Assembly: GCF_023953935.1 (NCBI RefSeq)
Contig: NZ_JAMLIW010000006.1
Location: 144,290-208,289, forward strand
Origin: Thermomonas sp.
GTDB taxonomy: Bacteria > Pseudomonadota > Gammaproteobacteria > Xanthomonadales > Xanthomonadaceae
DNA length: 64,000 bases
Direction of reading: 5' to 3'
A program made the translations under genes and the position numbers. Of the stretch, positions 1 through 64,000 are shown piece after piece. Positions within the stretch are counted from its first letter, which is position 1; every line of letters begins with the position of its first letter. The notes under the pieces were generated by a model. The model was not told the origin of the DNA. It made no database searches and saw nothing but the letters and a program-made list of their open reading frames with translations.

Positions 1-1050
1 GAACAGGCCCTGCGCGCTGGCGCGGATCTTCGGGTCGGCCTGTTGTTCGACGAACAGCGAGCCGGAGATGTTGAAGAAATCGAAGGCCATGCCGTAGACG
101 ATGCAGCTGGCCACGATCATCCACAGCCCCGGGCCGGGGTCGCCGTAGGCGAACAGACCAAAGCGCAGGAACCAGGCCAGCATGCTGATCGTCATCACGA
201 TCTTGATGCCGAAGCGCTTGAGGAAGAACGGGATGGTGAGGATGAACAGGGTTTCGCTGATCTGCGAAATCGACATGATGATGGCGGGGTATTTCACCGT
301 CAGCGTGTCCTTGAACGCATCGACGTTGGCGAAATCGTGCAGGAAGGTGTCGCCGTAGGCGTTGGTCAGCTGCAGCGCCGCGCCCAGCAGCATGGCGAAC
401 ACGAAGAACACCGCCATGTTGCGATTCTTGAACAGCCGGAACGAGGACAGGCCCAGCACGTCCACCAGGCTGCGGCTGCCCTCGCCCTTGCCCAGCGTGG
501 GCGGACACGGCGGCAGGGTGAAGGCGTACAGGCCCAATGCGAGGGAGGCGGCCGAGGCGATGTAGAACTGGCCCGGCGAGGTTTCCAGCTTGAGCAGGCT
601 GGTGGTCCACAGCGCGGCGATGAAGCCCACGGTGCCCCACACCCGGATCGGCGGGAAATCGCGCACCACGTCCAGACCGTCGCGCTTGAGCGCGTTGTAG
701 GCCACCGCGATCGCCAGCGAGATCGTCGGCATGTAGAAGATCATCGTCACCAGCATCACCCAGAACATGGTGTGCGGGTCGTTCACCTGCGGCACGTAGA
801 ACAGCATCGCCGCGCCGGCGATGTGCAAGGCGCCGTACAACTTCTGGGCGCTGATCCACTTGTCGGCCACCACCCCCATCAGCGCCGGCATGAACAGGGC
901 CGAGATGCCCATGGTCGAGAAGATCGCGCCGAAGCTCGTGCCCGACCACTGCTTGTGCTGGAACCAGTAGGCGCCGATGGTGATCAGCCAGGCCCCCCAG
1001 ATGAAGAACTGGAGGAAGTTCATCACGATCAGGCGCAGTTTCAGGCTCAC
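1..1050 (-). CDS. nupG: Nucleoside:H+ symporter, NupG/XapB type (3' end outside window)
   Basis: Inner-membrane major-facilitator permease that imports nucleosides with protons. The 350 visible residues follow E. coli NupG closely from memory: an N-terminal FLQFFIWGAWL helix, FMPALMGVVADKW, DFPPIRVWGTVGF, MSISQISETLFILTIPFFL and FDFFNISGSLFVEQQ. About ten of the usual twelve membrane segments are present; the last ~70 residues lie beyond base 1. The start is GTG at 1050, chosen because GGAG lies five bases upstream and the homology begins there. No partner gene is visible. Substrate range (purine or pyrimidine nucleosides) cannot be read from sequence. Confidence 0.9.
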   Translation of the reverse strand, partial: MSLKLRLIVMNFLQFFIWGAWLITIGAYWFQHKQWSGTSFGAIFSTMGISALFMPALMGVVADKWISAQKLYGALHIAGAAMLFYVPQVNDPHTMFWVMLVTMIFYMPTISLAIAVAYNALKRDGLDVVRDFPPIRVWGTVGFIAALWTTSLLKLETSPGQFYIASAASLALGLYAFTLPPCPPTLGKGEGSRSLVDVLGLSSFRLFKNRNMAVFFVFAMLLGAALQLTNAYGDTFLHDFANVDAFKDTLTVKYPAIIMSISQISETLFILTIPFFLKRFGIKIVMTISMLAWFLRFGLFAYGDPGPGLWMIVASCIVYGMAFDFFNISGSLFVEQQADPKIRASAQGLF

Positions 1051-1407
1051 TGGGACTCCGATGCGGCGCCGTGGCGGCGCGGCCAATGCCGCAGGTTAGT
1101 CATCGCCGCTGGCGGCGGCAAGCGGAATGCGTTGCAAGCGTGATTCGGGTCGAGGTGTTTGCCCCGGGCTGACCGTCCCGGCAAGGTGACATCGTGGTTT
1201 GGGTTGAACCAGGCATGAAATCCTTGGGTCGCGTTGGCGCAGCCGCTGGCGCTCATATCCCCCGATGTCGGCCTTGCGGCCGCCATCTCCTCCTTGACTT
1301 CGCGCCAGCGGCTGCGCCAACGCGACTGTCGACAAACTGGACGTGCTGGGGACGGGTCCACTGAGCGTCAGTGGCCACGCCAACGCGACTGTCGCCAAGC
1401 CGACAAC
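1051..1407. other. Intergenic region made of inverted repeats, no gene
   Basis: This gap of about 357 bases lies between two leftward genes. Short open frames here have no Shine-Dalgarno sequence and no recognisable protein. The recognisable content is the long inverted repeat at 1228-1326, a small hairpin at 1358-1374, and a third partial copy of the repeat core near 1378-1393. The nupG promoter must lie in its left part, but I could not assign -35/-10 boxes. Confidence 0.6.
1228..1326. repeat. 25-bp perfect inverted repeat with 49-bp loop
   Basis: Arms at 1228-1252 and 1302-1326 are exact reverse complements over 25 bases (the core includes GCGTTGGCGCAGCCGCTGG). The end of the right arm, GCCAACGCGACTGTCG, recurs as a direct copy near 1378-1393. 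A separate 7-bp stem (CCACTGA/TCAGTGG, 3-nt loop) sits at 1358-1374. There is no T-run, so it is not a classic terminator. It is most likely a dispersed palindromic element or an RNA-processing hairpin. Confidence 0.8.
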
Positions 1408-2547
1408 TCAACTCTCCCGCGCCACCACGCGGTTGCGCCCGGTCATCTTGGCCTGGCGCAGGCGCAGGTCGGCGCGCCGCAGCAGCTGGGCCAGTTCGGT
1501 GCCGTCCTGCGGCCAGCTCGAGATCCCGCCGCTGAAGGTCATCCGAATCGGCGCTTCCCCGGGCTCGTGGACGAAGGGGGAAGCGGCCACGCTGCGGCGC
1601 AGGGCTTCCAAGCGTTCCCAGGCGCGCCCCACCGGCTGCCGCAACACCAGCGCGAATTCTTCGCCACCCAGGCGCACCAGCCAGTCCTTTTCTTCCAGCC
1701 CGGAGCGCAGGACATCCACCACGTGACGCAGCGCGCTGTCGCCGGCGGTGTGCCCGAGTTCGTCATTGATCCTGCGGAAATAATCGAGATCGATCAAGGC
1801 CACCGACAGCGACATCCCGGCCTCGCCGGCGGCGTCGGCCAGCGCCGGGAAACGATAGGTCAGCAGGGTGCGGTTGGGCAGCCCGGTCAGGCCGTCGGTG
1901 CCGGACAGCTCAATCAGCCGCTGCATCCGGTACACCACGGCGGCCATCATGACGGTCGTGACGGCGATCAACAGCAGTCGCTGGAGCACGTTGGACACGT
2001 GTGCGGTGCCGTAGTCGGCCGAGGCCAGCTGGTCGGGCGTGGTGGCCAGCGAGAACAGCAGCACTGCCAGAGCACCGTACTGGAACATTGCCAGCGCACC
2101 GGCGTACAAGGTCAGGCGCCCGTCGTTGCGCAGCGCGGTCATGCCGATCGCGATCAGGTAGAACGCCCACACCACCATGCTGTTCAAGGCGCCGGCAAAC
2201 GAGCCGAACGCCAGCATTCCCAGCACCAGCGAAGTCAGGGTGATGTCGTAGCTGGTGGACAGCCAGGGCAGCCAGCGGAAGCGGCGTTTCTGGCGCGCCA
2301 GCATCAGGATCAGCTGCGCGGCCAGCACGGTCAGGATCACCCCGATGATGCCGGCAAGTCCCTCGGTGGGCGTGTACTCGTCGGCGGCAATGCTGGCCAG
2401 CGGCAGCAGCAGCAGGACAAACGCGAGCACGGCGCGCAGCTTGGCCACCAGCAGCTCGCCGCCGGCGCCCACTTCCAGCATCAGCGCGTCCGGTGGCGCC
2501 CGCAGGCGTCGCCAGAACTCCCGCAAATCGGACCGGATGCCGTCCAT
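1408..2547 (-). CDS. Membrane-bound GGDEF diguanylate cyclase
   Basis: Predicted c-di-GMP synthase of 379 residues. About six hydrophobic segments fill residues 30-205, with no named sensor domain recognised, followed by a GGDEF domain at about 210-375. The active-site motif is GGEEF, with the substrate-binding stretch DYFRRINDELGH upstream. The allosteric inhibitory RxxD motif is absent: the corresponding position reads EEKD, so product inhibition may be lost. I start at ATG 2547, preceded by AGGGGAG at good spacing and a TATGCT -10-like box at 2570-2575. An ATG at 2598 would add 17 unlikely residues. Signal unknown. Confidence 0.88.
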   Translation of the reverse strand: MDGIRSDLREFWRRLRAPPDALMLEVGAGGELLVAKLRAVLAFVLLLLPLASIAADEYTPTEGLAGIIGVILTVLAAQLILMLARQKRRFRWLPWLSTSYDITLTSLVLGMLAFGSFAGALNSMVVWAFYLIAIGMTALRNDGRLTLYAGALAMFQYGALAVLLFSLATTPDQLASADYGTAHVSNVLQRLLLIAVTTVMMAAVVYRMQRLIELSGTDGLTGLPNRTLLTYRFPALADAAGEAGMSLSVALIDLDYFRRINDELGHTAGDSALRHVVDVLRSGLEEKDWLVRLGGEEFALVLRQPVGRAWERLEALRRSVAASPFVHEPGEAPIRMTFSGGISSWPQDGTELAQLLRRADLRLRQAKMTGRNRVVARES

Positions 2548-2631
2548 GCGCTCCCCTGTTTCCCGCCGCAGCATAGGCTGCCGAGGGGCCTGACTCAAAT
2601 CCGCTGCATCTGGCAGCCACGGCAGGCTTGC

Positions 2632-3198
2632 TCAGTCCGGGAGTCCGGCAAAGAGCGTCCACACCCCCAGCGCCAGGAACACGCATGCGGCGATGATGCG
2701 GGCCGCCTTCAAGGGCAATTTCTGCGCGAAGCGACTGCCAAGCACCACCACCGGCACGTTCGCCAGCAGCATGCCGACGGTGGTGCCGGCCACCACCTGC
2801 CACAGCGGCGAATACTTGGCCGCCAGCAGGATCGTCGCCACCTGGGTCTTGTCGCCGATCTCGGCGATGAAAAAAGCAATGACGGTGGCGATGAAGGCGT
2901 CGTGCGCCGGCAGCGCCTCGTCCTTGTCCAGCTGGTCCGGTTTCAGCGTCCACAGCGCGATGCCCAGAAAACTGGCGGCGACCACCCAGCGCAGCAGCTG
3001 CGGCGTCAGCCACTGTGCGACCAGGGTGCCGACCCAGCCGGCCAGCGCGTGATTGAGCAGGGTGGCAAGCAGGATCCCGGCCACGATTGGCCAGGGTTTG
3101 CGGAAGCGCGCCGCCAGCAGCAGGGCCAGCAATTGGGTCTTGTCGCCGATCTCGGCCAGCGCCACGGTGCCGGTGGACACGAGCAGGGGGTTGAACAT
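2632..3198 (-). CDS. mneA: UPF0016/GDT1-family manganese exporter
   Basis: Inner-membrane cation exporter of 188 residues, in the family of Vibrio MneA and yeast Gdt1, which moves Mn2+ out of the cytoplasm. The two signature copies of EIGDKTQ are at residues 16-22 and 113-119, one in each half of a six-helix inverted repeat. The start at 3198 has GGAG upstream. The 5' leader carries a yybP-ykoY riboswitch (3281-3400), which independently points to manganese. The gene is single, transcribed away from the Fur-controlled hemP operon. Confidence 0.92.
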   Translation of the reverse strand: MFNPLLVSTGTVALAEIGDKTQLLALLLAARFRKPWPIVAGILLATLLNHALAGWVGTLVAQWLTPQLLRWVVAASFLGIALWTLKPDQLDKDEALPAHDAFIATVIAFFIAEIGDKTQVATILLAAKYSPLWQVVAGTTVGMLLANVPVVVLGSRFAQKLPLKAARIIAACVFLALGVWTLFAGLPD

Positions 3199-3280
3199 CG
3201 AAGCTCCGGACCGGGCGCATTCGCGAAGGACGCGAAGGCAAACGCCGCGGCGCCCGGTCGGGTGCGCGTCGCCTGCCTTC

Positions 3281-3400
3281 GGTCTTGCCCGCGTTCCATC
3301 GAATCCACATTCGATCGAACGCTGCGCGCCACGGCCTGCCGGCCAAGTGTGTTGACGCGCGGGCCCCGGCATCGCGCCGTGGCGGGCTACTCCCCGGAGG
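3281..3400 (-). ncRNA. yybP-ykoY manganese riboswitch
   Basis: Read on the minus strand, the leader of the manganese exporter shows the conserved landmarks of this class in order: GGGGAGUAGC (3395-3386), a GC-rich hairpin, GUCAACAC around 3350, a long variable stem, then GGGCAAGACC (3290-3281). The class binds Mn2+ and switches on manganese exporters of the UPF0016 and MntP families. About 80 nt separate it from the start codon. No T-run follows, so control may be translational. Limits are approximate because they were judged by eye, without a covariance model. Confidence 0.85.
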
Positions 3401-3433
3401 AAGAGAGTGCGTATTGAAGCACGCGGCGTTGAG

Positions 3434-3461
3434 TTGACTAGATAATGAGAATCATTACCAT
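3434..3461 (+). promoter_or_regulatory. hemP promoter
   Basis: The -35 box is TTGACT (3434-3439) and the -10 box TACCAT (3456-3461), with a 16-bp spacer that coincides with the Fur box. Binding of Fur would therefore block RNA polymerase directly. Confidence 0.6.
3441..3459 (+). promoter_or_regulatory. Fur box upstream of hemP
   Basis: GATAATGAGAATCATTACC matches the 19-bp Fur consensus GATAATGATAATCATTATC at 17 positions. It lies 32 bases before hemP and is expected to repress hemP and the heme receptor when iron is plentiful. It also lies upstream of the divergent manganese-exporter leader and could influence that transcript. Confidence 0.9.
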
Positions 3462-3490
3462 ATCGACGATGGCCTCGTCCCGAGCTTTGC

Positions 3491-3685
3491 ATGACCGCAG
3501 CCCAACCGTTTGCGCCGGTGTCCGATCCACCGGCCAAGTCAGTTCCGACCCCGTCCGGTCCACCGCTTCGGTGTCTGGAAAGCGGCCAGTTGCTGCGCGG
3601 CCAGTGCGAAGTGCTGATCCGCCACGGCGATGAGATCTACCGCCTGCGTCACACCCGCAACGGCAAATTGATCCTCACCAAATGA
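3491..3685 (+). CDS. hemP: Hemin uptake protein HemP
   Basis: Small protein of 64 residues. The C-terminal half matches the HemP family: LLRGQCEVLIRHGDEIYRLR followed by a terminal NGKLILTK. HemP proteins are found beside heme receptors; in Burkholderia a HemP is reported to act as a transcriptional activator of the receptor gene. Here it is the first gene after a Fur box and lies 84 bases before the TonB receptor. The first ~25 residues are Pro/Ser-rich and not conserved. The ATG at 3491 has only a weak ribosome binding site. Confidence 0.88.
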   Translation: MTAAQPFAPVSDPPAKSVPTPSGPPLRCLESGQLLRGQCEVLIRHGDEIYRLRHTRNGKLILTK

Positions 3686-3690
3686 CCCAG

Positions 3691-3708
3691 CCGGCGCCTG
3701 CGCGCCGG
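3691..3708 (+). repeat. Hairpin between hemP and the heme receptor
   Basis: CCGGCGC/GCGCCGG forms a perfect 7-bp stem with a CTGC loop just after the hemP stop. No T-run follows, so it is more likely an mRNA-stabilising or processing stem inside the operon than a terminator. Confidence 0.55.
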
Positions 3709-3769
3709 TCCCCACGCCAGCCAGCGTCCACACGCGAGCCAGCAGACAACCTTCCTCGATGGATGTCTC

Positions 3770-6025
3770 ATGCGCTCGCACCCGCTGGCCTTTGCCCTGC
3801 TCGCCGTACTCGCCGCCTCTTCCCAAGCCCATGCCCAGGCCGGGCCCGCCGCCGATGAAACGGAGGCAGGAGTTGACGGCGATGTCAAAGTATTCGAGCG
3901 CGTGGTCGTCACCGCCACCCGCAGCGAGCGCGCGCTGATCGATGTCCCCAACACGGTGGACGAGATCGACCGCAAGCGCATGGATGATCTGCTGGTCGAC
4001 AACCTGAAGGACCTGTTCCGCTACGAACCCGGCATCAGCGTCGGCAGCAGCTTCGGCCGCTTCGGCATCGGCGACATCCGCATCCGCGGGCTCGGCGGCA
4101 ATCGCGTGCGCATCCAGACCGACGGCATCGCGGTGCCGGATGCGTTCACCATCGGCAGCTTCTCCAATGCCAACCGCAATTTCGTCGATCTCGACACACT
4201 CAAGCGGGTGGAAGTCGTGCGTGGCCCGACCAGCTCGATGTACGGCTCGGATGCGCTGGGTGGCACGGTCTCGTTCGTCACCAAGGATCCGGCGGACTAC
4301 CTGCAAGCCGGCAGGTCCAGCTACTTCGGCTTCAAGCTGGGCTTTGATGGCGAATGGAACGGATTCTCGACCGGACTGACGGCGGCTTTCGGCGGCCAGC
4401 GCTGGTCGGGCCTGCTGGCGGTGAGCCATCGGCAGGGGCACGAGACCCGCAATCAGGGCGAGGCCGATGGCGTCGGCGCTGCCCGCACCCGACCCAACCC
4501 GCAGGATCGCAGCGGTCGCAGCGTGCTTGGCAAATTGGTGTACGCGCCCAGCGCCAGCCAGCGTTTCACCCTGACGCTGGAAGGCAACGACGACAGCGCC
4601 GACACCGACATGCTGACCTCGATGGGCGTGCAGCCGATGACCGGCGCCATCAATACCCATGTCGGTGCCATCGACCAGCAGCGCCGCACGCGGATTTCGC
4701 TGGAACACCGGATCGATCTGGAAGGCGGCTTTGCCGACAGCATCGACTGGCAGGCCTACATCCAGCGCAGCAGCACCACCCAATACACGATCGAGGCACG
4801 CACCCTGCCGACGCCAACCTTGCAGGATGTGCGTGAGCGCTGGTTCCATTTCGACCAGCGCGTGCGCGGCCTGCAGCTGAACTTCCGCAAGACCGTGGAC
4901 GCCGGCAGCGTCCAGCACGACCTGGCCTGGGGCCTGGATATCGCGCGCACCGAGACCGGGCAACGCCGCGACGGCCTGCGCGGTTTTCCGCTGACCGGCG
5001 TCAGCACCCCGAACATGCCGCCGGATCACTACCCGGTGCGCGATTTCCCGCTCAGCACCACCACCAACACGGCGGCCTACCTTCAGGACGAGATCAGCCT
5101 GCTGGGCGGCGCGCTGCGGCTGGTGCCGGCGCTGCGGGTGGATCGCTATGAATTGAGCCCGCACATGGATGCCATCTTTGCCGGCGACAATCCCGGCGTG
5201 GTGCTCAGTAGCCTGAGCAAGACCAGCGTGTCGCCCAAACTCGGCATGGTCTGGCACTTCAATGAGGACTGGTCGCTGTTCGGCGGCTACGCGCGCGGTT
5301 TCCGCTCGCCGCCGTATGCCGACGTCAACATCGGCTTCACCAATGCGATGTTCGGCTACACCGCGATTTCCAATCCCGACCTCAAGCCGGAAACCAGCAA
5401 TGGCTTCGAGCTGGGCCTGCGCTATTCCGGCAGTCACGCCTACGCCAGCCTGAGCGCCTACGACAACCGCTACCGCGATTTCATCGAGTCATTCGTGTTC
5501 GTCGGTTTCAATCAACAGGGTCTGATGGTCTACCAGTCGCAGAACGTGGCCGATGCGCGCATCCACGGGGTCGAGCTGAAGGCGGGGCTGGAACTGGGCG
5601 CGTTGTCGCCGGTGTTGACGGGCTGGTCGCTGCGCGGTGCGGCGGCATGGTCACGCGGGGAGGACCACACGGCGGACGAGCCAATGGCATCGGTCGATCC
5701 GTTCACCGCCACGCTGGGGCTGGCGTATGACGCGGACGACTGGGGCCTGGAGCTGGCCGGACGCTTCGCCGGCCGTCGCGAGCGGATGCCGACGCCGCCG
5801 GCCGGCACCTCCTATTTCGTGTCACCGGGCTATGGTGTGTTCGATCTCTACGCGCACTGGAAGCTTGGCGCGTACGTGAAGCTCAACGCCGGCCTGCGCA
5901 ACCTCACCGATCGCCGCTACTGGTCGGCCGGTGACGTGCCGCTGGCCGGTTCGACCAGCGCGGTGCTGGATCGCTATACCGCGCCCGGTCGCAGCCTCGC
6001 GGTTTCGTTGCAGATGGAGTGGTAG
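3770..6025 (+). CDS. TonB-dependent heme/hemoglobin receptor
   Basis: Outer-membrane receptor of 751 residues that imports heme using TonB energy. It has a signal peptide ending in AHAQA (about residue 23), a TonB box within VVVTATRSER (about 45-55), a plug domain with IRIRGLGGNRVRIQTDG and RVEVVRGPTSSMYGSDALGG, and a C-terminal barrel ending in LQMEW with an aromatic last residue. A FRSPPY...NPDL stretch resembles the FRAP/NPNL heme-receptor boxes. Position behind hemP and a Fur box supports heme as ligand. Whether it binds free heme or a hemoprotein is unknown. Confidence 0.9.
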   Translation: MRSHPLAFALLAVLAASSQAHAQAGPAADETEAGVDGDVKVFERVVVTATRSERALIDVPNTVDEIDRKRMDDLLVDNLKDLFRYEPGISVGSSFGRFGIGDIRIRGLGGNRVRIQTDGIAVPDAFTIGSFSNANRNFVDLDTLKRVEVVRGPTSSMYGSDALGGTVSFVTKDPADYLQAGRSSYFGFKLGFDGEWNGFSTGLTAAFGGQRWSGLLAVSHRQGHETRNQGEADGVGAARTRPNPQDRSGRSVLGKLVYAPSASQRFTLTLEGNDDSADTDMLTSMGVQPMTGAINTHVGAIDQQRRTRISLEHRIDLEGGFADSIDWQAYIQRSSTTQYTIEARTLPTPTLQDVRERWFHFDQRVRGLQLNFRKTVDAGSVQHDLAWGLDIARTETGQRRDGLRGFPLTGVSTPNMPPDHYPVRDFPLSTTTNTAAYLQDEISLLGGALRLVPALRVDRYELSPHMDAIFAGDNPGVVLSSLSKTSVSPKLGMVWHFNEDWSLFGGYARGFRSPPYADVNIGFTNAMFGYTAISNPDLKPETSNGFELGLRYSGSHAYASLSAYDNRYRDFIESFVFVGFNQQGLMVYQSQNVADARIHGVELKAGLELGALSPVLTGWSLRGAAAWSRGEDHTADEPMASVDPFTATLGLAYDADDWGLELAGRFAGRRERMPTPPAGTSYFVSPGYGVFDLYAHWKLGAYVKLNAGLRNLTDRRYWSAGDVPLAGSTSAVLDRYTAPGRSLAVSLQMEW

Positions 6026-6148
6026 CGCAGCAGGAGGGCTCGCGGCCCGCGTCGCCGGCCTGCGGTTGCGGCAGCGTGATCCGGCGGGGCGCTGCGTGGC
6101 CCCGGCCGTTCCTGCGCGCAGGCGACGTTTACCGGGAAAAATCGGGCT

Positions 6149-6154
6149 TATACT
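6149..6154 (+). promoter_or_regulatory. -10 box of the qmcA operon
   Basis: TATACT lies 25 bases upstream of the qmcA ATG, with a GGAGAG ribosome binding site between. The -35 region (GTTTAC near 6127) is weak. Confidence 0.5.
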
Positions 6155-6178
6155 CGCCCCGTCAACCGGAGAGCATCG

Positions 6179-7123
6179 ATGGCTGTTTTTCTTGCACTGA
6201 TCCTGCTGCTGGCAGGCGTGATCCTGCTGTTCAAGACCGTGCGGATGGTGCCGCAGGGCTACGAGTGGACGGTCGAACGCTTCGGCAAGTACACCCACAC
6301 CATGGGCCCGGGCCTGCACTTCCTGATGCCGATCATGTACGGCGTGGGGCGCAAGATCAACATGATGGAACAGGTGATGGACGTGCCCAGCCAGGACGTC
6401 ATCACCAAGGACAATGCCGTGGTCAAGGTCGATGGCGTGGTCTATTTCCAGGTGCTCGATGCCGCCAAGGCCGCGTATGAAGTCGCCCAGCTGGAGGTGG
6501 CCATCCTCAACCTGGTGATGACCAATATCCGTACCGCGATCGGTTCAATGGACCTTGACGAGTCATTGTCCAAGCGCGACGAGATCAATACCAAGGTGCT
6601 GCACGCGGTCGACGAGGCCACCCATCCCTGGGGCATCAAGGTCAACCGCATCGAGCTGAAGGACATCCAGCCGCCGCGCGACCTGGTCGATTCGATGGCG
6701 CGGCAGATGAAGGCCGAGCGCGAAAAACGCGCCAACATCCTCGAGGCCGAAGGCCTGCGGCAGTCGCAGATCCTGCGCGCCGAGGGTGAGAAGCAGTCGG
6801 CGATCCTGTCTGCCGAAGGCGACAAGGAAGCCGCGTTCCGCCAGGCCGAGGCCCGCGAACGCCTGGCCGAGGCGGAAGCCAAGGCCACCCAGATGGTGTC
6901 GAATGCGATTGCCGGCGGCAACGTGCAGGCGATCAATTACTTCATCGCGCAAAAGTACATCGAGGCGTTCAAGTCCCTGGCCGAGGCGCCCAACCAGAAG
7001 TTCGTGATGATGCCGATGGAATCGGCGGGCATCATCGGCTCGATCGGCGGGATTGCCGAATTGGCGAAGGAAGCGATGGAGCGGCAGGCCGCGCGTCCGC
7101 CGGCGATCAAGCAAGGGGGCTGA
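6179..7123 (+). CDS. qmcA: SPFH/band-7 membrane protein QmcA
   Basis: Stomatin/prohibitin-family protein of 314 residues with one N-terminal membrane anchor (about 2-22), a band-7 domain (25-180) and a long charged helix of EAEG repeats (about 180-240). The match to E. coli QmcA runs throughout: VPQGYEWTVERFGKYT, INMMEQVMDVPSQ, NPWGIKV-like DEATHPWGIKVNRIELKD, and the terminal AGIIGSIGGIAEL. Such proteins form cage-like microdomain assemblies with an NfeD partner. The partner gene follows after 3 bases, so the two form an operon. Confidence 0.93.
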   Translation: MAVFLALILLLAGVILLFKTVRMVPQGYEWTVERFGKYTHTMGPGLHFLMPIMYGVGRKINMMEQVMDVPSQDVITKDNAVVKVDGVVYFQVLDAAKAAYEVAQLEVAILNLVMTNIRTAIGSMDLDESLSKRDEINTKVLHAVDEATHPWGIKVNRIELKDIQPPRDLVDSMARQMKAEREKRANILEAEGLRQSQILRAEGEKQSAILSAEGDKEAAFRQAEARERLAEAEAKATQMVSNAIAGGNVQAINYFIAQKYIEAFKSLAEAPNQKFVMMPMESAGIIGSIGGIAELAKEAMERQAARPPAIKQGG

Positions 7124-7126
7124 TCG

Positions 7127-7558
7127 ATGCGCTGGGACGTGTTTGCCTGGGCAGCGGTGGCGCTGCTGCTGTTCGCGGCCGAGGCGATGGCGCCCGGCGC
7201 GTTCATGCTCTGGCTCGGGTTGGCGGCGGTGGCGGTGTTTCTGGCTGTTCTGCTGGTGCCGGGGATTCCGCTGCTGGTACAGGCCGCCGCCTTCGTGGTG
7301 CTCAGCTTCGTGTCGATCCAGGTGTACCGACGCTGGTTCCGCAAACGCGAGCGCCAAAGCGACCAGCCGGCGCTGAACCGGCGCACGGCGGCGCTGGTCG
7401 GGCGCGTGGTGACGCTGGAGCGCGCCATCGTCGACGGTCGAGGCCGGGTCCAGATCGCCGATGCGTACTGGGATGTCACCGGACCGGAGCTCCCCGTCGG
7501 GGCCCAGGTTCGGATCGTCGGCGGCGACGCCATGACCCTGCAGGTCGAGCCGGTCTGA
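7127..7558 (+). CDS. NfeD-like membrane protein, partner of QmcA
   Basis: A 143-residue protein of the short NfeD (YbbJ) class: N-terminal hydrophobic helices (about 5-70), a basic linker and a C-terminal OB-fold domain (about 85-143) beginning [21 protein letters not shown], with [21 protein letters not shown]. NfeD proteins pair with SPFH proteins; the start lies 3 bases after the qmcA stop, so translation is probably coupled. Confidence 0.9.
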
Positions 7559-7697
7559 GCCCTGCGGGTGCGCGCCCTGCGCGCGCCTGATCGCCGGTCT
7601 CGCAAGACAGGGCTCGCCTCCGCCGCGCCCGGAGGCTGCGAGCGGGGCTTGCGCGCGACGTCGTAGAATACCGGGCCCCCACGCCAACGGACCCGCC

Positions 7698-8798
7698 ATG
7701 ACCCAACAGACCGTCCTCAATCCGATCCACCGTGCGCTGGGCGCCAAGATGGTGGATTTCGGCGGCTGGGACATGCCGATCCACTACGGCTCGCAGATCG
7801 ACGAACACCACCAGGTGCGCCGCGACGCCGGCATGTTCGACGTCAGTCACATGACCGTGGTCGACCTGGCCGGCCCGCGCGTGCGCGCCTTCCTGCGCCA
7901 CCTGCTGGCCAACTCCATCGACAAGCTGCAAAAGCCGGGCAAGGCACTGTACTCGTGCATGCTCAACCCGCACGGTGGCGTGATCGACGACTTGATCGTG
8001 TATTTCATGACCGAGTCCTGGTTCCGGCTGGTGGTCAACGCCTCCACCCGCGACAAGGATCTGGCCTGGCTCACCGCACAGGCGCGCGCCTTCGACGTCC
8101 ACGTGCGCGAGCGGCCGGAGCTGGGCATCGTCGCCGTGCAGGGGCCGAACGCCCGCCAGCGCGTGATCGGGCTGTTGGCGGAAGACGAGCGCGAGCCGGT
8201 CATGAAGCTGGCGCGGTTTTCCGCGCGCAAGGCCAGGACTGCGACCGGCGCCGAGTTGTTCATTGCCCGCACCGGCTACACCGGCGAGGATGGTTTCGAG
8301 ATCATCATCCCCAACGACGACATCACCGGGTTCTGGAACGCACTGCTGGAGGCGGGCGTGAAGCCGGCCGGACTGGGCGCGCGCGACACCCTGCGGCTGG
8401 AGGCCGGGATGAACCTGTACGGGCAGGACATGGATGAGACCGTCACCCCCTGGGAGGCGGCGCTGGGGTGGACGGTGGCGCTGGACGAAGGCCGCGATTT
8501 CGTCGGTCGCGCCGCGCTGGAGGCGCAGAAAGCGGCCGGCGTGCCGCGCCAGATGATTGGCCTGGTGATGGACGAAAAAGGCGTGCTGCGCCATGGCCAG
8601 ACGGTGCTGACCGATGCCGGTGCAGGCGAGATCCTCTCGGGCACCTTCGCGCCGACGATCGGCAAGGCCATCGCCTTTGCCCGCGTGCCGTCCGGCGCGA
8701 TCGGTGCGGTGCGGGTGGACATCCGCGGCCGCGAGGTCCCGGTGCGCGTGGTCAAGTTTCCCTTCGTGCGCGAGAACAGCATCCAGCCCGGCGTCTGA
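7698..8798 (+). CDS. gcvT: Aminomethyltransferase, glycine cleavage T protein
   Basis: The T protein releases ammonia from the aminomethyl-lipoyl arm of GcvH and passes the one-carbon unit to tetrahydrofolate. At 366 residues it matches the family length. Motifs include [13 protein letters not shown] near the N-terminus, [21 protein letters not shown], and [20 protein letters not shown], which carries folate-site residues. A TAGAAT -10-like box is at 7664-7669. No glycine riboswitch is evident. gcvH follows after 81 bases; gcvP is not in the window. Confidence 0.97.
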
Positions 8799-8813
8799 CG
8801 GTGGCAGAGAGAG

Positions 8814-8842
8814 TTCAGCCCGGACTGAAGTTTCGCTAGACT
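8814..8842 (+). promoter_or_regulatory. Possible internal promoter for gcvH
   Basis: A TAGACT -10-like box (8837-8842) is 17 bases from TTCAGC (8814-8819). The -35 overlaps a small inverted repeat TTCAG-N6-CTGAA (8814-8829), a possible hairpin or operator. gcvH may thus be transcribed both with gcvT and alone. Confidence 0.35.
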
Positions 8843-8879
8843 TCCCCCACCCCACGCAGCTTCGACAGGAGCGATACCG

Positions 8880-9275
8880 ATGAGCGATATCCCAGGCGAC
8901 CTCAAGTTCCACAAATCCCACGAATGGGTGCGGGTGGAAGGCAATGGCAAGGCCACGATCGGCATCTCCGATCACGCCCAGGGCCTGCTCGGTGATCTGG
9001 TCTACGTGGAACTGCCCAACGTCGGTGACCGCATCGAAGCCGGCAACGCCTGCGCGGTGGTCGAGTCGGTGAAAGCCGCTTCCGACGTGTATGCCCCGGT
9101 CAGTGGCAAGGTCGTCGAGGTCAACGCCGCGCTGGCGGACAAGCCCGAGACCATCAACGAGGATGCGTACGGGGAAGGCTGGATGTTCGTGGTCGATCTC
9201 GAGGATGCCGACCAGCTCAACGATCTGCTGGATGCCGACGGCTACGCCGAACAGCTCGAAGACGACGCGCACTGA
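8880..9275 (+). CDS. gcvH: Glycine cleavage system H protein
   Basis: Lipoyl carrier of the glycine cleavage system, 131 residues. The lipoylated lysine is in [19 protein letters not shown] (about residue 65); the N-terminal [11 protein letters not shown] and the [17 protein letters not shown] stretch are typical. AGGAG lies upstream of the ATG. An intrinsic terminator follows 30 bases after the stop, closing the gcvT-gcvH unit. Confidence 0.97.
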
Positions 9276-9305
9276 GGTCGCGTCCGCCCGATCCGGGGCA
9301 ATCCA

Positions 9306-9337
9306 CCCGCGGCGGAAGCGCCGCGGGTTTTTCGTTT
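9306..9337 (+). terminator. Rho-independent terminator after gcvH
   Basis: CCCGCGGC (9306-9313), a 6-nt loop and GCCGCGGG (9320-9327) form an 8-bp stem followed by TTTTTCGTTT. Confidence 0.9.
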
Positions 9338-10108
9338 CTGCGACGGCGCAAATGCGCAGGCGCGAACGGGTTGGAGTGCGCGATCGCGATCGCACGCGCA
9401 TGAAATCCTGCGCAATGTTCGCGCAAACCGGCTTGTGCAGCGCGAAAATCCGCACGCAATCGCGCGCGATCACGACAGCGCGCGCGTGGGCCCGAAGACA
9501 TGGCGTGCGCGTTGTCGGCAGTGCCGCATGGCGTTGACGCACACTGCATGCAAATGTCGTCGAATGTCTGGAGACCGCGCCAATGCTTGCGTGCAGCCGA
9601 TTGCATCGATGTCGGCAGGTTGCACATTCGTTCGCGGCATGGGCAATCGCGAACGCGCATGCGGGCTTCGATCGCGGCGAGTGCCGACGCGAACGAAAAA
9701 AACTTTGCGCAAGATTGTTGACACGTGAAAAAAGCGTGATTAGGTTTCGTCCAGCAGACGATCACTGCGGAACAGCGTGACCAGACACGACGCAACGACG
9801 AACAGCATCCACCGCGCCACCACCCTGAGCGTTGCAAGGTGGGCGCCGGTGCATCGTCACTCGAAGTTCCGCAATGGCCCGATTCCGGAATCCTTCGCCG
9901 CACTCGCCCGCATGGCAGCGTCGGGCGATGCCATGCCGGTGTGGTTGGCAGTTGGCCGGCAGCCGCAGATTCGCCGTGTGCGCATGCGCACCGGCACAGC
10001 ATCCGTTCCGGCGCGCGTCGCGCGCCGGCGGTCGATCGTGGGTCCGATACCCGCGGTGTCTTTCGCAACTGGGCGTTACCGATTTTCCCATTGACGAGGA
10101 GCCATACC
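9338..10108. other. 770-bp gene-poor region upstream of the H1-like gene
   Basis: No frame here has a ribosome binding site, a recognisable protein or the codon pattern of the neighbours. The left half is unusually rich in self-complementary words (GCGATCGC, GCGCGATC, TGCGCA, GCATGC) and in A-runs. The only clear signal is the sigma-70 promoter at 9718-9746, which would give the H1-like mRNA a leader of about 355 nt. An unrecognised small RNA or a long regulatory leader is possible. Confidence 0.5.
9718..9746 (+). promoter_or_regulatory. Promoter of the H1-like gene
   Basis: Consensus -35 TTGACA (9718-9723), a 17-bp spacer containing an A6 run, and -10 TAGGTT (9741-9746). Confidence 0.6.
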
Positions 10109-10513
10109 ATGGCCGTTAAGAAAGCTGCTGCAAAGAAGCCCGCCGCCAAGAAGCCGGCGGCGAAGAAAGCTGCTGCAAAGAAACCTGCTGCCAAGAAGGC
10201 CGCTGCGAAGAAGCCGGCCGCCAAGAAGGCCGCGAAGAAGCCGGCTGCCAAGAAGGCCGCGAAGAAGCCGGCTGCCAAGAAGGCTGCTGCGAAGAAGCCG
10301 GCTGCCAAGAAGGCTGCGAAGAAGCCGGCGGCCAAGAAGCCGGCTGCCAAGAAGGCTGCGAAGAAGCCGGCCGCCAAGAAGGCTGCTGCGAAGAAGCCGG
10401 CGGCCAAGAAGGCTGCTGCGAAGAAGCCGGCGGCCAAGAAGGCTGCGAAGAAGCCGGCCGCCAAGAAGGCCAAGCCGGTGGCAATGCCGGCGATTCCCGC
10501 GCCGGCGATGTGA
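10109..10513 (+). CDS. Histone H1-like Lys/Ala/Pro-rich DNA-binding protein
   Basis: A 134-residue, extremely basic low-complexity protein built almost entirely from KKPAAKKA / KKAAAKKP units (residues 3-121), ending in a short MPAIPAPAM tail. It resembles bacterial H1-like proteins (chlamydial Hc2 and the AlgP/AlgR3 repeats of Pseudomonas), which bind and condense DNA. The start is ATG 10109 with GAGGAG upstream; longer frames starting further left are shadows. The near-identical codon repeats (AAGAAGCCGGC, AAGGCTGC) invite slippage, so repeat number probably varies between strains. The opposite strand shows an artefactual open frame for the same reason. Confidence 0.88.
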
Positions 10514-10573
10514 GTCACTCGACCGGTTCCGGCACGTCCGGTTCCGGCGACAGCAAGTCTCTGCAAGGCCCTT

Positions 10574-10604
10574 CCCGTTGCCCAGGCGGGGGGGGTTTCT
10601 TTTT
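10574..10604 (+). terminator. Possible terminator after the H1-like gene
   Basis: A short CCCG...CGGG stem within CCCGTTGCCCAGGCGGG is followed by a G-run and TTTCTTTTT. The stem is weak, so the call is tentative. Confidence 0.35.
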
Positions 10605-10656
10605 GGCGCTCGCGTTTGCTGCCTGCGCCTGGATCAGGCTTGGGGAATCCCGGACT

Positions 10657-12000
10657 TCAGCGCGGTGAAGCCTTGGACGACGAGGCGTCACTGCCTTCGG
10701 GCGTGTCGGCGCGGCGACGCGCGTACATCGTGCTGGCGGGAAGGCCATAGGATGGATCGTCCAGCCATTCGCCGCCCTGGATGCCCAAGGCATCGTCCAG
10801 GATCGTCGGCAGCAGCGCGCTCGGCAGCGCGCTGTCGGAGTTCCACAGGATCACCACGCCCAGATCGCGCTCGGGCAGCATGGCGATCACCGCGCGGTAG
10901 CCTTGCACCGCGCCGCCGTGGAAGATCACGTCGTGCCCGGAATAGCTGTAGTCGCGCCAGCCCAGCGCGTAGCTCGCTGCGGTCAGACGCGAGCGGCGCC
11001 AGGACGCGACCTGGGTTTCTCCCGGCGTGTCCACCAGTGGCGCGTGCAAGGTGGCAAGCAGGGGCGCGGGCAGGACGTCGGGGCGGTGTCCGGCCTGGGC
11101 AATCAGCCACTGCGCCATGTCGCTGATGCTGGCGTTGACGCCCGCTGCCGGCGCCAGCCGGTAGTAGGTTGGCTTGGGGATCAGCGAGGTCCAGCCGCGT
11201 CCGCTGCGGACGTGTGGCCTGGCCCAGCGGGCGCTGGCGGTGATGCCTTCCAGCCCGTAGCTGGCATCGTTCATGCCCAGCGGCTTGAAGATCCGGCGGG
11301 TGACGACCTCGCTGTAAAATTGCCCGGTCGCCGCGAACACGATGTCGCCGATCAGGCTGAACGCCACGTTCTGGTAGGCGTAGCAGGAGCCTGGCGCGCA
11401 TTGCATCGGCGCGGTGGCCAACTGGGTGGTCAGCACGTGGTAATCGGCATCGCGCTCGATGTCGCGGTCGAAGGTGTTGCGCTTCAGCCCGGTGCGGTGG
11501 CTGAGGATGTCGGCCACGGTGAGCTGTTCGGCGGCGCCGGGCTCGGACAACTGGAATGCCGGGACATAATCGGTGAGATGACTGTCCCAGCGCAGCACGC
11601 CGTCGTTCACCAACAGGCCGGTGACGGTGGCCGCGAATGCCTTGGACAGCGAGGCGAGGCGGAACGTGGTGTGCGCATCAATCGGGAGCGGATTGCTGAC
11701 GTCGGTGACGCCATAGCCGCGCGCGCTGACGACGCGCCCGCCCTGCACGATGGCCATGGCCATGCCCGGCAACTTGCCCTCGTTGGTCATCGCGGTGGCG
11801 ATGGCCTCGTAGTCGGCAACGTCGAGGCGCACGGGCGGCAGCACCGCAGGTGCCGCCGAAGCTGCGGGGACCGCGGCCGCCATCTGGATCGGACGCCCGT
11901 TCCAGGTTGGCGCGGTCTGCGCGGAAGAGCCCAGCGCCAGGGGGAGCAGACCGGCGATCAGGCCAGCGCGCCAAGCGTGCCGGAGGGTACGTGCTTTCAT
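10657..12000 (-). CDS. Serine hydrolase of the class C beta-lactamase/esterase family
   Basis: Exported protein of 447 residues with a signal peptide (about 1-28, ending SSAQT). The beta-lactamase fold motifs are present: SLSK (nucleophile Ser and general-base Lys) in FRLASLSKAF, the tyrosine motif YAYQN, and HGG in DVIFHGGAVQGYR, replacing the KTG box. This family includes penicillin-binding esterases, D-aminopeptidases and AmpH-like enzymes, so the substrate cannot be fixed; true beta-lactamase activity is not implied. The start at 12000 was chosen because the signal peptide begins there. It is divergent from lemA. Confidence 0.85.
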   Translation of the reverse strand: MKARTLRHAWRAGLIAGLLPLALGSSAQTAPTWNGRPIQMAAAVPAASAAPAVLPPVRLDVADYEAIATAMTNEGKLPGMAMAIVQGGRVVSARGYGVTDVSNPLPIDAHTTFRLASLSKAFAATVTGLLVNDGVLRWDSHLTDYVPAFQLSEPGAAEQLTVADILSHRTGLKRNTFDRDIERDADYHVLTTQLATAPMQCAPGSCYAYQNVAFSLIGDIVFAATGQFYSEVVTRRIFKPLGMNDASYGLEGITASARWARPHVRSGRGWTSLIPKPTYYRLAPAAGVNASISDMAQWLIAQAGHRPDVLPAPLLATLHAPLVDTPGETQVASWRRSRLTAASYALGWRDYSYSGHDVIFHGGAVQGYRAVIAMLPERDLGVVILWNSDSALPSALLPTILDDALGIQGGEWLDDPSYGLPASTMYARRRADTPEGSDASSSKASPR

Positions 12001-12120
12001 TGTTCCCGCCCTCGGGTATGCTGCATCTACGCCGCGATTCCAATGCCGGGTTCCGGCGATTGATCCTGCGGCTGATTCTAACGCCTGTTTTCGCGAGTTG
12101 AACATTCCGGGAGGTTCGCC

Positions 12121-12717
12121 ATGGTTGCAGGCCTGATCTTTCTTGCCATCATCGTCGGGCTGGGATTCTGGGTCGTCGGGATCTACAACGGCCTCGTCGT
12201 CGCGCGCAATGCGTTCAAGAACGCGTTCGCCCAGATCGACGTGCAGCTGCAGCGCCGCTTCGACCTGATCCCGAATCTGGTCGAAATCGCCAGGAAGTAC
12301 ATGGCGCACGAACGCGAGACGCTGGAGGCGGTGATTTCCGCCCGCTCGGCCGCGCAGGGCGGGCTGGCCGCCGCCAAGGCCAACCCGGGCGATCCGGAAG
12401 CGATGGCGGCGTTGGCCGCAACCCAGGGCCAGCTCAACGGCGTGCTGGGGCGGCTGATGATGGTGGCCGAGGCCTATCCGGACCTGAAGGCCAACCAGAA
12501 CATGATGCAGCTCACCGAGGAGCTGACCAGCACCGAGAACAAGGTCGCCTTCGCGCGCCAGGCCTACAACGACTCCGCGATGGCCTACAACAACAAGCGC
12601 GAAGTGTTCCCCAGCAGCGTCTTTGCCGGGATATTCGGCTTCCAGCCGGCGGCCCTGCTGGAAATCCCCGCCGAGAAACAGGAACAGGTCCGCGCCGCGC
12701 CGAAGGTGGAGTTCTGA
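12121..12717 (+). CDS. lemA: LemA family protein
   Basis: A 198-residue protein with one N-terminal membrane helix (about 3-22) and a helical LemA domain: YNGLVVARNAFKNAFAQIDVQLQRR, DLIPNLVEIARKY and RQAYNDSAMAYNNKREVFPS. GGGAGG lies upstream of the ATG. The molecular role is unknown, but LemA is very often paired with an M48 or TPM-domain protein, and an M48 protease is the next gene. A repeat hairpin separates the two. Confidence 0.93.
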   Translation: MVAGLIFLAIIVGLGFWVVGIYNGLVVARNAFKNAFAQIDVQLQRRFDLIPNLVEIARKYMAHERETLEAVISARSAAQGGLAAAKANPGDPEAMAALAATQGQLNGVLGRLMMVAEAYPDLKANQNMMQLTEELTSTENKVAFARQAYNDSAMAYNNKREVFPSSVFAGIFGFQPAALLEIPAEKQEQVRAAPKVEF

Positions 12718-12723
12718 AGGGGC

Positions 12724-12809
12724 CGTGATTGGTGATTGGTGATTCGAAAGAGCATGGGGGCGCGAATCAAGGCTTTTCGCGAATCACCAATCACCAATCA
12801 CCAATCACG
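12724..12809. repeat. Heptamer-based inverted repeat between lemA and the M48 gene
   Basis: The left arm (12724-12746) reads CGTGATTGGTGATTGGTGA-TTCG and the right arm (12780-12809) is its complement with one extra 7-bp unit (CACCAAT). The loop is 33 bases. The right arm ends 8 bases before the next ATG and occupies the place where a Shine-Dalgarno sequence should be. Unequal unit numbers indicate slippage. Confidence 0.85.
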
Positions 12810-12817
12810 GCACGCCC

Positions 12818-14773
12818 ATGAACTTCTTCGAACAACAGGCCCGGGCGCGCAGGAGTTCAGCACGGCTGGTCCTGCTGTTCGCGCTGGCGGTCGCGGCGAT
12901 CGTGGCAGCGGTGGATGCGATCGTGTTCCTGTTCCTGCCGCACCCGGGCGTGTTGCTGCTGGTCTCCGTGATCACGCTGCTGGTGATCGGCGGCGGCTCG
13001 GCTTGGCGGATCAGCAGCCTGGGCGGCGGCGGCAGGGTGGTGGCCGAGCAGATGGGCGGGACCGAGGTGCCGTCCAACACGCAGGACCCATCGCTGCGGC
13101 GGTTGCGCAACGTGGTCGAGGAAATCGCCATCGCCTCGTCGCTGCCGATGCCGCGGCTGTACGTGCTGGAAGATGAAGCCGGCATCAATGCGTTCGCGGC
13201 CGGGTTCGCGCCCACCGATGCCGCGGTCGCCGTCACCCGCGGCGCGCTGGACCGGCTCAACCGCGACGAACTGCAGGGCGTGATCGCCCACGAGTTCAGC
13301 CACATCCTCAACGGCGACATGCGGCTGAATCTGCGCATGATCGGGGTCCTGTTCGGGATCCTGATGGTGGGATTGATCGCCCGCAAGGTACTGGAATACG
13401 GCCGCTTCCGCGGTTCCGGCGCGCTGCTCGTCTTGCTGGTGACGTTGACCCTGATGCTGGTGGGCTACATCGGCCTGTTGTTCGGGCGGATGATCAAGGC
13501 CGGCATCAGCCGCTCGCGCGAGCGGCTGGCCGATGCCACGGCCGTGCAGTTCACCCGCCAGACCGCGGGCCTGGCCGGGGCGCTGAAGAAAATTGCCGGC
13601 GTGGCGGAAGGCTCGCGGCTCGACCAGCGCAGCAAGGCCGAGGAGGTCAGCCACATGCTGTTCGGCGACGGGCTCGGATTTTCCAGGCTGTTCGCCACCC
13701 ATCCTCCGCTGCTGGAGCGGATCCGTGTGCTCGATCCGAGCTTCTCGGCCCGGGCGCTGGATGCCCTCAAGGCGCGCTGGGTGCTGACGCCGCCGGACGG
13801 GTTGAGCGAGGACGTGCAGCTTGGTCTGGTTGGCGAAGGCGAGTTGCCGCCGCTGCGGGCGGGCGTGATGCCACCCCCGTTGCCGACGGCGGCCGGCCGC
13901 GCTGGCCCGCGCCCGCCGCCGCTGCCCGGCGCGGCGACGCAGATACGGCTTGCCGGAACCGAAGTGGCCGCGCAGGTGGCCACCCCGGATGCCGACGACT
14001 ACCTGCGTGCCGGCGCGATCATCGCCGCGCTGCCCGAAGTGCTGCGCGCGCTGGCCCGCGACCGTGAGGCCGTGATCGCCCTGCTGCTGGCGCTGCTGCT
14101 CGATGCGGATGCGACGGTGCGGGAACGCCAGCTGGCCGAGGTGGGCCCGCGACTGGGCGCAGCCATCGTCGAACAGGCGGTGGAACTGCGCGACCAGCAT
14201 TTGCAAAGCCTGCACCCGATGCTGCGGCTGCCGCTGGCCGCGCTGGCGTTCCCGGCCCTGCGGCTGCGCCCGCGCCCGCAGCTCGATGCCTTCCTCACGG
14301 CGGTGCAGGCGGTGGCCAATGCCGACGGCGGGGTGTCGCTGTTCGAGTATTGCCTGGGCAAGCTGCTGACGGTGCAGGTGCGGGAAGCGCTGGATCCCGC
14401 ACGCTACGTCCAGTTCGGCCGTCGCAAGCCGGGCGGGGTGCGGCAGGAGTTTGCCACCCTGTTGGCGGTGGTCGCGCAATATGGCAATGCCGATGAGGCT
14501 GCGGCGCGGCGCGCCTATCTGGCCGGGATGCAGCGGGTGCTGCCGCGCGACGTGCTGCCCTACGCGCCGCCGGCCAACGGGGTGGCCGCGTTGGAGTCGG
14601 TCTGGGAGCCGCTCGACGCGCTCGACCCGCTGGCCAAGCAGGTCATGGTCGAAGCCGTCACCGAAGCGATTGGCAGCGATGGCCGGATCAACGTGGCCGA
14701 GGCCGAGCTGTTGCGCACGATCTGCGGCGTGCTGCACTGTCCGCTGCCGCCGATGCTGGAGCAGGCTTCCTGA
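12818..14773 (+). CDS. M48 family membrane zinc protease with C-terminal helical extension
   Basis: HtpX/Ste24-type protease of 651 residues. Two N-terminal membrane helices (about 18-65) precede the zinc site HEFSH at residues 158-162; a third ligand is expected in SRERLADATAVQF. Two further membrane helices lie between (about 175-225). FATHPPLLERIRVLDPSF closes the protease domain near residue 315. A Pro-rich linker and a ~270-residue helical, Ala/Leu-rich domain follow; this tail is absent from E. coli HtpX (293 residues). No Shine-Dalgarno sequence precedes the ATG. It probably acts with LemA in envelope protein quality control. Confidence 0.9.
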   Translation: MNFFEQQARARRSSARLVLLFALAVAAIVAAVDAIVFLFLPHPGVLLLVSVITLLVIGGGSAWRISSLGGGGRVVAEQMGGTEVPSNTQDPSLRRLRNVVEEIAIASSLPMPRLYVLEDEAGINAFAAGFAPTDAAVAVTRGALDRLNRDELQGVIAHEFSHILNGDMRLNLRMIGVLFGILMVGLIARKVLEYGRFRGSGALLVLLVTLTLMLVGYIGLLFGRMIKAGISRSRERLADATAVQFTRQTAGLAGALKKIAGVAEGSRLDQRSKAEEVSHMLFGDGLGFSRLFATHPPLLERIRVLDPSFSARALDALKARWVLTPPDGLSEDVQLGLVGEGELPPLRAGVMPPPLPTAAGRAGPRPPPLPGAATQIRLAGTEVAAQVATPDADDYLRAGAIIAALPEVLRALARDREAVIALLLALLLDADATVRERQLAEVGPRLGAAIVEQAVELRDQHLQSLHPMLRLPLAALAFPALRLRPRPQLDAFLTAVQAVANADGGVSLFEYCLGKLLTVQVREALDPARYVQFGRRKPGGVRQEFATLLAVVAQYGNADEAAARRAYLAGMQRVLPRDVLPYAPPANGVAALESVWEPLDALDPLAKQVMVEAVTEAIGSDGRINVAEAELLRTICGVLHCPLPPMLEQAS

Positions 14774-14792
14774 GCGCGGCTGCACCGGGATC

Positions 14793-14818
14793 GTGGGAGT
14801 GCACCGCAGGGGCGCGAC
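14793..14818. repeat. REP-like element after the M48 gene
   Basis: GTGGGAGTGC followed by a GC-rich stem and GCGCGA; the same head recurs at 63881. It sits between two convergent genes, a usual place for REP sequences. Confidence 0.4.
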
Positions 14819-14851
14819 CGCTGCGCGCGGAAACGCTGCGGGCAGAACGAA

Positions 14852-16447
14852 TCAAGTGGCTGCCGCGCGGATCAGATCCGCCGCGCGCTCGGCGATCATG
14901 ATGGTGGGCGCGTTGGTGTTGCCGCCGGGCAGGTTGGGCATCACCGAGGCGTCCACCACCCGCAGACCCTCCACGCCGCGCACGCGCAGCTGCGGATCGA
15001 CCACCGCCGCGGCGTCGCTGCCCATCTTGCAGGTGCCGACCGGGTGGTAGACCGTTTCGGCGCGGCTGCGCACGAAGGCGATCAGCTCGGCCTCGCTGCG
15101 CGGCAGCTGCGGCGGAAAGATCAGTATGCCGCGGTAGGGGTCGAAGGCCTTCTGCGCGAAGATTTCCAGCGACAGCTTGGCGCATTCGAGCATGACCTTG
15201 AGGTCGAAGCCGTCCGGGTCGCCCAGGTAGTTGGGGTCGATCCGGGGCTTGTCGCTGGCGCGGTTGCTGGCCAGGGTTACCGTGCCGCGGCTGCGCGGAC
15301 GCAGGAAGCAGGCGTGCATGGTGTAGCCGTCGCCGGGCAGGCGGTTGCGGCCGTGGTCGTCGATCATCGCCGGGATGAAGTGCAGCTGGATGTCGGCGCG
15401 CTCGTCGCTGGCCAGCGGCGAGCGCCAGAACGCGCCGCCTTCGGCGATATTGCTGGTGCCCGGCCCGCGGTGGCCGCCGAGGAAATACTCGAATGCGGTC
15501 CTGACTTCACTGACGCGGTCGTAGCTGATGCGTTGGGTGCAGTGCTGCAAGGTGGTGACGTCGAGGTGGTCTTGCAGATTGGCGCCGACGCCCGGGGCGT
15601 CGTGAAGGACGGTGATTCCGTGCCCGCGCAGCGCGTCGGCCGGGCCGATCCCGGACAGCATCAGCAGCTGCGGCGAATTGATCGAGCCGCCGCACAGCAA
15701 CACTTCGCGACGGGCGGCATAAGCAACCGGGCTGCCGTGTTGCACGCAGGCCACGCCGCTGGCGCGGCGACCGGCGAAGCTGATGTGGTCGACGCTGGTG
15801 GCGGTGGCCACGGTCAGGTTCGGCCGCGATTTCACCGGATTCAGGTAGGCGACCGCAGTCGAACAGCGCGCGCCGTCGCGCTGGGTCACCTGGTACAGGC
15901 CCACGCCCTGCTGGTGGGCGCCGTTGAAATCGGGGTTTTCGATCAGTCCCGCCTGTTTCGAGGCTTCGATGAAAACGCGGCTGAGCGGATTGACGTAGCG
16001 CAGATCGGAGACCGTGAGCGGGCCGCCGCCGCCGTGGAAGGCGTCGCCGCCGCGGCTGTTGCCCTCGCTTTTGCGGAAATAGGGCAGCACATTGTCCCAG
16101 TGCCAGCCGTCGGCGCCGCGCGCGGCCCATTCGTCGTAGTCGGCGGGCACCCCGCGGATGTAGCACATCGCGTTGATCGAGCTGGAACCGCCCAGCAGCT
16201 TGCCGCGCGGGCACCACAGCCGGCGCCCGTCCAGCTGCGGCTGCGGGGTGGTGTCGTAGTCCCAGTTGATCGACTTCAGGCCGGCGATCTTGGCCAGCCC
16301 GGCGGGCATGTGCACGAACGGATGCCAGTCGCGGCCGCCGGCTTCCAGCAGCAGCACCGTGACGTTCGGGTCTTCGCTGAGGCGGTGGGCCAGCACGCAG
16401 CCGGCCGAGCCGGCGCCGATGATGATGTAGTCGAATGCCGTGGCCAA
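14852..16447 (-). CDS. GMC-family FAD-dependent oxidoreductase (choline dehydrogenase-like)
   Basis: Flavoenzyme of 531 residues that oxidises an alcohol; the family includes choline dehydrogenase BetA and alcohol dehydrogenase AlkJ. The FAD-binding IIIGAGSAGCVLAHRLS is at the N-terminus, followed by the GMC signature GKLLGGSSSINAMCYIRG, a second signature GSINSPQLLMLSGIG, and the active-site HPVGTCKMG and NTNAPTIMIAERAADLI. I place the start at TTG 16447 because the family begins right before the FAD motif; a TTG at 16525 would add 26 poorly conserved residues. No betB, betI or transporter is adjacent, so the substrate is open. Confidence 0.9.
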   Translation of the reverse strand: MATAFDYIIIGAGSAGCVLAHRLSEDPNVTVLLLEAGGRDWHPFVHMPAGLAKIAGLKSINWDYDTTPQPQLDGRRLWCPRGKLLGGSSSINAMCYIRGVPADYDEWAARGADGWHWDNVLPYFRKSEGNSRGGDAFHGGGGPLTVSDLRYVNPLSRVFIEASKQAGLIENPDFNGAHQQGVGLYQVTQRDGARCSTAVAYLNPVKSRPNLTVATATSVDHISFAGRRASGVACVQHGSPVAYAARREVLLCGGSINSPQLLMLSGIGPADALRGHGITVLHDAPGVGANLQDHLDVTTLQHCTQRISYDRVSEVRTAFEYFLGGHRGPGTSNIAEGGAFWRSPLASDERADIQLHFIPAMIDDHGRNRLPGDGYTMHACFLRPRSRGTVTLASNRASDKPRIDPNYLGDPDGFDLKVMLECAKLSLEIFAQKAFDPYRGILIFPPQLPRSEAELIAFVRSRAETVYHPVGTCKMGSDAAAVVDPQLRVRGVEGLRVVDASVMPNLPGGNTNAPTIMIAERAADLIRAAAT

Positions 16448-16567
16448 TGCCGTCGCCTGCGCCTGCTGAGGTCTGTTCCCGAAACTATGCGGTGCGGTTA
16501 GAGCAAATGCTCGGCTGCGCTGCAACGGCTTGCGCGATCACGGTCACGCCGGTAGCGTGCTTGCGCA

Positions 16568-17992
16568 ATGGCAGGCGCGCAACAACGCATCGAACCCGGC
16601 GAGCGGCAGGCTGCGGCCCTGTCTTTCCTGTACTTTTTCTGCGTTCTGGCGGCCTATTACGTCATCCGCCCGGTGCGCGAACAACTTTCCGCCGCGGTCG
16701 GCTCCACCCAGCTGCCGTGGTTTTTCGCCGCCACCTTCGTCGCCACGCTCGCGCTCACCCCGATCTTCGCCTGGCTGGCCTCGCGCTGGCCGCGGCGGAT
16801 CGTGGTACCGGTGGTGTACCTGTTCTTCATCACCTGCCTGCTCGCTTTCGTGCCGCTGTTCACCGCCCAGGGCCTGCTCAGCCCAAGGGCGCTGGGCATC
16901 GTGTTCTTCGTCTGGGTCAGCGTGTTCAATCTGTTCGTGGTGTCGGTGTTCTGGAGCTTCATGTCCGACATCTGGAGCGAGCAGCAGGCGCGGCGCGTCT
17001 TTCCGCTGATCGCCACCGGCGGGGCGATCGGGGCGATCACCGGCCCTGTCCTCACCTCGGCGCTGGTGGGTGTGCTGGGCGTGGCGCCGCTGCTGGTGGT
17101 GTCGGTGCTGCTGCTGTGCGCGGCGCTGGGCTGCGTGCTGCTGCTGGGGCGGTGGTCGCGCCGGCACGGGGCCAACCGCGGCGACGTCGCGCACGAGGCG
17201 GCGGTCGGCGGCAGCATGTTCGACGGCCTGCGGCAGGTGTTCGCGCACCCGTTCATCCGCGGCATGGCCCTGCTGATGGTGCTGGGCGATGCGCTGGGAA
17301 CGATCGCCTATGCCCTCTACGTGGACAGTCTGGGCGCGGCGTTCGCGCGGGACGTCACGCAGCCCTCGCAGTTCCATCAGCTGGTGGTGAGCCTGTACGG
17401 GATGCTGCCGTGGAACGACGCGGCCACGTTGACCGCGGCGCAGGCGCGCACCTTTGCCGCTTCGCTGGTGGATCTGACGACCAACCTGCTGCAGCTGGGG
17501 ATGCAGCTCACGCTCACCCGCTGGCTGCTGCGCCGCTACGGCGCGGGCGTGGTGATCGCCGTGTGGGCGGCCGCCAGCGTAATCGTGCTGGTGCTGCTGG
17601 GCGTGCTCGGGGACATTTCGGTGGGCTGGCTGGGTGGGCTGTCGCTGGCGGTGATGGTGCTGATCGTTACCCGCAGTGGCGCCTATGGCCTGGTCCAGCC
17701 GGCGCGCGAGAGCCTGTACACCCTGGTGCCGCGCGAACTGCGCTACAAGGGCAAGAACGCCGTCGATACCGCGGTCTGGCGCGCCGGCGACGTGGTGGTG
17801 GCGACCTCGATGAACGGCTTGCGCGCACTGGGCGCGGTGACGGCCACCTTCGGCTGGCTGGGCGCGCTGGCGGCCGCGGCTTCGGGCTGGGTCGGCTGGG
17901 CGCTGGCGCGTCGGGCTGAAGCGGGCGCACCCGGCAACGCCGGCCGTTCGCAGCGGCAGGGCGCAGTGGAATCGGATGCGAAACCCGGGTGA
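16568..17992 (+). CDS. Multi-spanning transporter, NTT (ATP/ADP translocase)-like MFS protein
   Basis: Integral membrane protein of 474 residues with about twelve hydrophobic segments. The N-terminal AYYVIRPVREQL and the internal NAVDTAVWRAGDVV resemble NTP/NDP-exchange (TlcA-like) proteins of free-living bacteria, which are annotated as MFS proteins and whose substrate is unknown. Real nucleotide exchange is not implied for a non-parasite. The ATG at 16568 has no good Shine-Dalgarno sequence. The gene is divergent from the GMC oxidoreductase; the DUF1304 gene follows after 39 bases and may be co-transcribed. Confidence 0.78.
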   Translation: MAGAQQRIEPGERQAAALSFLYFFCVLAAYYVIRPVREQLSAAVGSTQLPWFFAATFVATLALTPIFAWLASRWPRRIVVPVVYLFFITCLLAFVPLFTAQGLLSPRALGIVFFVWVSVFNLFVVSVFWSFMSDIWSEQQARRVFPLIATGGAIGAITGPVLTSALVGVLGVAPLLVVSVLLLCAALGCVLLLGRWSRRHGANRGDVAHEAAVGGSMFDGLRQVFAHPFIRGMALLMVLGDALGTIAYALYVDSLGAAFARDVTQPSQFHQLVVSLYGMLPWNDAATLTAAQARTFAASLVDLTTNLLQLGMQLTLTRWLLRRYGAGVVIAVWAAASVIVLVLLGVLGDISVGWLGGLSLAVMVLIVTRSGAYGLVQPARESLYTLVPRELRYKGKNAVDTAVWRAGDVVVATSMNGLRALGAVTATFGWLGALAAAASGWVGWALARRAEAGAPGNAGRSQRQGAVESDAKPG

Positions 17993-18031
17993 TTTGATAC
18001 GGTTGCGGTACAGGCGCAGGGAGGTGTGGCC

Positions 18032-18382
18032 ATGCTGTTGCTCGCACGGATACTGACGGCTGCGGTCGCCGCGCTGCACCTGTATTTCCTGCTTCTGGAA
18101 ATGTTCCTGTGGACCCGCCCGCTGGGCCTGAAGACCTTCCGCAACACGCCGGAAAACGCCGAGATCACCCGCGTGCTCGCGGCGAATCAGGGCCTGTACA
18201 ACGGCTTCCTTGCCGCCGGCCTGCTCTGGGCCGCGGTGAGCGCGCGTCACGATCTGGCGTTGTTCTTCCTCGGCTGCGTGGTCGTCGCCGCGCTGTACGG
18301 CGCGTACAGCGTCAACCGGCGGATTTTCTTCGTGCAGGGCGTGCCGGCGCTGGCGGCGCTGGCGGCAGTCTTCTGGGCTTGA
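18032..18382 (+). CDS. DUF1304 small membrane protein
   Basis: A 116-residue protein with four hydrophobic segments and typical DUF1304 features: HLYFLLLEMFLWTRP, FRNTPENAEITRVLAANQGLYNG-type loop and an F-x-Q-G-x-P-A-L C-terminus. Function is unknown. The start is ATG 18032, seven bases after a perfect GGGAGG, rather than the in-frame GTG two codons earlier. Confidence 0.9.
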   Translation: MLLLARILTAAVAALHLYFLLLEMFLWTRPLGLKTFRNTPENAEITRVLAANQGLYNGFLAAGLLWAAVSARHDLALFFLGCVVVAALYGAYSVNRRIFFVQGVPALAALAAVFWA

Positions 18383-18385
18383 AGT

Positions 18386-18850
18386 TCAAGCCTTCGGCGT
18401 CACCCACATCGAGATGCTGGCCTTGAACACCGCTTCGCCGGCCGGGTTTTCCACCACCACCTCGAACGGCAAGTCGTAGCCTTCCTTCGATTCGCGCGGC
18501 GGAAACGCCGGCGTGGCGGTGGCGCGCATCGTGCCTGCCGCTTTCTTCAGATAGGCCACCGTCATGCCCTTGGGGATCCAGCGCATCGTCGGCGGAATGC
18601 TGACGTCGCAGGTCAGGCCACCGACGAACTCAGCCAGGTTGCACAGCGCGATCGCGTGCACGGTGCCGATGTGATTGGTGACCGCGCGGCGATGGCGCAG
18701 GGTGGCGATCCCGCGTCCCGGTTCCAGCACGACGATCCGCGGCGCGATGCTGGAAAAATACGGCGCCTTCAGGCACACCAGCCGCGAGAACAGCCAGCGC
18801 CCCGCCGGCCAGCCGGCCAGCCGCCGATACAGCGCAAGCACCGACGGCAT
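18386..18850 (-). CDS. DUF4442 hotdog-fold, thioesterase-like protein
   Basis: A 154-residue protein of the DUF4442 family, related to PaaI/YiiD hotdog thioesterases. Visible features are the central NHIGTVHAIALCNLAEFVGG (the hotdog helix region) and RWIPKGMTVAYLKKAAG. A hydrolase of acyl-CoA or similar thioester is likely but unproven. It begins 3 bases after the end of the fadE reading frame, so the two form an operon, which fits fatty-acid metabolism. Confidence 0.8.
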   Translation of the reverse strand: MPSVLALYRRLAGWPAGRWLFSRLVCLKAPYFSSIAPRIVVLEPGRGIATLRHRRAVTNHIGTVHAIALCNLAEFVGGLTCDVSIPPTMRWIPKGMTVAYLKKAAGTMRATATPAFPPRESKEGYDLPFEVVVENPAGEAVFKASISMWVTPKA

Positions 18851-18853
18851 CGG

Positions 18854-21340
18854 TCAGGCCACCGCGCGGCGTTCGCGCCTTGCATGCAGATCGTAGTAGC
18901 CGGCGGAACGCAGCTCGTGCGGGTCGAAATCGTCCACGGTGATCGTGTCCAGGGTGAGGACGCGCAGCTCTTCCAGCTGCTTGCGTTCCTCCAGGTGATC
19001 CAGCCCTCGCGCACGCCCTCGTCGAGCTGGCGGCGAAATCCAGCGCCTCGATGTCCTTGGTCTTGAGCGCCTTGAGGAATTTGCGCTCGACCGGCTCGGC
19101 GGCGATGGCCTTTTCCAGATAGCTGTTGATGCGGCCGCCCGGATTGTGCGCACCGGGGGTCAGGAACACGCCCTGCGCCAGCCGCTCGCGCGCCTCGTTC
19201 GGATTCATCAGCAGCGCTCGCCACGCGCCGGCACAAGCGATCGCCCGGCGCCACCGCACGGCGGCCGAACGGGAACACCAGCGGCCACAGCAGCCAGCCC
19301 AGCGGCTTGATCGGGAAGTTGCGCAGCGCCTGCGACAGCGCCAGCTCGATTTCATACGCGCTGTTGTGGAAGGCCCAGGCCAGCAGCGGCTTGTCGGCCT
19401 CCGGGCAGCCTTCGTCGTGATGGCGCTTGAGCACCGCGCCCATCATGTACAGATGGCTGAGCACGTCGCCCAGCCGCCCCGACAGCGATTCCTTGAACTT
19501 CAGTCGGCCACCCAGCGCACCCAGCGAAATGTCGGTCAGCAGGGCGAGGTTGGCGGCGTAGCGGTTGAGCTTGCGGAAGAACTTCTTCGTGTAGGCATCG
19601 CCGGCCACCGACTGCAGGCGTGAGCCGGTCAGGCCGAACCACAGCGAGCGCACCGCGTTGGAAATCGCGCCGCCGATGTGCGGATACAGCGCCGCGTCCA
19701 GCGCGTCCAGCCCGGCCTTGGCGTCCGGGTCCTGCGCCGCGCGCATTTCCTTGAGGATGTACGGATGGCAGAGGATCGAGCCCTGGCCGAAGATCAGCAG
19801 GCTGCGGGTCATGATGTTGGCGCCTTCGACCGTGATGGCGATCGGCGCGGCCTGCCAGGAGCGCCCGGCGAAGTTGTGCGGGCCGAGGATGATGCCCTTG
19901 CCGCCGATCACGTCCATCACGTCCTTGCTGATCTCGCGGGCCGCGGTGGTGCAGTGGTATTTGGCGATGGCCGACGGCACCGACGGCACGTCGCCGCGAT
20001 CCACCGCCGCGGCCGTGGCCTGCGACAGCGCGCTGATCGCATAGGCCTTGCCGCCGATCCGCGCCAGCGCTTCTTCCACGCCCTCGAAGCGGCCCACCGA
20101 CAGCCCGAACTGCTTGCGGATGCGCGCATAGGCGCCGGTCACCACCGCGCCCGACTTGGCACCGCCGCTGGCGGTGGAGGGCAGGGTGATCGAACGCCCC
20201 ACCGCGAGGCATTCGTTGAGCATGTTCCAGCCCTTGCCGGCCATGTCGAGGCCGCCGATCAGCTGGCTCAGCGGGATGAACACTTCCTTGCCGTGGATCG
20301 GGCCGTTCTGGAACGGCGAGTTCAGCGGGAAGTGGCGGCGACCCGACTTCCACCCCGGCGTCTCTGCCGGCAGCAGGGCCAGGGTGATGCCGATGTCGCG
20401 GGTATCGCCGAGCAGGCCGTCCGGGTCGTACATGCGGAAGGCGAGGCCAATCAGGCTGGCCACCGGCGCCAGGGTGATGTAGCGCTTGTCGAAGGTGAGC
20501 TTCAGGCCCAGCACGTTGGCGCCGTTCCACTGGCCCTTGCAGACGATGCCGAAGTCCGGGATCGAGGTGGCGTCGGAGCCGGCGAACGGACCGGTCAGGC
20601 CGAAGCAGGGCACGTCCTGGCCCGCAGGCCAGGCGCGGCAGGTAGTAGTCCTTCTGTTCCTTCGTGCCGTAGCGATGGATCAGCTCGCCGGGGCCGAGCG
20701 AATTGGGCACGCCGACGGTGGCACTGGCGACCGAACTGATCGAGGCGACCTTCTGGATCACCTTGTGATGGGCCAGCGCGGAGAAGCCGAGTCCGCCGTA
20801 TTCCTTCGGAATGATCATGCCGAAGAAGCGCTGCTTCTTCATGAAGTCCCAGACCTCGGGCGACAGATCGGCGCGGACGTGGGTGATGTCCCAGTCGTCG
20901 ATCATCCGGCACAGGGTCTCCACCGGGCCATCGAGGAAGGCCTGCTCTTCGGCCGACAGCTGCGGCTTGGGATGGCCCAGCAGCTTGCGCCAGTCCGGCT
21001 TGCCGGAGAACAGATCGCCCTCGAAGCCGACCGAGCCGGTCTCCAGCGCGATCCGCTCGGTTTGCGACAGCGGCGGCAGTGCCTTGCGCAGGAACTTCAG
21101 CGCCGGGGCGGTGAGCAGCGGCTTGCGAATGGTCGGGATCAGCAGCGGGATGGCGAGCAATGCCACCAGCGCGGCAATCACGATCACCGCGACGTGGCTG
21201 GCTCCCAGCAGCCAGCAGCCGACCAGCAGGGTCGCGCTCAGCGCCGCCCAGACGGCCAACCGCAGGCGGTGGTAAGCGGCAAAAGCCGTGGCCAGCAGGA
21301 CGGCGAGGATCGGCAGGGAAATACTCAGGATGGGGCTCAT
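18854..21340 (-). pseudogene. fadE: fadE acyl-CoA dehydrogenase, interrupted by four single-base indels
   Basis: The whole length (about 828 codons) matches the large membrane-associated FadE-type acyl-CoA dehydrogenase: N-terminal helices, FFGMIIPKEYGGLGFSALAHH, PCFGLTGPFAGSDATSIPDFG, then the C-terminal MNPNEARERLAQGVFLTPG and LEERKQLEELRVLTLDTITV. The frame breaks four times: an extra G in the run at about 20621, an extra base at about 19220, and missing Cs at about 19030 and 18992. Net shift is zero, so the natural stop is regained. Flanking codons are otherwise intact and no residue blocks are lost. This is a very young pseudogene or a patch of sequencing errors; the first break would truncate the enzyme near residue 240. 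Confidence 0.85.
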
Positions 21341-21403
21341 GTCGGGGCTCCGGAATCAGTGCGGGCCGCGGGTGGCGTTGCATCACGCCTTGCCCGCCAA
21401 TAC

Positions 21404-21419
21404 CATACCTTTCGGTATG
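21404..21419. promoter_or_regulatory. Operator for the divergent TetR regulator
   Basis: CATACC-TTTC-GGTATG is a perfect 6-bp inverted repeat in the gap between fadE and the tetR-type gene. A half-site-like GCATACCG recurs near 21462. It is the expected kind of site for self- and neighbour-repression by the TetR protein. Confidence 0.6.
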
Positions 21420-21508
21420 TGATCTGCATGCGAACTTCTAACGTACAAAAGTCGAGCAATGGCTCAGCATACCGTTCGTGGTGTCACCGTATGGAATCAG
21501 GAATCCCG

Positions 21509-22084
21509 ATGACCGATACCGCAACACGCAGCCCGCGCCTGAGCGTGGACGACTGGACCCGCGAGGCGCTCGAGCAGATCGCCGAGGCCGGGGTCGCGGC
21601 GGTGGCGGTCGAGCCGTTGGCGCGTCGACTGGGCGTCACCAAGGGCAGCTTCTACTGGCACTTCCCGTCACGCGACGCCTTGCTGCAGGCGGCGCTGGAG
21701 CGCTGGGAGCGCGACGAACAGGCCGCCTACGGCGCGCTGGGTTCGATCAGCGACGCCGGCGAGCGCCTGCGCACCCTGTTCAACATGGTGCGCTTCCACA
21801 CCAAGACCCACGTCATCTATTCCGAATTGCTCAAGGCGGCCGAACACCCGGCGATCCGCAGCGTGCTCGACAATGTCCTGCAGCGCCGGATCGGCTTCCT
21901 GTTCGATTCGTTCCGCCACGCCGGCCTGGCTGAACGTGATGCGCTGCGGCGAGCGCGGATGGCCTATGCGGTGTACGTTGGCTTCCTGCAGCTGGAACTG
22001 CCCAAGTTCCGGCAGCGCGAGCAGAGCGAGGACTTCGCCGGCTACATCGATCACATCATGGCGACGCTGATCCCGCGGGCGTAA
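21509..22084 (+). CDS. TetR-family transcriptional regulator
   Basis: A 191-residue regulator. The N-terminal helix-turn-helix spans about residues 10-60 (ALEQIAEAGVAAVAVEPLA, then RRLGVTKGSFYWHFPSRDAL). The C-terminal ligand domain is of no recognised subtype. The start at 21509 has AGGAA upstream; an ATG at 21491 would add six residues. It is divergent from the fadE-thioesterase operon with a palindrome between, so it is probably the acyl-CoA- or fatty-acid-responsive repressor of that operon (inference). Confidence 0.88.
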   Translation: MTDTATRSPRLSVDDWTREALEQIAEAGVAAVAVEPLARRLGVTKGSFYWHFPSRDALLQAALERWERDEQAAYGALGSISDAGERLRTLFNMVRFHTKTHVIYSELLKAAEHPAIRSVLDNVLQRRIGFLFDSFRHAGLAERDALRRARMAYAVYVGFLQLELPKFRQREQSEDFAGYIDHIMATLIPRA

Positions 22085-22150
22085 GCACGTCCCCCGTCGC
22101 GCCATCTCCAATTTTTCGAATCAACGCCCACCCGGGCAGAGGCACGTTTC

Positions 22151-23977
22151 ATGGATGCAGCATCCCCGACCCCGCCGACGGTCAGCGGCACCGGCACCTC
22201 GCTGGCGGCGCTTGCCGATTGGGTGAACGCCGTCGCCGCGCTGACCCGCCCTGACGCCATCCACTGGTGCGATGGCAGCGAGGCGGAAAGCGCCGCGCTC
22301 AACGCGCAGATGCAGGCCGACGGCACCCTGATTGCTCTCAACCCGCAGACTCACCCGAACTGCTGGCTGCATCGTTCCAACCCACAGGACGTTGCGCGGG
22401 TGGAACACCTGACCTTCATCTGCACCCCCGAACGCGAGGACGCCGGCCCCAACAATCACTGGATGGCCCCCACCGAAGCCCACGCGAAGATCGATGCGCT
22501 GTTCGATGGCTGCATGCGCGGCCGCACGCTGTATGTCGTTCCCTATTGCATGGGCCCCATTGATTCCCCGCTGGCGCGGTGCGGCGTGGAGATCACCGAT
22601 TCGCCCTACGTCGTCGCCAACATGCGGATCATGACCCGGATGGGCGCACCGGCGCTGGCCCGGATCGAGCGCGAAGGCGCCGAGGGTGCCGCGCGCGGCG
22701 AACGGGCAAGCACCTTCGTCAAGGGCCTGCACTCGACCGGCGAACTGGATCCGAACCGCCGCTTCATCATGCACTTCCCCGAGGAGCTGACGATCAAGTC
22801 CTACGGCTCCGGCTATGGCGGCAACGCCCTGCTTGGCAAGAAATGCCATGCCCTGCGCATCGCCTCGTACCAGGCGCGCAGCGAAGGTTGGCTGGCCGAG
22901 CACATGCTGATCCTCGGCGTCGAAAACCCGCAGGGCGTCACTCGCTACATCGCCGCCGCGTTCCCCTCGGCCTGCGGCAAGACCAACCTCGCCATGCTGA
23001 TCCCGCCGGAAGGCTACCGGCAGGCGGGCTGGAAGATCTGGACGGTGGGCGATGACATCTGCTGGATGCGTCCCGGCGCCGATGGCCAGCTCTACGCGAT
23101 CAATCCCGAGGCGGGTTTCTTCGGCGTTGCGCCGGGCACCTCGAAGAAATCCAACCCGAACGCGCTGGCCACGATCCAGTCCAACACCATCTTCACCAAT
23201 GTCGGCGTCACCGCCGACAACCAGCCCTGGTGGGAAGGCATCGACAACGGCCAGACGCCCGTCACCGACTGGCAGGGCCAGCCGTTTGATCCGGCCGTGC
23301 GCCCGGCCGCGCATCCCAACTCGCGCTTCACCGTCAGCGCGCGCCAGTGCCCGAGCTATTCGCCGATGACCGAAGACCCGCAGGGGGTGCCGATCAGCGC
23401 GATCGTCTTCGGTGGCCGGCGCGCGTCGCTGGTGCCGTTGGTATTCGAAGCACGCGACTGGACGCATGGTGTCCTGGTCGGCGCGTCGATGGGTTCGGAA
23501 ACCACTGCGGCGGCGACCGGCGCGGTCGGCGTGCTGCGTCGCGATCCGATGGCGATGAAGCCGTTCTGCGGCTACAACTTCGCCGACTACTTCGGCCACT
23601 GGCTGTCGTTCGACCAGCCGGGCGCGAAGCTGCCGAAAATCTTCCACGTCAACTGGTTCCGCAAGGGCAGCGATGGCAAGTTCCTGTGGCCGGGCTTCGG
23701 CGACAACCTGCGCGTGCTGGAATGGATGCTGGCGCGGGTGGAAGGCAAGGCGGGCGCCATCGAGACCCCGATCGGCCTGCTGCCGGTCGAGGCCGAGATG
23801 GATCTGGCCGGCATCACCCTGTCGGAGGAGGCCCGCAGCAAGCTGCTGGGCTTCGACCGCGAAGGCTGGCAGGCAGAATTTGCCGGCATCGGGGAGTATC
23901 TGGCCAGCTACGGCGGGCGCGTGCCACCGGCGCTGGCGGCCGAACAACAGCAGATTGCCCGCGCCCTGGAAGAGTGA
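22151..23977 (+). CDS. pckG: Phosphoenolpyruvate carboxykinase (GTP)
   Basis: Cytosolic enzyme that converts oxaloacetate and GTP to phosphoenolpyruvate, GDP and CO2, the entry to gluconeogenesis. At 608 residues it has the GTP-class length and motifs: [30 protein letters not shown], the P-loop-type [15 protein letters not shown] (active-site Cys), and [18 protein letters not shown]. It is unrelated to the ATP-dependent PckA. AGAGG precedes the ATG at 22151. It stands alone between tetR and the Oar receptor; no terminator is obvious. Confidence 0.97.
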
Positions 23978-24045
23978 TGCAGCGCACAATTCCGCTGCAC
24001 CGAACCTGAATACGCAAAGATTTTCGTGAATACGCCCTGAGGGGC

Positions 24046-24075
24046 TTGTTAAAGAAATGTTGTCTGGTCTATAGT
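24046..24075 (+). promoter_or_regulatory. Promoter of the Oar-like receptor
   Basis: -35 TTGTTA (24046-24051), 18-bp spacer, -10 TATAGT (24070-24075). The ~85-nt leader that follows contains an imperfect direct repeat (ACACCTTTCTGGT / TCACCTTTCTAGT). Confidence 0.7.
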
Positions 24076-24165
24076 CGGCAGGTCAGGCCGTCTCAGGTCG
24101 GGCGTGCTGGTACACCTTTCTGGTTCACCTTTCTAGTCACTTCGTCCCTAAGGGGGTTACATCAA

Positions 24166-27100
24166 ATGGCTTCCAACTACCTTGCCAAAGGCCTGAAGCA
24201 GAGCGCACTCGCAGTTGCCCTGGGTCTGTGCTTCATTGGCGGTGTGCAGGCGCAGACCAACGCGGCAGGTGCGGTCACCGGTCGTGCTGCTGCCGGCGAC
24301 ACCATCACCGTCACCAATCCGGCCACCGGGTTCAGCCGTACCATCACGGTCGATTCCAGCGGCATCTACCGCTTCTCGCAGCTGCCGACCGGCGACTACG
24401 AGGTGGCGCGCAACGGCGGGGCGACGCGCAGCGTCCGTGTCACCGTCGGCGGCGCGACCAGCGTTGATTTCGTTGCAGCCGGCGGCGGCGACGCCACCCA
24501 GCTGGAGACCGTGGTTGCCCAGGGCACCGGCGCGATCAATCCGATCGACGTCTCCTCGGTGGAGTCCACCACCATCCTGACCGCGCAGCAGATCGCGCGC
24601 ATCCCGGTGGCCCGCAACACCACGGCCGTTGCCCTGCTGGCCCCGGGCACCGTCCGCGGCGACAGCGCGTTCGGCAACCTGGCCTCCTTCGGCGGCGCGT
24701 CCGTCGCGGAAAACCAGTACTACCTGAACGGCTTCAACATCACCAACACCTTCAAGAACCTCAACTTCGCGCAGGTTCCGTTCGAAGCCATCGCCGAGCA
24801 GCAGATCAAGACCGGCGGCTACGGCGCGGAATTCGGGCGTTCGCTGGGCGGCGTGGTCAACCAGATCACCAAGCGCGGTACCAACGAGTTCCACGCCGGC
24901 GCCAACGTCTACTGGATCCCGGACGGTCTGCGTTCGGAGCGTCGTTCGCGCTACTACGCCAACCCACTGACGCCGCTTGATTACGGCAACGTGTACGACG
25001 TCAATACCCGGGACGAGGCCGATTCCTGGCGCACCAATATCTGGGCCAGCGGCGCGCTGATCCAGGATCGCCTGTTCGCCTACGCGATGATCACCTACGC
25101 GCGTTCGAGCAGCGACAGCTGGGGCAGCCTGCTCTCCACGACCAACTCGCACAGCAGCTCGCGCTCGCCGCAGTGGCTGTTGAAGCTGGACTTCAATATT
25201 TCCGACAACCACCTGCTGGAATTCACCGGCTTCTCCGACAAGTCCCGTGGTTACACCGCCACCTATCGGAATACCATGGGACAACTCGATCGTACGACCT
25301 ACATGGGGCGTTCGGAAGATGAGTCCGGCGGCAACAACTACATCCTGAAGTACACCGGCTATCTGACCGACAACTTCACCCTGTCCGTGCTGGGGGGCCA
25401 CAGCACCTACTCGCGCATGAACTACCTGGTTTCACCGAACGGCACCAAGGTGACCTACGACGGGCATTTCACCGTGCCGGTGCCGGGCAATGCCCCGCAC
25501 ACGGCCTGCTCGATCGTCACTGATGCTCGTCCGGGTTGGCGCCAGACCGCCACCGGTGCCTACACGGGCTGCGCGGTGTTCAACGGCATGATCGATGGCG
25601 TGAACAACGGTGACAAGCGCACCCAGTTCCGCGTCGACGGCGAATGGTCGCTGGGCAACCACCTGCTGCGCTTCGGCTATGACGCCGACAGCTACACCTC
25701 GGTGGCCGGCTCGCAGTACGAAGGCGGCTACCAGTGGCGCTACACCACCACTTCCGTGGGTGGCGTGATCCAGGATCGCGCACGCCTGCGCTACGTGGCC
25801 CAGGGCGCAACTGTGAAGGTCAAGCAGCACGCCTTCTACATCGAAGACAGCTGGAGCATCACCGACAACTTCATCGCCTACATCGGCCTGCGCTGGGACA
25901 CCTTCGAGAACATCAACGGTGCCGGCCAGACCTATGTCAAGATCAACAATCAGCTTGGCCCGCGCCTGGGCTTCAGCTGGGACGTGAACGGTGACTCGTC
26001 GTTCAAGGTGTTCGGCAACGCCGGCCGCTACGCGCTGCCGCTGACCCCGACCGTCGCCGTCCGCGGCGCTTCGGCCTCGCTGTTCACCCAGCAGAACTTC
26101 CGTCCGGACCCGCTCAACCCGAATTCGTTGGGTGGCACCACCTTCGTGGTGGATCCGGTGACCGGCGCGCCGCTGAACGCGGTTCCGACCGGCGGCATGA
26201 TCTTCATCAACTCGGAAGACGGCAACCCGAAGACCGCCGCGACCATCGCTTCGCAGAACCTGAAGCCGATGTACCAGGACGAGTTCATCCTCGGCTTCCA
26301 GCGCCAGCTCACCGACAACCTGTCGATGACCATGCGCGGCGTCTACCGCAACCTGAAGGCGGCGATCGACGACAACTGCGATTACAGCGCGGTGCTGAAC
26401 TCGCCGGATTCGGGCTTCACCTTCAACGGTTCGTGGTGGTATGACGCCAACGGCAACGCGGCCAACCTGCCGAACTCCGGCTTCCCGTACTGCCGCCTGT
26501 TCAACCCGGGTGAGGACGCGGTGTTCATGACCGACTTCCTCGGCAACGGCCAGTTGAAGCCGGTGCACGTGCCCGGCTCGCTGCTGTCGCCGAAGGCCAA
26601 GCGTACCTACTCGGCCCTGGAGACCTCGTTCACCTACACCACCGACCACCTGTTCCTGCAGGGCAGCTACACCTGGTCGAGCTCGCGCGGCAACACCGAA
26701 GGTGGCGTCAAGTCGGATATCGGTCAGGATGACACCAGCACCACCCAGGACTTCGACTACTACGAGCTGACGGTGAACACCTACGGCTACCTGCCGAACG
26801 ACCGCCGCCACAGCTTCAAGCTGTTCGGCAACTACAAGTTCAACGACGAGTGGTCGGTCGGTTTCAACGCCGTGGTGCAGTCGGGCCGTCCGCTGAACTG
26901 CTTCGGCGTGCATGACAACAACCCGCTGCCGCCTACCTATGACGCCAACGGCAACGTCGTCAACTACAACTACAGCCCGCACGCCTACGGGTCGTCGTTC
27001 ATGGAGTGCAGCCCGACTGGCGACGCCCGCATGCAGAATTCGGTCCCGGTGCCGCGCGGCACCATGGGCCGGCTGCCGTGGACCCACCAGTTCGACCTGA

Positions 27101-27300
27101 ACGTCTCCTACACGCCGGACTGGCTGAAGGGCCTGCAGTTCAAGGTGGACATCTTCAACCTGTTCAACAGCCAGCAGACCACCTCGGTCTCGGAAACGGC
27201 GGAAGATCCGACGGGTGGTCTCGCCCTGCCGACCTACATGCTGCCGCTGTCGACGCTGACCCCGCGTTATGTCCAGCTGATGGTGCAGTACGACTTCTGA
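24166..27300 (+). CDS. Oar-like TonB-dependent outer-membrane receptor
   Basis: A 1044-residue receptor of the Oar subgroup. After the signal peptide (cleavage near GGVQAQ, about residue 28) comes a carboxypeptidase-regulatory-like beta domain (about 30-105) with SGIYRFSQLPTGDYEV, then a plug (about 115-260) with YYLNGFNITNTF and AEFGRSLGGVVNQITKRGTN, then the barrel ending LMVQYDF. AAGGGGG precedes ATG 24166. The ligand is unknown; Oar proteins in other bacteria are linked to protease or peptide handling and adhesion. An intrinsic terminator follows, then two sulfotransferase genes. Confidence 0.92.
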   Translation: MASNYLAKGLKQSALAVALGLCFIGGVQAQTNAAGAVTGRAAAGDTITVTNPATGFSRTITVDSSGIYRFSQLPTGDYEVARNGGATRSVRVTVGGATSVDFVAAGGGDATQLETVVAQGTGAINPIDVSSVESTTILTAQQIARIPVARNTTAVALLAPGTVRGDSAFGNLASFGGASVAENQYYLNGFNITNTFKNLNFAQVPFEAIAEQQIKTGGYGAEFGRSLGGVVNQITKRGTNEFHAGANVYWIPDGLRSERRSRYYANPLTPLDYGNVYDVNTRDEADSWRTNIWASGALIQDRLFAYAMITYARSSSDSWGSLLSTTNSHSSSRSPQWLLKLDFNISDNHLLEFTGFSDKSRGYTATYRNTMGQLDRTTYMGRSEDESGGNNYILKYTGYLTDNFTLSVLGGHSTYSRMNYLVSPNGTKVTYDGHFTVPVPGNAPHTACSIVTDARPGWRQTATGAYTGCAVFNGMIDGVNNGDKRTQFRVDGEWSLGNHLLRFGYDADSYTSVAGSQYEGGYQWRYTTTSVGGVIQDRARLRYVAQGATVKVKQHAFYIEDSWSITDNFIAYIGLRWDTFENINGAGQTYVKINNQLGPRLGFSWDVNGDSSFKVFGNAGRYALPLTPTVAVRGASASLFTQQNFRPDPLNPNSLGGTTFVVDPVTGAPLNAVPTGGMIFINSEDGNPKTAATIASQNLKPMYQDEFILGFQRQLTDNLSMTMRGVYRNLKAAIDDNCDYSAVLNSPDSGFTFNGSWWYDANGNAANLPNSGFPYCRLFNPGEDAVFMTDFLGNGQLKPVHVPGSLLSPKAKRTYSALETSFTYTTDHLFLQGSYTWSSSRGNTEGGVKSDIGQDDTSTTQDFDYYELTVNTYGYLPNDRRHSFKLFGNYKFNDEWSVGFNAVVQSGRPLNCFGVHDNNPLPPTYDANGNVVNYNYSPHAYGSSFMECSPTGDARMQNSVPVPRGTMGRLPWTHQFDLNVSYTPDWLKGLQFKVDIFNLFNSQQTTSVSETAEDPTGGLALPTYMLPLSTLTPRYVQLMVQYDF

Positions 27301-27324
27301 TCGAGCGCACTTGCTGCATCTTCA

Positions 27325-27352
27325 ACGGCCGCCTTCGGGCGGCCGTTTTTTT
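27325..27352 (+). terminator. Rho-independent terminator after the Oar receptor
   Basis: ACGGCCGCC, TTCG tetraloop, GGCGGCCGT, then a run of T7: a 9-bp GC-rich stem with a classic UUCG loop. Confidence 0.95.
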
Positions 27353-27377
27353 GGCAAAAAGCACGAATTGCTACAAT
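27351..27377 (+). promoter_or_regulatory. Possible promoter of the sulfotransferase pair
   Basis: TTGGCA (27351-27356) and TACAAT (27372-27377) with a short 15-bp spacer, overlapping the end of the terminator. TACAAT is a good -10; the -35 is doubtful. Confidence 0.4.
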
Positions 27378-27401
27378 CCAACAATTGCAACGAGAGCCAA
27401 C

Positions 27402-28988
27402 ATGGACCCGGAGTTTGATCGCAAGTGGCGTGAGGCGAGGCAACTGGAAAACGCGGGCGACGTGCCGGCGGCGCAAGCGGTTTATGACAACTTGCTGGCG
27501 CAGGACCCCAAGCGCCTCTATGTCCGGATCCGGCTGTGCGCGATTGCGCAGACACAGGGCCACTATCGGTTGGCGCGCCAGCATGCGCTGATCTGCGCGG
27601 AAGCAGTCCGCGGTGCGCGGCTGGCGGATTTGTTGGCGGTGACGACCCTGCTGATGCAGTTCAACGAACGTGAGCTGGTCAAAGACCTCATCGGTTCGGC
27701 GGATTGGACCGCCCCCGAAGTCGTGCGCAATGCGCCGACCCTCGCCAAATATCTCACCCTGGTGGGCGGGGTGCCGGAGGCGATCCGGCTGATCGATGAA
27801 CGCGTGCTGCCGCGCGTGCAGCCCAGCGATGCCTTGAGCTTCACCCGCGCGCGCGCGCTGCAGTATGCCGGGCGCATGGCGGAGGCAACGGCGGAGTACG
27901 AGCGCTGCCTTCAGCTCAATCCCAGGAATTTCGATGCCCACTACGCGCTTGCCTACCACGAGAAATCCACGCCACCGCGCGCCCGGGTGCCTCGACTCCA
28001 GCGCGCCCAGAAGGCGTTTGCGAACGACTCCCAGTACCAACCGCAGTTGCACTATGCGCTGTTCAAGGAATTCGACGATGCGGGCGACCGCGCGCAAGCG
28101 TGGGAACATCTTGCGGCAGGCGCGGCAATCAAGCGCAAGCACCTGCGCTATTCGTCGCAGCAAGAACAGGATGGGTTCGAGCGCCTGATCGCGATGACGC
28201 CGCCGGTTGCGTCCAGCGCCGGGGCAGAAGTTGCGGCTGAACTGCCGGTCCCGATCTTCATCGTGGGCATGCCGCGCACCGGTACCACCTTGCTGGAACG
28301 CATCGTGGGCGCCAGCCCGGGGCTGGCCTCACTCGGGGAACTCAGCGATTTCTCGGACATGCTCAGCTGGGAGACCGATCAGTTCATCGGTGATTTCCTG
28401 CAGACGGCGTTCCTGGATCGGGTCCAGGACGTGGAATGGCGCAAGGTTGGAGAGGGCTATCTCCACCGGACGGCGTCGCGGCGCGGAGACAAGCGCTTCC
28501 ACGTCGACAAGAACCCGCTGAATTTCATTTATTCCGGTTTCATGGCGCGGGCGTTGCCGCAGGCGAAGATTCTGTGCATGCGCCGCAACCCCCTCGACGC
28601 CTGCTTCTCGAATCTCAAGAATTTGTTCATGAACAATGCGTTTGGCTACAGCTACGCGCTGGACGAGCTGGCCGACTACTACCTGCGGTTCGACCAGCTT
28701 TCCGCCCATTGGCGAAGGACACTGCAAGGGCGCTACATGGAAGTCGGCTATGAGGATCTGGTCTCGGATCCGGAACGCATCGGCAGTCAGGTGATGGAGT
28801 TCTGCGGTCTGCCGTTCCAGGTCGAACAGGTCGACATCACCAAAAACAAGATGCCGGTGCTGACAGCCAGCACCTCACAGGTGCGGCAGCCCATCAACAC
28901 CCGCGGCATCGGGGCCTGGCGTCACTACGAGGCGCAACTCGCCCCGCTGCGCGAACGGCTTGCGCCGCTGCTCTCCGATGCCGCGTGA
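27402..28988 (+). CDS. TPR-domain sulfotransferase (first copy)
   Basis: A 528-residue protein with N-terminal TPR-like helices (about 1-250, e.g. ALQYAGRMAEATAEYERCLQLNP) and a C-terminal sulfotransferase domain (about 280-520). The PAPS 5'-phosphosulfate loop is VPIFIVGMPRTGTTLLERI; DKNPLNFIYSGFMARALPQAKIL and MRRNPLDACFSNLKNLF carry the 3'-phosphate region. The domain belongs to the Sulfotransfer_3/tyrosylprotein-sulfotransferase-like group, so a protein or peptide acceptor is plausible. It has no signal peptide, so it acts in the cytoplasm. The second copy follows after 13 bases. Confidence 0.9.
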   Translation: MDPEFDRKWREARQLENAGDVPAAQAVYDNLLAQDPKRLYVRIRLCAIAQTQGHYRLARQHALICAEAVRGARLADLLAVTTLLMQFNERELVKDLIGSADWTAPEVVRNAPTLAKYLTLVGGVPEAIRLIDERVLPRVQPSDALSFTRARALQYAGRMAEATAEYERCLQLNPRNFDAHYALAYHEKSTPPRARVPRLQRAQKAFANDSQYQPQLHYALFKEFDDAGDRAQAWEHLAAGAAIKRKHLRYSSQQEQDGFERLIAMTPPVASSAGAEVAAELPVPIFIVGMPRTGTTLLERIVGASPGLASLGELSDFSDMLSWETDQFIGDFLQTAFLDRVQDVEWRKVGEGYLHRTASRRGDKRFHVDKNPLNFIYSGFMARALPQAKILCMRRNPLDACFSNLKNLFMNNAFGYSYALDELADYYLRFDQLSAHWRRTLQGRYMEVGYEDLVSDPERIGSQVMEFCGLPFQVEQVDITKNKMPVLTASTSQVRQPINTRGIGAWRHYEAQLAPLRERLAPLLSDAA

Positions 28989-29001
28989 TCCCGGAGGGCG
29001 T

Positions 29002-30591
29002 GTGCCGAAGCTGACGGACAGCGACCTCAAGCAGCTGTGGGCACGCGCGGAGGCGCATGCCAACGCGCAGCAGTGGGATCAGGCCATCGGCTGTTTCACC
29101 CGGTTCGCCGAAGCCCGCCCCGACGACCCCAGGCCGTTCGTGCAGTTGTCCTACGTTGAATCATTGGCCGGTCGCTACCGGCCGGCGCGCGACTATGCCG
29201 TGCAAGCATCGCGGCTGCGGCCTCGCGACGCGGAGACGGTCAAGGAATTGGTCGCCCGCTTGCGCACGTTCAACGAAGCTGAAGCATTCAAGCGATATTT
29301 CGCCGGATTGGGACCGCTGTCCAGGTTGCCCATTCCACTGCTGTTGGCCTGTGCCGCGCAATTCAGCTATCTCAATTTGCAGGGTGAGGCGATCCGCCTG
29401 CTGGACGAGGCGAAGCGCGGTGATCCCGAATATCCGGCCACGCTGCTCGCACGCGGTCAGGTTTTGCTGTATCTGGGCCGTTTTGAAGAAGCGCGCGCGG
29501 ACATCGATCGCTGCCTCAAGCGTGCGCCGGAGCTGGCGCAAGGCTGGTGGCTGCTGGCGCAGTTGCCAGGGAGCGACGGAGCAACCCGTCATGTCGAGCA
29601 GGTTCGTGCGCAGCTGCAGCGCCCCAACCGGCCGGAGCTGGAGCGGGTCCTGTTGCAGATGGCGCTGCATCGAATGCTGGATGGTCTTGGCGACTACGAG
29701 GCCGCATGGCAGGCACTGGAAGCCGCCTGTGCGGCGCGCCGACGGTCACTCAATTACAAGCCGGACGAGAGCCGCGCCCTGTTCGCCGGGCTCATGGCCA
29801 TGCCGCTTGCTGCGCCACAGCCGTTGGCGTCGCCGGTTGACCGAACGCCCATTTTCATCGTCGGAATGCATCGTTCCGGCACCACTTTGCTGGAACAGTT
29901 GCTGGCCGCCAGCCCCGAGGTGCGTGCGGTCGGCGAGCTGTATGACTTCACCAGCGCCATGCGTTATGGCACCGACCATCACTGCAAGGGCGTCATCGAT
30001 ACCACCATCGTCGCGCGTGCAGGTGCGGTCGACTTCCCCGAGGTGGGCCGCCGCTATCTGGAAGGCATGGCCTGGCGGCTTGGCGAAGAGCCCTTCTTCA
30101 CCGACAAGTTGCCGTCCAACTTCCTCAACATCGGTTTCATCTGCAAGGCCTTGCCGCAGGCGAAAATCCTGCACATGGTGCGCGACCCGATGGAGACGTG
30201 CTTCTCCAACCTGCGCGAGCTGTTTTCGGAAGCCAATCCGTATTCCTATGACCAACGCGAGCTCGCCGATTACTTCATCCAGTACCGTCGGTTGATGGCG
30301 CATTGGCAGCGCGCATTTCCCGGGCGAATCCTCGACGTGGACTATGCCCGGCTGACCGAGGATCCGGCGGCGGTCATGCGGGAGGTGGCGGCGTTTTGCG
30401 GGATCGAGTTCATCGATGCGATGACCGACACCCGCAGCAGCACGCGCGCAGTTGCCACCGCAAGTGCGGTGCAGGTTCGCGATGGCGTGCGCAAGCGGGC
30501 GGTGCCCAAGTGGGTTCCCTATGCGCGGCATTTGCAGCCGCTGCGGGAAGCGCTGCAGGCAGGGGGAATCGAGATCGGAAGCGCGGATTGA
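29002..30591 (+). CDS. TPR-domain sulfotransferase (second copy)
   Basis: A diverged paralogue of the preceding gene, 529 residues, same layout: TPR helices (about 5-255) and a sulfotransferase domain with TPIFIVGMHRSGTTLLEQLL, DKLPSNFLNIGFICKALPQAK and MVRDPMETCFSNLRELF. The start is GTG 29002 with GGAGG five bases upstream; an ATG at 28978 overlapping the previous gene has no ribosome binding site. The loop change from MPRTGTT to MHRSGTT and different TPRs suggest a distinct acceptor. No cysteine-assimilation or PAPS-synthesis genes are nearby. Confidence 0.9.
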   Translation: MPKLTDSDLKQLWARAEAHANAQQWDQAIGCFTRFAEARPDDPRPFVQLSYVESLAGRYRPARDYAVQASRLRPRDAETVKELVARLRTFNEAEAFKRYFAGLGPLSRLPIPLLLACAAQFSYLNLQGEAIRLLDEAKRGDPEYPATLLARGQVLLYLGRFEEARADIDRCLKRAPELAQGWWLLAQLPGSDGATRHVEQVRAQLQRPNRPELERVLLQMALHRMLDGLGDYEAAWQALEAACAARRRSLNYKPDESRALFAGLMAMPLAAPQPLASPVDRTPIFIVGMHRSGTTLLEQLLAASPEVRAVGELYDFTSAMRYGTDHHCKGVIDTTIVARAGAVDFPEVGRRYLEGMAWRLGEEPFFTDKLPSNFLNIGFICKALPQAKILHMVRDPMETCFSNLRELFSEANPYSYDQRELADYFIQYRRLMAHWQRAFPGRILDVDYARLTEDPAAVMREVAAFCGIEFIDAMTDTRSSTRAVATASAVQVRDGVRKRAVPKWVPYARHLQPLREALQAGGIEIGSAD

Positions 30592-30625
30592 CCGCCGCGG
30601 CTTGGCGTGGCGCAGCAGTTGCGGA

Positions 30626-31498
30626 TCAAAGATCCTGCTGGTAGCGCACGTAGGGCACGGCGCCTTCTTCTTCGGTCTCGGCGCCGGCCGAGAACGGGTT
30701 CTTGCCGCGGGTGACGACGTTGTCGGCGCCGACGGTGAGCTGGCCGTTCCAGGGCGTGCGCCAGGTCAGGCCGAGGCCCAGGCCCTTCCACACTTCACTC
30801 TGGCCGGGCACGTTGACCACCCGGCCGACGATGTTGGCGCTGAAGTTGCCGTAGCCGCCGCCGATGCTGATGCTGCGGCTGTTCCACTGGTCGGCCAGCT
30901 GCGGGACGGCGGAAGCCGGCACCAGGCGGGCGCGGGCGATCGTACCGCCGACGCTGACGAAGCCTTCACGGCTAATGGCGTGTTCGGCGAACAGGGAGAA
31001 ATCGTTCTGGCTGTAGCGGGCGCCGCCGAGCTGGCCGGGCGCAACCCAGGAAGGCACGATGTCATGGCCGCTGCCGAAGCTGGCGCCGACGCGGGTAGCG
31101 CCACGGGTCAGGTTCGCGCCCACCGTCGTGCGCCGGCTGAGCGCGGCGCCGGGGCGGCCGGGTTCGAGCGCAGCGAGCACGCAATTGCTGGCGAGCTGGC
31201 CCATGGCCGGAACGGCGCCGCTCTGGCGATCGCACAGCAGGGCCAGCGAGCCGCCGTTTTGCAGCCCGTAGGTGGCTTCCAGCGTGGTGCTGCCGAAGCG
31301 CCAGCGCGCGCCGGTGGCGACGCTGGCGTTGGCGGGTTCAAGATAGAGCACGGCCTCGAGCTTGCCGCTGTCCTTGTTCAGGACCGGAACGGCGCGGGCG
31401 TTGGCGTGGCCTGCCGGGGCACTTTGCGCACGCGCCGCGCCGCTGGCGAAAGCCAGTGCGAGGGTGGCAGCGACAAGTGGCAGGACGCGCAGTTTCAT
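30626..31498 (-). CDS. Predicted outer-membrane beta-barrel protein
   Basis: A 290-residue protein with a signal peptide (about 1-24, cleavage ARAQS). The body alternates polar and hydrophobic residues with many Gly and aromatic residues (GVSFGSGHDI-like and SIGGGYGNFSANIVGRVVNV), as in small barrels, and contains two cysteines (LLCDRQ, SNCVL). I do not recognise the family. It is convergent with the second sulfotransferase gene and has its own promoter at 31553-31581. Confidence 0.65.
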   Translation of the reverse strand: MKLRVLPLVAATLALAFASGAARAQSAPAGHANARAVPVLNKDSGKLEAVLYLEPANASVATGARWRFGSTTLEATYGLQNGGSLALLCDRQSGAVPAMGQLASNCVLAALEPGRPGAALSRRTTVGANLTRGATRVGASFGSGHDIVPSWVAPGQLGGARYSQNDFSLFAEHAISREGFVSVGGTIARARLVPASAVPQLADQWNSRSISIGGGYGNFSANIVGRVVNVPGQSEVWKGLGLGLTWRTPWNGQLTVGADNVVTRGKNPFSAGAETEEEGAVPYVRYQQDL

Positions 31499-31552
31499 GC
31501 TGGTGGAATCGACCCCGGCAGCGGCCGAAAAGTTCCAGTCGGGCTTGCCGGG

Positions 31553-31581
31553 AGCATAGTCGATTTATGATTCTTTAACAA
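31553..31581 (-). promoter_or_regulatory. Promoter of the barrel-protein gene
   Basis: On the minus strand: -35 TTGTTA (31581-31576), 17-bp spacer, -10 TATGCT (31558-31553). The -35 and following AAGAA are identical to the promoter of the Oar receptor (TTGTTAAAGAA), hinting at a shared control. Confidence 0.7.
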
Positions 31582-31685
31582 GTTCACTCGACGCTTCGGT
31601 TGCGTCGGGTTGTCCGCCGTTCAGGCCCTGGTTCAGCCCTTGGGGCCCACCAGCCGCAACAGCGCAAGGAACCGTGGCCGCAGGT

Positions 31686-32582
31686 TCACTGCAGCCCCGG
31701 TGCCCCCGGCAGCGCGCCGGCCTGGCGCGCGAACAGGGCGGCAATGGCGTCGGCGTCGAAGCTGTAGGTCTGGCCGCAGAACTCGCAGTCGACGATGGCC
31801 TGGCCGCCGCCTGCGGCAACTGCGGCATCGGCCTCCTCGCGGCCGAGCGCGATCAGCACGTCGGCCACCCGTTCACGCGAGCAGGAACAGCCGAAGTGCA
31901 GCCCGGATTCACCCAACAGTTGCGGGGCTTCCTCGTGGAACAAGCGGTGGACGATCTCCATGGGCGCGAGCGTGAACAGCTCGTCATCGCGCAGGGTTTC
32001 GAACAGGGCGCTGGCGCGTGGGTAGCCGTCGGCATCGTCGCTGGAGCCGGGGAGCTTTTGCAGCAGCAGGCCGGCGGCCACCTCGGTATTGCAGGCCAGG
32101 TGGAGCCGGGTGTGCAGCTGTTCGGATTGCAGGAAATAGGCTTCCAGCGCCGCATCGAGACGGGCACCGGCGGGCCGCACCATTCCGACCTGGCGCCGCC
32201 CATCGTGTCCAGTCAAACCGGGGTTTTCGATCGTGATGGCCAGCAGCGCGTCCTTGCCCAGCATGCGCAGGTCGGGCGGAAGGACGGTTTCACCTTCACG
32301 CAGGCGGACGATGCCACGGATGGCGCCATCGGCGGTGCATTCGGCAAACAGGGTGGCAATCGGGCCGCCGCGCAACTGGAGCGAAAGCCGGCCTTTGATC
32401 TTGACGTGCGCGGTCAGCAGAACCGACGCCGCGCAGGCCTGGCCGAGCAGTTCGGCCGTCGCTGCGGGAGGGCTGCTGCGCGCGACCAGCGTTTGCCAGC
32501 TGGCATCCAGGCGTACCGCAACGCCGCGCACGCCGGCGCTGGGCAGGAGAAAACGCAGCAGGGTGTCGTCGCTGGAACTCAT
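31686..32582 (-). CDS. hslO: Redox-regulated chaperone Hsp33
   Basis: Cytoplasmic holdase of 298 residues, activated by oxidation. The zinc-binding redox switch is visible as CSC in FGCSCSRERV (about residue 235) and CEFC in VDCEFCGQTYSF (about 268). The N-terminal domain has GRLSLQLRGGPIATLFAEC and GIVRLREGETV. Length matches E. coli HslO (292). No clear Shine-Dalgarno sequence lies before the ATG. Confidence 0.95.
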   Translation of the reverse strand: MSSSDDTLLRFLLPSAGVRGVAVRLDASWQTLVARSSPPAATAELLGQACAASVLLTAHVKIKGRLSLQLRGGPIATLFAECTADGAIRGIVRLREGETVLPPDLRMLGKDALLAITIENPGLTGHDGRRQVGMVRPAGARLDAALEAYFLQSEQLHTRLHLACNTEVAAGLLLQKLPGSSDDADGYPRASALFETLRDDELFTLAPMEIVHRLFHEEAPQLLGESGLHFGCSCSRERVADVLIALGREEADAAVAAGGGQAIVDCEFCGQTYSFDADAIAALFARQAGALPGAPGLQ

Positions 32583-32956
32583 GGAGCGTCAATCCGGCTT
32601 GCGGCGATCTGGCCGCGCCTGATGAAGATACCCGGGAATTGGCGTTTGCCGCAGTAGCGCGTTGGCCTGCGTCCGACGCTGCGCGAAACGCGCCCGACAT
32701 CGGGGCTGCGCCAGACGCGCCCCTCATCCGGCGCTGCGCGCCACCTTCTCCCAATCCGGGATGGGGAGAAGGAAGAGACGGGGTGCGGTGCTCGATCTTC
32801 CTTCTTCTCACCGTCTTCCTTCTGTTTCGCGATGGAGGAGAAGGGAGAGCGCGGTGACTCGTCTCCCTCTCCCCGTGACGTCGGGGAGAGGGTTGGGGTG
32901 AGGGGCTGGAGACGGGCATGTTCCGGACGGGGGATAATCCCCGACGGGTTGGGGCG
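32583..32956. other. Intergenic region with a MITE-like palindromic element
   Basis: A 374-base gap between divergent genes. It is dominated by the element at 32720-32905. A GATAAT -10-like box for mtgA is at 32933-32938. No coding potential was recognised. Confidence 0.6.
32720..32905. mobile_element. MITE-like composite palindromic repeat, 186 bp
   Basis: The ends are inverted: CCCCTCA (32720-32726) and TGAGGGG (32899-32905). Inside are two strong hairpins, CCTTCTCCC/GGGAGAAGG (32744-32752, 32764-32772) and CCCTCTCCCC/GGGGAGAGGG (32865-32874, 32883-32892). Such CCCTCACCC-CTCTCCCC sequences are common dispersed non-coding repeats in proteobacteria. No target-site duplication was identified. 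Confidence 0.6.
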
Positions 32957-33730
32957 ATGATGGGTCGGCTAGGCATGGTGGAAGGCAAATGGAAACGTCG
33001 CTTGCGCGGGTTCTGGTGGAAGCTGCCGCTGCTGTTCGTGGTGGTCAGCGTGGCGCAGGTGCTGGCGCTGCGTTTCATCGATCCGCCGCTGTCGGCGTTC
33101 ATGATCGAGCGCTGGCTGGGTGAAGCACTGACGGGGAACCCCGGTTTCCGCATCAGCAACGACTGGCGTGACCTGGATGTGATTTCCCCCAATTTGCCGG
33201 TGGCGCTGGTGGCGGCCGAAGACCAGAACTTCGCGACCCACAACGGATTTGATTTCGCTGCCATCGAGCGCGCCCAGGCGCACAACCAGAAGATGGCCGA
33301 ACGCGCGCAGCGGCGCGGCACGCCGGTCAAGCGCCTGCGCGGGGCCAGCACGATCAGCCAGCAGACCGCCAAGAACCTGTTCCTGTGGCAGGGCACGGGG
33401 GCGACCCGCTGGCTGCGCAAGGGGCTGGAAGTCTGGTACACGGCGCTGATCGAGGTGCTGTGGCCGAAACGGCGGATTCTGGAAATCTATGCAAACGTCG
33501 CCGAATTCGGCGACGGGGTGTACGGCGCGCAAGCCGCGTCCAGGCGATTCTTCGGCAAGGACGCGGCGCGGCTGGGCCCGGCCGAAGCGGCGCGGCTGGC
33601 GGCGGTATTGCCCAGCCCGCGCCGCTACAGTGCCGCCGCGCCGGGACCGTACGTCACGCGGCGGGCGGCGGCGATCCAGCGCCAGATGCGGATGATTGGC
33701 GGCACCGGCTATCTGCGCGCGCTGGACTGA
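32957..33730 (+). CDS. mtgA: Monofunctional biosynthetic peptidoglycan transglycosylase
   Basis: GT51-family enzyme that polymerises lipid II glycan strands at the inner membrane; 257 residues with one N-terminal membrane helix (about 20-42). Catalytic and signature motifs: [16 protein letters not shown] (catalytic Glu), [17 protein letters not shown] and [21 protein letters not shown]. No transpeptidase domain is present, as expected. The start is uncertain among ATG 32957, 32960 and 32975; a GGGG stretch precedes the first two. The GT2 gene follows after 50 bases. Confidence 0.93.
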
Positions 33731-33768
33731 GACGCTGGATCGAGACGCTGGACCGGGAAGCGGGCTGG

Positions 33769-33774
33769 CATACT
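33769..33774 (+). promoter_or_regulatory. -10 box of a leaderless GT2 transcript
   Basis: CATACT ends exactly 6 bases before the ATG at 33781; no Shine-Dalgarno sequence is present. Confidence 0.5.
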
Positions 33775-33780
33775 CCCGCG

Positions 33781-34827
33781 ATGGCCGAGATCGCTGTCGA
33801 AGACCGCTGCCTGACTTTGGTAATCACCGCTTTCAACGAGGCGGAGGCATTGCCGTGCCTGTGGCCGCGAATCCGCGCCGCGCTCGATGCGGCACAGGCC
33901 GAAGGGCTGGAAGCGCGCGCGCTGTTCGTCGATGACGGCAGCCGTGATGGCACCTGGGCGCTGTTGCAGGAATTCGCGCAGGCGGACGCGCGGGTGGCGC
34001 TGCTGCGGCTGTCGCGCAATTTCGGCAAGGAGGCGGCGTTGACCGCGGGGCTGGATCGGGTCGAGCGCGGCGCCGCTCTCATTCTCGATGCCGATGGCCA
34101 GGATCCGCCGGAGCTGCTTCCGCAGTTCGTGGCGAAATGGCGGGAAGGTTTCGACGATGTCTACGGCATGCGCCTTGCGCGCGCGGGCGAGGGCGTGTTC
34201 AAGCGCGCCAGCGCGCACGGCTTCTATCGGGTGATCGGCCTGCTCTCGCGCACGCCGATCCCGCGTGACGCCGGCGATTTCCGACTGCTGTCGCCGCGCG
34301 CCTTGGCGGCGTTGCGCGGATTGCGTGAGCGGCATCGCTTCATGAAAGGCCTGTTTGGCTGGATCGGCTACAACCGCACCGCCATTCCCTACGAACGCGG
34401 TCCGCGTTCGGGCGGACGCAGCAAGTTCAGCGTCTGGCGGCTGTGGAATTTTGCCTTGGAAGGCATCACCGGGTTTTCCACGGTGCCGCTGCGGCTGTCG
34501 ACCTACCTCGGATTTGCCACCGCCGCGCTGGCTTTCGGCTACGGCTTGGTCGTGATCGTCAAGGCGCTGCTGTGGGGCGATCCGGTGGCCGGCTGGCCGA
34601 CGATGATGGCGGTGATCCTGTTCCTCGGCGGCGTCCAGCTGATGGCGCTGGGAACCCTCGGCGAATATCTGGGTCGGATGTACGAGGAATCCAAGCAGCG
34701 GCCGCTGTATCTGGTGGATGCCTGGCAGCCGGCAAACGCGCTATCCTCGACCCGGGCCACCGCTCTGGCCCCCGGTCTGGACGATGGCAAGGAGGACTGC
34801 GATGCGCACGGTACGACAGCTGCTTGA
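33781..34827 (+). CDS. GT2 glycosyltransferase, polyprenyl-phosphate sugar transferase type
   Basis: A 348-residue membrane glycosyltransferase of the DPM1/GtrB/ArnC group, which moves a sugar from a nucleotide to a polyprenyl phosphate. The GT-A domain has LVITAFNEAEALP, the DDGSRDGT motif, the DADGQDPPE metal site and the RDAGDFRLLS motif. Two C-terminal membrane helices (about 235-300) precede LGEYLGRMYEESKQRP. No flippase or acceptor-modifying gene is adjacent, so the product is unknown. Its 3' end overlaps the CBS gene by 26 bases. Confidence 0.9.
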   Translation: MAEIAVEDRCLTLVITAFNEAEALPCLWPRIRAALDAAQAEGLEARALFVDDGSRDGTWALLQEFAQADARVALLRLSRNFGKEAALTAGLDRVERGAALILDADGQDPPELLPQFVAKWREGFDDVYGMRLARAGEGVFKRASAHGFYRVIGLLSRTPIPRDAGDFRLLSPRALAALRGLRERHRFMKGLFGWIGYNRTAIPYERGPRSGGRSKFSVWRLWNFALEGITGFSTVPLRLSTYLGFATAALAFGYGLVVIVKALLWGDPVAGWPTMMAVILFLGGVQLMALGTLGEYLGRMYEESKQRPLYLVDAWQPANALSSTRATALAPGLDDGKEDCDAHGTTAA

Positions 34828-35230
34828 AGGCAAGCCCGCGGACGTGTTTTCGATCACCCCGGATGCACCGGTGATCGATGCGATCCGGATGATGGCCGAA
34901 CGCCGGGTTGGCGCGCTGCTGGTGATGGAAGGGCCGCGCCTGGCCGGCATCATTTCCGAACGCGATTACGCCCGAAAAATCGTCCTGCAGGGGCGTTCAT
35001 CGAAGGACACGCCGGTGCGTGACATCATGACCGCACAGGTCGTCACGGTGACCCCCAGCGACAGCACCGAACATTGCATGGAGCTGGTCACCAACAGCCG
35101 CATCCGCCATCTGCCGGTGCTGGATGGGGAGCGCGTGGTCGGAGTGCTGTCGATCGGCGACCTGGTCAAGGCGGTGATCGAGATGCAGCAGCAGGATATC
35201 GATCATTTGCAGCGGTATATCGCCTCGTAG
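34802..35230 (+). CDS. Tandem CBS-domain protein
   Basis: A 142-residue protein that is almost entirely one CBS pair (about 8-65 and 72-130): APVIDAIRMMAERRVGALLVM, GIISERDYARKIVLQGRSS, VRDIMTAQVVTVTP and RIRHLPVLDGERVVGVLSIGDLV. CBS pairs bind adenine nucleotides and act as energy or ion sensors; the partner here is unknown. AAGGAGG precedes the ATG, which lies inside the end of the glycosyltransferase gene. Confidence 0.93.
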   Translation: MRTVRQLLEGKPADVFSITPDAPVIDAIRMMAERRVGALLVMEGPRLAGIISERDYARKIVLQGRSSKDTPVRDIMTAQVVTVTPSDSTEHCMELVTNSRIRHLPVLDGERVVGVLSIGDLVKAVIEMQQQDIDHLQRYIAS

Positions 35231-35258
35231 CGGTGCGAGCGCGAAAGTCCGGGAGGAG

Positions 35259-36854
<1,596 letters not shown>

Positions 36855-36860
36855 TGCACA

Positions 36861-36866
36861 ATTATA
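36861..36866 (-). promoter_or_regulatory. -10 box of a leaderless prfC transcript
   Basis: Consensus TATAAT on the minus strand, then TGTGCA, then ATG. Transcription would begin at or beside the A of the start codon. Confidence 0.65.
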
Positions 36867-36911
36867 CCGGCGCGGGCAGGATGGCCGGAACCGCTGACTG
36901 TGGCCGGAGCC

Positions 36912-39308
36912 ATGCACGACGACCCCACCCACGCGTTGGATGAAGAAGCACAGCGCGCCGCTGGACTGCCGGGTTCGATCGGCCCGTACCGCGTCACCGG
37001 GTTGCTGGGCGAGGGCGCGATGGGGCGGGTGTACTTGGCGCGCGAAACCCATCCGGCGCGCGAGGTGGCGATCAAGGTGGTGCGCGGGATTTCCTCTGCC
37101 GCGCTGGATCGCTTCCGCCGCGAGATCACCATCCTCGGCCAGCTCGAGCACCCCGGCATCGTTCGGCTCTATGCCGCCGGCGAAGACACGGTCGGCGGGC
37201 TGCCGTCGCCATGGTTTGCGCTGGAATACGTGCGTGGTCCCGATTTGCGCGGCTATCTGGAACGCGAACAACCGGACTTGCGGACGCGAATCGGATTGCT
37301 GGTCAAGCTGGCGCAGGCGGTGGACTACGCGCATCGGCGCGGGATCGTCCATCGTGACCTGAAGCCGTCGAACATTCTGGTCGATGAGCACGGCCAGCCG
37401 AAGATCCTCGATTTCGGCATTGCGCGCCTGCAGGACGAGGCCGAGGCCGGCATGACCCGCGCCGGCCAGGTGATGGGCTCGCTGCCGTACATGGCGCCGG
37501 AACAGCTGGAAGGCCATGCCAACGAGGCCGATGCGCGCAGTGACGTGTATGCGCTGGGGGCGATCGGCTACGAGCTGCTGGCGGGCCGCTTGCCGCATCC
37601 GGGGCTGTCGACTTCCTCGCTGATCGAAGCGCTGATGATCGTGCGCCGCGAGGAGCCGACCCCGCTCGGGCGCATCAACCGCGCCGCGCGCGGCGACCTC
37701 AGTCTGGTGGTGATGAAGGCGCTGGCGTCCGAGCCGTCGCAGCGCTACGACACGGCGGCGGCTTTCGCCGACGATCTGGAAGCGGTGCTGGCCTCGCGCC
37801 CGATCAAGGCGCGCGCGCCCACCTGGAGCTACCGCAGCGGCCGCTTCATCCGCCGCAACCGCGCCCTGAGCGCGGCGGTGGCGGTGATCTTCATCTCGCT
37901 GGTATCGGCGACCGTCATCAGCACCCTGGCGGCGCAACGCGCCCGCGCGGCCCTGGCCGAATCACAGGCGCGGGCAAATGAATTGCAGGCGGTGAACGGG
38001 TTCCTCAACACCATGCTGCAATCGGCCGATCCCGACGAAGGCGAGGGCTCCGACATCAGCCTGCGCGAATGGCTGCAAGCAACGGACCGTGACTTCGAGA
38101 ATCAGGGCGCCAAGCTGCCGGCGGAGGTCCGGCAGATTCTGGCCACCACGATCGGCGGCGCTTTGCTGCACCTGGGCGAGTCCGAGCGCGCCTACCAGCG
38201 GTTCAAGCAGGCGCATGCATTGTCCGTGCGTCGCAATGGCGCCAATGCCGTGGAGACCCTGAGCGCGGCCGCCAACGAGGCGCTGGCACGAGGCGGCATC
38301 GGTCAGGTCGATGCGGGTGAGGCGGAACTGCGCCGCATCCTTGCCGTCGCCAAGAACCTGCGCAATGAAAAATTGCAGGTCGAGGTGGGGACCGCGCTGG
38401 TGACCTTGCTTGGCAACGCCCACCGCAGCCAGGATGCGCTGGCGGTCTCTGGTTCTGTCCATGAAATGGCCCGCCGGAGCCTGGGCGTGGACGCGCCGGA
38501 TACCTTGGCGGCCTTGCACAACCACGCCTCGATGCTGTTCACCAGCGGCGACGCCGCCGCTGCCGAGCCGCTTGCGCGGCAGGCCTGGCAGGGCCGCAGC
38601 AAGCGTTTTGGGGCCGAGCATCCGCTGACCTTGTACAGCTACAACCTGCTCGGTGCGGTTGAGCAGCAGCTGGGCCATCCCGACCAGGCCGAAGCCATCA
38701 CCCGGGAAGTGCTGGCGGCCCGACGCAAGAGCCTGGGCGAGACCCACCCTTCGACCCTGACCACGCTCAACAATCTGGTGGTGATCCTGATCCAGCGCGG
38801 CAAGCAGGCAGAGGCCGAACCGATGCTGGACCAACTGGTGACCGCCACCCGTGAGCGCTTGGGTCCGAATGCGTCATTGACCTTGAACGCCATGCACGAC
38901 CGCGCCTACGCGCTGGAGGATTTGGGGCGACTGGATGAATCCGAGACCCAGCTGCGTGAGTTGCTCGAGGCGCTGAAGGGCAAAACCAATCCGCTGCTGT
39001 TGATCGTCCGCAATGACCTGGCGTTGCTGCTGTCCAGGCGCGGGCATTACGACGAGGCCATCCCGTTGATGCGCTCGGTACTGGCCGATGGGCCGAAACT
39101 GCTGGGGGCGGAAGATCACCCGTTGATGGGCGTCTATCGCAGCAATTTCGGTCGCGTGCTTGGCCGTGCCGGCAAGCGCGAAGACGCGTTGGCGGCGTTT
39201 GCTGCCGCCCAGCCGCTGCTGGACGCCAAGCTGGGGCCCGACCACGAGCGCAGCAAACGCAATCGCACGTTTGCCGAAACGGTGCGTGCCGGCGGCAGGC
39301 TTGAGTGA
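36912..39308 (+). CDS. Transmembrane Ser/Thr protein kinase with TPR sensor domain
   Basis: A 798-residue Hanks-type kinase. Cytoplasmic kinase domain (about 24-290): glycine loop [12 protein letters not shown], lysine in [32 protein letters not shown]. One membrane helix (about 313-335), then coiled coil and an extended TPR domain (about 355-790) presumably in the periplasm. No DNA-binding domain, unlike the kinase at 56142. ATG 36912 was chosen (GGAG just upstream); the GTG at 36900 has no ribosome binding site. Ligand and targets are unknown; no phosphatase gene is adjacent. Confidence 0.92.
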
Positions 39309-39314
39309 GCCGGC

Positions 39315-40145
39315 TCAGCGGCGCGTCGGGATCGCCACGTCCTGCATCCGGAATGGGATCGACACCAGCTGTCCGCCACGATTGACCTGGACCACGAAGT
39401 GCAGGTGCGGGGCGCTGCTGTAGCCGGTGTTGCCGGAGCTGCCGATGCGCTGGCCGACTTCGACCCGCTGGCCCGGCACGACCTGCGCGCCACCAGAGGC
39501 GAGGTGGCCGTACAGCGCCATCGTGCCGTCGTCGTGCAGGATGCGGATGAAGTTGGCGCGGGCCGCGTCGCGGGCGTAGTCGAGGCTGCCGCCGCGATAG
39601 CCGGTTTCGACCTGCAGCACGATGCCGGCGCGGGCGGCCAGCACCGGGGTGCCGACTGGCGCGGCAAAGTCGAGCGCGTAGCGGTTCTCGTCGCTGTCGT
39701 GGCTGAAACGGCCGTCGAAGCCCTGGTCGATGCGCGGCGCGTCCAGCCGCAGCGGCAGCAGGTAGGTGATGTCGCGCGGCTTGGCATTGCTGCTGCCGGG
39801 CACGCCGTTCAGACGCAGCTGCATCCTGCCTTCGCGGGCCGGCGGAGGGCGCAGCCGGGTGAGCAGGACGCTGCCGCCTGCCGGCACGCTGGCGCGCGCC
39901 GGCAGCGCGGGCTGCGCCTGCGGCCGTGTGCCGGCTTCAACATCGAGGCGGACCTCGATCGGACCAGGCAGCAGGTTGTCGGCCCAGGCCTCATAACTGC
40001 CGTCGGTGGCCACGATCCGCAGGCGGGCGACGGCGTCGCGCTGGACGGTGACGGTGGGCACGTCCACGGCCGGCCGCTCGCGGGCCAGCGCGGGCAGGCA
40101 GGCATACAGGGCAAGGCAGATCGAAGCAAGGAAACGAGGCCACAT
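39315..40145 (-). CDS. M23-family (LytM) metallopeptidase
   Basis: Exported protein of 276 residues with a signal peptide (about 1-22, ending ALARE), an N-terminal beta domain (about 25-125) and a C-terminal M23 domain. Zinc ligands are visible in FSHDSDENRYALDFA (H and D) and in APHLHFVVQ (HLH), and LYGHLASGG holds a catalytic His. The set is complete, so it is likely an active peptidoglycan endopeptidase. The ATG at 40145 lacks a Shine-Dalgarno sequence and has CATACT 6 bases upstream. Confidence 0.92.
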   Translation of the reverse strand: MWPRFLASICLALYACLPALARERPAVDVPTVTVQRDAVARLRIVATDGSYEAWADNLLPGPIEVRLDVEAGTRPQAQPALPARASVPAGGSVLLTRLRPPPAREGRMQLRLNGVPGSSNAKPRDITYLLPLRLDAPRIDQGFDGRFSHDSDENRYALDFAAPVGTPVLAARAGIVLQVETGYRGGSLDYARDAARANFIRILHDDGTMALYGHLASGGAQVVPGQRVEVGQRIGSSGNTGYSSAPHLHFVVQVNRGGQLVSIPFRMQDVAIPTRR

Positions 40146-40151
40146 CGCGCC

Positions 40152-40157
40152 AGTATG
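40152..40157 (-). promoter_or_regulatory. -10 box of a leaderless M23 transcript
   Basis: GGCATACT, two bases, then CGCGATG. The same arrangement (GGCATACT-NN-CGCGATG) precedes the GT2 gene at 33781. Confidence 0.5.
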
Positions 40158-40210
40158 CCGCAGCCGGTCGCGGCGGCCGAATATGCCATCGCTTCATTCG
40201 CATAAAGCGA

Positions 40211-40239
40211 TTGACAATCAGGAAAACCGCGCGCACACT
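40211..40239 (+). promoter_or_regulatory. Promoter of the met operon
   Basis: Consensus -35 TTGACA (40211-40216), 17-bp spacer, -10 CACACT (40234-40239). The riboswitch begins a few bases downstream, as expected. Confidence 0.6.
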
Positions 40240-40244
40240 GGCCG

Positions 40245-40362
40245 AATCCATCAAGACCGGCGGAGGGGCAGGCCCTTTGAAGCCGGGGCAACCGGTGGCT
40301 CGCGTGCGAGCCGCAAGGTGCCAATTCCTGCGGGGGCCACGGGCTCGCCGAAAGATGGGTGC
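40245..40362 (+). ncRNA. SAM-I (S-box) riboswitch controlling metX-metB-hom
   Basis: S-box core elements are in order: CCATCAAGA (P1 5' strand, 40248-), GAGGG, GGCCC, GAAGCCGGGGCAACC, GCAAGGTGCCAATTCCTGC, and GAAAGATGGG (P1 3' strand at 40354-40358 pairing with CCATC). It senses S-adenosylmethionine and turns off methionine synthesis genes. No T-run terminator follows. GGTGCGG (40358-40364) can pair with CCGCACC (40430-40436), directly beside the GGAG ribosome binding site (40437-40440), so control is probably at translation. Confidence 0.92.
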
Positions 40363-40447
40363 GGTCGCAGCACATGCGGCTGCTCCAATGCTTCGGTGGC
40401 GCGCTGCCTTTCGGTCTTGCTGGAACCACCCGCACCGGAGCATCGCC

Positions 40448-41533
40448 GTGAACCTTGCCGAACGCATCGTCGCTTCCAGCCAACCCCTTCCCCGGGCTGC
40501 GGGCGCGATGCGTCCGGTGCGGATTTCCGATGCCCAGGTCCGCCGCGGCGGCGTCGATGCCGTGCTCGCGACCTGCCACGCCGGGACCCGGCGCTTGCGC
40601 TTGAACTACGAACTGGTCGGGCCGGAAGGCGCGCCGGTGGTGTTCGTGGCCGGTGGCATTTCGGCCAGCCGCCACGTTGCGGCCAATCCGCTGGCCCCCG
40701 AGTCGGGCTGGGTGCAGGGCTTGCTGGATCCGGGACGCACGCTCGATCCGTCGCGGCTGCGGGTGCTGGCCTTCGATTACGTCGGCGCCGACGGCAGCAT
40801 CGATGCGCCGATCGACACCGCCGACCAGGCCGATGCCGTGGCGCTGCTGCTCGACGCGCTCGGGATCGAGTCGCTGGCGAGCTGGGTGGGCTATTCCTAC
40901 GGCGCGCTGGTGGGCCTGCAGCTGGCGGTGCGGCATCCGCAGCGCCTGCGCCGGCTGGTGGCCGTCAGCGGCGCCCACAAGGCGCATCCGTATGCGGCGG
41001 CCTGGCGGGCGCTGCAGCGCAAGGCGGTGGCGCTGGGGCGGTTGCAGTGCGCCGACGCGCAGGGGCTGTCGCTGGCGCGCCAGTTCGCCATGCTCAGCTA
41101 TCGCACGCCCGAGGAGTTCGCCGAGCGCTTCGATGCGCCGCCGGTCATCTGCAATGGCCAGGTGCGGGTCGCGGCCGAGGACTATCTGGACGCGGCCGGT
41201 GCGAAGTTCGTGGCGCGGGTCGGTGAAACCGCCTGGCTGCGGCTGTCGGAATCGATCGACTTGCATCAAGTGGATCCGGCCAAGGTCAATGTGCCGACCA
41301 CGGTGGTCGCCGTTGAAGGTGATCGGCTGGTGCCGATGGCCGATGCCGTGGCGTTGATCGAAGGTCTGGGCACGCGCGGGCGGCTGCGGGTGCTGCGCTC
41401 GCCCTATGGGCACGATGCGTTCCTGAAGGAAATCGACCGCGTCGATGCGCTGCTGGCCACCGAATTGTTCGGTCCCGGCGGACAGTTGACGCCCGGCGCC
41501 CACGCGCGCGAATTTTCCGGAGTCGTGGCATGA
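40448..41533 (+). CDS. metX: Homoserine O-acyltransferase (MetX type)
   Basis: Alpha/beta-hydrolase enzyme that acylates homoserine in the first committed step of methionine synthesis, 361 residues. The catalytic Ser is in GYSYGALVGLQ, the Asp in VAVEGDRLVP and the His in SPYGHDAF. Xanthomonad MetX enzymes are reported to use succinyl-CoA, so the product may be O-succinylhomoserine (family knowledge, not visible here). GTG 40448 has GGAG seven bases upstream and lies behind the S-box. The stop overlaps metB as ATGA. Confidence 0.92.
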   Translation: MNLAERIVASSQPLPRAAGAMRPVRISDAQVRRGGVDAVLATCHAGTRRLRLNYELVGPEGAPVVFVAGGISASRHVAANPLAPESGWVQGLLDPGRTLDPSRLRVLAFDYVGADGSIDAPIDTADQADAVALLLDALGIESLASWVGYSYGALVGLQLAVRHPQRLRRLVAVSGAHKAHPYAAAWRALQRKAVALGRLQCADAQGLSLARQFAMLSYRTPEEFAERFDAPPVICNGQVRVAAEDYLDAAGAKFVARVGETAWLRLSESIDLHQVDPAKVNVPTTVVAVEGDRLVPMADAVALIEGLGTRGRLRVLRSPYGHDAFLKEIDRVDALLATELFGPGGQLTPGAHAREFSGVVA

Positions 41534-42750
41534 GTGCAGGTGACGATCCAGCTTCCACCCCCGGCTGTCGTGCCGAAACCCGCGCGGTGCGCGCCGGCAT
41601 CGACCGCGACAGCGCGTTCGGCGCCGTCACGCCGCCGCTGGTGCTGTCGTCGAACTTCAGCTTCGAAGGTTTCGGCAAGAAGCGGGCCTACGACTACACC
41701 CGCAGCGGCAACCCCACCCGCGACCTGCTGGGCGAGGCGCTGGCCGATCTGGAAGGTGGCGCGGGCGGCGTGGTGACGGCCACCGGCATGGGGGCGATTG
41801 CGGTGGTGGTCAACGCGCTGCTGTCGCCGGGCGATCGCGTGCTGGTGCCGCACGATTGCTATGGCGGCAGCTGGCGGTTGTTCAATGCGCTGGCGGGCAA
41901 GGGCGCATTCGAGAAAACCACCTGCGACCTGACCGACCCGCAGGTCTTCGCCGAGGCCCTGCGCAGCCAGCCGAAGCTGGTCTGGGTGGAAACGCCCTCC
42001 AATCCGCTGCTGCGGATCACCGACCTGCGTCATGTGATCGATTCCGCGCACGCCGCCGGCGCGCTGGTGGCGGTCGACAACACGTTCCTGTCGCCGGCCC
42101 TGCAGCGGCCGATCGCCGATTTCGGCGCGGACCTCGTGGTGCATTCGACCACCAAGTACATCAATGGCCACAGCGATGTAGTCGGTGGCGCGGTGATCGC
42201 ACGCGATGCCGGCTTGCACGAGCAACTGGCGTGGTGGGCGAACTGTCTCGGCTTGACCGGATCTCCGTTCGACAGCTTCCTGACCCTGCGCGGCCTGCGC
42301 ACGCTGGAGGCGCGGCTGCGCGTGCATCAGGAAAACGCGGTAGTGGTCGCCGACCTGCTGGCCGGGCATCCGGCCGTGCGCGCGGTGCATTATCCCGGAC
42401 TGCTCTCGCATCCCGGGCACACGCTGGCGGCGCGCCAGCAGCGCGGCTTCGGCGCCATGCTGAGCGTGGAGCTGGAGGGCGGAGAGGCGGCCGTGTGCGC
42501 GTTCCTCGACGGTCTGCGCTATTTCACCCTGGCCGAATCGCTGGGTGGCGTGGAGAGCCTGGTGGCGCATCCGGCGAGCATGACCCATGCCGCCATGAGC
42601 GCCGAGGCCCGCGCCGAAGCGGGGATCCCGGACGGCCTGCTGCGGCTGTCGGTGGGTATCGAACACGGTGATGATCTTGCCGATGATCTGCGCGCGGCGC
42701 TGGCGCGTGCACAGGCCGTGGCGCAGGCCGAATTGCGGTGTCGGGCGTGA
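41530..42750 (+). CDS. metB: Cystathionine gamma-synthase / O-acylhomoserine thiolyase
   Basis: PLP-dependent Cys/Met-metabolism enzyme of 406 residues. PLP-lysine motif HSTTKYINGHSDVVGG; other family features are YDYTRSGNPTRDLL, TGMGAIAVVVNALLSPGD, VETPSNPLLRITDL and the C-terminal LAESLGGVESLVAHPASMTH and RLSVGIEHGDDLADDL. It makes cystathionine from acylhomoserine and cysteine, or homocysteine from sulfide. Translationally coupled to metX (ATGA) and to hom (GTGA). Confidence 0.95.
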   Translation: MSAGDDPASTPGCRAETRAVRAGIDRDSAFGAVTPPLVLSSNFSFEGFGKKRAYDYTRSGNPTRDLLGEALADLEGGAGGVVTATGMGAIAVVVNALLSPGDRVLVPHDCYGGSWRLFNALAGKGAFEKTTCDLTDPQVFAEALRSQPKLVWVETPSNPLLRITDLRHVIDSAHAAGALVAVDNTFLSPALQRPIADFGADLVVHSTTKYINGHSDVVGGAVIARDAGLHEQLAWWANCLGLTGSPFDSFLTLRGLRTLEARLRVHQENAVVVADLLAGHPAVRAVHYPGLLSHPGHTLAARQQRGFGAMLSVELEGGEAAVCAFLDGLRYFTLAESLGGVESLVAHPASMTHAAMSAEARAEAGIPDGLLRLSVGIEHGDDLADDLRAALARAQAVAQAELRCRA

Positions 42751-43844
42751 GCGCGAAGGTGGCGACCTTGCACCGCAGTCGTCTGGCGCCGGCGCGGGTC
42801 GCCCTGCTCGGGACCGGCACGGTGGGCAGCGCCGCCTGGGCGCGACTGGCGCACTGGCAGGGCACGCCGCTGGGTGAACGGCTGCGGTTGGTGCACGCCG
42901 CCAATTCGCGCTTCGCCTTTGCCGACCCCTCCGGGATTGCCGGCCTGTCGGGTGAAGCGCTGTTGCAGCACCCGCCGCGGCAGGCCGCGCTGGAAGCGGT
43001 CGACGTGGCGTTGGCCGGGATCGGCACCCGGATCGTGATCGACGCCACCGCTTCCGAGCAGGTGGCCGAATGCCACGCCCAATGGCTGGCGCGCGGCATC
43101 CACGTGGTGACCGCCTGCAAGCTCGGGCAGGGAACTTCGCTGGCGCGCTGGCAGGCGATCCAGGCCGCGCGTCGTGCCGGCGATGCCGACTATGGCGACA
43201 GCGCGACGGTCGGCGCCGGGCTGCCGCTGCTGCACGTCATCCGCCGCCTGCAGGCGGGGGGTGACCGCATCCACGCGATTGCCGGGGTGTTGTCCGGGTC
43301 GCTGGCCTGGCTGTTCAATGCCTATGACGGCCTGCGCCCGTTTTCCGGTTTCGTGCGCCAGGCCAAGGCGGCCGGCTATACCGAGCCGGATCCGCGCGAA
43401 GACCTGTCCGGCGAGGACGTGCGTCGCAAACTGCTGATCCTCGCGCGCGCCTCCGGCTACCTGCTGGAATCGGAGGCGGTACAGGTGGATCCGCTGCTGC
43501 CGCCGGAGCTGTTCGCCCTGCCGCGGGATGCCGTGGATGCGGCTCTGCCGGTGCTCGATGCGCCGCTGCGCGAGCGCTATGCGGCGGCCTGGAAGAACGG
43601 CGAAAAGCTGCGCTTCGTGGGGCGTTTGCAAACCGGCGGGCTGGCAACGGTGGGGCTGGAAGCGTTGCCGGCCGACCACCCGCTGGTGGGTGGCGGCGGC
43701 GCCGACAACCGGGTGGCGATCTGGTCCGACCGCTATGCCGAGCAGCCGCTGGTCGTGCAGGGGCCGGGCGCGGGCGCCGAGGTGACGGCGGCGGCGCTGC
43801 TGGATGATGCGCTGGCGATCCAGGCGGCGCGCGCGCGCGACTGA
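42747..43844 (+). CDS. hom: Homoserine dehydrogenase
   Basis: NAD(P)-dependent enzyme that reduces aspartate semialdehyde to homoserine, 365 residues, with no fused aspartokinase and no ACT domain. Nucleotide loop ALLGTGTVGSAAWARL; catalytic lysine in VVTACKLGQGTS; signature GVLSGSLAWLFNAYD with upstream GDSATVGAGLPLL. I start at GTG 42747, overlapping the metB stop as GTGA; GTG 42738 is an alternative. Placement in the S-box operon shows it feeds methionine rather than general threonine supply. Confidence 0.93.
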   Translation: MSAKVATLHRSRLAPARVALLGTGTVGSAAWARLAHWQGTPLGERLRLVHAANSRFAFADPSGIAGLSGEALLQHPPRQAALEAVDVALAGIGTRIVIDATASEQVAECHAQWLARGIHVVTACKLGQGTSLARWQAIQAARRAGDADYGDSATVGAGLPLLHVIRRLQAGGDRIHAIAGVLSGSLAWLFNAYDGLRPFSGFVRQAKAAGYTEPDPREDLSGEDVRRKLLILARASGYLLESEAVQVDPLLPPELFALPRDAVDAALPVLDAPLRERYAAAWKNGEKLRFVGRLQTGGLATVGLEALPADHPLVGGGGADNRVAIWSDRYAEQPLVVQGPGAGAEVTAAALLDDALAIQAARARD

Positions 43845-43859
43845 AGCAGGCTGGCGGCC

Positions 43860-46049
43860 TCAGGCCGTCACGGCGAAGAACTCGGCGATCGGCTGCGGGC
43901 GCTGGAAGTAGTAGCCCTGCGCATAGTCCACGCCGATGCTGCGCAGCAGGTCGAGCTGCTGCTCGGTTTCCACCTGCTCGCCGACCGCGCGCATGTCGAG
44001 CAGGTGGGCAATTTCGGTGATCGAACGTACCACCGCCTCCGACAGCCCGGGCTGGTCGATGCCGCGCACGAAGCTGCCGTCGACCTTGAGGTAATCCACC
44101 TTCAGGTTGCGCAGGTAGCTGAAGGAGCAGAAGCCGGTGCCGAAATCGTCGAGTGCGAACCGGCAGCCGAGGTCGCGCATCTGGGCGATGAAGCGGCGGG
44201 TGCGGGTCATGTCGCGCACCACGCTGGTTTCGGTGATCTCGACGCAGACCTGGTCGGCGCGCAGCGGGCTGCGGCGCAGGCGGTGCGCGAGGTAGGTGCC
44301 GAAATCCTCGTCCGCCAGGGTGGCGGCGCCGAGGTTGAGATTGCATTGCTGGATTCCGGCGGCCGCATCCGGATGCTTTTCGGCCCAGGCCAGCAGGCTG
44401 CCGAGGATGCTGCGGTCCAGCCGCGGGCCGAGCTGGTAGCGCTCGGCGGCGGCGATGAGTTCTGCCGGTGGCCGCACCTGGCCGTCGCGATCGCGCCAGC
44501 GCATCAACAGTTCGAAATGCGATTGCGCCGGTTGCGGGGAGCGCAGGTTGACGATCGGCTGGCACCACAGTTCAAAGCGACCTTCGTCGAGCACTTCGCG
44601 TGCGATCAGCGCGCTGCGCATTTGCCGGGTGCGCAGTTCCAGGCTTTCCGCGTTCGATTCGGTCAGGAACAGGCGATTGCCGCCTTGCTCCTTGGCCTCG
44701 TGGCAGGCGGTGTCGGCCTGCGAGAGCAGCTCGTCGTAGGCAACGTGGGGCGGCTGGCTGGTGGTGATGCCGATACTGGCACTGGTACCCAGGTTCTGGC
44801 CCTGCCAGGCCACCCGCGCGGCTTCGATTGAAGCCAGCAGGCGGTTGCAGCGCACGCTGGTGGTGGCGGCATCGGCGGCGGTGAGCACGGTGAATTCATC
44901 GCCGCCGGTGTGGGCGATCAGGTCGTCTTCCCTGAATTCGGCACGCACCAAACCGGCGACATGGCGCAGCATCTCGTCGCCGGCCGCGTGGCTGGCCGAT
45001 TCGTTGATCATCTTGAAGTTGTCCAGGTCGATGTAGACCAGGCACAGGTGCGGTTCATCCTGCGCCAGCCGCGCACGCGCGCGCTCTTCGAAGGCAAACC
45101 GGTTGAGAAGGTGGGTCTGGGGGTCCTGGGTGGCGCGAATCCGCAGTGCTTCCATCGCCAGCGCCCGTTCCCGGAACGCCACGGCCATCAGGATCGGAAT
45201 CACCGAATTGACGATCAGGGACCCCATCATCAGGGTCGTGTCATGCAAGGTTTCCGGCCGCGGGAAGCCCCACAGCCCGAGGCCAAGGGCGAGCGCCATC
45301 AGCACCGTCACGCACATGGTGGCAAGCGCGGTGAATTGCGCCGAAAACCGTGCCGCCGACCACAGCAGCAGGGCCAAAGGCAGCACCGAGACGGCCAGCG
45401 GGTACATGCTGCCCTGGTCGATGATCCAGATGCCACCGGCCAGCACCAGCGCCAGAACGGCAGTCCACGCCACCCGCTCGCGCAGGCGCCCGGTCATCAT
45501 CTTGCCTGCGGGGTGCCTGTCTCTGCCGTTGCCGGCACCAAACAGGAGCAGCGCATTCGGCGTGATCGCCGTCACCCCGAGCAGATTGCTCAGCGACCAC
45601 TGCAGGAAAGCGCGAGGCACCGCTTCGGCGGACACCATGCCGGCGTGCAGCATGCCCAGCGTGCCGATGCCCGCGCTGAACAGGCTGATCACGAAGCCGC
45701 CGCGCAACAGCAACAGTCCGTCCTTGATGCGGAACTGCAGTTCCGCATTGCGACTGTGCACGTACAGGCAGGCCATGATGAGCGCCACGTAGTCGGCGCC
45801 GATCGAGTAGGGGATGAACAGCGCCGGCACCGGGTTGACGGTCAGGTGCAGCAGCAACTGGGCCAGCGGTACCGCGGGCGCGTAGCGCAGCCCGTAGCGC
45901 AGGACGTAGGCAAAGCCAATTCCGGCGGCCGGCCAGAACAGCACCACGTCCGCCGGGGTTTGCAGGTACAGCACGGTGATCGCTGCCCCGACGTAGTAAA
46001 GGCCGGTGAGCAGCGCGAAGCGGAGGATCCCCGTGAGTGCCCCGTGCAT
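43860..46049 (-). CDS. MASE1-GGDEF-EAL c-di-GMP protein
   Basis: A 729-residue membrane protein: MASE1-like sensor with about eight membrane helices (1-300), GGDEF domain (about 310-470) and EAL domain (about 480-725). The GGDEF motif is exact and the inhibitory site REDD sits five residues before it. The EAL motif reads ELL (FELLMRW), with other catalytic residues visible: NLNLGAATL, ITETSVV, LDDFGTGF, LKVDGSF, VETEQQ. Both activities are therefore possible. The start lacks a Shine-Dalgarno sequence; TAGACT ends 6 bases before ATG 46049. Confidence 0.92.
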   Translation of the reverse strand: MHGALTGILRFALLTGLYYVGAAITVLYLQTPADVVLFWPAAGIGFAYVLRYGLRYAPAVPLAQLLLHLTVNPVPALFIPYSIGADYVALIMACLYVHSRNAELQFRIKDGLLLLRGGFVISLFSAGIGTLGMLHAGMVSAEAVPRAFLQWSLSNLLGVTAITPNALLLFGAGNGRDRHPAGKMMTGRLRERVAWTAVLALVLAGGIWIIDQGSMYPLAVSVLPLALLLWSAARFSAQFTALATMCVTVLMALALGLGLWGFPRPETLHDTTLMMGSLIVNSVIPILMAVAFRERALAMEALRIRATQDPQTHLLNRFAFEERARARLAQDEPHLCLVYIDLDNFKMINESASHAAGDEMLRHVAGLVRAEFREDDLIAHTGGDEFTVLTAADAATTSVRCNRLLASIEAARVAWQGQNLGTSASIGITTSQPPHVAYDELLSQADTACHEAKEQGGNRLFLTESNAESLELRTRQMRSALIAREVLDEGRFELWCQPIVNLRSPQPAQSHFELLMRWRDRDGQVRPPAELIAAAERYQLGPRLDRSILGSLLAWAEKHPDAAAGIQQCNLNLGAATLADEDFGTYLAHRLRRSPLRADQVCVEITETSVVRDMTRTRRFIAQMRDLGCRFALDDFGTGFCSFSYLRNLKVDYLKVDGSFVRGIDQPGLSEAVVRSITEIAHLLDMRAVGEQVETEQQLDLLRSIGVDYAQGYYFQRPQPIAEFFAVTA

Positions 46050-46055
46050 GGGGGC

Positions 46056-46061
46056 AGTCTA
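46056..46061 (-). promoter_or_regulatory. -10 box of a leaderless GGDEF-EAL transcript
   Basis: TAGACT on the minus strand, then GCCCCC, then ATG. Confidence 0.5.
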
Positions 46062-46086
46062 GACTGGTTCAGCGCCGGTTTGGCAA

Positions 46087-46116
46087 GTCAAGGTGGTGAT
46101 TGTCAAGGCGGTGATT
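46087..46116. repeat. Tandem 15-bp repeat
   Basis: GTCAAGGTGGTGATT followed directly by GTCAAGGCGGTGATT (one mismatch), between the GGDEF-EAL start and the sdaA stop. Confidence 0.8.
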
Positions 46117-46154
46117 GTCTGCGCGGCAGACACGGCCACAGGATCTGGCCGGTC

Positions 46155-47552
<1,398 letters not shown>

Positions 47553-47619
47553 GGCAGCGGGAGGTTCCTGGGGAGCGGCTATTCTATCGGCGGAATGCAG
47601 CGGACACGGACGCCAGCGT

Positions 47620-47856
47620 ATGGGCCTGATCCTGTATCAACGCGATGATTGCAATTTGTGCGACCTGGCGCTGGCCGAGCTGGCGAAAGCGCGCGCGCCG
47701 GAGTTCGAGTCGGTGTTCCTCGACGACGTGCCGGAGCTGGAGGCGCGCTATGGCCGGCGCGTGCCGGTGCTGCGCGATGATGTGCGCGATGTGGAGCTGG
47801 ACTGGCCGTTCAACGTGGAGGCGGTGCGCGGATTTCTTGCGGCGGGCCGGGGCTGA
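47620..47856 (+). CDS. Glutaredoxin-like (DUF836) thioredoxin-fold protein
   Basis: A 78-residue protein with the CxxC motif CNLC in [15 protein letters not shown] and the cis-Pro stretch RRVPVLRDD, as in the glutaredoxin-like DUF836 group. It is probably a small thiol-disulfide oxidoreductase. The ribosome binding site is weak. Divergent from sdaA (67-base gap with TATTCT/TAGAAT boxes). Confidence 0.85.
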
Positions 47857-48026
47857 GAGAAGAACACTTGCACACGATGTGGTCGGGCAGGATCGGATGC
47901 CCTTGGGCGTGAACCTTCCACGGGACTTGCCTCAGCCCTGACTCTGGCCCGCAGGCCACGCTTGCATCTGCACCTGCGCATCGCCAGCATGGGCCAGAAC
48001 GAGTGGATTTCGAGGCGGCCGCAAAG

Positions 48027-51000
48027 ATGCAGGGGATGCGTCAAGCCGTGGTGGCGTTGTGCCTGTGGCTGCTGTGCGCCAGCGCGCTGGCGGGCGTGCC
48101 GCAGCGACCGCGGTTCCGCATCGTCGGGCCAACGCAAGGCCTGCCGTCCACCGACATCAAGGCGCTCGCGCATGATCGCGACGGCTATCTGTGGATCGGC
48201 ACCGCCGACGGGCTGGCGCGCTACGACGGCGTCGGCATGCGGGTCTGGCGCAATGATCCGGAGCATCCCGAAGGCCTGCCCGGCAACAACGTGCAGGCCC
48301 TGCTGGTGGATGCATCGGATCGGGTCTGGGTGGCGGTGGAAGGGGCCGGGGTCAGCGTGCTGGATGCCAGCCGGCGCGGTTTCATCCATTACCGCATGGC
48401 CGACCAACCGGCGCTGGCCAGCGACGATGTCTGGGCCATGGCCAGGCAGGGCGAGGCGGTCTGGCTCGGCACCTTCGGCGGCGGCGTCACGCGGGTGCTG
48501 CCCGGTGGGCAGATGCGCACCTGGACCAAGGCGCAGGGCGGCCTGCCCGCCGACGTCGTGTTGGCGCTGGCGGTCGATGGCCAAGGCGTGCTGTGGGCGG
48601 GCACCACGGCCGGGCTGGCGCGGCTCGAAGGCGAACGCTTCGTGGCCGTCCCGCTGCCCGAAGAGGACGGCAAGCAGCTGATCTATTCCCTGGCAACGCA
48701 AACGGATGGTCTGTGGGTTGGCGGCGCGCAGGGAGTCTGGCAGCGCCACGGCGGCGGCTGGACGCGCCCGGCGTGGTCGCCGATGTTCGAACGCCCCAAC
48801 GCCATGCTTTCGATCCTGAGCCTGCCGGAGGGAGAGCACTGGATCGGCAGTCAGCGTGGTTTGTGGCATCAGCAGGCCGAGCAGCCGCCGGTGCCGGTGC
48901 CGCTGGGCGGCCCGGACATTCCGCGCGCGATCAGCTCCCTGCTGCGCGAGCGCGGTGCCGCGCTGTGGACGCCGGTGCTCGGTCGCGGCCTTGGCTACCT
49001 GCGTTCGGACTGGCGCCAGCTCGCGGAACTGCGCGGCAGCGAGGATGGCCTGCAAGGGGCGATGTACCGTGCGCTGGCCAAGGCGGCCAATGGCGGTATC
49101 TGGATGGGTGGGATGGACGGTCGGGTCGAGCACATGGACGTGCGCGGCCAGGTGGCGTCGCTGCCCGAGGATGCGCTCGAGCGCCTGCGCAGCGTCAAGT
49201 CGGTGGCCATCGCCGAGGATGTCGGGCACCGGCTGTGGTTGGCGCACCGCAATGGCTTGATCCGGATCGGCCACGATGGGGCGATCGACGAGTGGACCTC
49301 GGACGATGCCGTCGATCCGGTTCCGGTGGGGCAGATCGCCTGGCTGCTGAACGCCGGTGATGGCACGCTGTGGCTGGCCGCCCCGGTCGGCGGGGTCCAG
49401 CAACGCGATCCTGACACCGGCCATGTGCTGCTCGACCTGCCGGCGGGCGCGGCCAGTGGCCTGGGTGAGGCCGACATCGAATCGATGGTGCTGGCGCCGT
49501 CGGGTGTGCCGTGGATCGCAGGCGCCGCCGGCATCCTGCGATTCGATTCCGCGGCCAGGCGTTTCGTTCCGGTGTCGGCACTGGGCAAGACCCGCGTCTA
49601 TGCGCTGGCCTTCGATGGCCCGGATCGCCTGTGGTTGCAGCGACTGTCCGGATTGGAGGGCTACCGTCGCAACGGTGGTGACTGGCAGTTGACCACGCGC
49701 GTCGATGCCCGCCGCGGGATGCCGGCGGTGGCTGCGGCGGCGCTGCTGGTGGATGGCGCACATCGGGTCTGGTTGACCAGCTCGCGCGGCCTGTATCGCT
49801 GGGATCCGCAGCGCAACGTCTTGCGCCATCCCGGTGCCCAGGACGAGACCAGCAGCGAGGAATATCTGGAACGCGCGGCGGTGCTCCGCGATGACGGCGT
49901 GCTGGTGGCCGCGACCGCCGATGGCGGCCTGCGCCTGATCGATACCCGGATGGCGGATGCCGCGCCGATGCGGCCGGTACTGCGCTTCGATGCCGTGGCC
50001 GTGCGCCGCAACGGCGGCTGGCAGGATCTGCCCATGCGCAGCGACTTGCGGCTGGCCGCCAGCGACCGTGAGCTGCGCATCCGCGCACGCCTGCTGGCCT
50101 TTGACGATCCGTCGGCGAACCGCTACTGGTCCCGGCTCGACGGTTTCGACCACGATTGGGTGGCGTTGGGGAACAGCGGCGAGCGCGTGTTCACCGCGCT
50201 GGCGCCGGGCCGCTACGTCGTGCGCGTGCGGGCGCAGGATGCCGCCGGCAACGTGGCCGCCGAGCAGCGAATGTCCCTCGTGGTGCTGCCGCCCTGGTGG
50301 CGCAGCGGCTGGGCGATCGCCGCGTATGCGCTGCTGGGCCTGCTGGCGCTGGCCGCGTCGGCTTTGGCCTATCGCGCACGTCTGAAGCGACGGCATGCCT
50401 GGCAGCTGGCCGAACACAAGCGCGCGCTGGCCGAGCAGGCCTCGGAGGCGAAGTCGCGGTTCCTGGCGACGCTGGGCCATGAGGTGCGTACGCCGATGAC
50501 CGGGGTGCTGGGCATGACTGAACTGCTGCAGTCCACCCGGTTGGACCCGAGCCAGCGCAGCCATGTCGATGCCATCCGCCGCGCCGGCGAGCACCTGCTG
50601 CGGCTGGTCAACGATGCGCTGGATCTGGCCCGGATCGAAGCGGGCAAGCTGCAGCTGACCAACGCGGACTTCGCGCTGCGGCCGCTGCTGGACGACATCG
50701 CCGGGCTGATGGCGCCGGTGGCCGAGCGCAAGGGCCTGGTCTATGTCGAGCAACTCGGGAAGGAGTCGCCGGCGATCCTCCACGGCGACCGTACCCGGAT
50801 CCAGCAGATCCTGCTCAACCTGATCGGCAATGCGGTGAAATTCACCGCCATCGGCCACGTCGCGGTGGAAACCTCGGGCTTGCAGCCGCAGGGCGTGCGC
50901 TTCACCGTTTCCGACACCGGCCCGGGCTTGAGTGACGAGCAGCGCCAGCGGCTGTTCCGCCGCTTCGAGCAGGCTGAAGGCGCACGCACCGCAGCGCGGT

Positions 51001-51539
51001 ATGGCGGCAGCGGGCTGGGGCTGGCGATCTCGCAGGAGCTGGCGGCGGCGATGGGCGGGCGGATCGCGGTCGAAAGCGAGGTGGGCAAGGGCACCCGCTT
51101 CATCGTCGATCTGCCCTTGCCCGGCGGGGGCGATCCGGCCGCGGCAAGCCATGCCGTCGCGCCGGGTGCGGTGCGAAGCGATTCGCCGCTGCGGCTGCTC
51201 CTGGTCGAAGACGATCCGATCGTGGCGGAAACCCTCGCTGGTCTGCTGCGGGCGCAAGGGCATGCGGTCGTGCATGTGGCGCACGGGCTGGGCGCCCTGG
51301 CCGAAATTGCCACCGGGCAGTTCGACGCCGCCCTGCTGGATCTGGACCTGCCCGGCATGGACGGTCTTGCCTTGGCACGGATGTTGCGCGCCCAAGGGTT
51401 CCGTGCGCCGTTGTTGGCGGTGACGGCACGTTCCGATCCGAACGCGGAAGCGCAGGCGCACGCTGCCGGCTTCGATGCTTTCCTGCGCAAGCCGGTCAGT
51501 GGCGAACAGCTGGCCGCAGCGCTGGCTTCGTTGCCCTGA
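48027..51539 (+). CDS. Two-component hybrid histidine kinase with beta-propeller sensor
   Basis: A 1170-residue protein. Signal peptide (about 4-22), then a periplasmic propeller of repeated LWIGT-type blades (YLWIGTADGLARYDG, VWLGTFGGGVTRV, VLWAGTTAGLARLEG and more) over about 30-660, a Y_Y_Y domain (RYWSRLDGFDHDW, about 690-760) and a membrane helix (about 765-785). Cytoplasmic HisKA with H in ATLGHEVRTPMTGVL, HATPase with NLIGNAVKF, DTGPGL and GGSGLGLAIS, and a C-terminal receiver with DLDLPGMDG and FLRKPV. No output domain, so it must signal to another regulator. Start among GTG 48003, ATG 48027 and 48036 is uncertain. Ligand unknown. Confidence 0.9.
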   Translation: MQGMRQAVVALCLWLLCASALAGVPQRPRFRIVGPTQGLPSTDIKALAHDRDGYLWIGTADGLARYDGVGMRVWRNDPEHPEGLPGNNVQALLVDASDRVWVAVEGAGVSVLDASRRGFIHYRMADQPALASDDVWAMARQGEAVWLGTFGGGVTRVLPGGQMRTWTKAQGGLPADVVLALAVDGQGVLWAGTTAGLARLEGERFVAVPLPEEDGKQLIYSLATQTDGLWVGGAQGVWQRHGGGWTRPAWSPMFERPNAMLSILSLPEGEHWIGSQRGLWHQQAEQPPVPVPLGGPDIPRAISSLLRERGAALWTPVLGRGLGYLRSDWRQLAELRGSEDGLQGAMYRALAKAANGGIWMGGMDGRVEHMDVRGQVASLPEDALERLRSVKSVAIAEDVGHRLWLAHRNGLIRIGHDGAIDEWTSDDAVDPVPVGQIAWLLNAGDGTLWLAAPVGGVQQRDPDTGHVLLDLPAGAASGLGEADIESMVLAPSGVPWIAGAAGILRFDSAARRFVPVSALGKTRVYALAFDGPDRLWLQRLSGLEGYRRNGGDWQLTTRVDARRGMPAVAAAALLVDGAHRVWLTSSRGLYRWDPQRNVLRHPGAQDETSSEEYLERAAVLRDDGVLVAATADGGLRLIDTRMADAAPMRPVLRFDAVAVRRNGGWQDLPMRSDLRLAASDRELRIRARLLAFDDPSANRYWSRLDGFDHDWVALGNSGERVFTALAPGRYVVRVRAQDAAGNVAAEQRMSLVVLPPWWRSGWAIAAYALLGLLALAASALAYRARLKRRHAWQLAEHKRALAEQASEAKSRFLATLGHEVRTPMTGVLGMTELLQSTRLDPSQRSHVDAIRRAGEHLLRLVNDALDLARIEAGKLQLTNADFALRPLLDDIAGLMAPVAERKGLVYVEQLGKESPAILHGDRTRIQQILLNLIGNAVKFTAIGHVAVETSGLQPQGVRFTVSDTGPGLSDEQRQRLFRRFEQAEGARTAARYGGSGLGLAISQELAAAMGGRIAVESEVGKGTRFIVDLPLPGGGDPAAASHAVAPGAVRSDSPLRLLLVEDDPIVAETLAGLLRAQGHAVVHVAHGLGALAEIATGQFDAALLDLDLPGMDGLALARMLRAQGFRAPLLAVTARSDPNAEAQAHAAGFDAFLRKPVSGEQLAAALASLP

Positions 51540-51580
51540 TCGCGGAGGATTCGTCCTGACGTGCGCGGTTGGTGCGGGAT

Positions 51581-52705
51581 CTAGCGCGCGCTGTAGCGAT
51601 GCACCTCGTCCACCAGCACCGCAACGTGCTCCGGGTTCATGTCCGGCGACATGCCGTGGCCGAGGTTGAACACGTGGCCCTCGCGTGAACCGCCGTTGCC
51701 GTCGCGGTAGCTGTCCAGCGCCATGCGCACCTGCGCGCGTACTGCATCGGGGCTGCCGTACAGCATCGCCGGATCGAGATTGCCCTGCAGCGCCACCCGG
51801 CCGTTCGCGCGCCGCGCCGCGTCTTCCAGCGTCACCGTCCAGTCCACCCCGATGGCATCGGCGCCGGAGTCGAACAGCGCATCCAGATGCGGCGCATTGC
51901 CTTTGCCGAACAGGATCAGCGGAGTGTGTGCGCCGGTGTCCGTTCGTGGTGAGTCTCCCCCCGTTCGTGGTGAGCCTGTCGAACCACGGGCGGGGGCACC
52001 CGAATCCATCGCGCGCGCGATACGCGTGAGATACGGCAGTGAAAACTCACGGTACATCGAAGGTGACAAGGTGCCGCCCCAGGTGTCGAACACCTGCAAG
52101 GCCTGCGCGCCGGCGGCGCGTTGTGCGGACAGGTAGGCGATCACCGCGTCGGTGACGACGCCCAGCAGCTTGTGCATCGCTGCCGGCTCATTCAGCGCCA
52201 GCGCCTTGACCCTGCCCCATTCCTTGCTGCCGCCGCCTTCGACCATGTAGCAGGCGAGCGTCCACGGGCTGCCGGAAAAACCGATCAGCGGCACGCTGCC
52301 ATCCAGCTCGCGGCGGATCAGGCGCACCGCGTCCATCACGTAGCGCAGCTCGGTCTCCATGTCCGGCACCGCCAGCCGGTCGATGTCGGCAGGGCTGCGC
52401 ACCGGGCGCTCGAACTTCGGGCCTTCGCCATCGATGAAGTACAGCCCCAGTCCCATCGCATTGGGCACGGTGAGGATGTCGGAAAACAGGATCGCCGCAT
52501 CCAGATCGAACCGGCGCAGCGGCTGCAAGGTCACCTCGCAGGCCAGTTCCGGGGTCATCGCCATCGCCAGGAAGCTGCCAGCCTGGGCGCGGGTGGCGCG
52601 GTATTCCGGCAGGTAGCGGCCGGCCTGGCGCATCAGCCACACCGGCGTGCAGTCCACGGGTTCACGGCGCAGCGCGCGCAGGAAGCGATCATTCTTCAAA
52701 TGCAC
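51581..52705 (-). CDS. hemE: Uroporphyrinogen decarboxylase, with in-frame repeat insertion
   Basis: Heme-pathway enzyme that decarboxylates uroporphyrinogen III to coproporphyrinogen III. Motifs: [70 protein letters not shown] and VFNLGHG. At 374 residues it is about 20 longer than the family norm. The excess lies after [12 protein letters not shown] and is encoded by a palindromic repeat at 51941-51990, giving a Gly/Ser/Pro/Arg-rich loop; motifs on both sides are intact, so the enzyme is probably active. I start at GTG 52705 (GGAG six bases upstream) rather than ATG 52717. Operon with the WGR gene. Confidence 0.95.
51941..51990. repeat. Palindromic repeat inserted in frame in hemE
   Basis: CGTTCGTGGTGAG occurs twice (51941-51953 and 51962-51974), offset by 21 bases, and the second copy continues to CCTGTCGAACCACGGG, forming an inverted pair CGTGGT/ACCACG. 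This resembles a dispersed repeat seen between genes in many proteobacteria. Here it is read as about 20 amino acids without breaking the frame. Confidence 0.85.
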
Positions 52706-52717
52706 GGAATACTCCAT

Positions 52718-52972
52718 TCAGCGCGGCGCCTCGGCGCCTTGCGCGAACATCAGTTGGAAACCTTTCTTCAGCTGTGCGTCGCGCTCCTTTTCCAGCGCGA
52801 CCATCGCGCTGGTCTGATCCGCGAACATCGAGCGTCGCAGCGTGCTGCGGCCGCCGGTCTGGCCAGTTTCGCGCAGCAGCTCCCAGCCGCCCAGCAGGTC
52901 GGGCTGGAGCTGGAGCTGGACGAAGCGCGGGGCTTCGCGGCCGTCGGGGCGTTGTTGCAGCAGCAGGCGCAT
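52718..52972 (-). CDS. Small WGR-domain protein
   Basis: An 84-residue protein that is essentially a single WGR domain: RFVQLQLQPDLLGGWELLRE, then TGQTGGRSTLRRSMF and a helix with AMVALEKERDAQLKKGF. WGR domains occur in PARPs and in bacterial MolR-type proteins and are linked to nucleic-acid binding; stand-alone bacterial versions have no known role. The ATG at 52972 has TACAAT ending 6 bases upstream and no Shine-Dalgarno sequence. Its stop abuts the hemE start region, so hemE is transcribed with it. Confidence 0.82.
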   Translation of the reverse strand: MRLLLQQRPDGREAPRFVQLQLQPDLLGGWELLRETGQTGGRSTLRRSMFADQTSAMVALEKERDAQLKKGFQLMFAQGAEAPR

Positions 52973-52978
52973 GGGGAA

Positions 52979-52984
52979 ATTGTA
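52979..52984 (-). promoter_or_regulatory. -10 box of a leaderless WGR-hemE transcript
   Basis: TACAAT, then TTCCCC, then ATG on the minus strand. No convincing -35 was seen. Confidence 0.55.
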
Positions 52985-53120
52985 GCCGCAACACAGACAG
53001 GAGCCGTGCAGTCGCGAGGCGCTGCTGGCTGAACCGAAGCGCGTCGCTTGATGCAGCGCACGGAATTCGGCCGCGCTATCGGCGTACCATGGGCCGCCGC
53101 GAAATCACGGATCCCCCGCC

Positions 53121-54101
53121 TTGACCGTCGCCAGCACCCGAACGATCGGCAAACCACCCCGGTGGCGACGCGTCCTGCACTGGCTGGTCGGCCTGTCCTT
53201 GGCGCTTGGCCTGTTGTATATCGGTATCCGCCACTATCACGTCGAACATCGCCTCACGGCGTGGTGGCAGGATCCGAAGGCCGAGGATGCGTCGCCTGGC
53301 CAGCTGCAGGCGTATGTGACGGAGATCGACGCGCTGCCGCTGCCCGGCGTGCTGAATCTGTCCGGACTGGCTTGGGATGATGAAGCGGGCCATCTGGTCG
53401 CGGTGCTCAACAAGCCGCCGACCCTGCTGGTCCTGGATCGCGACGGCAACCAGTTGGCGACTTACCGGCTGCGCGATTTCCATGACACCGAAGGCATTGC
53501 GGCGCTGGGCGAAGGCTGGTTTGCGGTAGCCGAGGAGCGCCGGGCGCAGCTCGCGTTTTTCCATGCGCCGGCGGGTCGCGGGAACGGCGAAATCGACCAT
53601 GCCGACGCGGTGATCCTGAATCTCGACCTGCATCCGTCCGATCCCCTGAACAAGGGTTTCGAGGGGCTGGCCTACGACCCCAATGCCGATGTGCTGTTCG
53701 TGGTGCGCGAAGACTCGCCGGTGCGGCTCTACGAAATCGCCGGCCTGGCTGCGCTGCGTCGGACCGGCAGCATGCAGGCGTTGCGCATCCGCGACCGCAG
53801 CAGCCTGCTCGCCAACCTGCGCCCCAGCGATGACCTGTCGTCGGTGGAAGTGGATCCCCACAGCGGTCATTTGCTCCTGCTCAGCGAACGCGGGCAGCGG
53901 CTGACCGAAGTGCGTCGCGATGGCAGCGTCGCCGGCGTGCGGCACTTTGGTGGCGTGCTCGGCGAGGAGACGCCGATGCCGCGGCCCGAGGGCGTGACGA
54001 TGGCGCCGGATCGCAGCCTGTTCGTGGTCAGCGAGCCCAATCTGTTCTACCGATTCGCCCCGGTGACGATGACGTCCGACCACGTCAAGGCGGCGCCGTA
54101 G
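53121..54101 (+). CDS. SdiA-regulated-type beta-propeller protein, membrane anchored
   Basis: A 326-residue protein with one N-terminal membrane helix (about 18-38) and a periplasmic propeller-like domain of the SdiA-regulated/phytase-like family: LSGLAWDDEAGHLVAVLNKP, LRDFHDTEGIAALGEGWFAVAEERR, GFEGLAYDPNADVLFVVRED and PRPEGVTMAPDRSLFVVSEPNLFYRF. The function of the family is unknown. The start is probably TTG 53121 because no ATG or GTG fits before the anchor; the ribosome binding site is poor. Convergent with aroB. Confidence 0.82.
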   Translation: MTVASTRTIGKPPRWRRVLHWLVGLSLALGLLYIGIRHYHVEHRLTAWWQDPKAEDASPGQLQAYVTEIDALPLPGVLNLSGLAWDDEAGHLVAVLNKPPTLLVLDRDGNQLATYRLRDFHDTEGIAALGEGWFAVAEERRAQLAFFHAPAGRGNGEIDHADAVILNLDLHPSDPLNKGFEGLAYDPNADVLFVVREDSPVRLYEIAGLAALRRTGSMQALRIRDRSSLLANLRPSDDLSSVEVDPHSGHLLLLSERGQRLTEVRRDGSVAGVRHFGGVLGEETPMPRPEGVTMAPDRSLFVVSEPNLFYRFAPVTMTSDHVKAAP

Positions 54102-54173
54102 CCGGACGATTGCTGCGCTGGGTCGAAAACTCCGGGCCGAAAATCGTGCCGTGGCAGCGACCGCTCTGGTCGT

Positions 54174-55268
54174 TCAGTCGCGCAGTGCTGCCAAAACGTG
54201 CTCGGGACCCACGTCGGCCACCACGCGGGCTTGGCCGGGGCCGTCCCACAGGATGAAACGCAGCCCGCTGGCCTGCGTTTTCTTGTCCAGCCGCATCCGT
54301 GCCAGCAGGGCTTCGGGATCGAGGCCGGGCGGTATCTCCGTCGGCAGGCCGAAACCATCGAGCAGGCTTCGCAGCGACTCGGCGTCACCGATCGAGGCCA
54401 TGCCGAGCGCCGCCGACAACCGCGCTGCCAGCAGCATGCCCACCGCCACCGCCTCGCCGTGGTTGAGGCCATCGGCATAGCCCTGTTCGGCCTCGATCGC
54501 ATGGCCAAAGGTGTGACCGAAATTGAGCAGGGCGCGTTCGCCATGTTCGAACGGATCACGCTCGGTGATCGCGGCCTTGTGCGTGCAACTGCGGGCGATG
54601 GCCTCGGCCAGCGCGGCGGCGTCGCCGGCCAGCAGGGCATCGCAATGGGCAGCAAGCCAGTGCAGGAAATCGGCATCGATGATCGCACCGTATTTGATGA
54701 CCTCCGCCAAGCCCGCACGCAGTTCGCGCGGCGGCAGCGTGCGCAGGCTGGTGGTGTCGGCGATCACCGCGCGCGGCGGATGGAAGGCACCGACCAGGTT
54801 CTTGCCCTGCGGGATATCCACCGCGGTCTTGCCACCGACCGAGGAATCCACCATCGCCAGCAGCGTGGTCGGCAATTGCACGACATCGATCCCGCGCATC
54901 CAGCAGGCGGCGGCAAAGCCGGCCAGGTCGCCGACCACGCCACCGCCCAGCGCAAACACGCAGGCGTCGCGGGTGGCGCCGAGCGCGGCCAGGGCGTCGA
55001 TGACGGCGCCGAAGTTGTCCAGCGTCTTGTACGCTTCCCCGACGGGGATGACGTGGCGGGCGATGCGCAACTCTGGGCGTGCGGTTTGCAGCGCGGCTTC
55101 GACGCGATCGGCATACAACGGCGTGACGTGGGCATCGCTGACGATCAGGGCATGCCGCCCGCGCAGCGTCGAGGCCAGCAGGGCGCCGTCGTCAAGCAGG
55201 TCGGTACCGACGTGGATGCGGTAGGGCGTGCTGCCGCCGACATCGACGGTATGCGGTGAGGTGCTCAT
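54174..55268 (-). CDS. aroB: 3-dehydroquinate synthase
   Basis: Second enzyme of the shikimate pathway; converts DAHP to 3-dehydroquinate using NAD and a metal. 364 residues. Motifs: [52 protein letters not shown], the metal ligand EVIKYG and [12 protein letters not shown]. The ATG at 55268 overlaps the aroK stop as ATGA, so the two are translationally coupled. Confidence 0.97.
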
Positions 55269-55813
55269 GGTCGGGCTTGCTTGCCGGGCAAATCGCACAG
55301 CTGTGGCAGACGCAGCGCCAGGGCGGCCGCGAGCTGTTCGGAGGTCTGCGCGCTGGTGTCCACGGTGAGATCGGCCAGCGCGCGGTACAGCGGTTCACGC
55401 CGGGCTTGCAGGCGCGCCAGCTGGCCCGCCGGATCGGCGTGATCCAGCAGCGGACGGTTGTGGTCACCGGCGACCCGGCGCAGCTGCTCGTCGGGGTGGA
55501 TGTGCAGGTAGATCACGAAACCCGCTGCACGGATGGCCTCGCGATTGGCATCCGCGAGCACGATGCCGCCACCGGTGGCGATGACCGCAGGTGGTTCCTG
55601 CAAGGCGGCCAGCAGGGCGGCGGTTTCGCGGCTGCGAAAACCGGCTTCGCCCTCGGCCTCGAAAATGGCGGGGATCGACAGGCCGGTCGCCGCCACGATG
55701 CGCGCGTCCACGTCGATGAAGCCCAGTCCCAGCCGCGCCGCCAGCGCCTGGCCAAGGGTGCTCTTGCCGCTGCCCATCGGGCCGATCAGGAGGATGTGGG
55801 ATGCTTGCTGCAT
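55265..55813 (-). CDS. aroK: Shikimate kinase
   Basis: Phosphorylates shikimate at the 3-hydroxyl with ATP; 182 residues. P-loop [18 protein letters not shown] in [13 protein letters not shown]-type arginine in [13 protein letters not shown], and GGGIVL. Gene order aroK-aroB is the common one. The ATG at 55813 has no Shine-Dalgarno sequence; TAGCAT ends 6 bases upstream. Confidence 0.96.
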
Positions 55814-55819
55814 TGCCGC

Positions 55820-55825
55820 ATGCTA
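55820..55825 (-). promoter_or_regulatory. -10 box of a leaderless aroK-aroB transcript
   Basis: TAGCAT, then GCGGCA, then ATG on the minus strand. Confidence 0.5.
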
Positions 55826-55910
55826 GCAGCGAATGACGCGCGTTTAACCCGCGTCGTGAGAGGTTCCGGTTTCCGGTCGCATTCCGCGTCCGCTCACCGA
55901 GGAGCCTGAC

Positions 55911-56114
55911 ATGTCCGTTGCCAAGGTCATTGAACTCACTGCATCGTCGCCGGCCGGAATCGAACAAGCCGTCGCCGCCGGGCTGAAGAAATGCTCGGAA
56001 TCGGTGAAAAACATCCAGGGGGCCTGGGTCAATGACGTCAAGGTCGTCACCGACGGCGCCGGCAACGTGCAGGAATGGCGGGTCAACCTGCGGATCACCT
56101 TCGTGGTGGAGTGA
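55911..56114 (+). CDS. Dodecin, flavin-storage protein
   Basis: A 67-residue protein of the dodecin family, which forms hollow dodecamers that bind flavin pairs. Typical segments are VAKVIELTASSPAGIEQAV, IQGAWVNDVKV and WRVNLRITFVVE. The flavin-stacking aromatic is the Trp in QGAWV. GAGGAG precedes the ATG. Confidence 0.95.
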   Translation: MSVAKVIELTASSPAGIEQAVAAGLKKCSESVKNIQGAWVNDVKVVTDGAGNVQEWRVNLRITFVVE

Positions 56115-56141
56115 GGCCAGACGCGATGGTGCTGGCGGACG

Positions 56142-58772
56142 TCAGGCGTTCGTCAGCAGCCCGCGCACGCGCGCCAGTTCCGCCTTGTCGCCGCCCGTGG
56201 CTTCCATCGCCTGCTCGGTGAGGCCGTCCAGCAGGTGCCGCGCTTCGTCGCGCTGCCCCTGTTCGATCAATGCTTCCGCCAGCGACAGGCGAAAACTCTG
56301 TGCCGCAGCATTGCTTTCGCCGAATTGCCGGCGCAGGTCGCGTTCGACGTCACGCAGCAAGGTGATGGCGGTACGCCGGTCGCCGCAGTTGTATTCCATC
56401 AGACCCAGGTTGCCGGTTTCGATCAACGCGGCCTGCTTGCCATTACCGTAGCGTGCGGCCATGCGCCGGGCCACGTCGCGCTGGATCGGCAGGGCGGCGG
56501 TGCAATTGCCGGCGCTGTCCTGGATGCTGGCGATGGTGGATCGCAGCGTCAGCGTCTGGTAGTTGTCTGCGCCATAGATGCGTTCCGCAGTGGTGGCGGC
56601 TGCCTGTGCCAGCGGCAGTGCTTCGTCGTACTTGCCTTGGTTGCGCAGTGCGCGCGCCAAGTTCATCTGCACGGTGGCGACACGGTTGCCACCGATCTGC
56701 TTCGCGTCCAGCAGCGGATCGGCCAGAATCGCCCGCATCAGCGCTATCGCCTCGTCGGTTTTGCCGGAACGACGCAAGGCATCCGCCAGATTTTCGCGGA
56801 TCACGATGGCACGCTGCGTATCCGTCGGGAACAGCATGCGCTGCAGGGTGTCCGCGCGCACCCAAGCCGGTAATGCCTGCCGGATCTGCAGTTGCTGCTG
56901 ATGGAAGATGCCGCGTGCGAACGCCGCATCCAGTGCCAGTTCATCGTTGCCCTGCAGGCGTGCGCCGGCCCTGGCGTCGGTTTCGGCAAGCAGCCTGCCC
57001 GCTTCCCTGAAATCGGTGTTGCGGCTGGCGTAGACCAGTGTGCGTACCAGCGCGTAGGCAGTGCGCAGCGTCAGCGTATTGTCCGCGCCGAAGGCGGAGG
57101 TGAAATCGCGCAAGGCCGCGCGCAGTTCCTCCACGCCACGCTCGCCTTGGCCCAACGTGCGCCACGACTGCCCCAACGCCGCGTGGATGCTGCCGCTGAT
57201 CTCCGGTTGGCTGCCAAACTTGCCGTCGACGCCCCGCGAGGCCGCATCCAGCATGTCCCTGATGGTGGGGTCGCGTTCGAACGCACTGCCACCGGGGCTG
57301 ACCGCGCCGATCAGATCGTTGCTGAGGAATTCCACGACCGCGCGAGCCCGCGCTGCCTGCTTTTCGGCGATGTCGCGTTGCTGTTCGGCGATGCGGTGTT
57401 GCTGCTCGCTATGCCACCAGAAGTACAGGCTGCCACCCAGCCCGAGCAGCAGCGCGGCGAACGCCGCAATTGCCCACGGATGCCGCGCGCGGCTGCGTTC
57501 CAGCGCGCTGCGCAATGCGGAAGCGGCGCGTTCGTCCGCTTCGCGCTGCGCAAGTTCGGCGCGGCGCTGCGGCAGGCGACGCAGGCGCTCGGCCAGTTCG
57601 GCGGCGCTGGCGATGCGGCGGGTGGGGTCGGCGTCGGTGGCGTGGGCGATGTCCTCGCGCAGCAGCGGGTCGTCGATGTCGCGCTCCCAGCCCGGCGTCA
57701 GTGGTTTGCGCAGGTCGCCGGCCAGCCATTGATAGAGCAGCATGCCCAGTGCGTAGACGTCGCTGCGCACGGTGGCCGGTTGCCCGGCCAGCAGTTCCGG
57801 GGCCAGGTACAGCGGCGTGCCGGAACTGGTGTCGCCACCCACCTGGGTCAGGGTCATGCCCAGCGCGGTGATGCCCAGTTCGGCCAGCCGCTCGGGCTGC
57901 AACAGACGGCTGCTGCCGAAATCGGTCAGTCGCGTCTGCCAGCCATCGCTGCGCGCGGCGACCAGCACATTGGCCGGTTTCAAGTCCTTGTGCAGGATGC
58001 CCACCGCATGTGCGGCGGCGACGGTTTCAACGATCGGCGTGAAGAATGCGAGCCGCTGCGCGGTGTCCAGCGCGGCCAGCCGTTCGTCCTGTGCCGCCCA
58101 TTCCGTCAGCGACTGCCCGCCGTATTCGCATTCCAGGAAGAACGGCGATGTGGCGAAGTTCCAGTCCAGAAGGCGGACGATGTCCTCGCGCTCGCCCAGA
58201 GTTTCGCGCAGCACTCGCAACAGGGTCGCTTCGCGCTTGATCGACGTCAGGTGTTCGCCGTCCAGCGCGAACTTGAACACGCGCGTGTCGCGGCTGCGCG
58301 GGTGCCGAGCCAGCCACACCTCGCTGCCGAGCGTGCGCCCCAGTTGTCGTTCCAGCACGAACTGCGCCCGACCCGGCACCGGCTCGCCGGCAGCGAGTGC
58401 CAGCGGGCTGGAAGGTGCGGCCCCCACTGCCATGCGTTCTACCGGCCCGTCGAAGCGGTAGCCGATACGGGGCACGGTGGCGATGCGGTCTTCCTCGCCC
58501 GTGCCCAGTGCCTTGCGCAGCTTGCCCACGGCGGTGGAGAGGACGTTGTCCACCGTGACCCGCCCGGCCCAGACGGTATCGAACAGCTCGTCCTTCGTGA
58601 CCACTTCGCCGGCATGCCGCAACAGCAGCGACAGCACTTCCAGTGGTTTGTGCTCCATCTCCATCGGCAGCCCGGCCACGCGCAACTCGCGGCGAGCCTC
58701 GTCGAACTCGACCTCGCCGAAGCGCCAGCGATAGAGGGCGTGTCCCGGATGTGGAGCGGGGGGCGACGTCAT
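56142..58772 (-). CDS. Winged-helix DNA-binding Ser/Thr kinase with TM and TPR domains
   Basis: An 876-residue fusion. Residues about 12-110: OmpR/CadC-type winged helix (FDEARRELRVAGLPMEMEHK, LEVLSLLLRHAGEVVTKDEL, VDNVLSTAVGKLRKALG, RIATVPRIGYRFDG). About 135-420: protein kinase with a weakened glycine loop (LGRTLGSEVWLARH), lysine in RVFKFAL, HKDLKPANVLV (HKD instead of HRD), DFGSSRLL and GTPLYLAPELL. One membrane helix (about 430-452), coiled coil, then TPR-like repeats (about 500-870). This puts DNA binding and kinase activity on the cytoplasmic side of a membrane receptor. No Shine-Dalgarno sequence before ATG 58772. Eleven-bp direct repeats upstream are a likely operator. Confidence 0.88.
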   Translation of the reverse strand: MTSPPAPHPGHALYRWRFGEVEFDEARRELRVAGLPMEMEHKPLEVLSLLLRHAGEVVTKDELFDTVWAGRVTVDNVLSTAVGKLRKALGTGEEDRIATVPRIGYRFDGPVERMAVGAAPSSPLALAAGEPVPGRAQFVLERQLGRTLGSEVWLARHPRSRDTRVFKFALDGEHLTSIKREATLLRVLRETLGEREDIVRLLDWNFATSPFFLECEYGGQSLTEWAAQDERLAALDTAQRLAFFTPIVETVAAAHAVGILHKDLKPANVLVAARSDGWQTRLTDFGSSRLLQPERLAELGITALGMTLTQVGGDTSSGTPLYLAPELLAGQPATVRSDVYALGMLLYQWLAGDLRKPLTPGWERDIDDPLLREDIAHATDADPTRRIASAAELAERLRRLPQRRAELAQREADERAASALRSALERSRARHPWAIAAFAALLLGLGGSLYFWWHSEQQHRIAEQQRDIAEKQAARARAVVEFLSNDLIGAVSPGGSAFERDPTIRDMLDAASRGVDGKFGSQPEISGSIHAALGQSWRTLGQGERGVEELRAALRDFTSAFGADNTLTLRTAYALVRTLVYASRNTDFREAGRLLAETDARAGARLQGNDELALDAAFARGIFHQQQLQIRQALPAWVRADTLQRMLFPTDTQRAIVIRENLADALRRSGKTDEAIALMRAILADPLLDAKQIGGNRVATVQMNLARALRNQGKYDEALPLAQAAATTAERIYGADNYQTLTLRSTIASIQDSAGNCTAALPIQRDVARRMAARYGNGKQAALIETGNLGLMEYNCGDRRTAITLLRDVERDLRRQFGESNAAAQSFRLSLAEALIEQGQRDEARHLLDGLTEQAMEATGGDKAELARVRGLLTNA

Positions 58773-58819
58773 GCCTGAATACTGGCAAACAGCGGCACTT
58801 GTGGCAAATCTGCAGGGCG

Positions 58820-58841
58820 CTTGAAGGTTTCTTGAAGGTTC
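58820..58841. promoter_or_regulatory. Tandem 11-bp direct repeats, candidate winged-helix operator
   Basis: CTTGAAGGTTT (58820-58830) is followed directly by CTTGAAGGTTC (58831-58841). Eleven-bp direct repeats are the usual binding geometry of OmpR/PhoB-type winged helices. The site is about 48 bases before the winged-helix kinase start and in the shared divergent region with the gene at 58996. Confidence 0.6.
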
Positions 58842-58995
58842 CGTGAGGACACAGTGTGGCCGTGCGATCAGCATTGCCCTTGTCTGGGCGGCTGTCGATG
58901 TGCGGTACACGAGCCGGATCGGGCATTCGCTGGGCGGATGCTTGCGGCGGCGATGAAGCGCTTTTCGGGTTCCCGGGTGATTGCAGGAGGACACG

Positions 58996-60099
58996 ATGAA
59001 GAACGGGGTTTCGTACTGGCGGATGGTCTGGCCCGAAAGCGGCCCGCTGCTCGCCGGCGTGGGCGGCATCATCGGGCTGTTGAGCGATGTCGGCAGCTTC
59101 GTGGGCGACATCTCCGCGCCGTGGGTGTGGGCACCCGTGGTCCTGGGCCTGCTGCTGGCCGTGCTGCTGTTCGCGCCGTGCCGGAACCGGGTGGTGGCGG
59201 GTCTGCCGGAACAGCAGGACGCCGCGTACGACTGCCGTATCTGCAACGTGTTTCGGGTCGGGCTGTTCGCCTGCCTGGTCTGCGCGATGCTGGCGCTGGC
59301 CGGGCAGGGCGCCACCGCCACCGAGAAGATCGGCACCCAGCTGGGCCTGATCCAGCGTGGGGTCGAAGACGTGAAGCGCGACACCGCCGTGATCCGCGAA
59401 GACACCGGTGCGGTCCGGGAGGCGTTGTCGGGTAGCGAATTGGTGAGGGATCCGAGTACCGCAGAGGAGCGGTTCCACAACGCCTGGGTGCTGAACATGC
59501 AGCGGGGCGACAATGCCGGCGCGTGGGAACAGCTGCAGGCGCTGTATCGCGAGCATGCGCCCAACAAGCTGGACGCCGCCGAGCTGTACCGGAATGTCGG
59601 CAAGGCGTTCCTCGGGCGCGACGAACTGCTGGCGAACATGGTCGAGATCGGTCGCCAGAAACGCGATGCGGCGATGCTGGTCATCGCCGCCCGCAACGAA
59701 GCCGATCCCGATGCCGCGCAGGCATTGCGCGACGAGGCGCGCGCCATCGATCCCGATCTGCCCTTCGCGTACTGGGACGTCGGCGACTTTGCCAGGCAGT
59801 TCGGCGGTGCGGGCGCCAACGGCGACGCCGGGAAGCAGCTGGCACATTACCGCGCCGTGGTGGCGGGCCACGAGAAGTTCCTGGAAGTCGCCGCGCGTGG
59901 GCCGGTGGCCCGCTATTTCTACCGTCCCCAGTACCAGGCCGATTACGACGACCTGGCGCGCAGCCAGCTCCAGAGTGCACGCAGCATGGTCGAGTCCTCG
60001 GAAAAGATGGCCGGCTATCTGCGTGCGAGCCGCGGCCAGACCTACGAAGACGCGACGCGGCGCATGCGGGCCATGGGCCAGGGCGGCAAATCGCAATGA
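58996..60099 (+). CDS. Uncharacterised membrane protein with cysteine motifs and helical C-terminal domain
   Basis: A 367-residue protein I do not recognise. Three hydrophobic segments (about 17-38, 42-62, 85-105) with CRIC and CLVC cysteine pairs around the third. Next comes a coiled-coil-like stretch with a repeated pattern (GVEDVKRDTAVIREDTGAVRE, about 118-140), then a soluble helical, TPR-like domain (about 150-365). AGGAGG precedes ATG 58996. It is the first gene of a rightward series opposite the winged-helix kinase. The stop overlaps an ATG (ATGA at 60096) of a short cysteine-containing frame that runs into the next gene. Confidence 0.8.
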   Translation: MKNGVSYWRMVWPESGPLLAGVGGIIGLLSDVGSFVGDISAPWVWAPVVLGLLLAVLLFAPCRNRVVAGLPEQQDAAYDCRICNVFRVGLFACLVCAMLALAGQGATATEKIGTQLGLIQRGVEDVKRDTAVIREDTGAVREALSGSELVRDPSTAEERFHNAWVLNMQRGDNAGAWEQLQALYREHAPNKLDAAELYRNVGKAFLGRDELLANMVEIGRQKRDAAMLVIAARNEADPDAAQALRDEARAIDPDLPFAYWDVGDFARQFGGAGANGDAGKQLAHYRAVVAGHEKFLEVAARGPVARYFYRPQYQADYDDLARSQLQSARSMVESSEKMAGYLRASRGQTYEDATRRMRAMGQGGKSQ

Positions 60100-60263
60100 A
60101 TGCCGTGTCCCATCGGCTACGGCGGTTTTTCCGCTGCCTTCAACGATGTCTCGAATGCCTCATCCGGCACGGCGGCCACTACCCCGATGGCACCCCGTGC
60201 AGCACATGTCCACGCGCGCATCAACCTGATCCAGTCAATCACCCAAACCCAAGGAGAGTCCCA

Positions 60264-60569
60264 ATGAATCGTCTGAAACTTGCACTTGTCGCCTTGCTGG
60301 TCACGCTCCTGAGTGCATGCGGCGATGGCATGACCGGTACCTATACGGGCGGTTTGGCGGAAGACCAGGTCCTGACCTTTCACGGCAACGGCAAAGCCAC
60401 GCAAGAGACTGCCGGCATGGAGGTGCAGCTGGAGTACGAGGTGGATGGCGACAGGATCAAGCTGCGCAACCCGGATCAGCCCGGCACCACGCTCGTGTTG
60501 ACGCGCAAGGATGCCGACACCCTGACGGGCGGGCCGATGGGCGTGCTGGAATTCAAGCGCAAGCAGTGA
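60264..60569 (+). CDS. Small lipoprotein
   Basis: A 101-residue protein with a lipoprotein signal: positively charged MNRLK, hydrophobic core and lipobox LSAC with Cys at residue 19. The mature part (GTYTGGLAEDQVLTFHGNG, then GMEVQLEYEVDGDRIKLR) looks like a small beta-sheet domain. AAGGAGA precedes ATG 60264. The same frame is open back to an ATG at 60096, but the lipobox fixes the start. Function unknown; second gene in the uncharacterised series. Confidence 0.82.
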   Translation: MNRLKLALVALLVTLLSACGDGMTGTYTGGLAEDQVLTFHGNGKATQETAGMEVQLEYEVDGDRIKLRNPDQPGTTLVLTRKDADTLTGGPMGVLEFKRKQ

Positions 60570-60609
60570 TGTGCAGCGTCGCCCACAGCAAGAGCCGAGG
60601 AGTAAATCG

Positions 60610-61659
60610 ATGAAGACCAAAACGAGTACAGGAGTGGGGATTCTGATGCTGGCTGCGATGCAGGCCAGTGCGCAATCGTCGACCGCCGCGCTGCCAACGG
60701 CCGCGCTGAAGGCATGGCAGACGCATGCCCGCTCCTATTGTGCCGAGGTCGAGGAACGGTACGTGGGCGCACGGTTCGCCCCATTGCCGGCCAATGGCAT
60801 CAGCGGTGATGCGCTGCCGGCCGGTGCGGGGCGTTATCTGGCTGCCGACTTCAACGGCGACAGCAAGCCGGACTATGTCTTCGCCACGCCCAATGGCGGT
60901 TGCGCCGGCCATAACGAGGGGCGCAATGGCCCGGAACTCATCATCGAGTTCGTACTGTCGACGGGTGACGGCTACGTCCCGGACGCGCAGCAAGCAGAGG
61001 ATGGTGTCTCGTTCACCGTGGCCAGGCCATTCCTCAGCCCGGCCTGGCTGCAGCGCCGTGGCAATGTCGATGTGCTGCGTTACGAAACCGGCAGCGTCGG
61101 CGCCGGCCGCTGCGGGCCATTGGCAACCGAAGTGGTCTTGGGCTGGAATGGCCGCAATGTCGACGTACTGGAGCAGTACAACGCCAGGCGACAGTTGGTG
61201 GACGCGGAAGGTTGCGCAGTGAGGCCGGCCAGGGCCGCTGCGGGCGCACGGGGGAAGCCGGCTGCCGCAGCGATTCCCGCGAGCATCCCCCTGGCTGTCG
61301 GCTATTACGCCTACGTGGAAGGCACGTTCTCGACCTGTGCCAAGCCGGTAGTCGATCCGTGGTACTTCGACGGCAAGCGCTTCTGGGAGAAATCGGATTT
61401 CACCGATCCACGGCATGAATTCAGTGCCGAAGCCCTGCGCTGGGAGATGGTGTCCGGCAACCGTTTCCGCATCACCTATCGCAGTCGCGACGAAGATGGC
61501 AACTGGGAGCGGACGCCGTCGGTCAATGAATACGTGATCACCGGACCGGATGCGTTCACCTATGTCGGCGTCGTGGGGCAGCGCATGGGCAGCAGCGAGA
61601 AACATCAGCGCTGCCCGAACCTTCCCGCCAGCATGCGGTTCTTCCGGCCCAAGAGGTAG
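60610..61659 (+). CDS. Uncharacterised secreted protein
   Basis: A 349-residue protein with a signal peptide (about 1-22, cleavage after ASA-Q). An early stretch, RYLAADFNGDSKPDYVFATP, resembles an FG-GAP/EF-hand-like calcium loop (DFNGDSKPDYV). Six or so cysteines could form disulfides. The C-terminal part (DPWYFDGKRFWEKSDFTDP, NRFRITYRSRDEDGNWERTP) is beta-rich. GAGGAG precedes ATG 60610. No family recognised. Confidence 0.8.
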   Translation: MKTKTSTGVGILMLAAMQASAQSSTAALPTAALKAWQTHARSYCAEVEERYVGARFAPLPANGISGDALPAGAGRYLAADFNGDSKPDYVFATPNGGCAGHNEGRNGPELIIEFVLSTGDGYVPDAQQAEDGVSFTVARPFLSPAWLQRRGNVDVLRYETGSVGAGRCGPLATEVVLGWNGRNVDVLEQYNARRQLVDAEGCAVRPARAAAGARGKPAAAAIPASIPLAVGYYAYVEGTFSTCAKPVVDPWYFDGKRFWEKSDFTDPRHEFSAEALRWEMVSGNRFRITYRSRDEDGNWERTPSVNEYVITGPDAFTYVGVVGQRMGSSEKHQRCPNLPASMRFFRPKR

Positions 61660-61730
61660 GTACTGGGTGCACCAACAGGCATCTTGGGCTCCCGCCCAAG
61701 CAACATCCATCAGTGATGAAGGGGAACAGG

Positions 61731-63224
61731 ATGGTATCGGGACTTGCGAAACGACGGTTGCCCATGTTCTGGGTGCTGAGGAACAAGGTGGAAGCGCCGC
61801 GCGTCTGGAAGATTAGCGGCTTGCTCGTGGGCGTGTGCCTCCTGCTGTCCACCGTGCTGCTGTTCCCGGGCAACGCATGGGCTCAGTCCGAGCCGAACAC
61901 GGACTCACCGGCGTGGTTGGCCGCCTTCCCTTCGCCGGACAAGGTGCGTGCCGATGTGGTCGCGAGTGCAGATGATGCAGAGCCGGAAGAGATCGAAGGG
62001 CGCGTTGCAGGGCGTCTGGAGACGTTGGCGAATGCCTTGTACAACTCGTGGGCGAGCGGCCATTCGAACCCCGAGACCGGTCTGCCGGTGCCTGGTATCG
62101 AATGGGCGCCGGCGGAGGCGAAGCGGATTCACGACGCATATCAGGCCGCGTACAACGCAATTGACTTGCACGCTCGCGACATGTACCCGAAGTGCGGATT
62201 TTTCAGGAGACTCCTGCAGCTCACCGGCATCGCGAATGCGTGCAAACGTCTCGCCTACAAGTTGGCCAGGGAGGAGAGTGACGGCACATTCACGAACAAC
62301 GAACAGGCGGCGGCGCAAATCGCGACGCAATATTTCCCGCCGGAGATGCAGGAGTTGTTCATCGAGGCAAGCGGGGGGAGCGGGCGGTACATGTCACGGC
62401 ATCAGGTCAACGTCGCGAAGGCGAACAGGGATGCCGAACGTGCCGGCGAACGATCCACTGCGCGATGGGCGAGTGCCCGGAATGGCATGGAGGGGCGCTG
62501 GGTCCCCGGCGGCGCGTTGGTGCTGATCGGGATTGGCTGGCTGCTCATTTTTCTGGACGCACGGCCCCGAAAGGCGCCGGATCCGCAGAAGAGCAACAAG
62601 ATTTCGGATATTGCAGATCTGGCGATCTTCGACAAACGGGGGCAAATTGTCGGGACACACGAACGGACCAGCCTGCACACCACGACGACGTCGAGCACCA
62701 GCGGTGGCAGCGGCTACATCCATCCGACCTACGGCGGGCATGTGTCCGCACCGAGCACGACGACAACCACATCCACCACCTCAAGGCACCACCAAACCTT
62801 CTTCATCCGCAAGGAGGATGGCGTCGAGTTGGAGGTGGAATTCATCGACCTCGATTTTCCCGTCCGCGATGGCGCCCACGTCGCCATCGTTTACGCAGGT
62901 GACCGATGGTCGAATCGCGGCTATCCGGTTGCGGCCGTCAATCTCGATACCGGTCGCTGGGAGATGGCCGGCAGCCGGGTTGACTGGATTGTCATGGGCA
63001 AGCCGACGGCGCAGCTCTGGATGTGGATCATGCTGGTGCTGCTTGCACGTGTCGCGATGGCGTTTGTCGCGGGCACGTCGTTCATGGTGGGGATTGTGCT
63101 CGGACTGGCGATCGCGATTTTCCTCGCGTGGCGCTGGTGGCGTAAAAGAGCCTTGGCGGAGCTGAAAACGACGGTTGTCTCCCGTATCCGTGCGCATGCC
63201 CAGTCGCTCGTGAAGTCGCGCTGA
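61731..63224 (+). CDS. Uncharacterised multi-domain membrane protein
   Basis: A 497-residue protein. N-terminal signal/anchor (about 25-52, ending NAWAQ), a helical presumably periplasmic domain (about 60-245), a membrane helix (GALVLIGIGWLLIFLDA, about 258-276), then a long Ser/Thr-rich stretch (TTTTSSTSGGSG and STTTTTSTTS) around a cytoplasmic beta domain with DGVELEVEFIDLDFPVRDG, then a membrane hairpin (about 425-470) and a basic tail. ATG 61731 is chosen because AAGGGGAA precedes it; ATG 61713 has none. The Ser/Thr-rich stretch could be a kinase target (inference). Last of the series. Confidence 0.78.
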   Translation: MVSGLAKRRLPMFWVLRNKVEAPRVWKISGLLVGVCLLLSTVLLFPGNAWAQSEPNTDSPAWLAAFPSPDKVRADVVASADDAEPEEIEGRVAGRLETLANALYNSWASGHSNPETGLPVPGIEWAPAEAKRIHDAYQAAYNAIDLHARDMYPKCGFFRRLLQLTGIANACKRLAYKLAREESDGTFTNNEQAAAQIATQYFPPEMQELFIEASGGSGRYMSRHQVNVAKANRDAERAGERSTARWASARNGMEGRWVPGGALVLIGIGWLLIFLDARPRKAPDPQKSNKISDIADLAIFDKRGQIVGTHERTSLHTTTTSSTSGGSGYIHPTYGGHVSAPSTTTTTSTTSRHHQTFFIRKEDGVELEVEFIDLDFPVRDGAHVAIVYAGDRWSNRGYPVAAVNLDTGRWEMAGSRVDWIVMGKPTAQLWMWIMLVLLARVAMAFVAGTSFMVGIVLGLAIAIFLAWRWWRKRALAELKTTVVSRIRAHAQSLVKSR

Positions 63225-63257
63225 TCCGTGCGGGATGCGTGACGCGGTCATGCGCGC

Positions 63258-63263
63258 GACAAT
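63258..63263 (+). promoter_or_regulatory. -10 box of a leaderless pdxH transcript
   Basis: GACAAT, then ATGCGC, then ATG at 63270; no Shine-Dalgarno sequence. Confidence 0.45.
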
Positions 63264-63269
63264 ATGCGC

Positions 63270-63866
63270 ATGACCGCGCTCACCCCTGAAATTCTGTCCA
63301 CCTTCGATACGTTATTCGCCGAGGCACTCGCTGCCGGCGAGCCGGACCGCACCGCGATGACGGTGGCCACCGTCGCCATGGATGGGCGGCCGTCGGCGCG
63401 GATCGTGTTGCTTAAGGCGCACGATGCGCGCGGGTTCGTGTTCTATACCCATCTTGATGGGCGCAAGGGGCGCGAGCTGCAGGCCCATCCGCAGGCGGCG
63501 CTGCTGTTCCACTGGCCGCGGGTGCGCGATGGCGTGCAGGTGCGGATCGAGGGCGATGTCGAGTTCGTCACGGACGCCGAGGCGGATGCCTATTTCGCCA
63601 GCCGGCCGCGCGGCAGCCAGATCGGGGCGTGGGCGTCGCAGCAGTCGGAAACGCTGGCGTCTCACGCGACCTTTGAGGCGAAGCTCGCGCAATTCGAAGC
63701 CGAGTTTGCAGGCCGCGAGGTACCTCGGCCGCCGCGCTGGTCGGGGTTCCGGGTGCGGCCGCGCGCGGTCGAGTTCTGGTTCGGCGCGCAGTACCGCTTG
63801 CACGAGCGCTGGCTGTACGAATGCAGCGCAGATGGCGAGTGGTCGAAGCGGATGCTGTATCCCTAG
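63270..63866 (+). CDS. pdxH: Pyridoxamine 5'-phosphate oxidase
   Basis: FMN enzyme that oxidises pyridoxine or pyridoxamine 5'-phosphate to PLP; 198 residues. Motifs: [62 protein letters not shown] and the C-terminal [16 protein letters not shown] and RLHERWLYE. An in-frame ATG at 63264 would add two residues. Confidence 0.96.
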
Positions 63867-63880
63867 CGCCTGCGGACCTT

Positions 63881-63941
63881 GTGGGAGTGCGCCCTGCACG
63901 CGATGGATGTGCCTTGAGGCTCCAGTCGTGCGCAGGGCCAG
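63881..63941. repeat. REP-like element after pdxH
   Basis: GTGGGAGTGCGCCCTGCACG followed about 30 bases later by CGTGCGCAGGGC, its near-complement. The GTGGGAGTGC head is shared with the element at 14793. No gene is visible from 63867 to the end. Confidence 0.45.
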
Positions 63942-64000
63942 ATTACGAAGCGTCGCGGGTTGCCCGCTGGGGTTCGCCGCTCAAAACTCCGCTCCAGCTT

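Follow-up and report, generated by a model that had tools for sequence, protein, structure and literature searches.

A predicted CadC-like membrane regulator with a built-in Ser/Thr kinase and a candidate private operator beside divergent envelope-type genes in Thermomonas

The window, a stretch of 64,000 nucleotides from Thermomonas sp., encodes a single protein that joins an OmpR/CadC-type winged helix, a Hanks-type kinase, one membrane helix and a TPR region (Table 1). We consider it probable, with some reserve, that this fusion is a one-component transmembrane regulator of CadC-like type that contains its own Ser/Thr kinase and acts on its own divergent envelope locus. At the level of sequence, the architecture, the conserved catalytic residues, the operator together with its change with the recognition helix, and the recurring divergent neighbors are established.

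Table 1. Features of the fusion gene, its predicted operator and the divergent genes (window positions)
Feature	Position	Strand	Basis or remark
Whole gene, 876 aa + stop: winged helix, kinase, TM, TPR	56142..58772	-	Translation, Pfam
OmpR/CadC-type winged helix, residues 14-108; recognition helix ~71-89	58449..58733	-	Pfam Trans_reg_C 37-107, alignment
Hanks-type kinase domain, residues 134-410	57543..58373	-	Pfam Pkinase 140-354, alignments, Foldseek
Kinase motif residues K167, E181, H261-K262-D263, N268, D284-F285-G286, P325-E326			Alignments
Single hydrophobic (membrane) helix, residues 432-453	57414..57479	-	Sequence; charge bias before helix
C-terminal helical repeats (TPR), residues 504-876, with C757 and C796; likely non-cytoplasmic	56145..57263	-	Pfam TPR, model, cysteine pair
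Predicted operator, three 7-bp direct repeats (58842-58848, 58831-58837, 58820-58826), 11-bp period, ending 47 bp before the start codon	58820..58848	-	Upstream alignments, genome pattern scans
Divergent gene A, membrane protein, family without match	58996..60099	+	Without match in Pfam, NCBIfam and PADLOC
Divergent gene B, small lipoprotein (lipobox by eye)	60264..60569	+	Weak sub-cut-off DUF5640 match; opposite strand in each of 10 loci with B
Divergent gene C, exported protein (signal by eye), without family match	60610..61659	+	Shared-ORF comparison
Divergent gene D, membrane protein, without family match, start uncertain	61731..63224	+	Shared-ORF comparison

Translation of 58772-56142 on the minus strand gave a stop-free reading frame of 876 aa. 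Pfam assigned Trans_reg_C to residues 37-107 (57.1 bits against a cut-off of 26.2), Pkinase to residues 140-354 (83.8 against 31.7) and TPR_12 to residues 698-768 (55.9 against 30.1); the HMM search for Trans_reg_C and Pkinase in one protein, which a preliminary description of this DNA had proposed, thus returned both above cut-off. A phmmer search against PDB chains aligned residues 29-111 with CadC (5ju7, E 1.5e-10) and the middle part with many Ser/Thr kinases. The AlphaFold2 model (mean pLDDT 78.3, pTM 0.45) displays a winged helix, a kinase fold, a long helix spanning the membrane stretch and helical repeats from about residue 504; the activation segment (residues 287-332) scores below 50, and the packing of the domains is unreliable because of the low pTM. 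The top three Foldseek matches of the modeled kinase part are all PknB of M. tuberculosis, in agreement with the kinase fold that the same description had wished to see predicted. Its claim that winged helix, kinase, membrane helix and TPRs lie in one chain is upheld. Upstream of the chosen ATG the frame stays open for 358 codons, and among the matches listed, the alignments of 15 full-length relatives (96 to 31% identity) all begin within 14 residues of this ATG. The 2.59 Mb Thermomonas genome has 10 Trans_reg_C and 11 Pkinase matches, and the fusion gene alone is found on both lists.

Alignment of the kinase domain revealed the catalytic Lys, Glu, HxD Asp, Asn, DFG and APE in the window protein. 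Among 63 distinct fusion proteins, one of which (L086) is a fragment, the catalytic Lys, Glu, HxD Asp, Asn and DFG Asp are all kept in 59. Three kinases are degenerate, namely L131 (HQS/NLG) and L138 (HRN/EFG) of genome G077 and L132 (HQD/GLG) of genome G033, with the remaining architecture retained. The middle residue of HxD is Lys in 56 and Arg in three of the 63 proteins. HKD in place of HRD had been taken as a sign that the enzyme may be tuned or partly inactive, a suggestion that was not borne out: by itself HKD does not indicate partial inactivity, because most of the family has it and 59 of the 63 proteins keep the other catalytic residues. The glycine-rich loop, also described as weak, is indeed so in the window protein, where only the first Gly of GxGxxG is in register, but this is no peculiarity of that protein, as the loop is weak family-wide (Gly at the first position in 39, the second in 12 and the third in 11 of the 63).

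The weak loop throughout the family and the three degenerate kinases count against a role for the kinase, and they favor a reading in which a CadC/ToxR-like regulator uses its kinase domain as a nucleotide-binding, allosteric or scaffolding part, with no role for phosphotransfer in the switch. We regard this as unlikely, given that all five checked catalytic residues persist in the great majority of the proteins over great sequence distance, and we retain as the preferred reading the regulator whose built-in kinase would be active.

In a tree of 98 kinase domains, which is a quick one with SH-aLRT support only, long branches and a midpoint root, the winged-helix-headed and cyclase-headed kinases and two partial frames are divided from 17 other kinases by a branch with a support of 100. 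The nearest kinase domains outside the family belong to cyclase-kinase fusions near the TOMM kinase/cyclase (TIGR03903), some of which have TPRs as well; they carry a cyclase head where the window protein has its winged helix. The window protein itself scores 73.3 bits with TIGR03903, far below the cut-off of 705.75. Three frames (L023:1123-3624, L024:604-3960 and L025:514-3960) each contain a winged helix, a cyclase-like part, a kinase and TPRs; their assignment as plain cyclase-kinases was rejected once Pfam and a profile had revealed the winged helix too. As these frames join both heads to one kinase and TPR region, their sequences suggest that winged helix and cyclase have been exchanged on a shared kinase-TPR chassis. 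A defense system, considered for the likeness to the models of the anti-phage kinases MAD6 and PD-T4-6, was rejected: nothing exceeded its cut-off (MAD6, NF047741, 82.7 against 460 bits), defense neighbors were absent, and PADLOC yielded no match for six neighbor proteins.

In 57 of 62 relatives, Lys and Arg are more numerous in the 20 residues preceding the membrane helix than in the 20 following it; two relatives have equal numbers. The CadC/ToxR-type arrangement, a single membrane helix that leaves the DNA-binding part in the cytoplasm, is accordingly a prediction from the single hydrophobic stretch and this charge bias. Of the 63 proteins, 11 have both Cys757 and Cys796 in the TPR region, 51 have neither and one has a single one of them, counts that are inflated by sequence relatedness; this pattern would suit a disulfide bond on the non-cytoplasmic side. 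Charge bias and cysteine pair both point to a TPR region beyond the membrane, outside the cytoplasm, with the winged helix inside.

Upstream of the fusion gene, an alignment of five upstream regions contains a sole conserved block, around which the DNA aligns poorly. On the minus strand it reads CCTCACG-GAAC-CTTCAAG-AAAC-CTTCAAG (58848-58820), with the repeats oriented in the direction of the kinase gene. The two-repeat core occurs once in the 2.59 Mb genome at up to one mismatch. A degenerate pattern of the operator was found in six of 99 genomes, at one site each and always upstream of the fusion gene; since ten upstream regions served to derive the pattern, it is bound to occur in them, and what counts as the result is its absence elsewhere. 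A motif-free triple-repeat score reached at least 17 at the 11-bp period in 17 of 59 upstream regions, whereas 22 other spacings each gave at most two such regions. After the ten loci sharing one box had been left out, the count was eight of 49 (at most two at other spacings). Control windows elsewhere in the same loci attained 17 in 0.5% and 0.17% of cases. The later set behaved alike (13 of 35 loci, at most two at other spacings), and in the first set 42 of the 59 regions fell below 17 and 34 below 15. The box is noncoding, because its phase relative to the kinase frame in L040 and L041 differs from that in the other eight loci, and in L040 it lies beyond the open frame. A promoter and terminator scan of 58700-59150 found neither, and a general repeat search of 58740-59010 turned up a single unrelated 11-nt pair but not the operator. 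DNA binding from the membrane, as first proposed from the sequence, now gains support from this conserved predicted operator.

The genes on the other side of the operator form a recurring, envelope-type set. Comparison of ORFs common to the loci identified families confined to the upstream side and the opposite strand: E (12 loci), B (9), F (8), C (7) and D (6). By eye these are lipoproteins, exported or membrane proteins, and they recur across classes of Proteobacteria. Among 922 distant pairs (kinase identity below 50%; drawn from the 46 of 60 loci whose two flanks each measure 3 kb or more), 41 have an upstream family in common, one a downstream family and 10 a family crosswise. None of 10 neighbor proteins passed a Pfam cut-off, nor did B, C and D of the window; of the five divergent genes nearest the box, two encode OmpA, one ankyrin/MORN and one DUF11 domains, and one is without a domain. 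Of the ten loci with the box, eight have a plausible divergent start, placed by eye, some 54-147 bp away from it; the distance is about 400 bp in L050, and the start is unclear in L120. Families recurring downstream (aroK/aroB/hemE-like, named by eye) were judged to be plain synteny, because they are shared mostly by near relatives. In the closest relative, the first divergent gene (L039:4117-5838, minus strand) is lipoprotein-like with MORN and ankyrin repeats, at the place of gene A in the window. The window also encodes an SdiA-regulated domain protein at 53121-54101 on the plus strand (PF06977, E 1.5e-59). Its position 64000 is the contig end (base 208289), so that the divergent side stops there. 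The operator and the divergent envelope genes are additions to the preliminary description, and the likely target is the new part.

The operator could instead serve the fusion gene alone, if the kinase mainly targets other proteins, the winged helix only autoregulates its own level and the divergent genes are passengers. The repeats pointing along the kinase gene and ending close before its start, the single site per genome and the varying cargo all speak for this; for instance, genome G016 has the fusion and a relative of gene A, which among the loci searched is found only there, and lacks B and C. We nevertheless find it rather improbable, since the divergent families recur across Proteobacteria classes, upstream and on the opposite strand, and since gene C occurs in three of 99 genomes, beside the fusion gene every time. 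In the same genomes, gene B gave four strong cases beside the fusion gene and two weak ones elsewhere (G065 and G053), and one E protein was found in its own genome, apart from one weak hit in broken frames. Control of the divergent locus by the fusion thus stays the preferred reading.

The repeat differs among relatives together with the recognition helix. With helix classes and repeat patterns picked by eye on the first set, class A helices ([NH]VL[SA]TA) go with CTTCAAG within two mismatches in 10 of 10 loci, class B (VEGSL or VDGSL) with TCTAAAG in seven of 10, class C ([DE][NH]VLxNA) with the permissive pattern CTAACG in nine of nine, and class D (KVLxNA) with GGTAACG in five of seven. 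In the later set of 35 loci, the helix was assignable in 27, and the predicted repeat was found within two mismatches in 26 of these (A, 17 of 17; C, three of three; D, six of seven), where the permissive C pattern also matches all 17 A loci and six of the seven D loci. When four near-copies of earlier loci were dropped, the A repeat occurred in 13 of 13 class A loci versus one of 18 others, and the D repeat in six of seven class D loci versus one of 24 others; relatedness of the sequences inflates all counts on helix and operator, and the p-values of this last comparison take no account of it. In the first set the predicted repeat is missing from two class D loci (L129, L130) and one class B locus (L071), and in the later set from the class D locus L191. 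Among the eight loci outside the assigned classes, the near-A helix of L181 goes with the A repeat, the near-D helix of L190 with the D repeat within two mismatches, and L177 has a CAAACG repeat as in L123; the other five (L156, L157, L173, L174 and L189, the last with a near-A helix) have none of the four patterns within two mismatches. By these comparisons, the operator repeat has changed together with the recognition helix across the family.

This change argues against the view that the repeats are bound by a different response regulator of the OmpR/PhoB family, one controlling the fusion gene. Such a site would have the right geometry, as PhoB/PhoP-type operators likewise consist of 7-bp direct repeats with a 4-bp spacer, a geometry given for PhoP of M. 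tuberculosis in the accessible part of PMC4832192, and nine other Trans_reg_C matches in the genome could supply the regulator. The window operator differs from that type in its lineage-specific repeat, its three copies and, in the clade tested, its occurrence at just one place in a genome; with no site in 93 of 99 relatives and a repeat that follows the helix of the fusion itself, another regulator is very improbable, and binding by the fusion's own winged helix is the reading that we keep.

The fusion is a patchily distributed family and no one-off. Carriers include Pseudoxanthomonas, Luteimonas, Rhodanobacter, Nevskiaceae, Bowmanella, Rubrivivax, Hyphomonas, Sphingopyxis, Novosphingobium and Acidobacteriota MAGs; a MAG labeled Verrucomicrobia (L047) adjoins a Nevskia in the kinase-domain tree and may be misbinned. 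A search of 99 genomes of relatives gave matches at E ≤ 0.001 in all of them, mostly other kinases, and full-length relatives with the winged helix in 15 genomes among the matches listed. At E ≤ 1e-50, a few matches spanning the kinase part only, 55 of 395 same-family, 54 of 398 same-order and four of 369 same-class genomes have a match. The gene is accessory, because only five of 25 genomes of its own genus have such a match. Genome G077 holds several fusion paralogues (L131, L136, L137, L138 and further places), some of them in reading frames 1287 to 1523 aa long. Winged helix and kinase share one open frame in 42 of 80 loci kept from a scan of named genomes and in 35 of 36 loci fetched later, which refutes the joining of two genes by a sequencing or assembly error, the ground on which the preliminary description would have fallen; nothing was found in its favor, and its chance is negligible.

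To our knowledge, CadC and ToxR have no kinase or other phosphotransfer domain. CadC/ToxR-type regulators have the same N-terminal OmpR-type winged helix, one membrane helix and a C-terminal part beyond it, whereas the fusion adds a Hanks kinase between winged helix and membrane. With its Pkinase match of 83.8 bits, the window protein departs from a type without kinase; the fusion would work like CadC yet fails the plain CadC definition, because it carries a kinase. Hanks-type receptor kinases such as PknB share the kinase motifs and the order of kinase, membrane helix and sensor, and Ser/Thr kinases with TPRs (described in the accessible part of PMC1262709) share the TPRs; the fusion differs from Hanks-type receptor kinases in the winged helix in front, the weak glycine loop and HKD. 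In the accessible parts of PMC4601284 and PMC1262709, the Ser/Thr kinases of PknH-EmbR and AfsK-AfsR act with an OmpR-type regulator as two separate proteins, whereas here kinase and OmpR-type domain share one membrane chain. By analogy, these two pairs appear to be the nearest functional parallels in the accessible parts of PMC1262709, PMC10269533, PMC4601284 and PMC1183210, where no winged helix-Hanks kinase fusion is described; the available text of PMC10269533, a survey of CadC/ToxR-type regulators, mentions histidine-kinase hybrids only. The literature searched (open-licence papers, without supplements) yielded no description of such a fusion either.

We propose that the intracellular winged helix would bind head to tail on its private operator, with 7-bp repeats every 11 bp, and, as the operator lies between its own gene and the divergent envelope-protein genes, would control that locus. 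The part beyond the membrane, the TPR region, would probably sense either a state of the envelope or the lipoproteins encoded at the same locus. The kinase would be the likely coupler, autophosphorylating the activation segment (conserved Thr302, Thr307 and Thr319) and/or the winged helix (conserved Thr59 and Thr99), and this autophosphorylation would set DNA binding. Topology, signal, autophosphorylation and the choice between activation and repression belong to this model. In its fullest form, which we put forward tentatively as a fair way short of probable, the family is a self-contained Ser/Thr phospho-switch on DNA: a membrane protein that monitors the envelope, undergoes autophosphorylation and recognizes an operator of its own, the operator code having changed with the helix across Proteobacteria and Acidobacteriota, and the kinase-TPR chassis having exchanged winged-helix and nucleotide cyclase heads.

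In two-component systems the sensor kinase and the DNA-binding regulator are separate, and regulators of the CadC type have no kinase. A single membrane protein with both a DNA-binding domain and a Ser/Thr kinase would be another way of coupling envelope to transcription. The regulator reading is directly testable, because the operator and the candidate target genes are now named, and the recurring divergent genes, most of which lack a Pfam match among those scanned, gain a candidate regulator.
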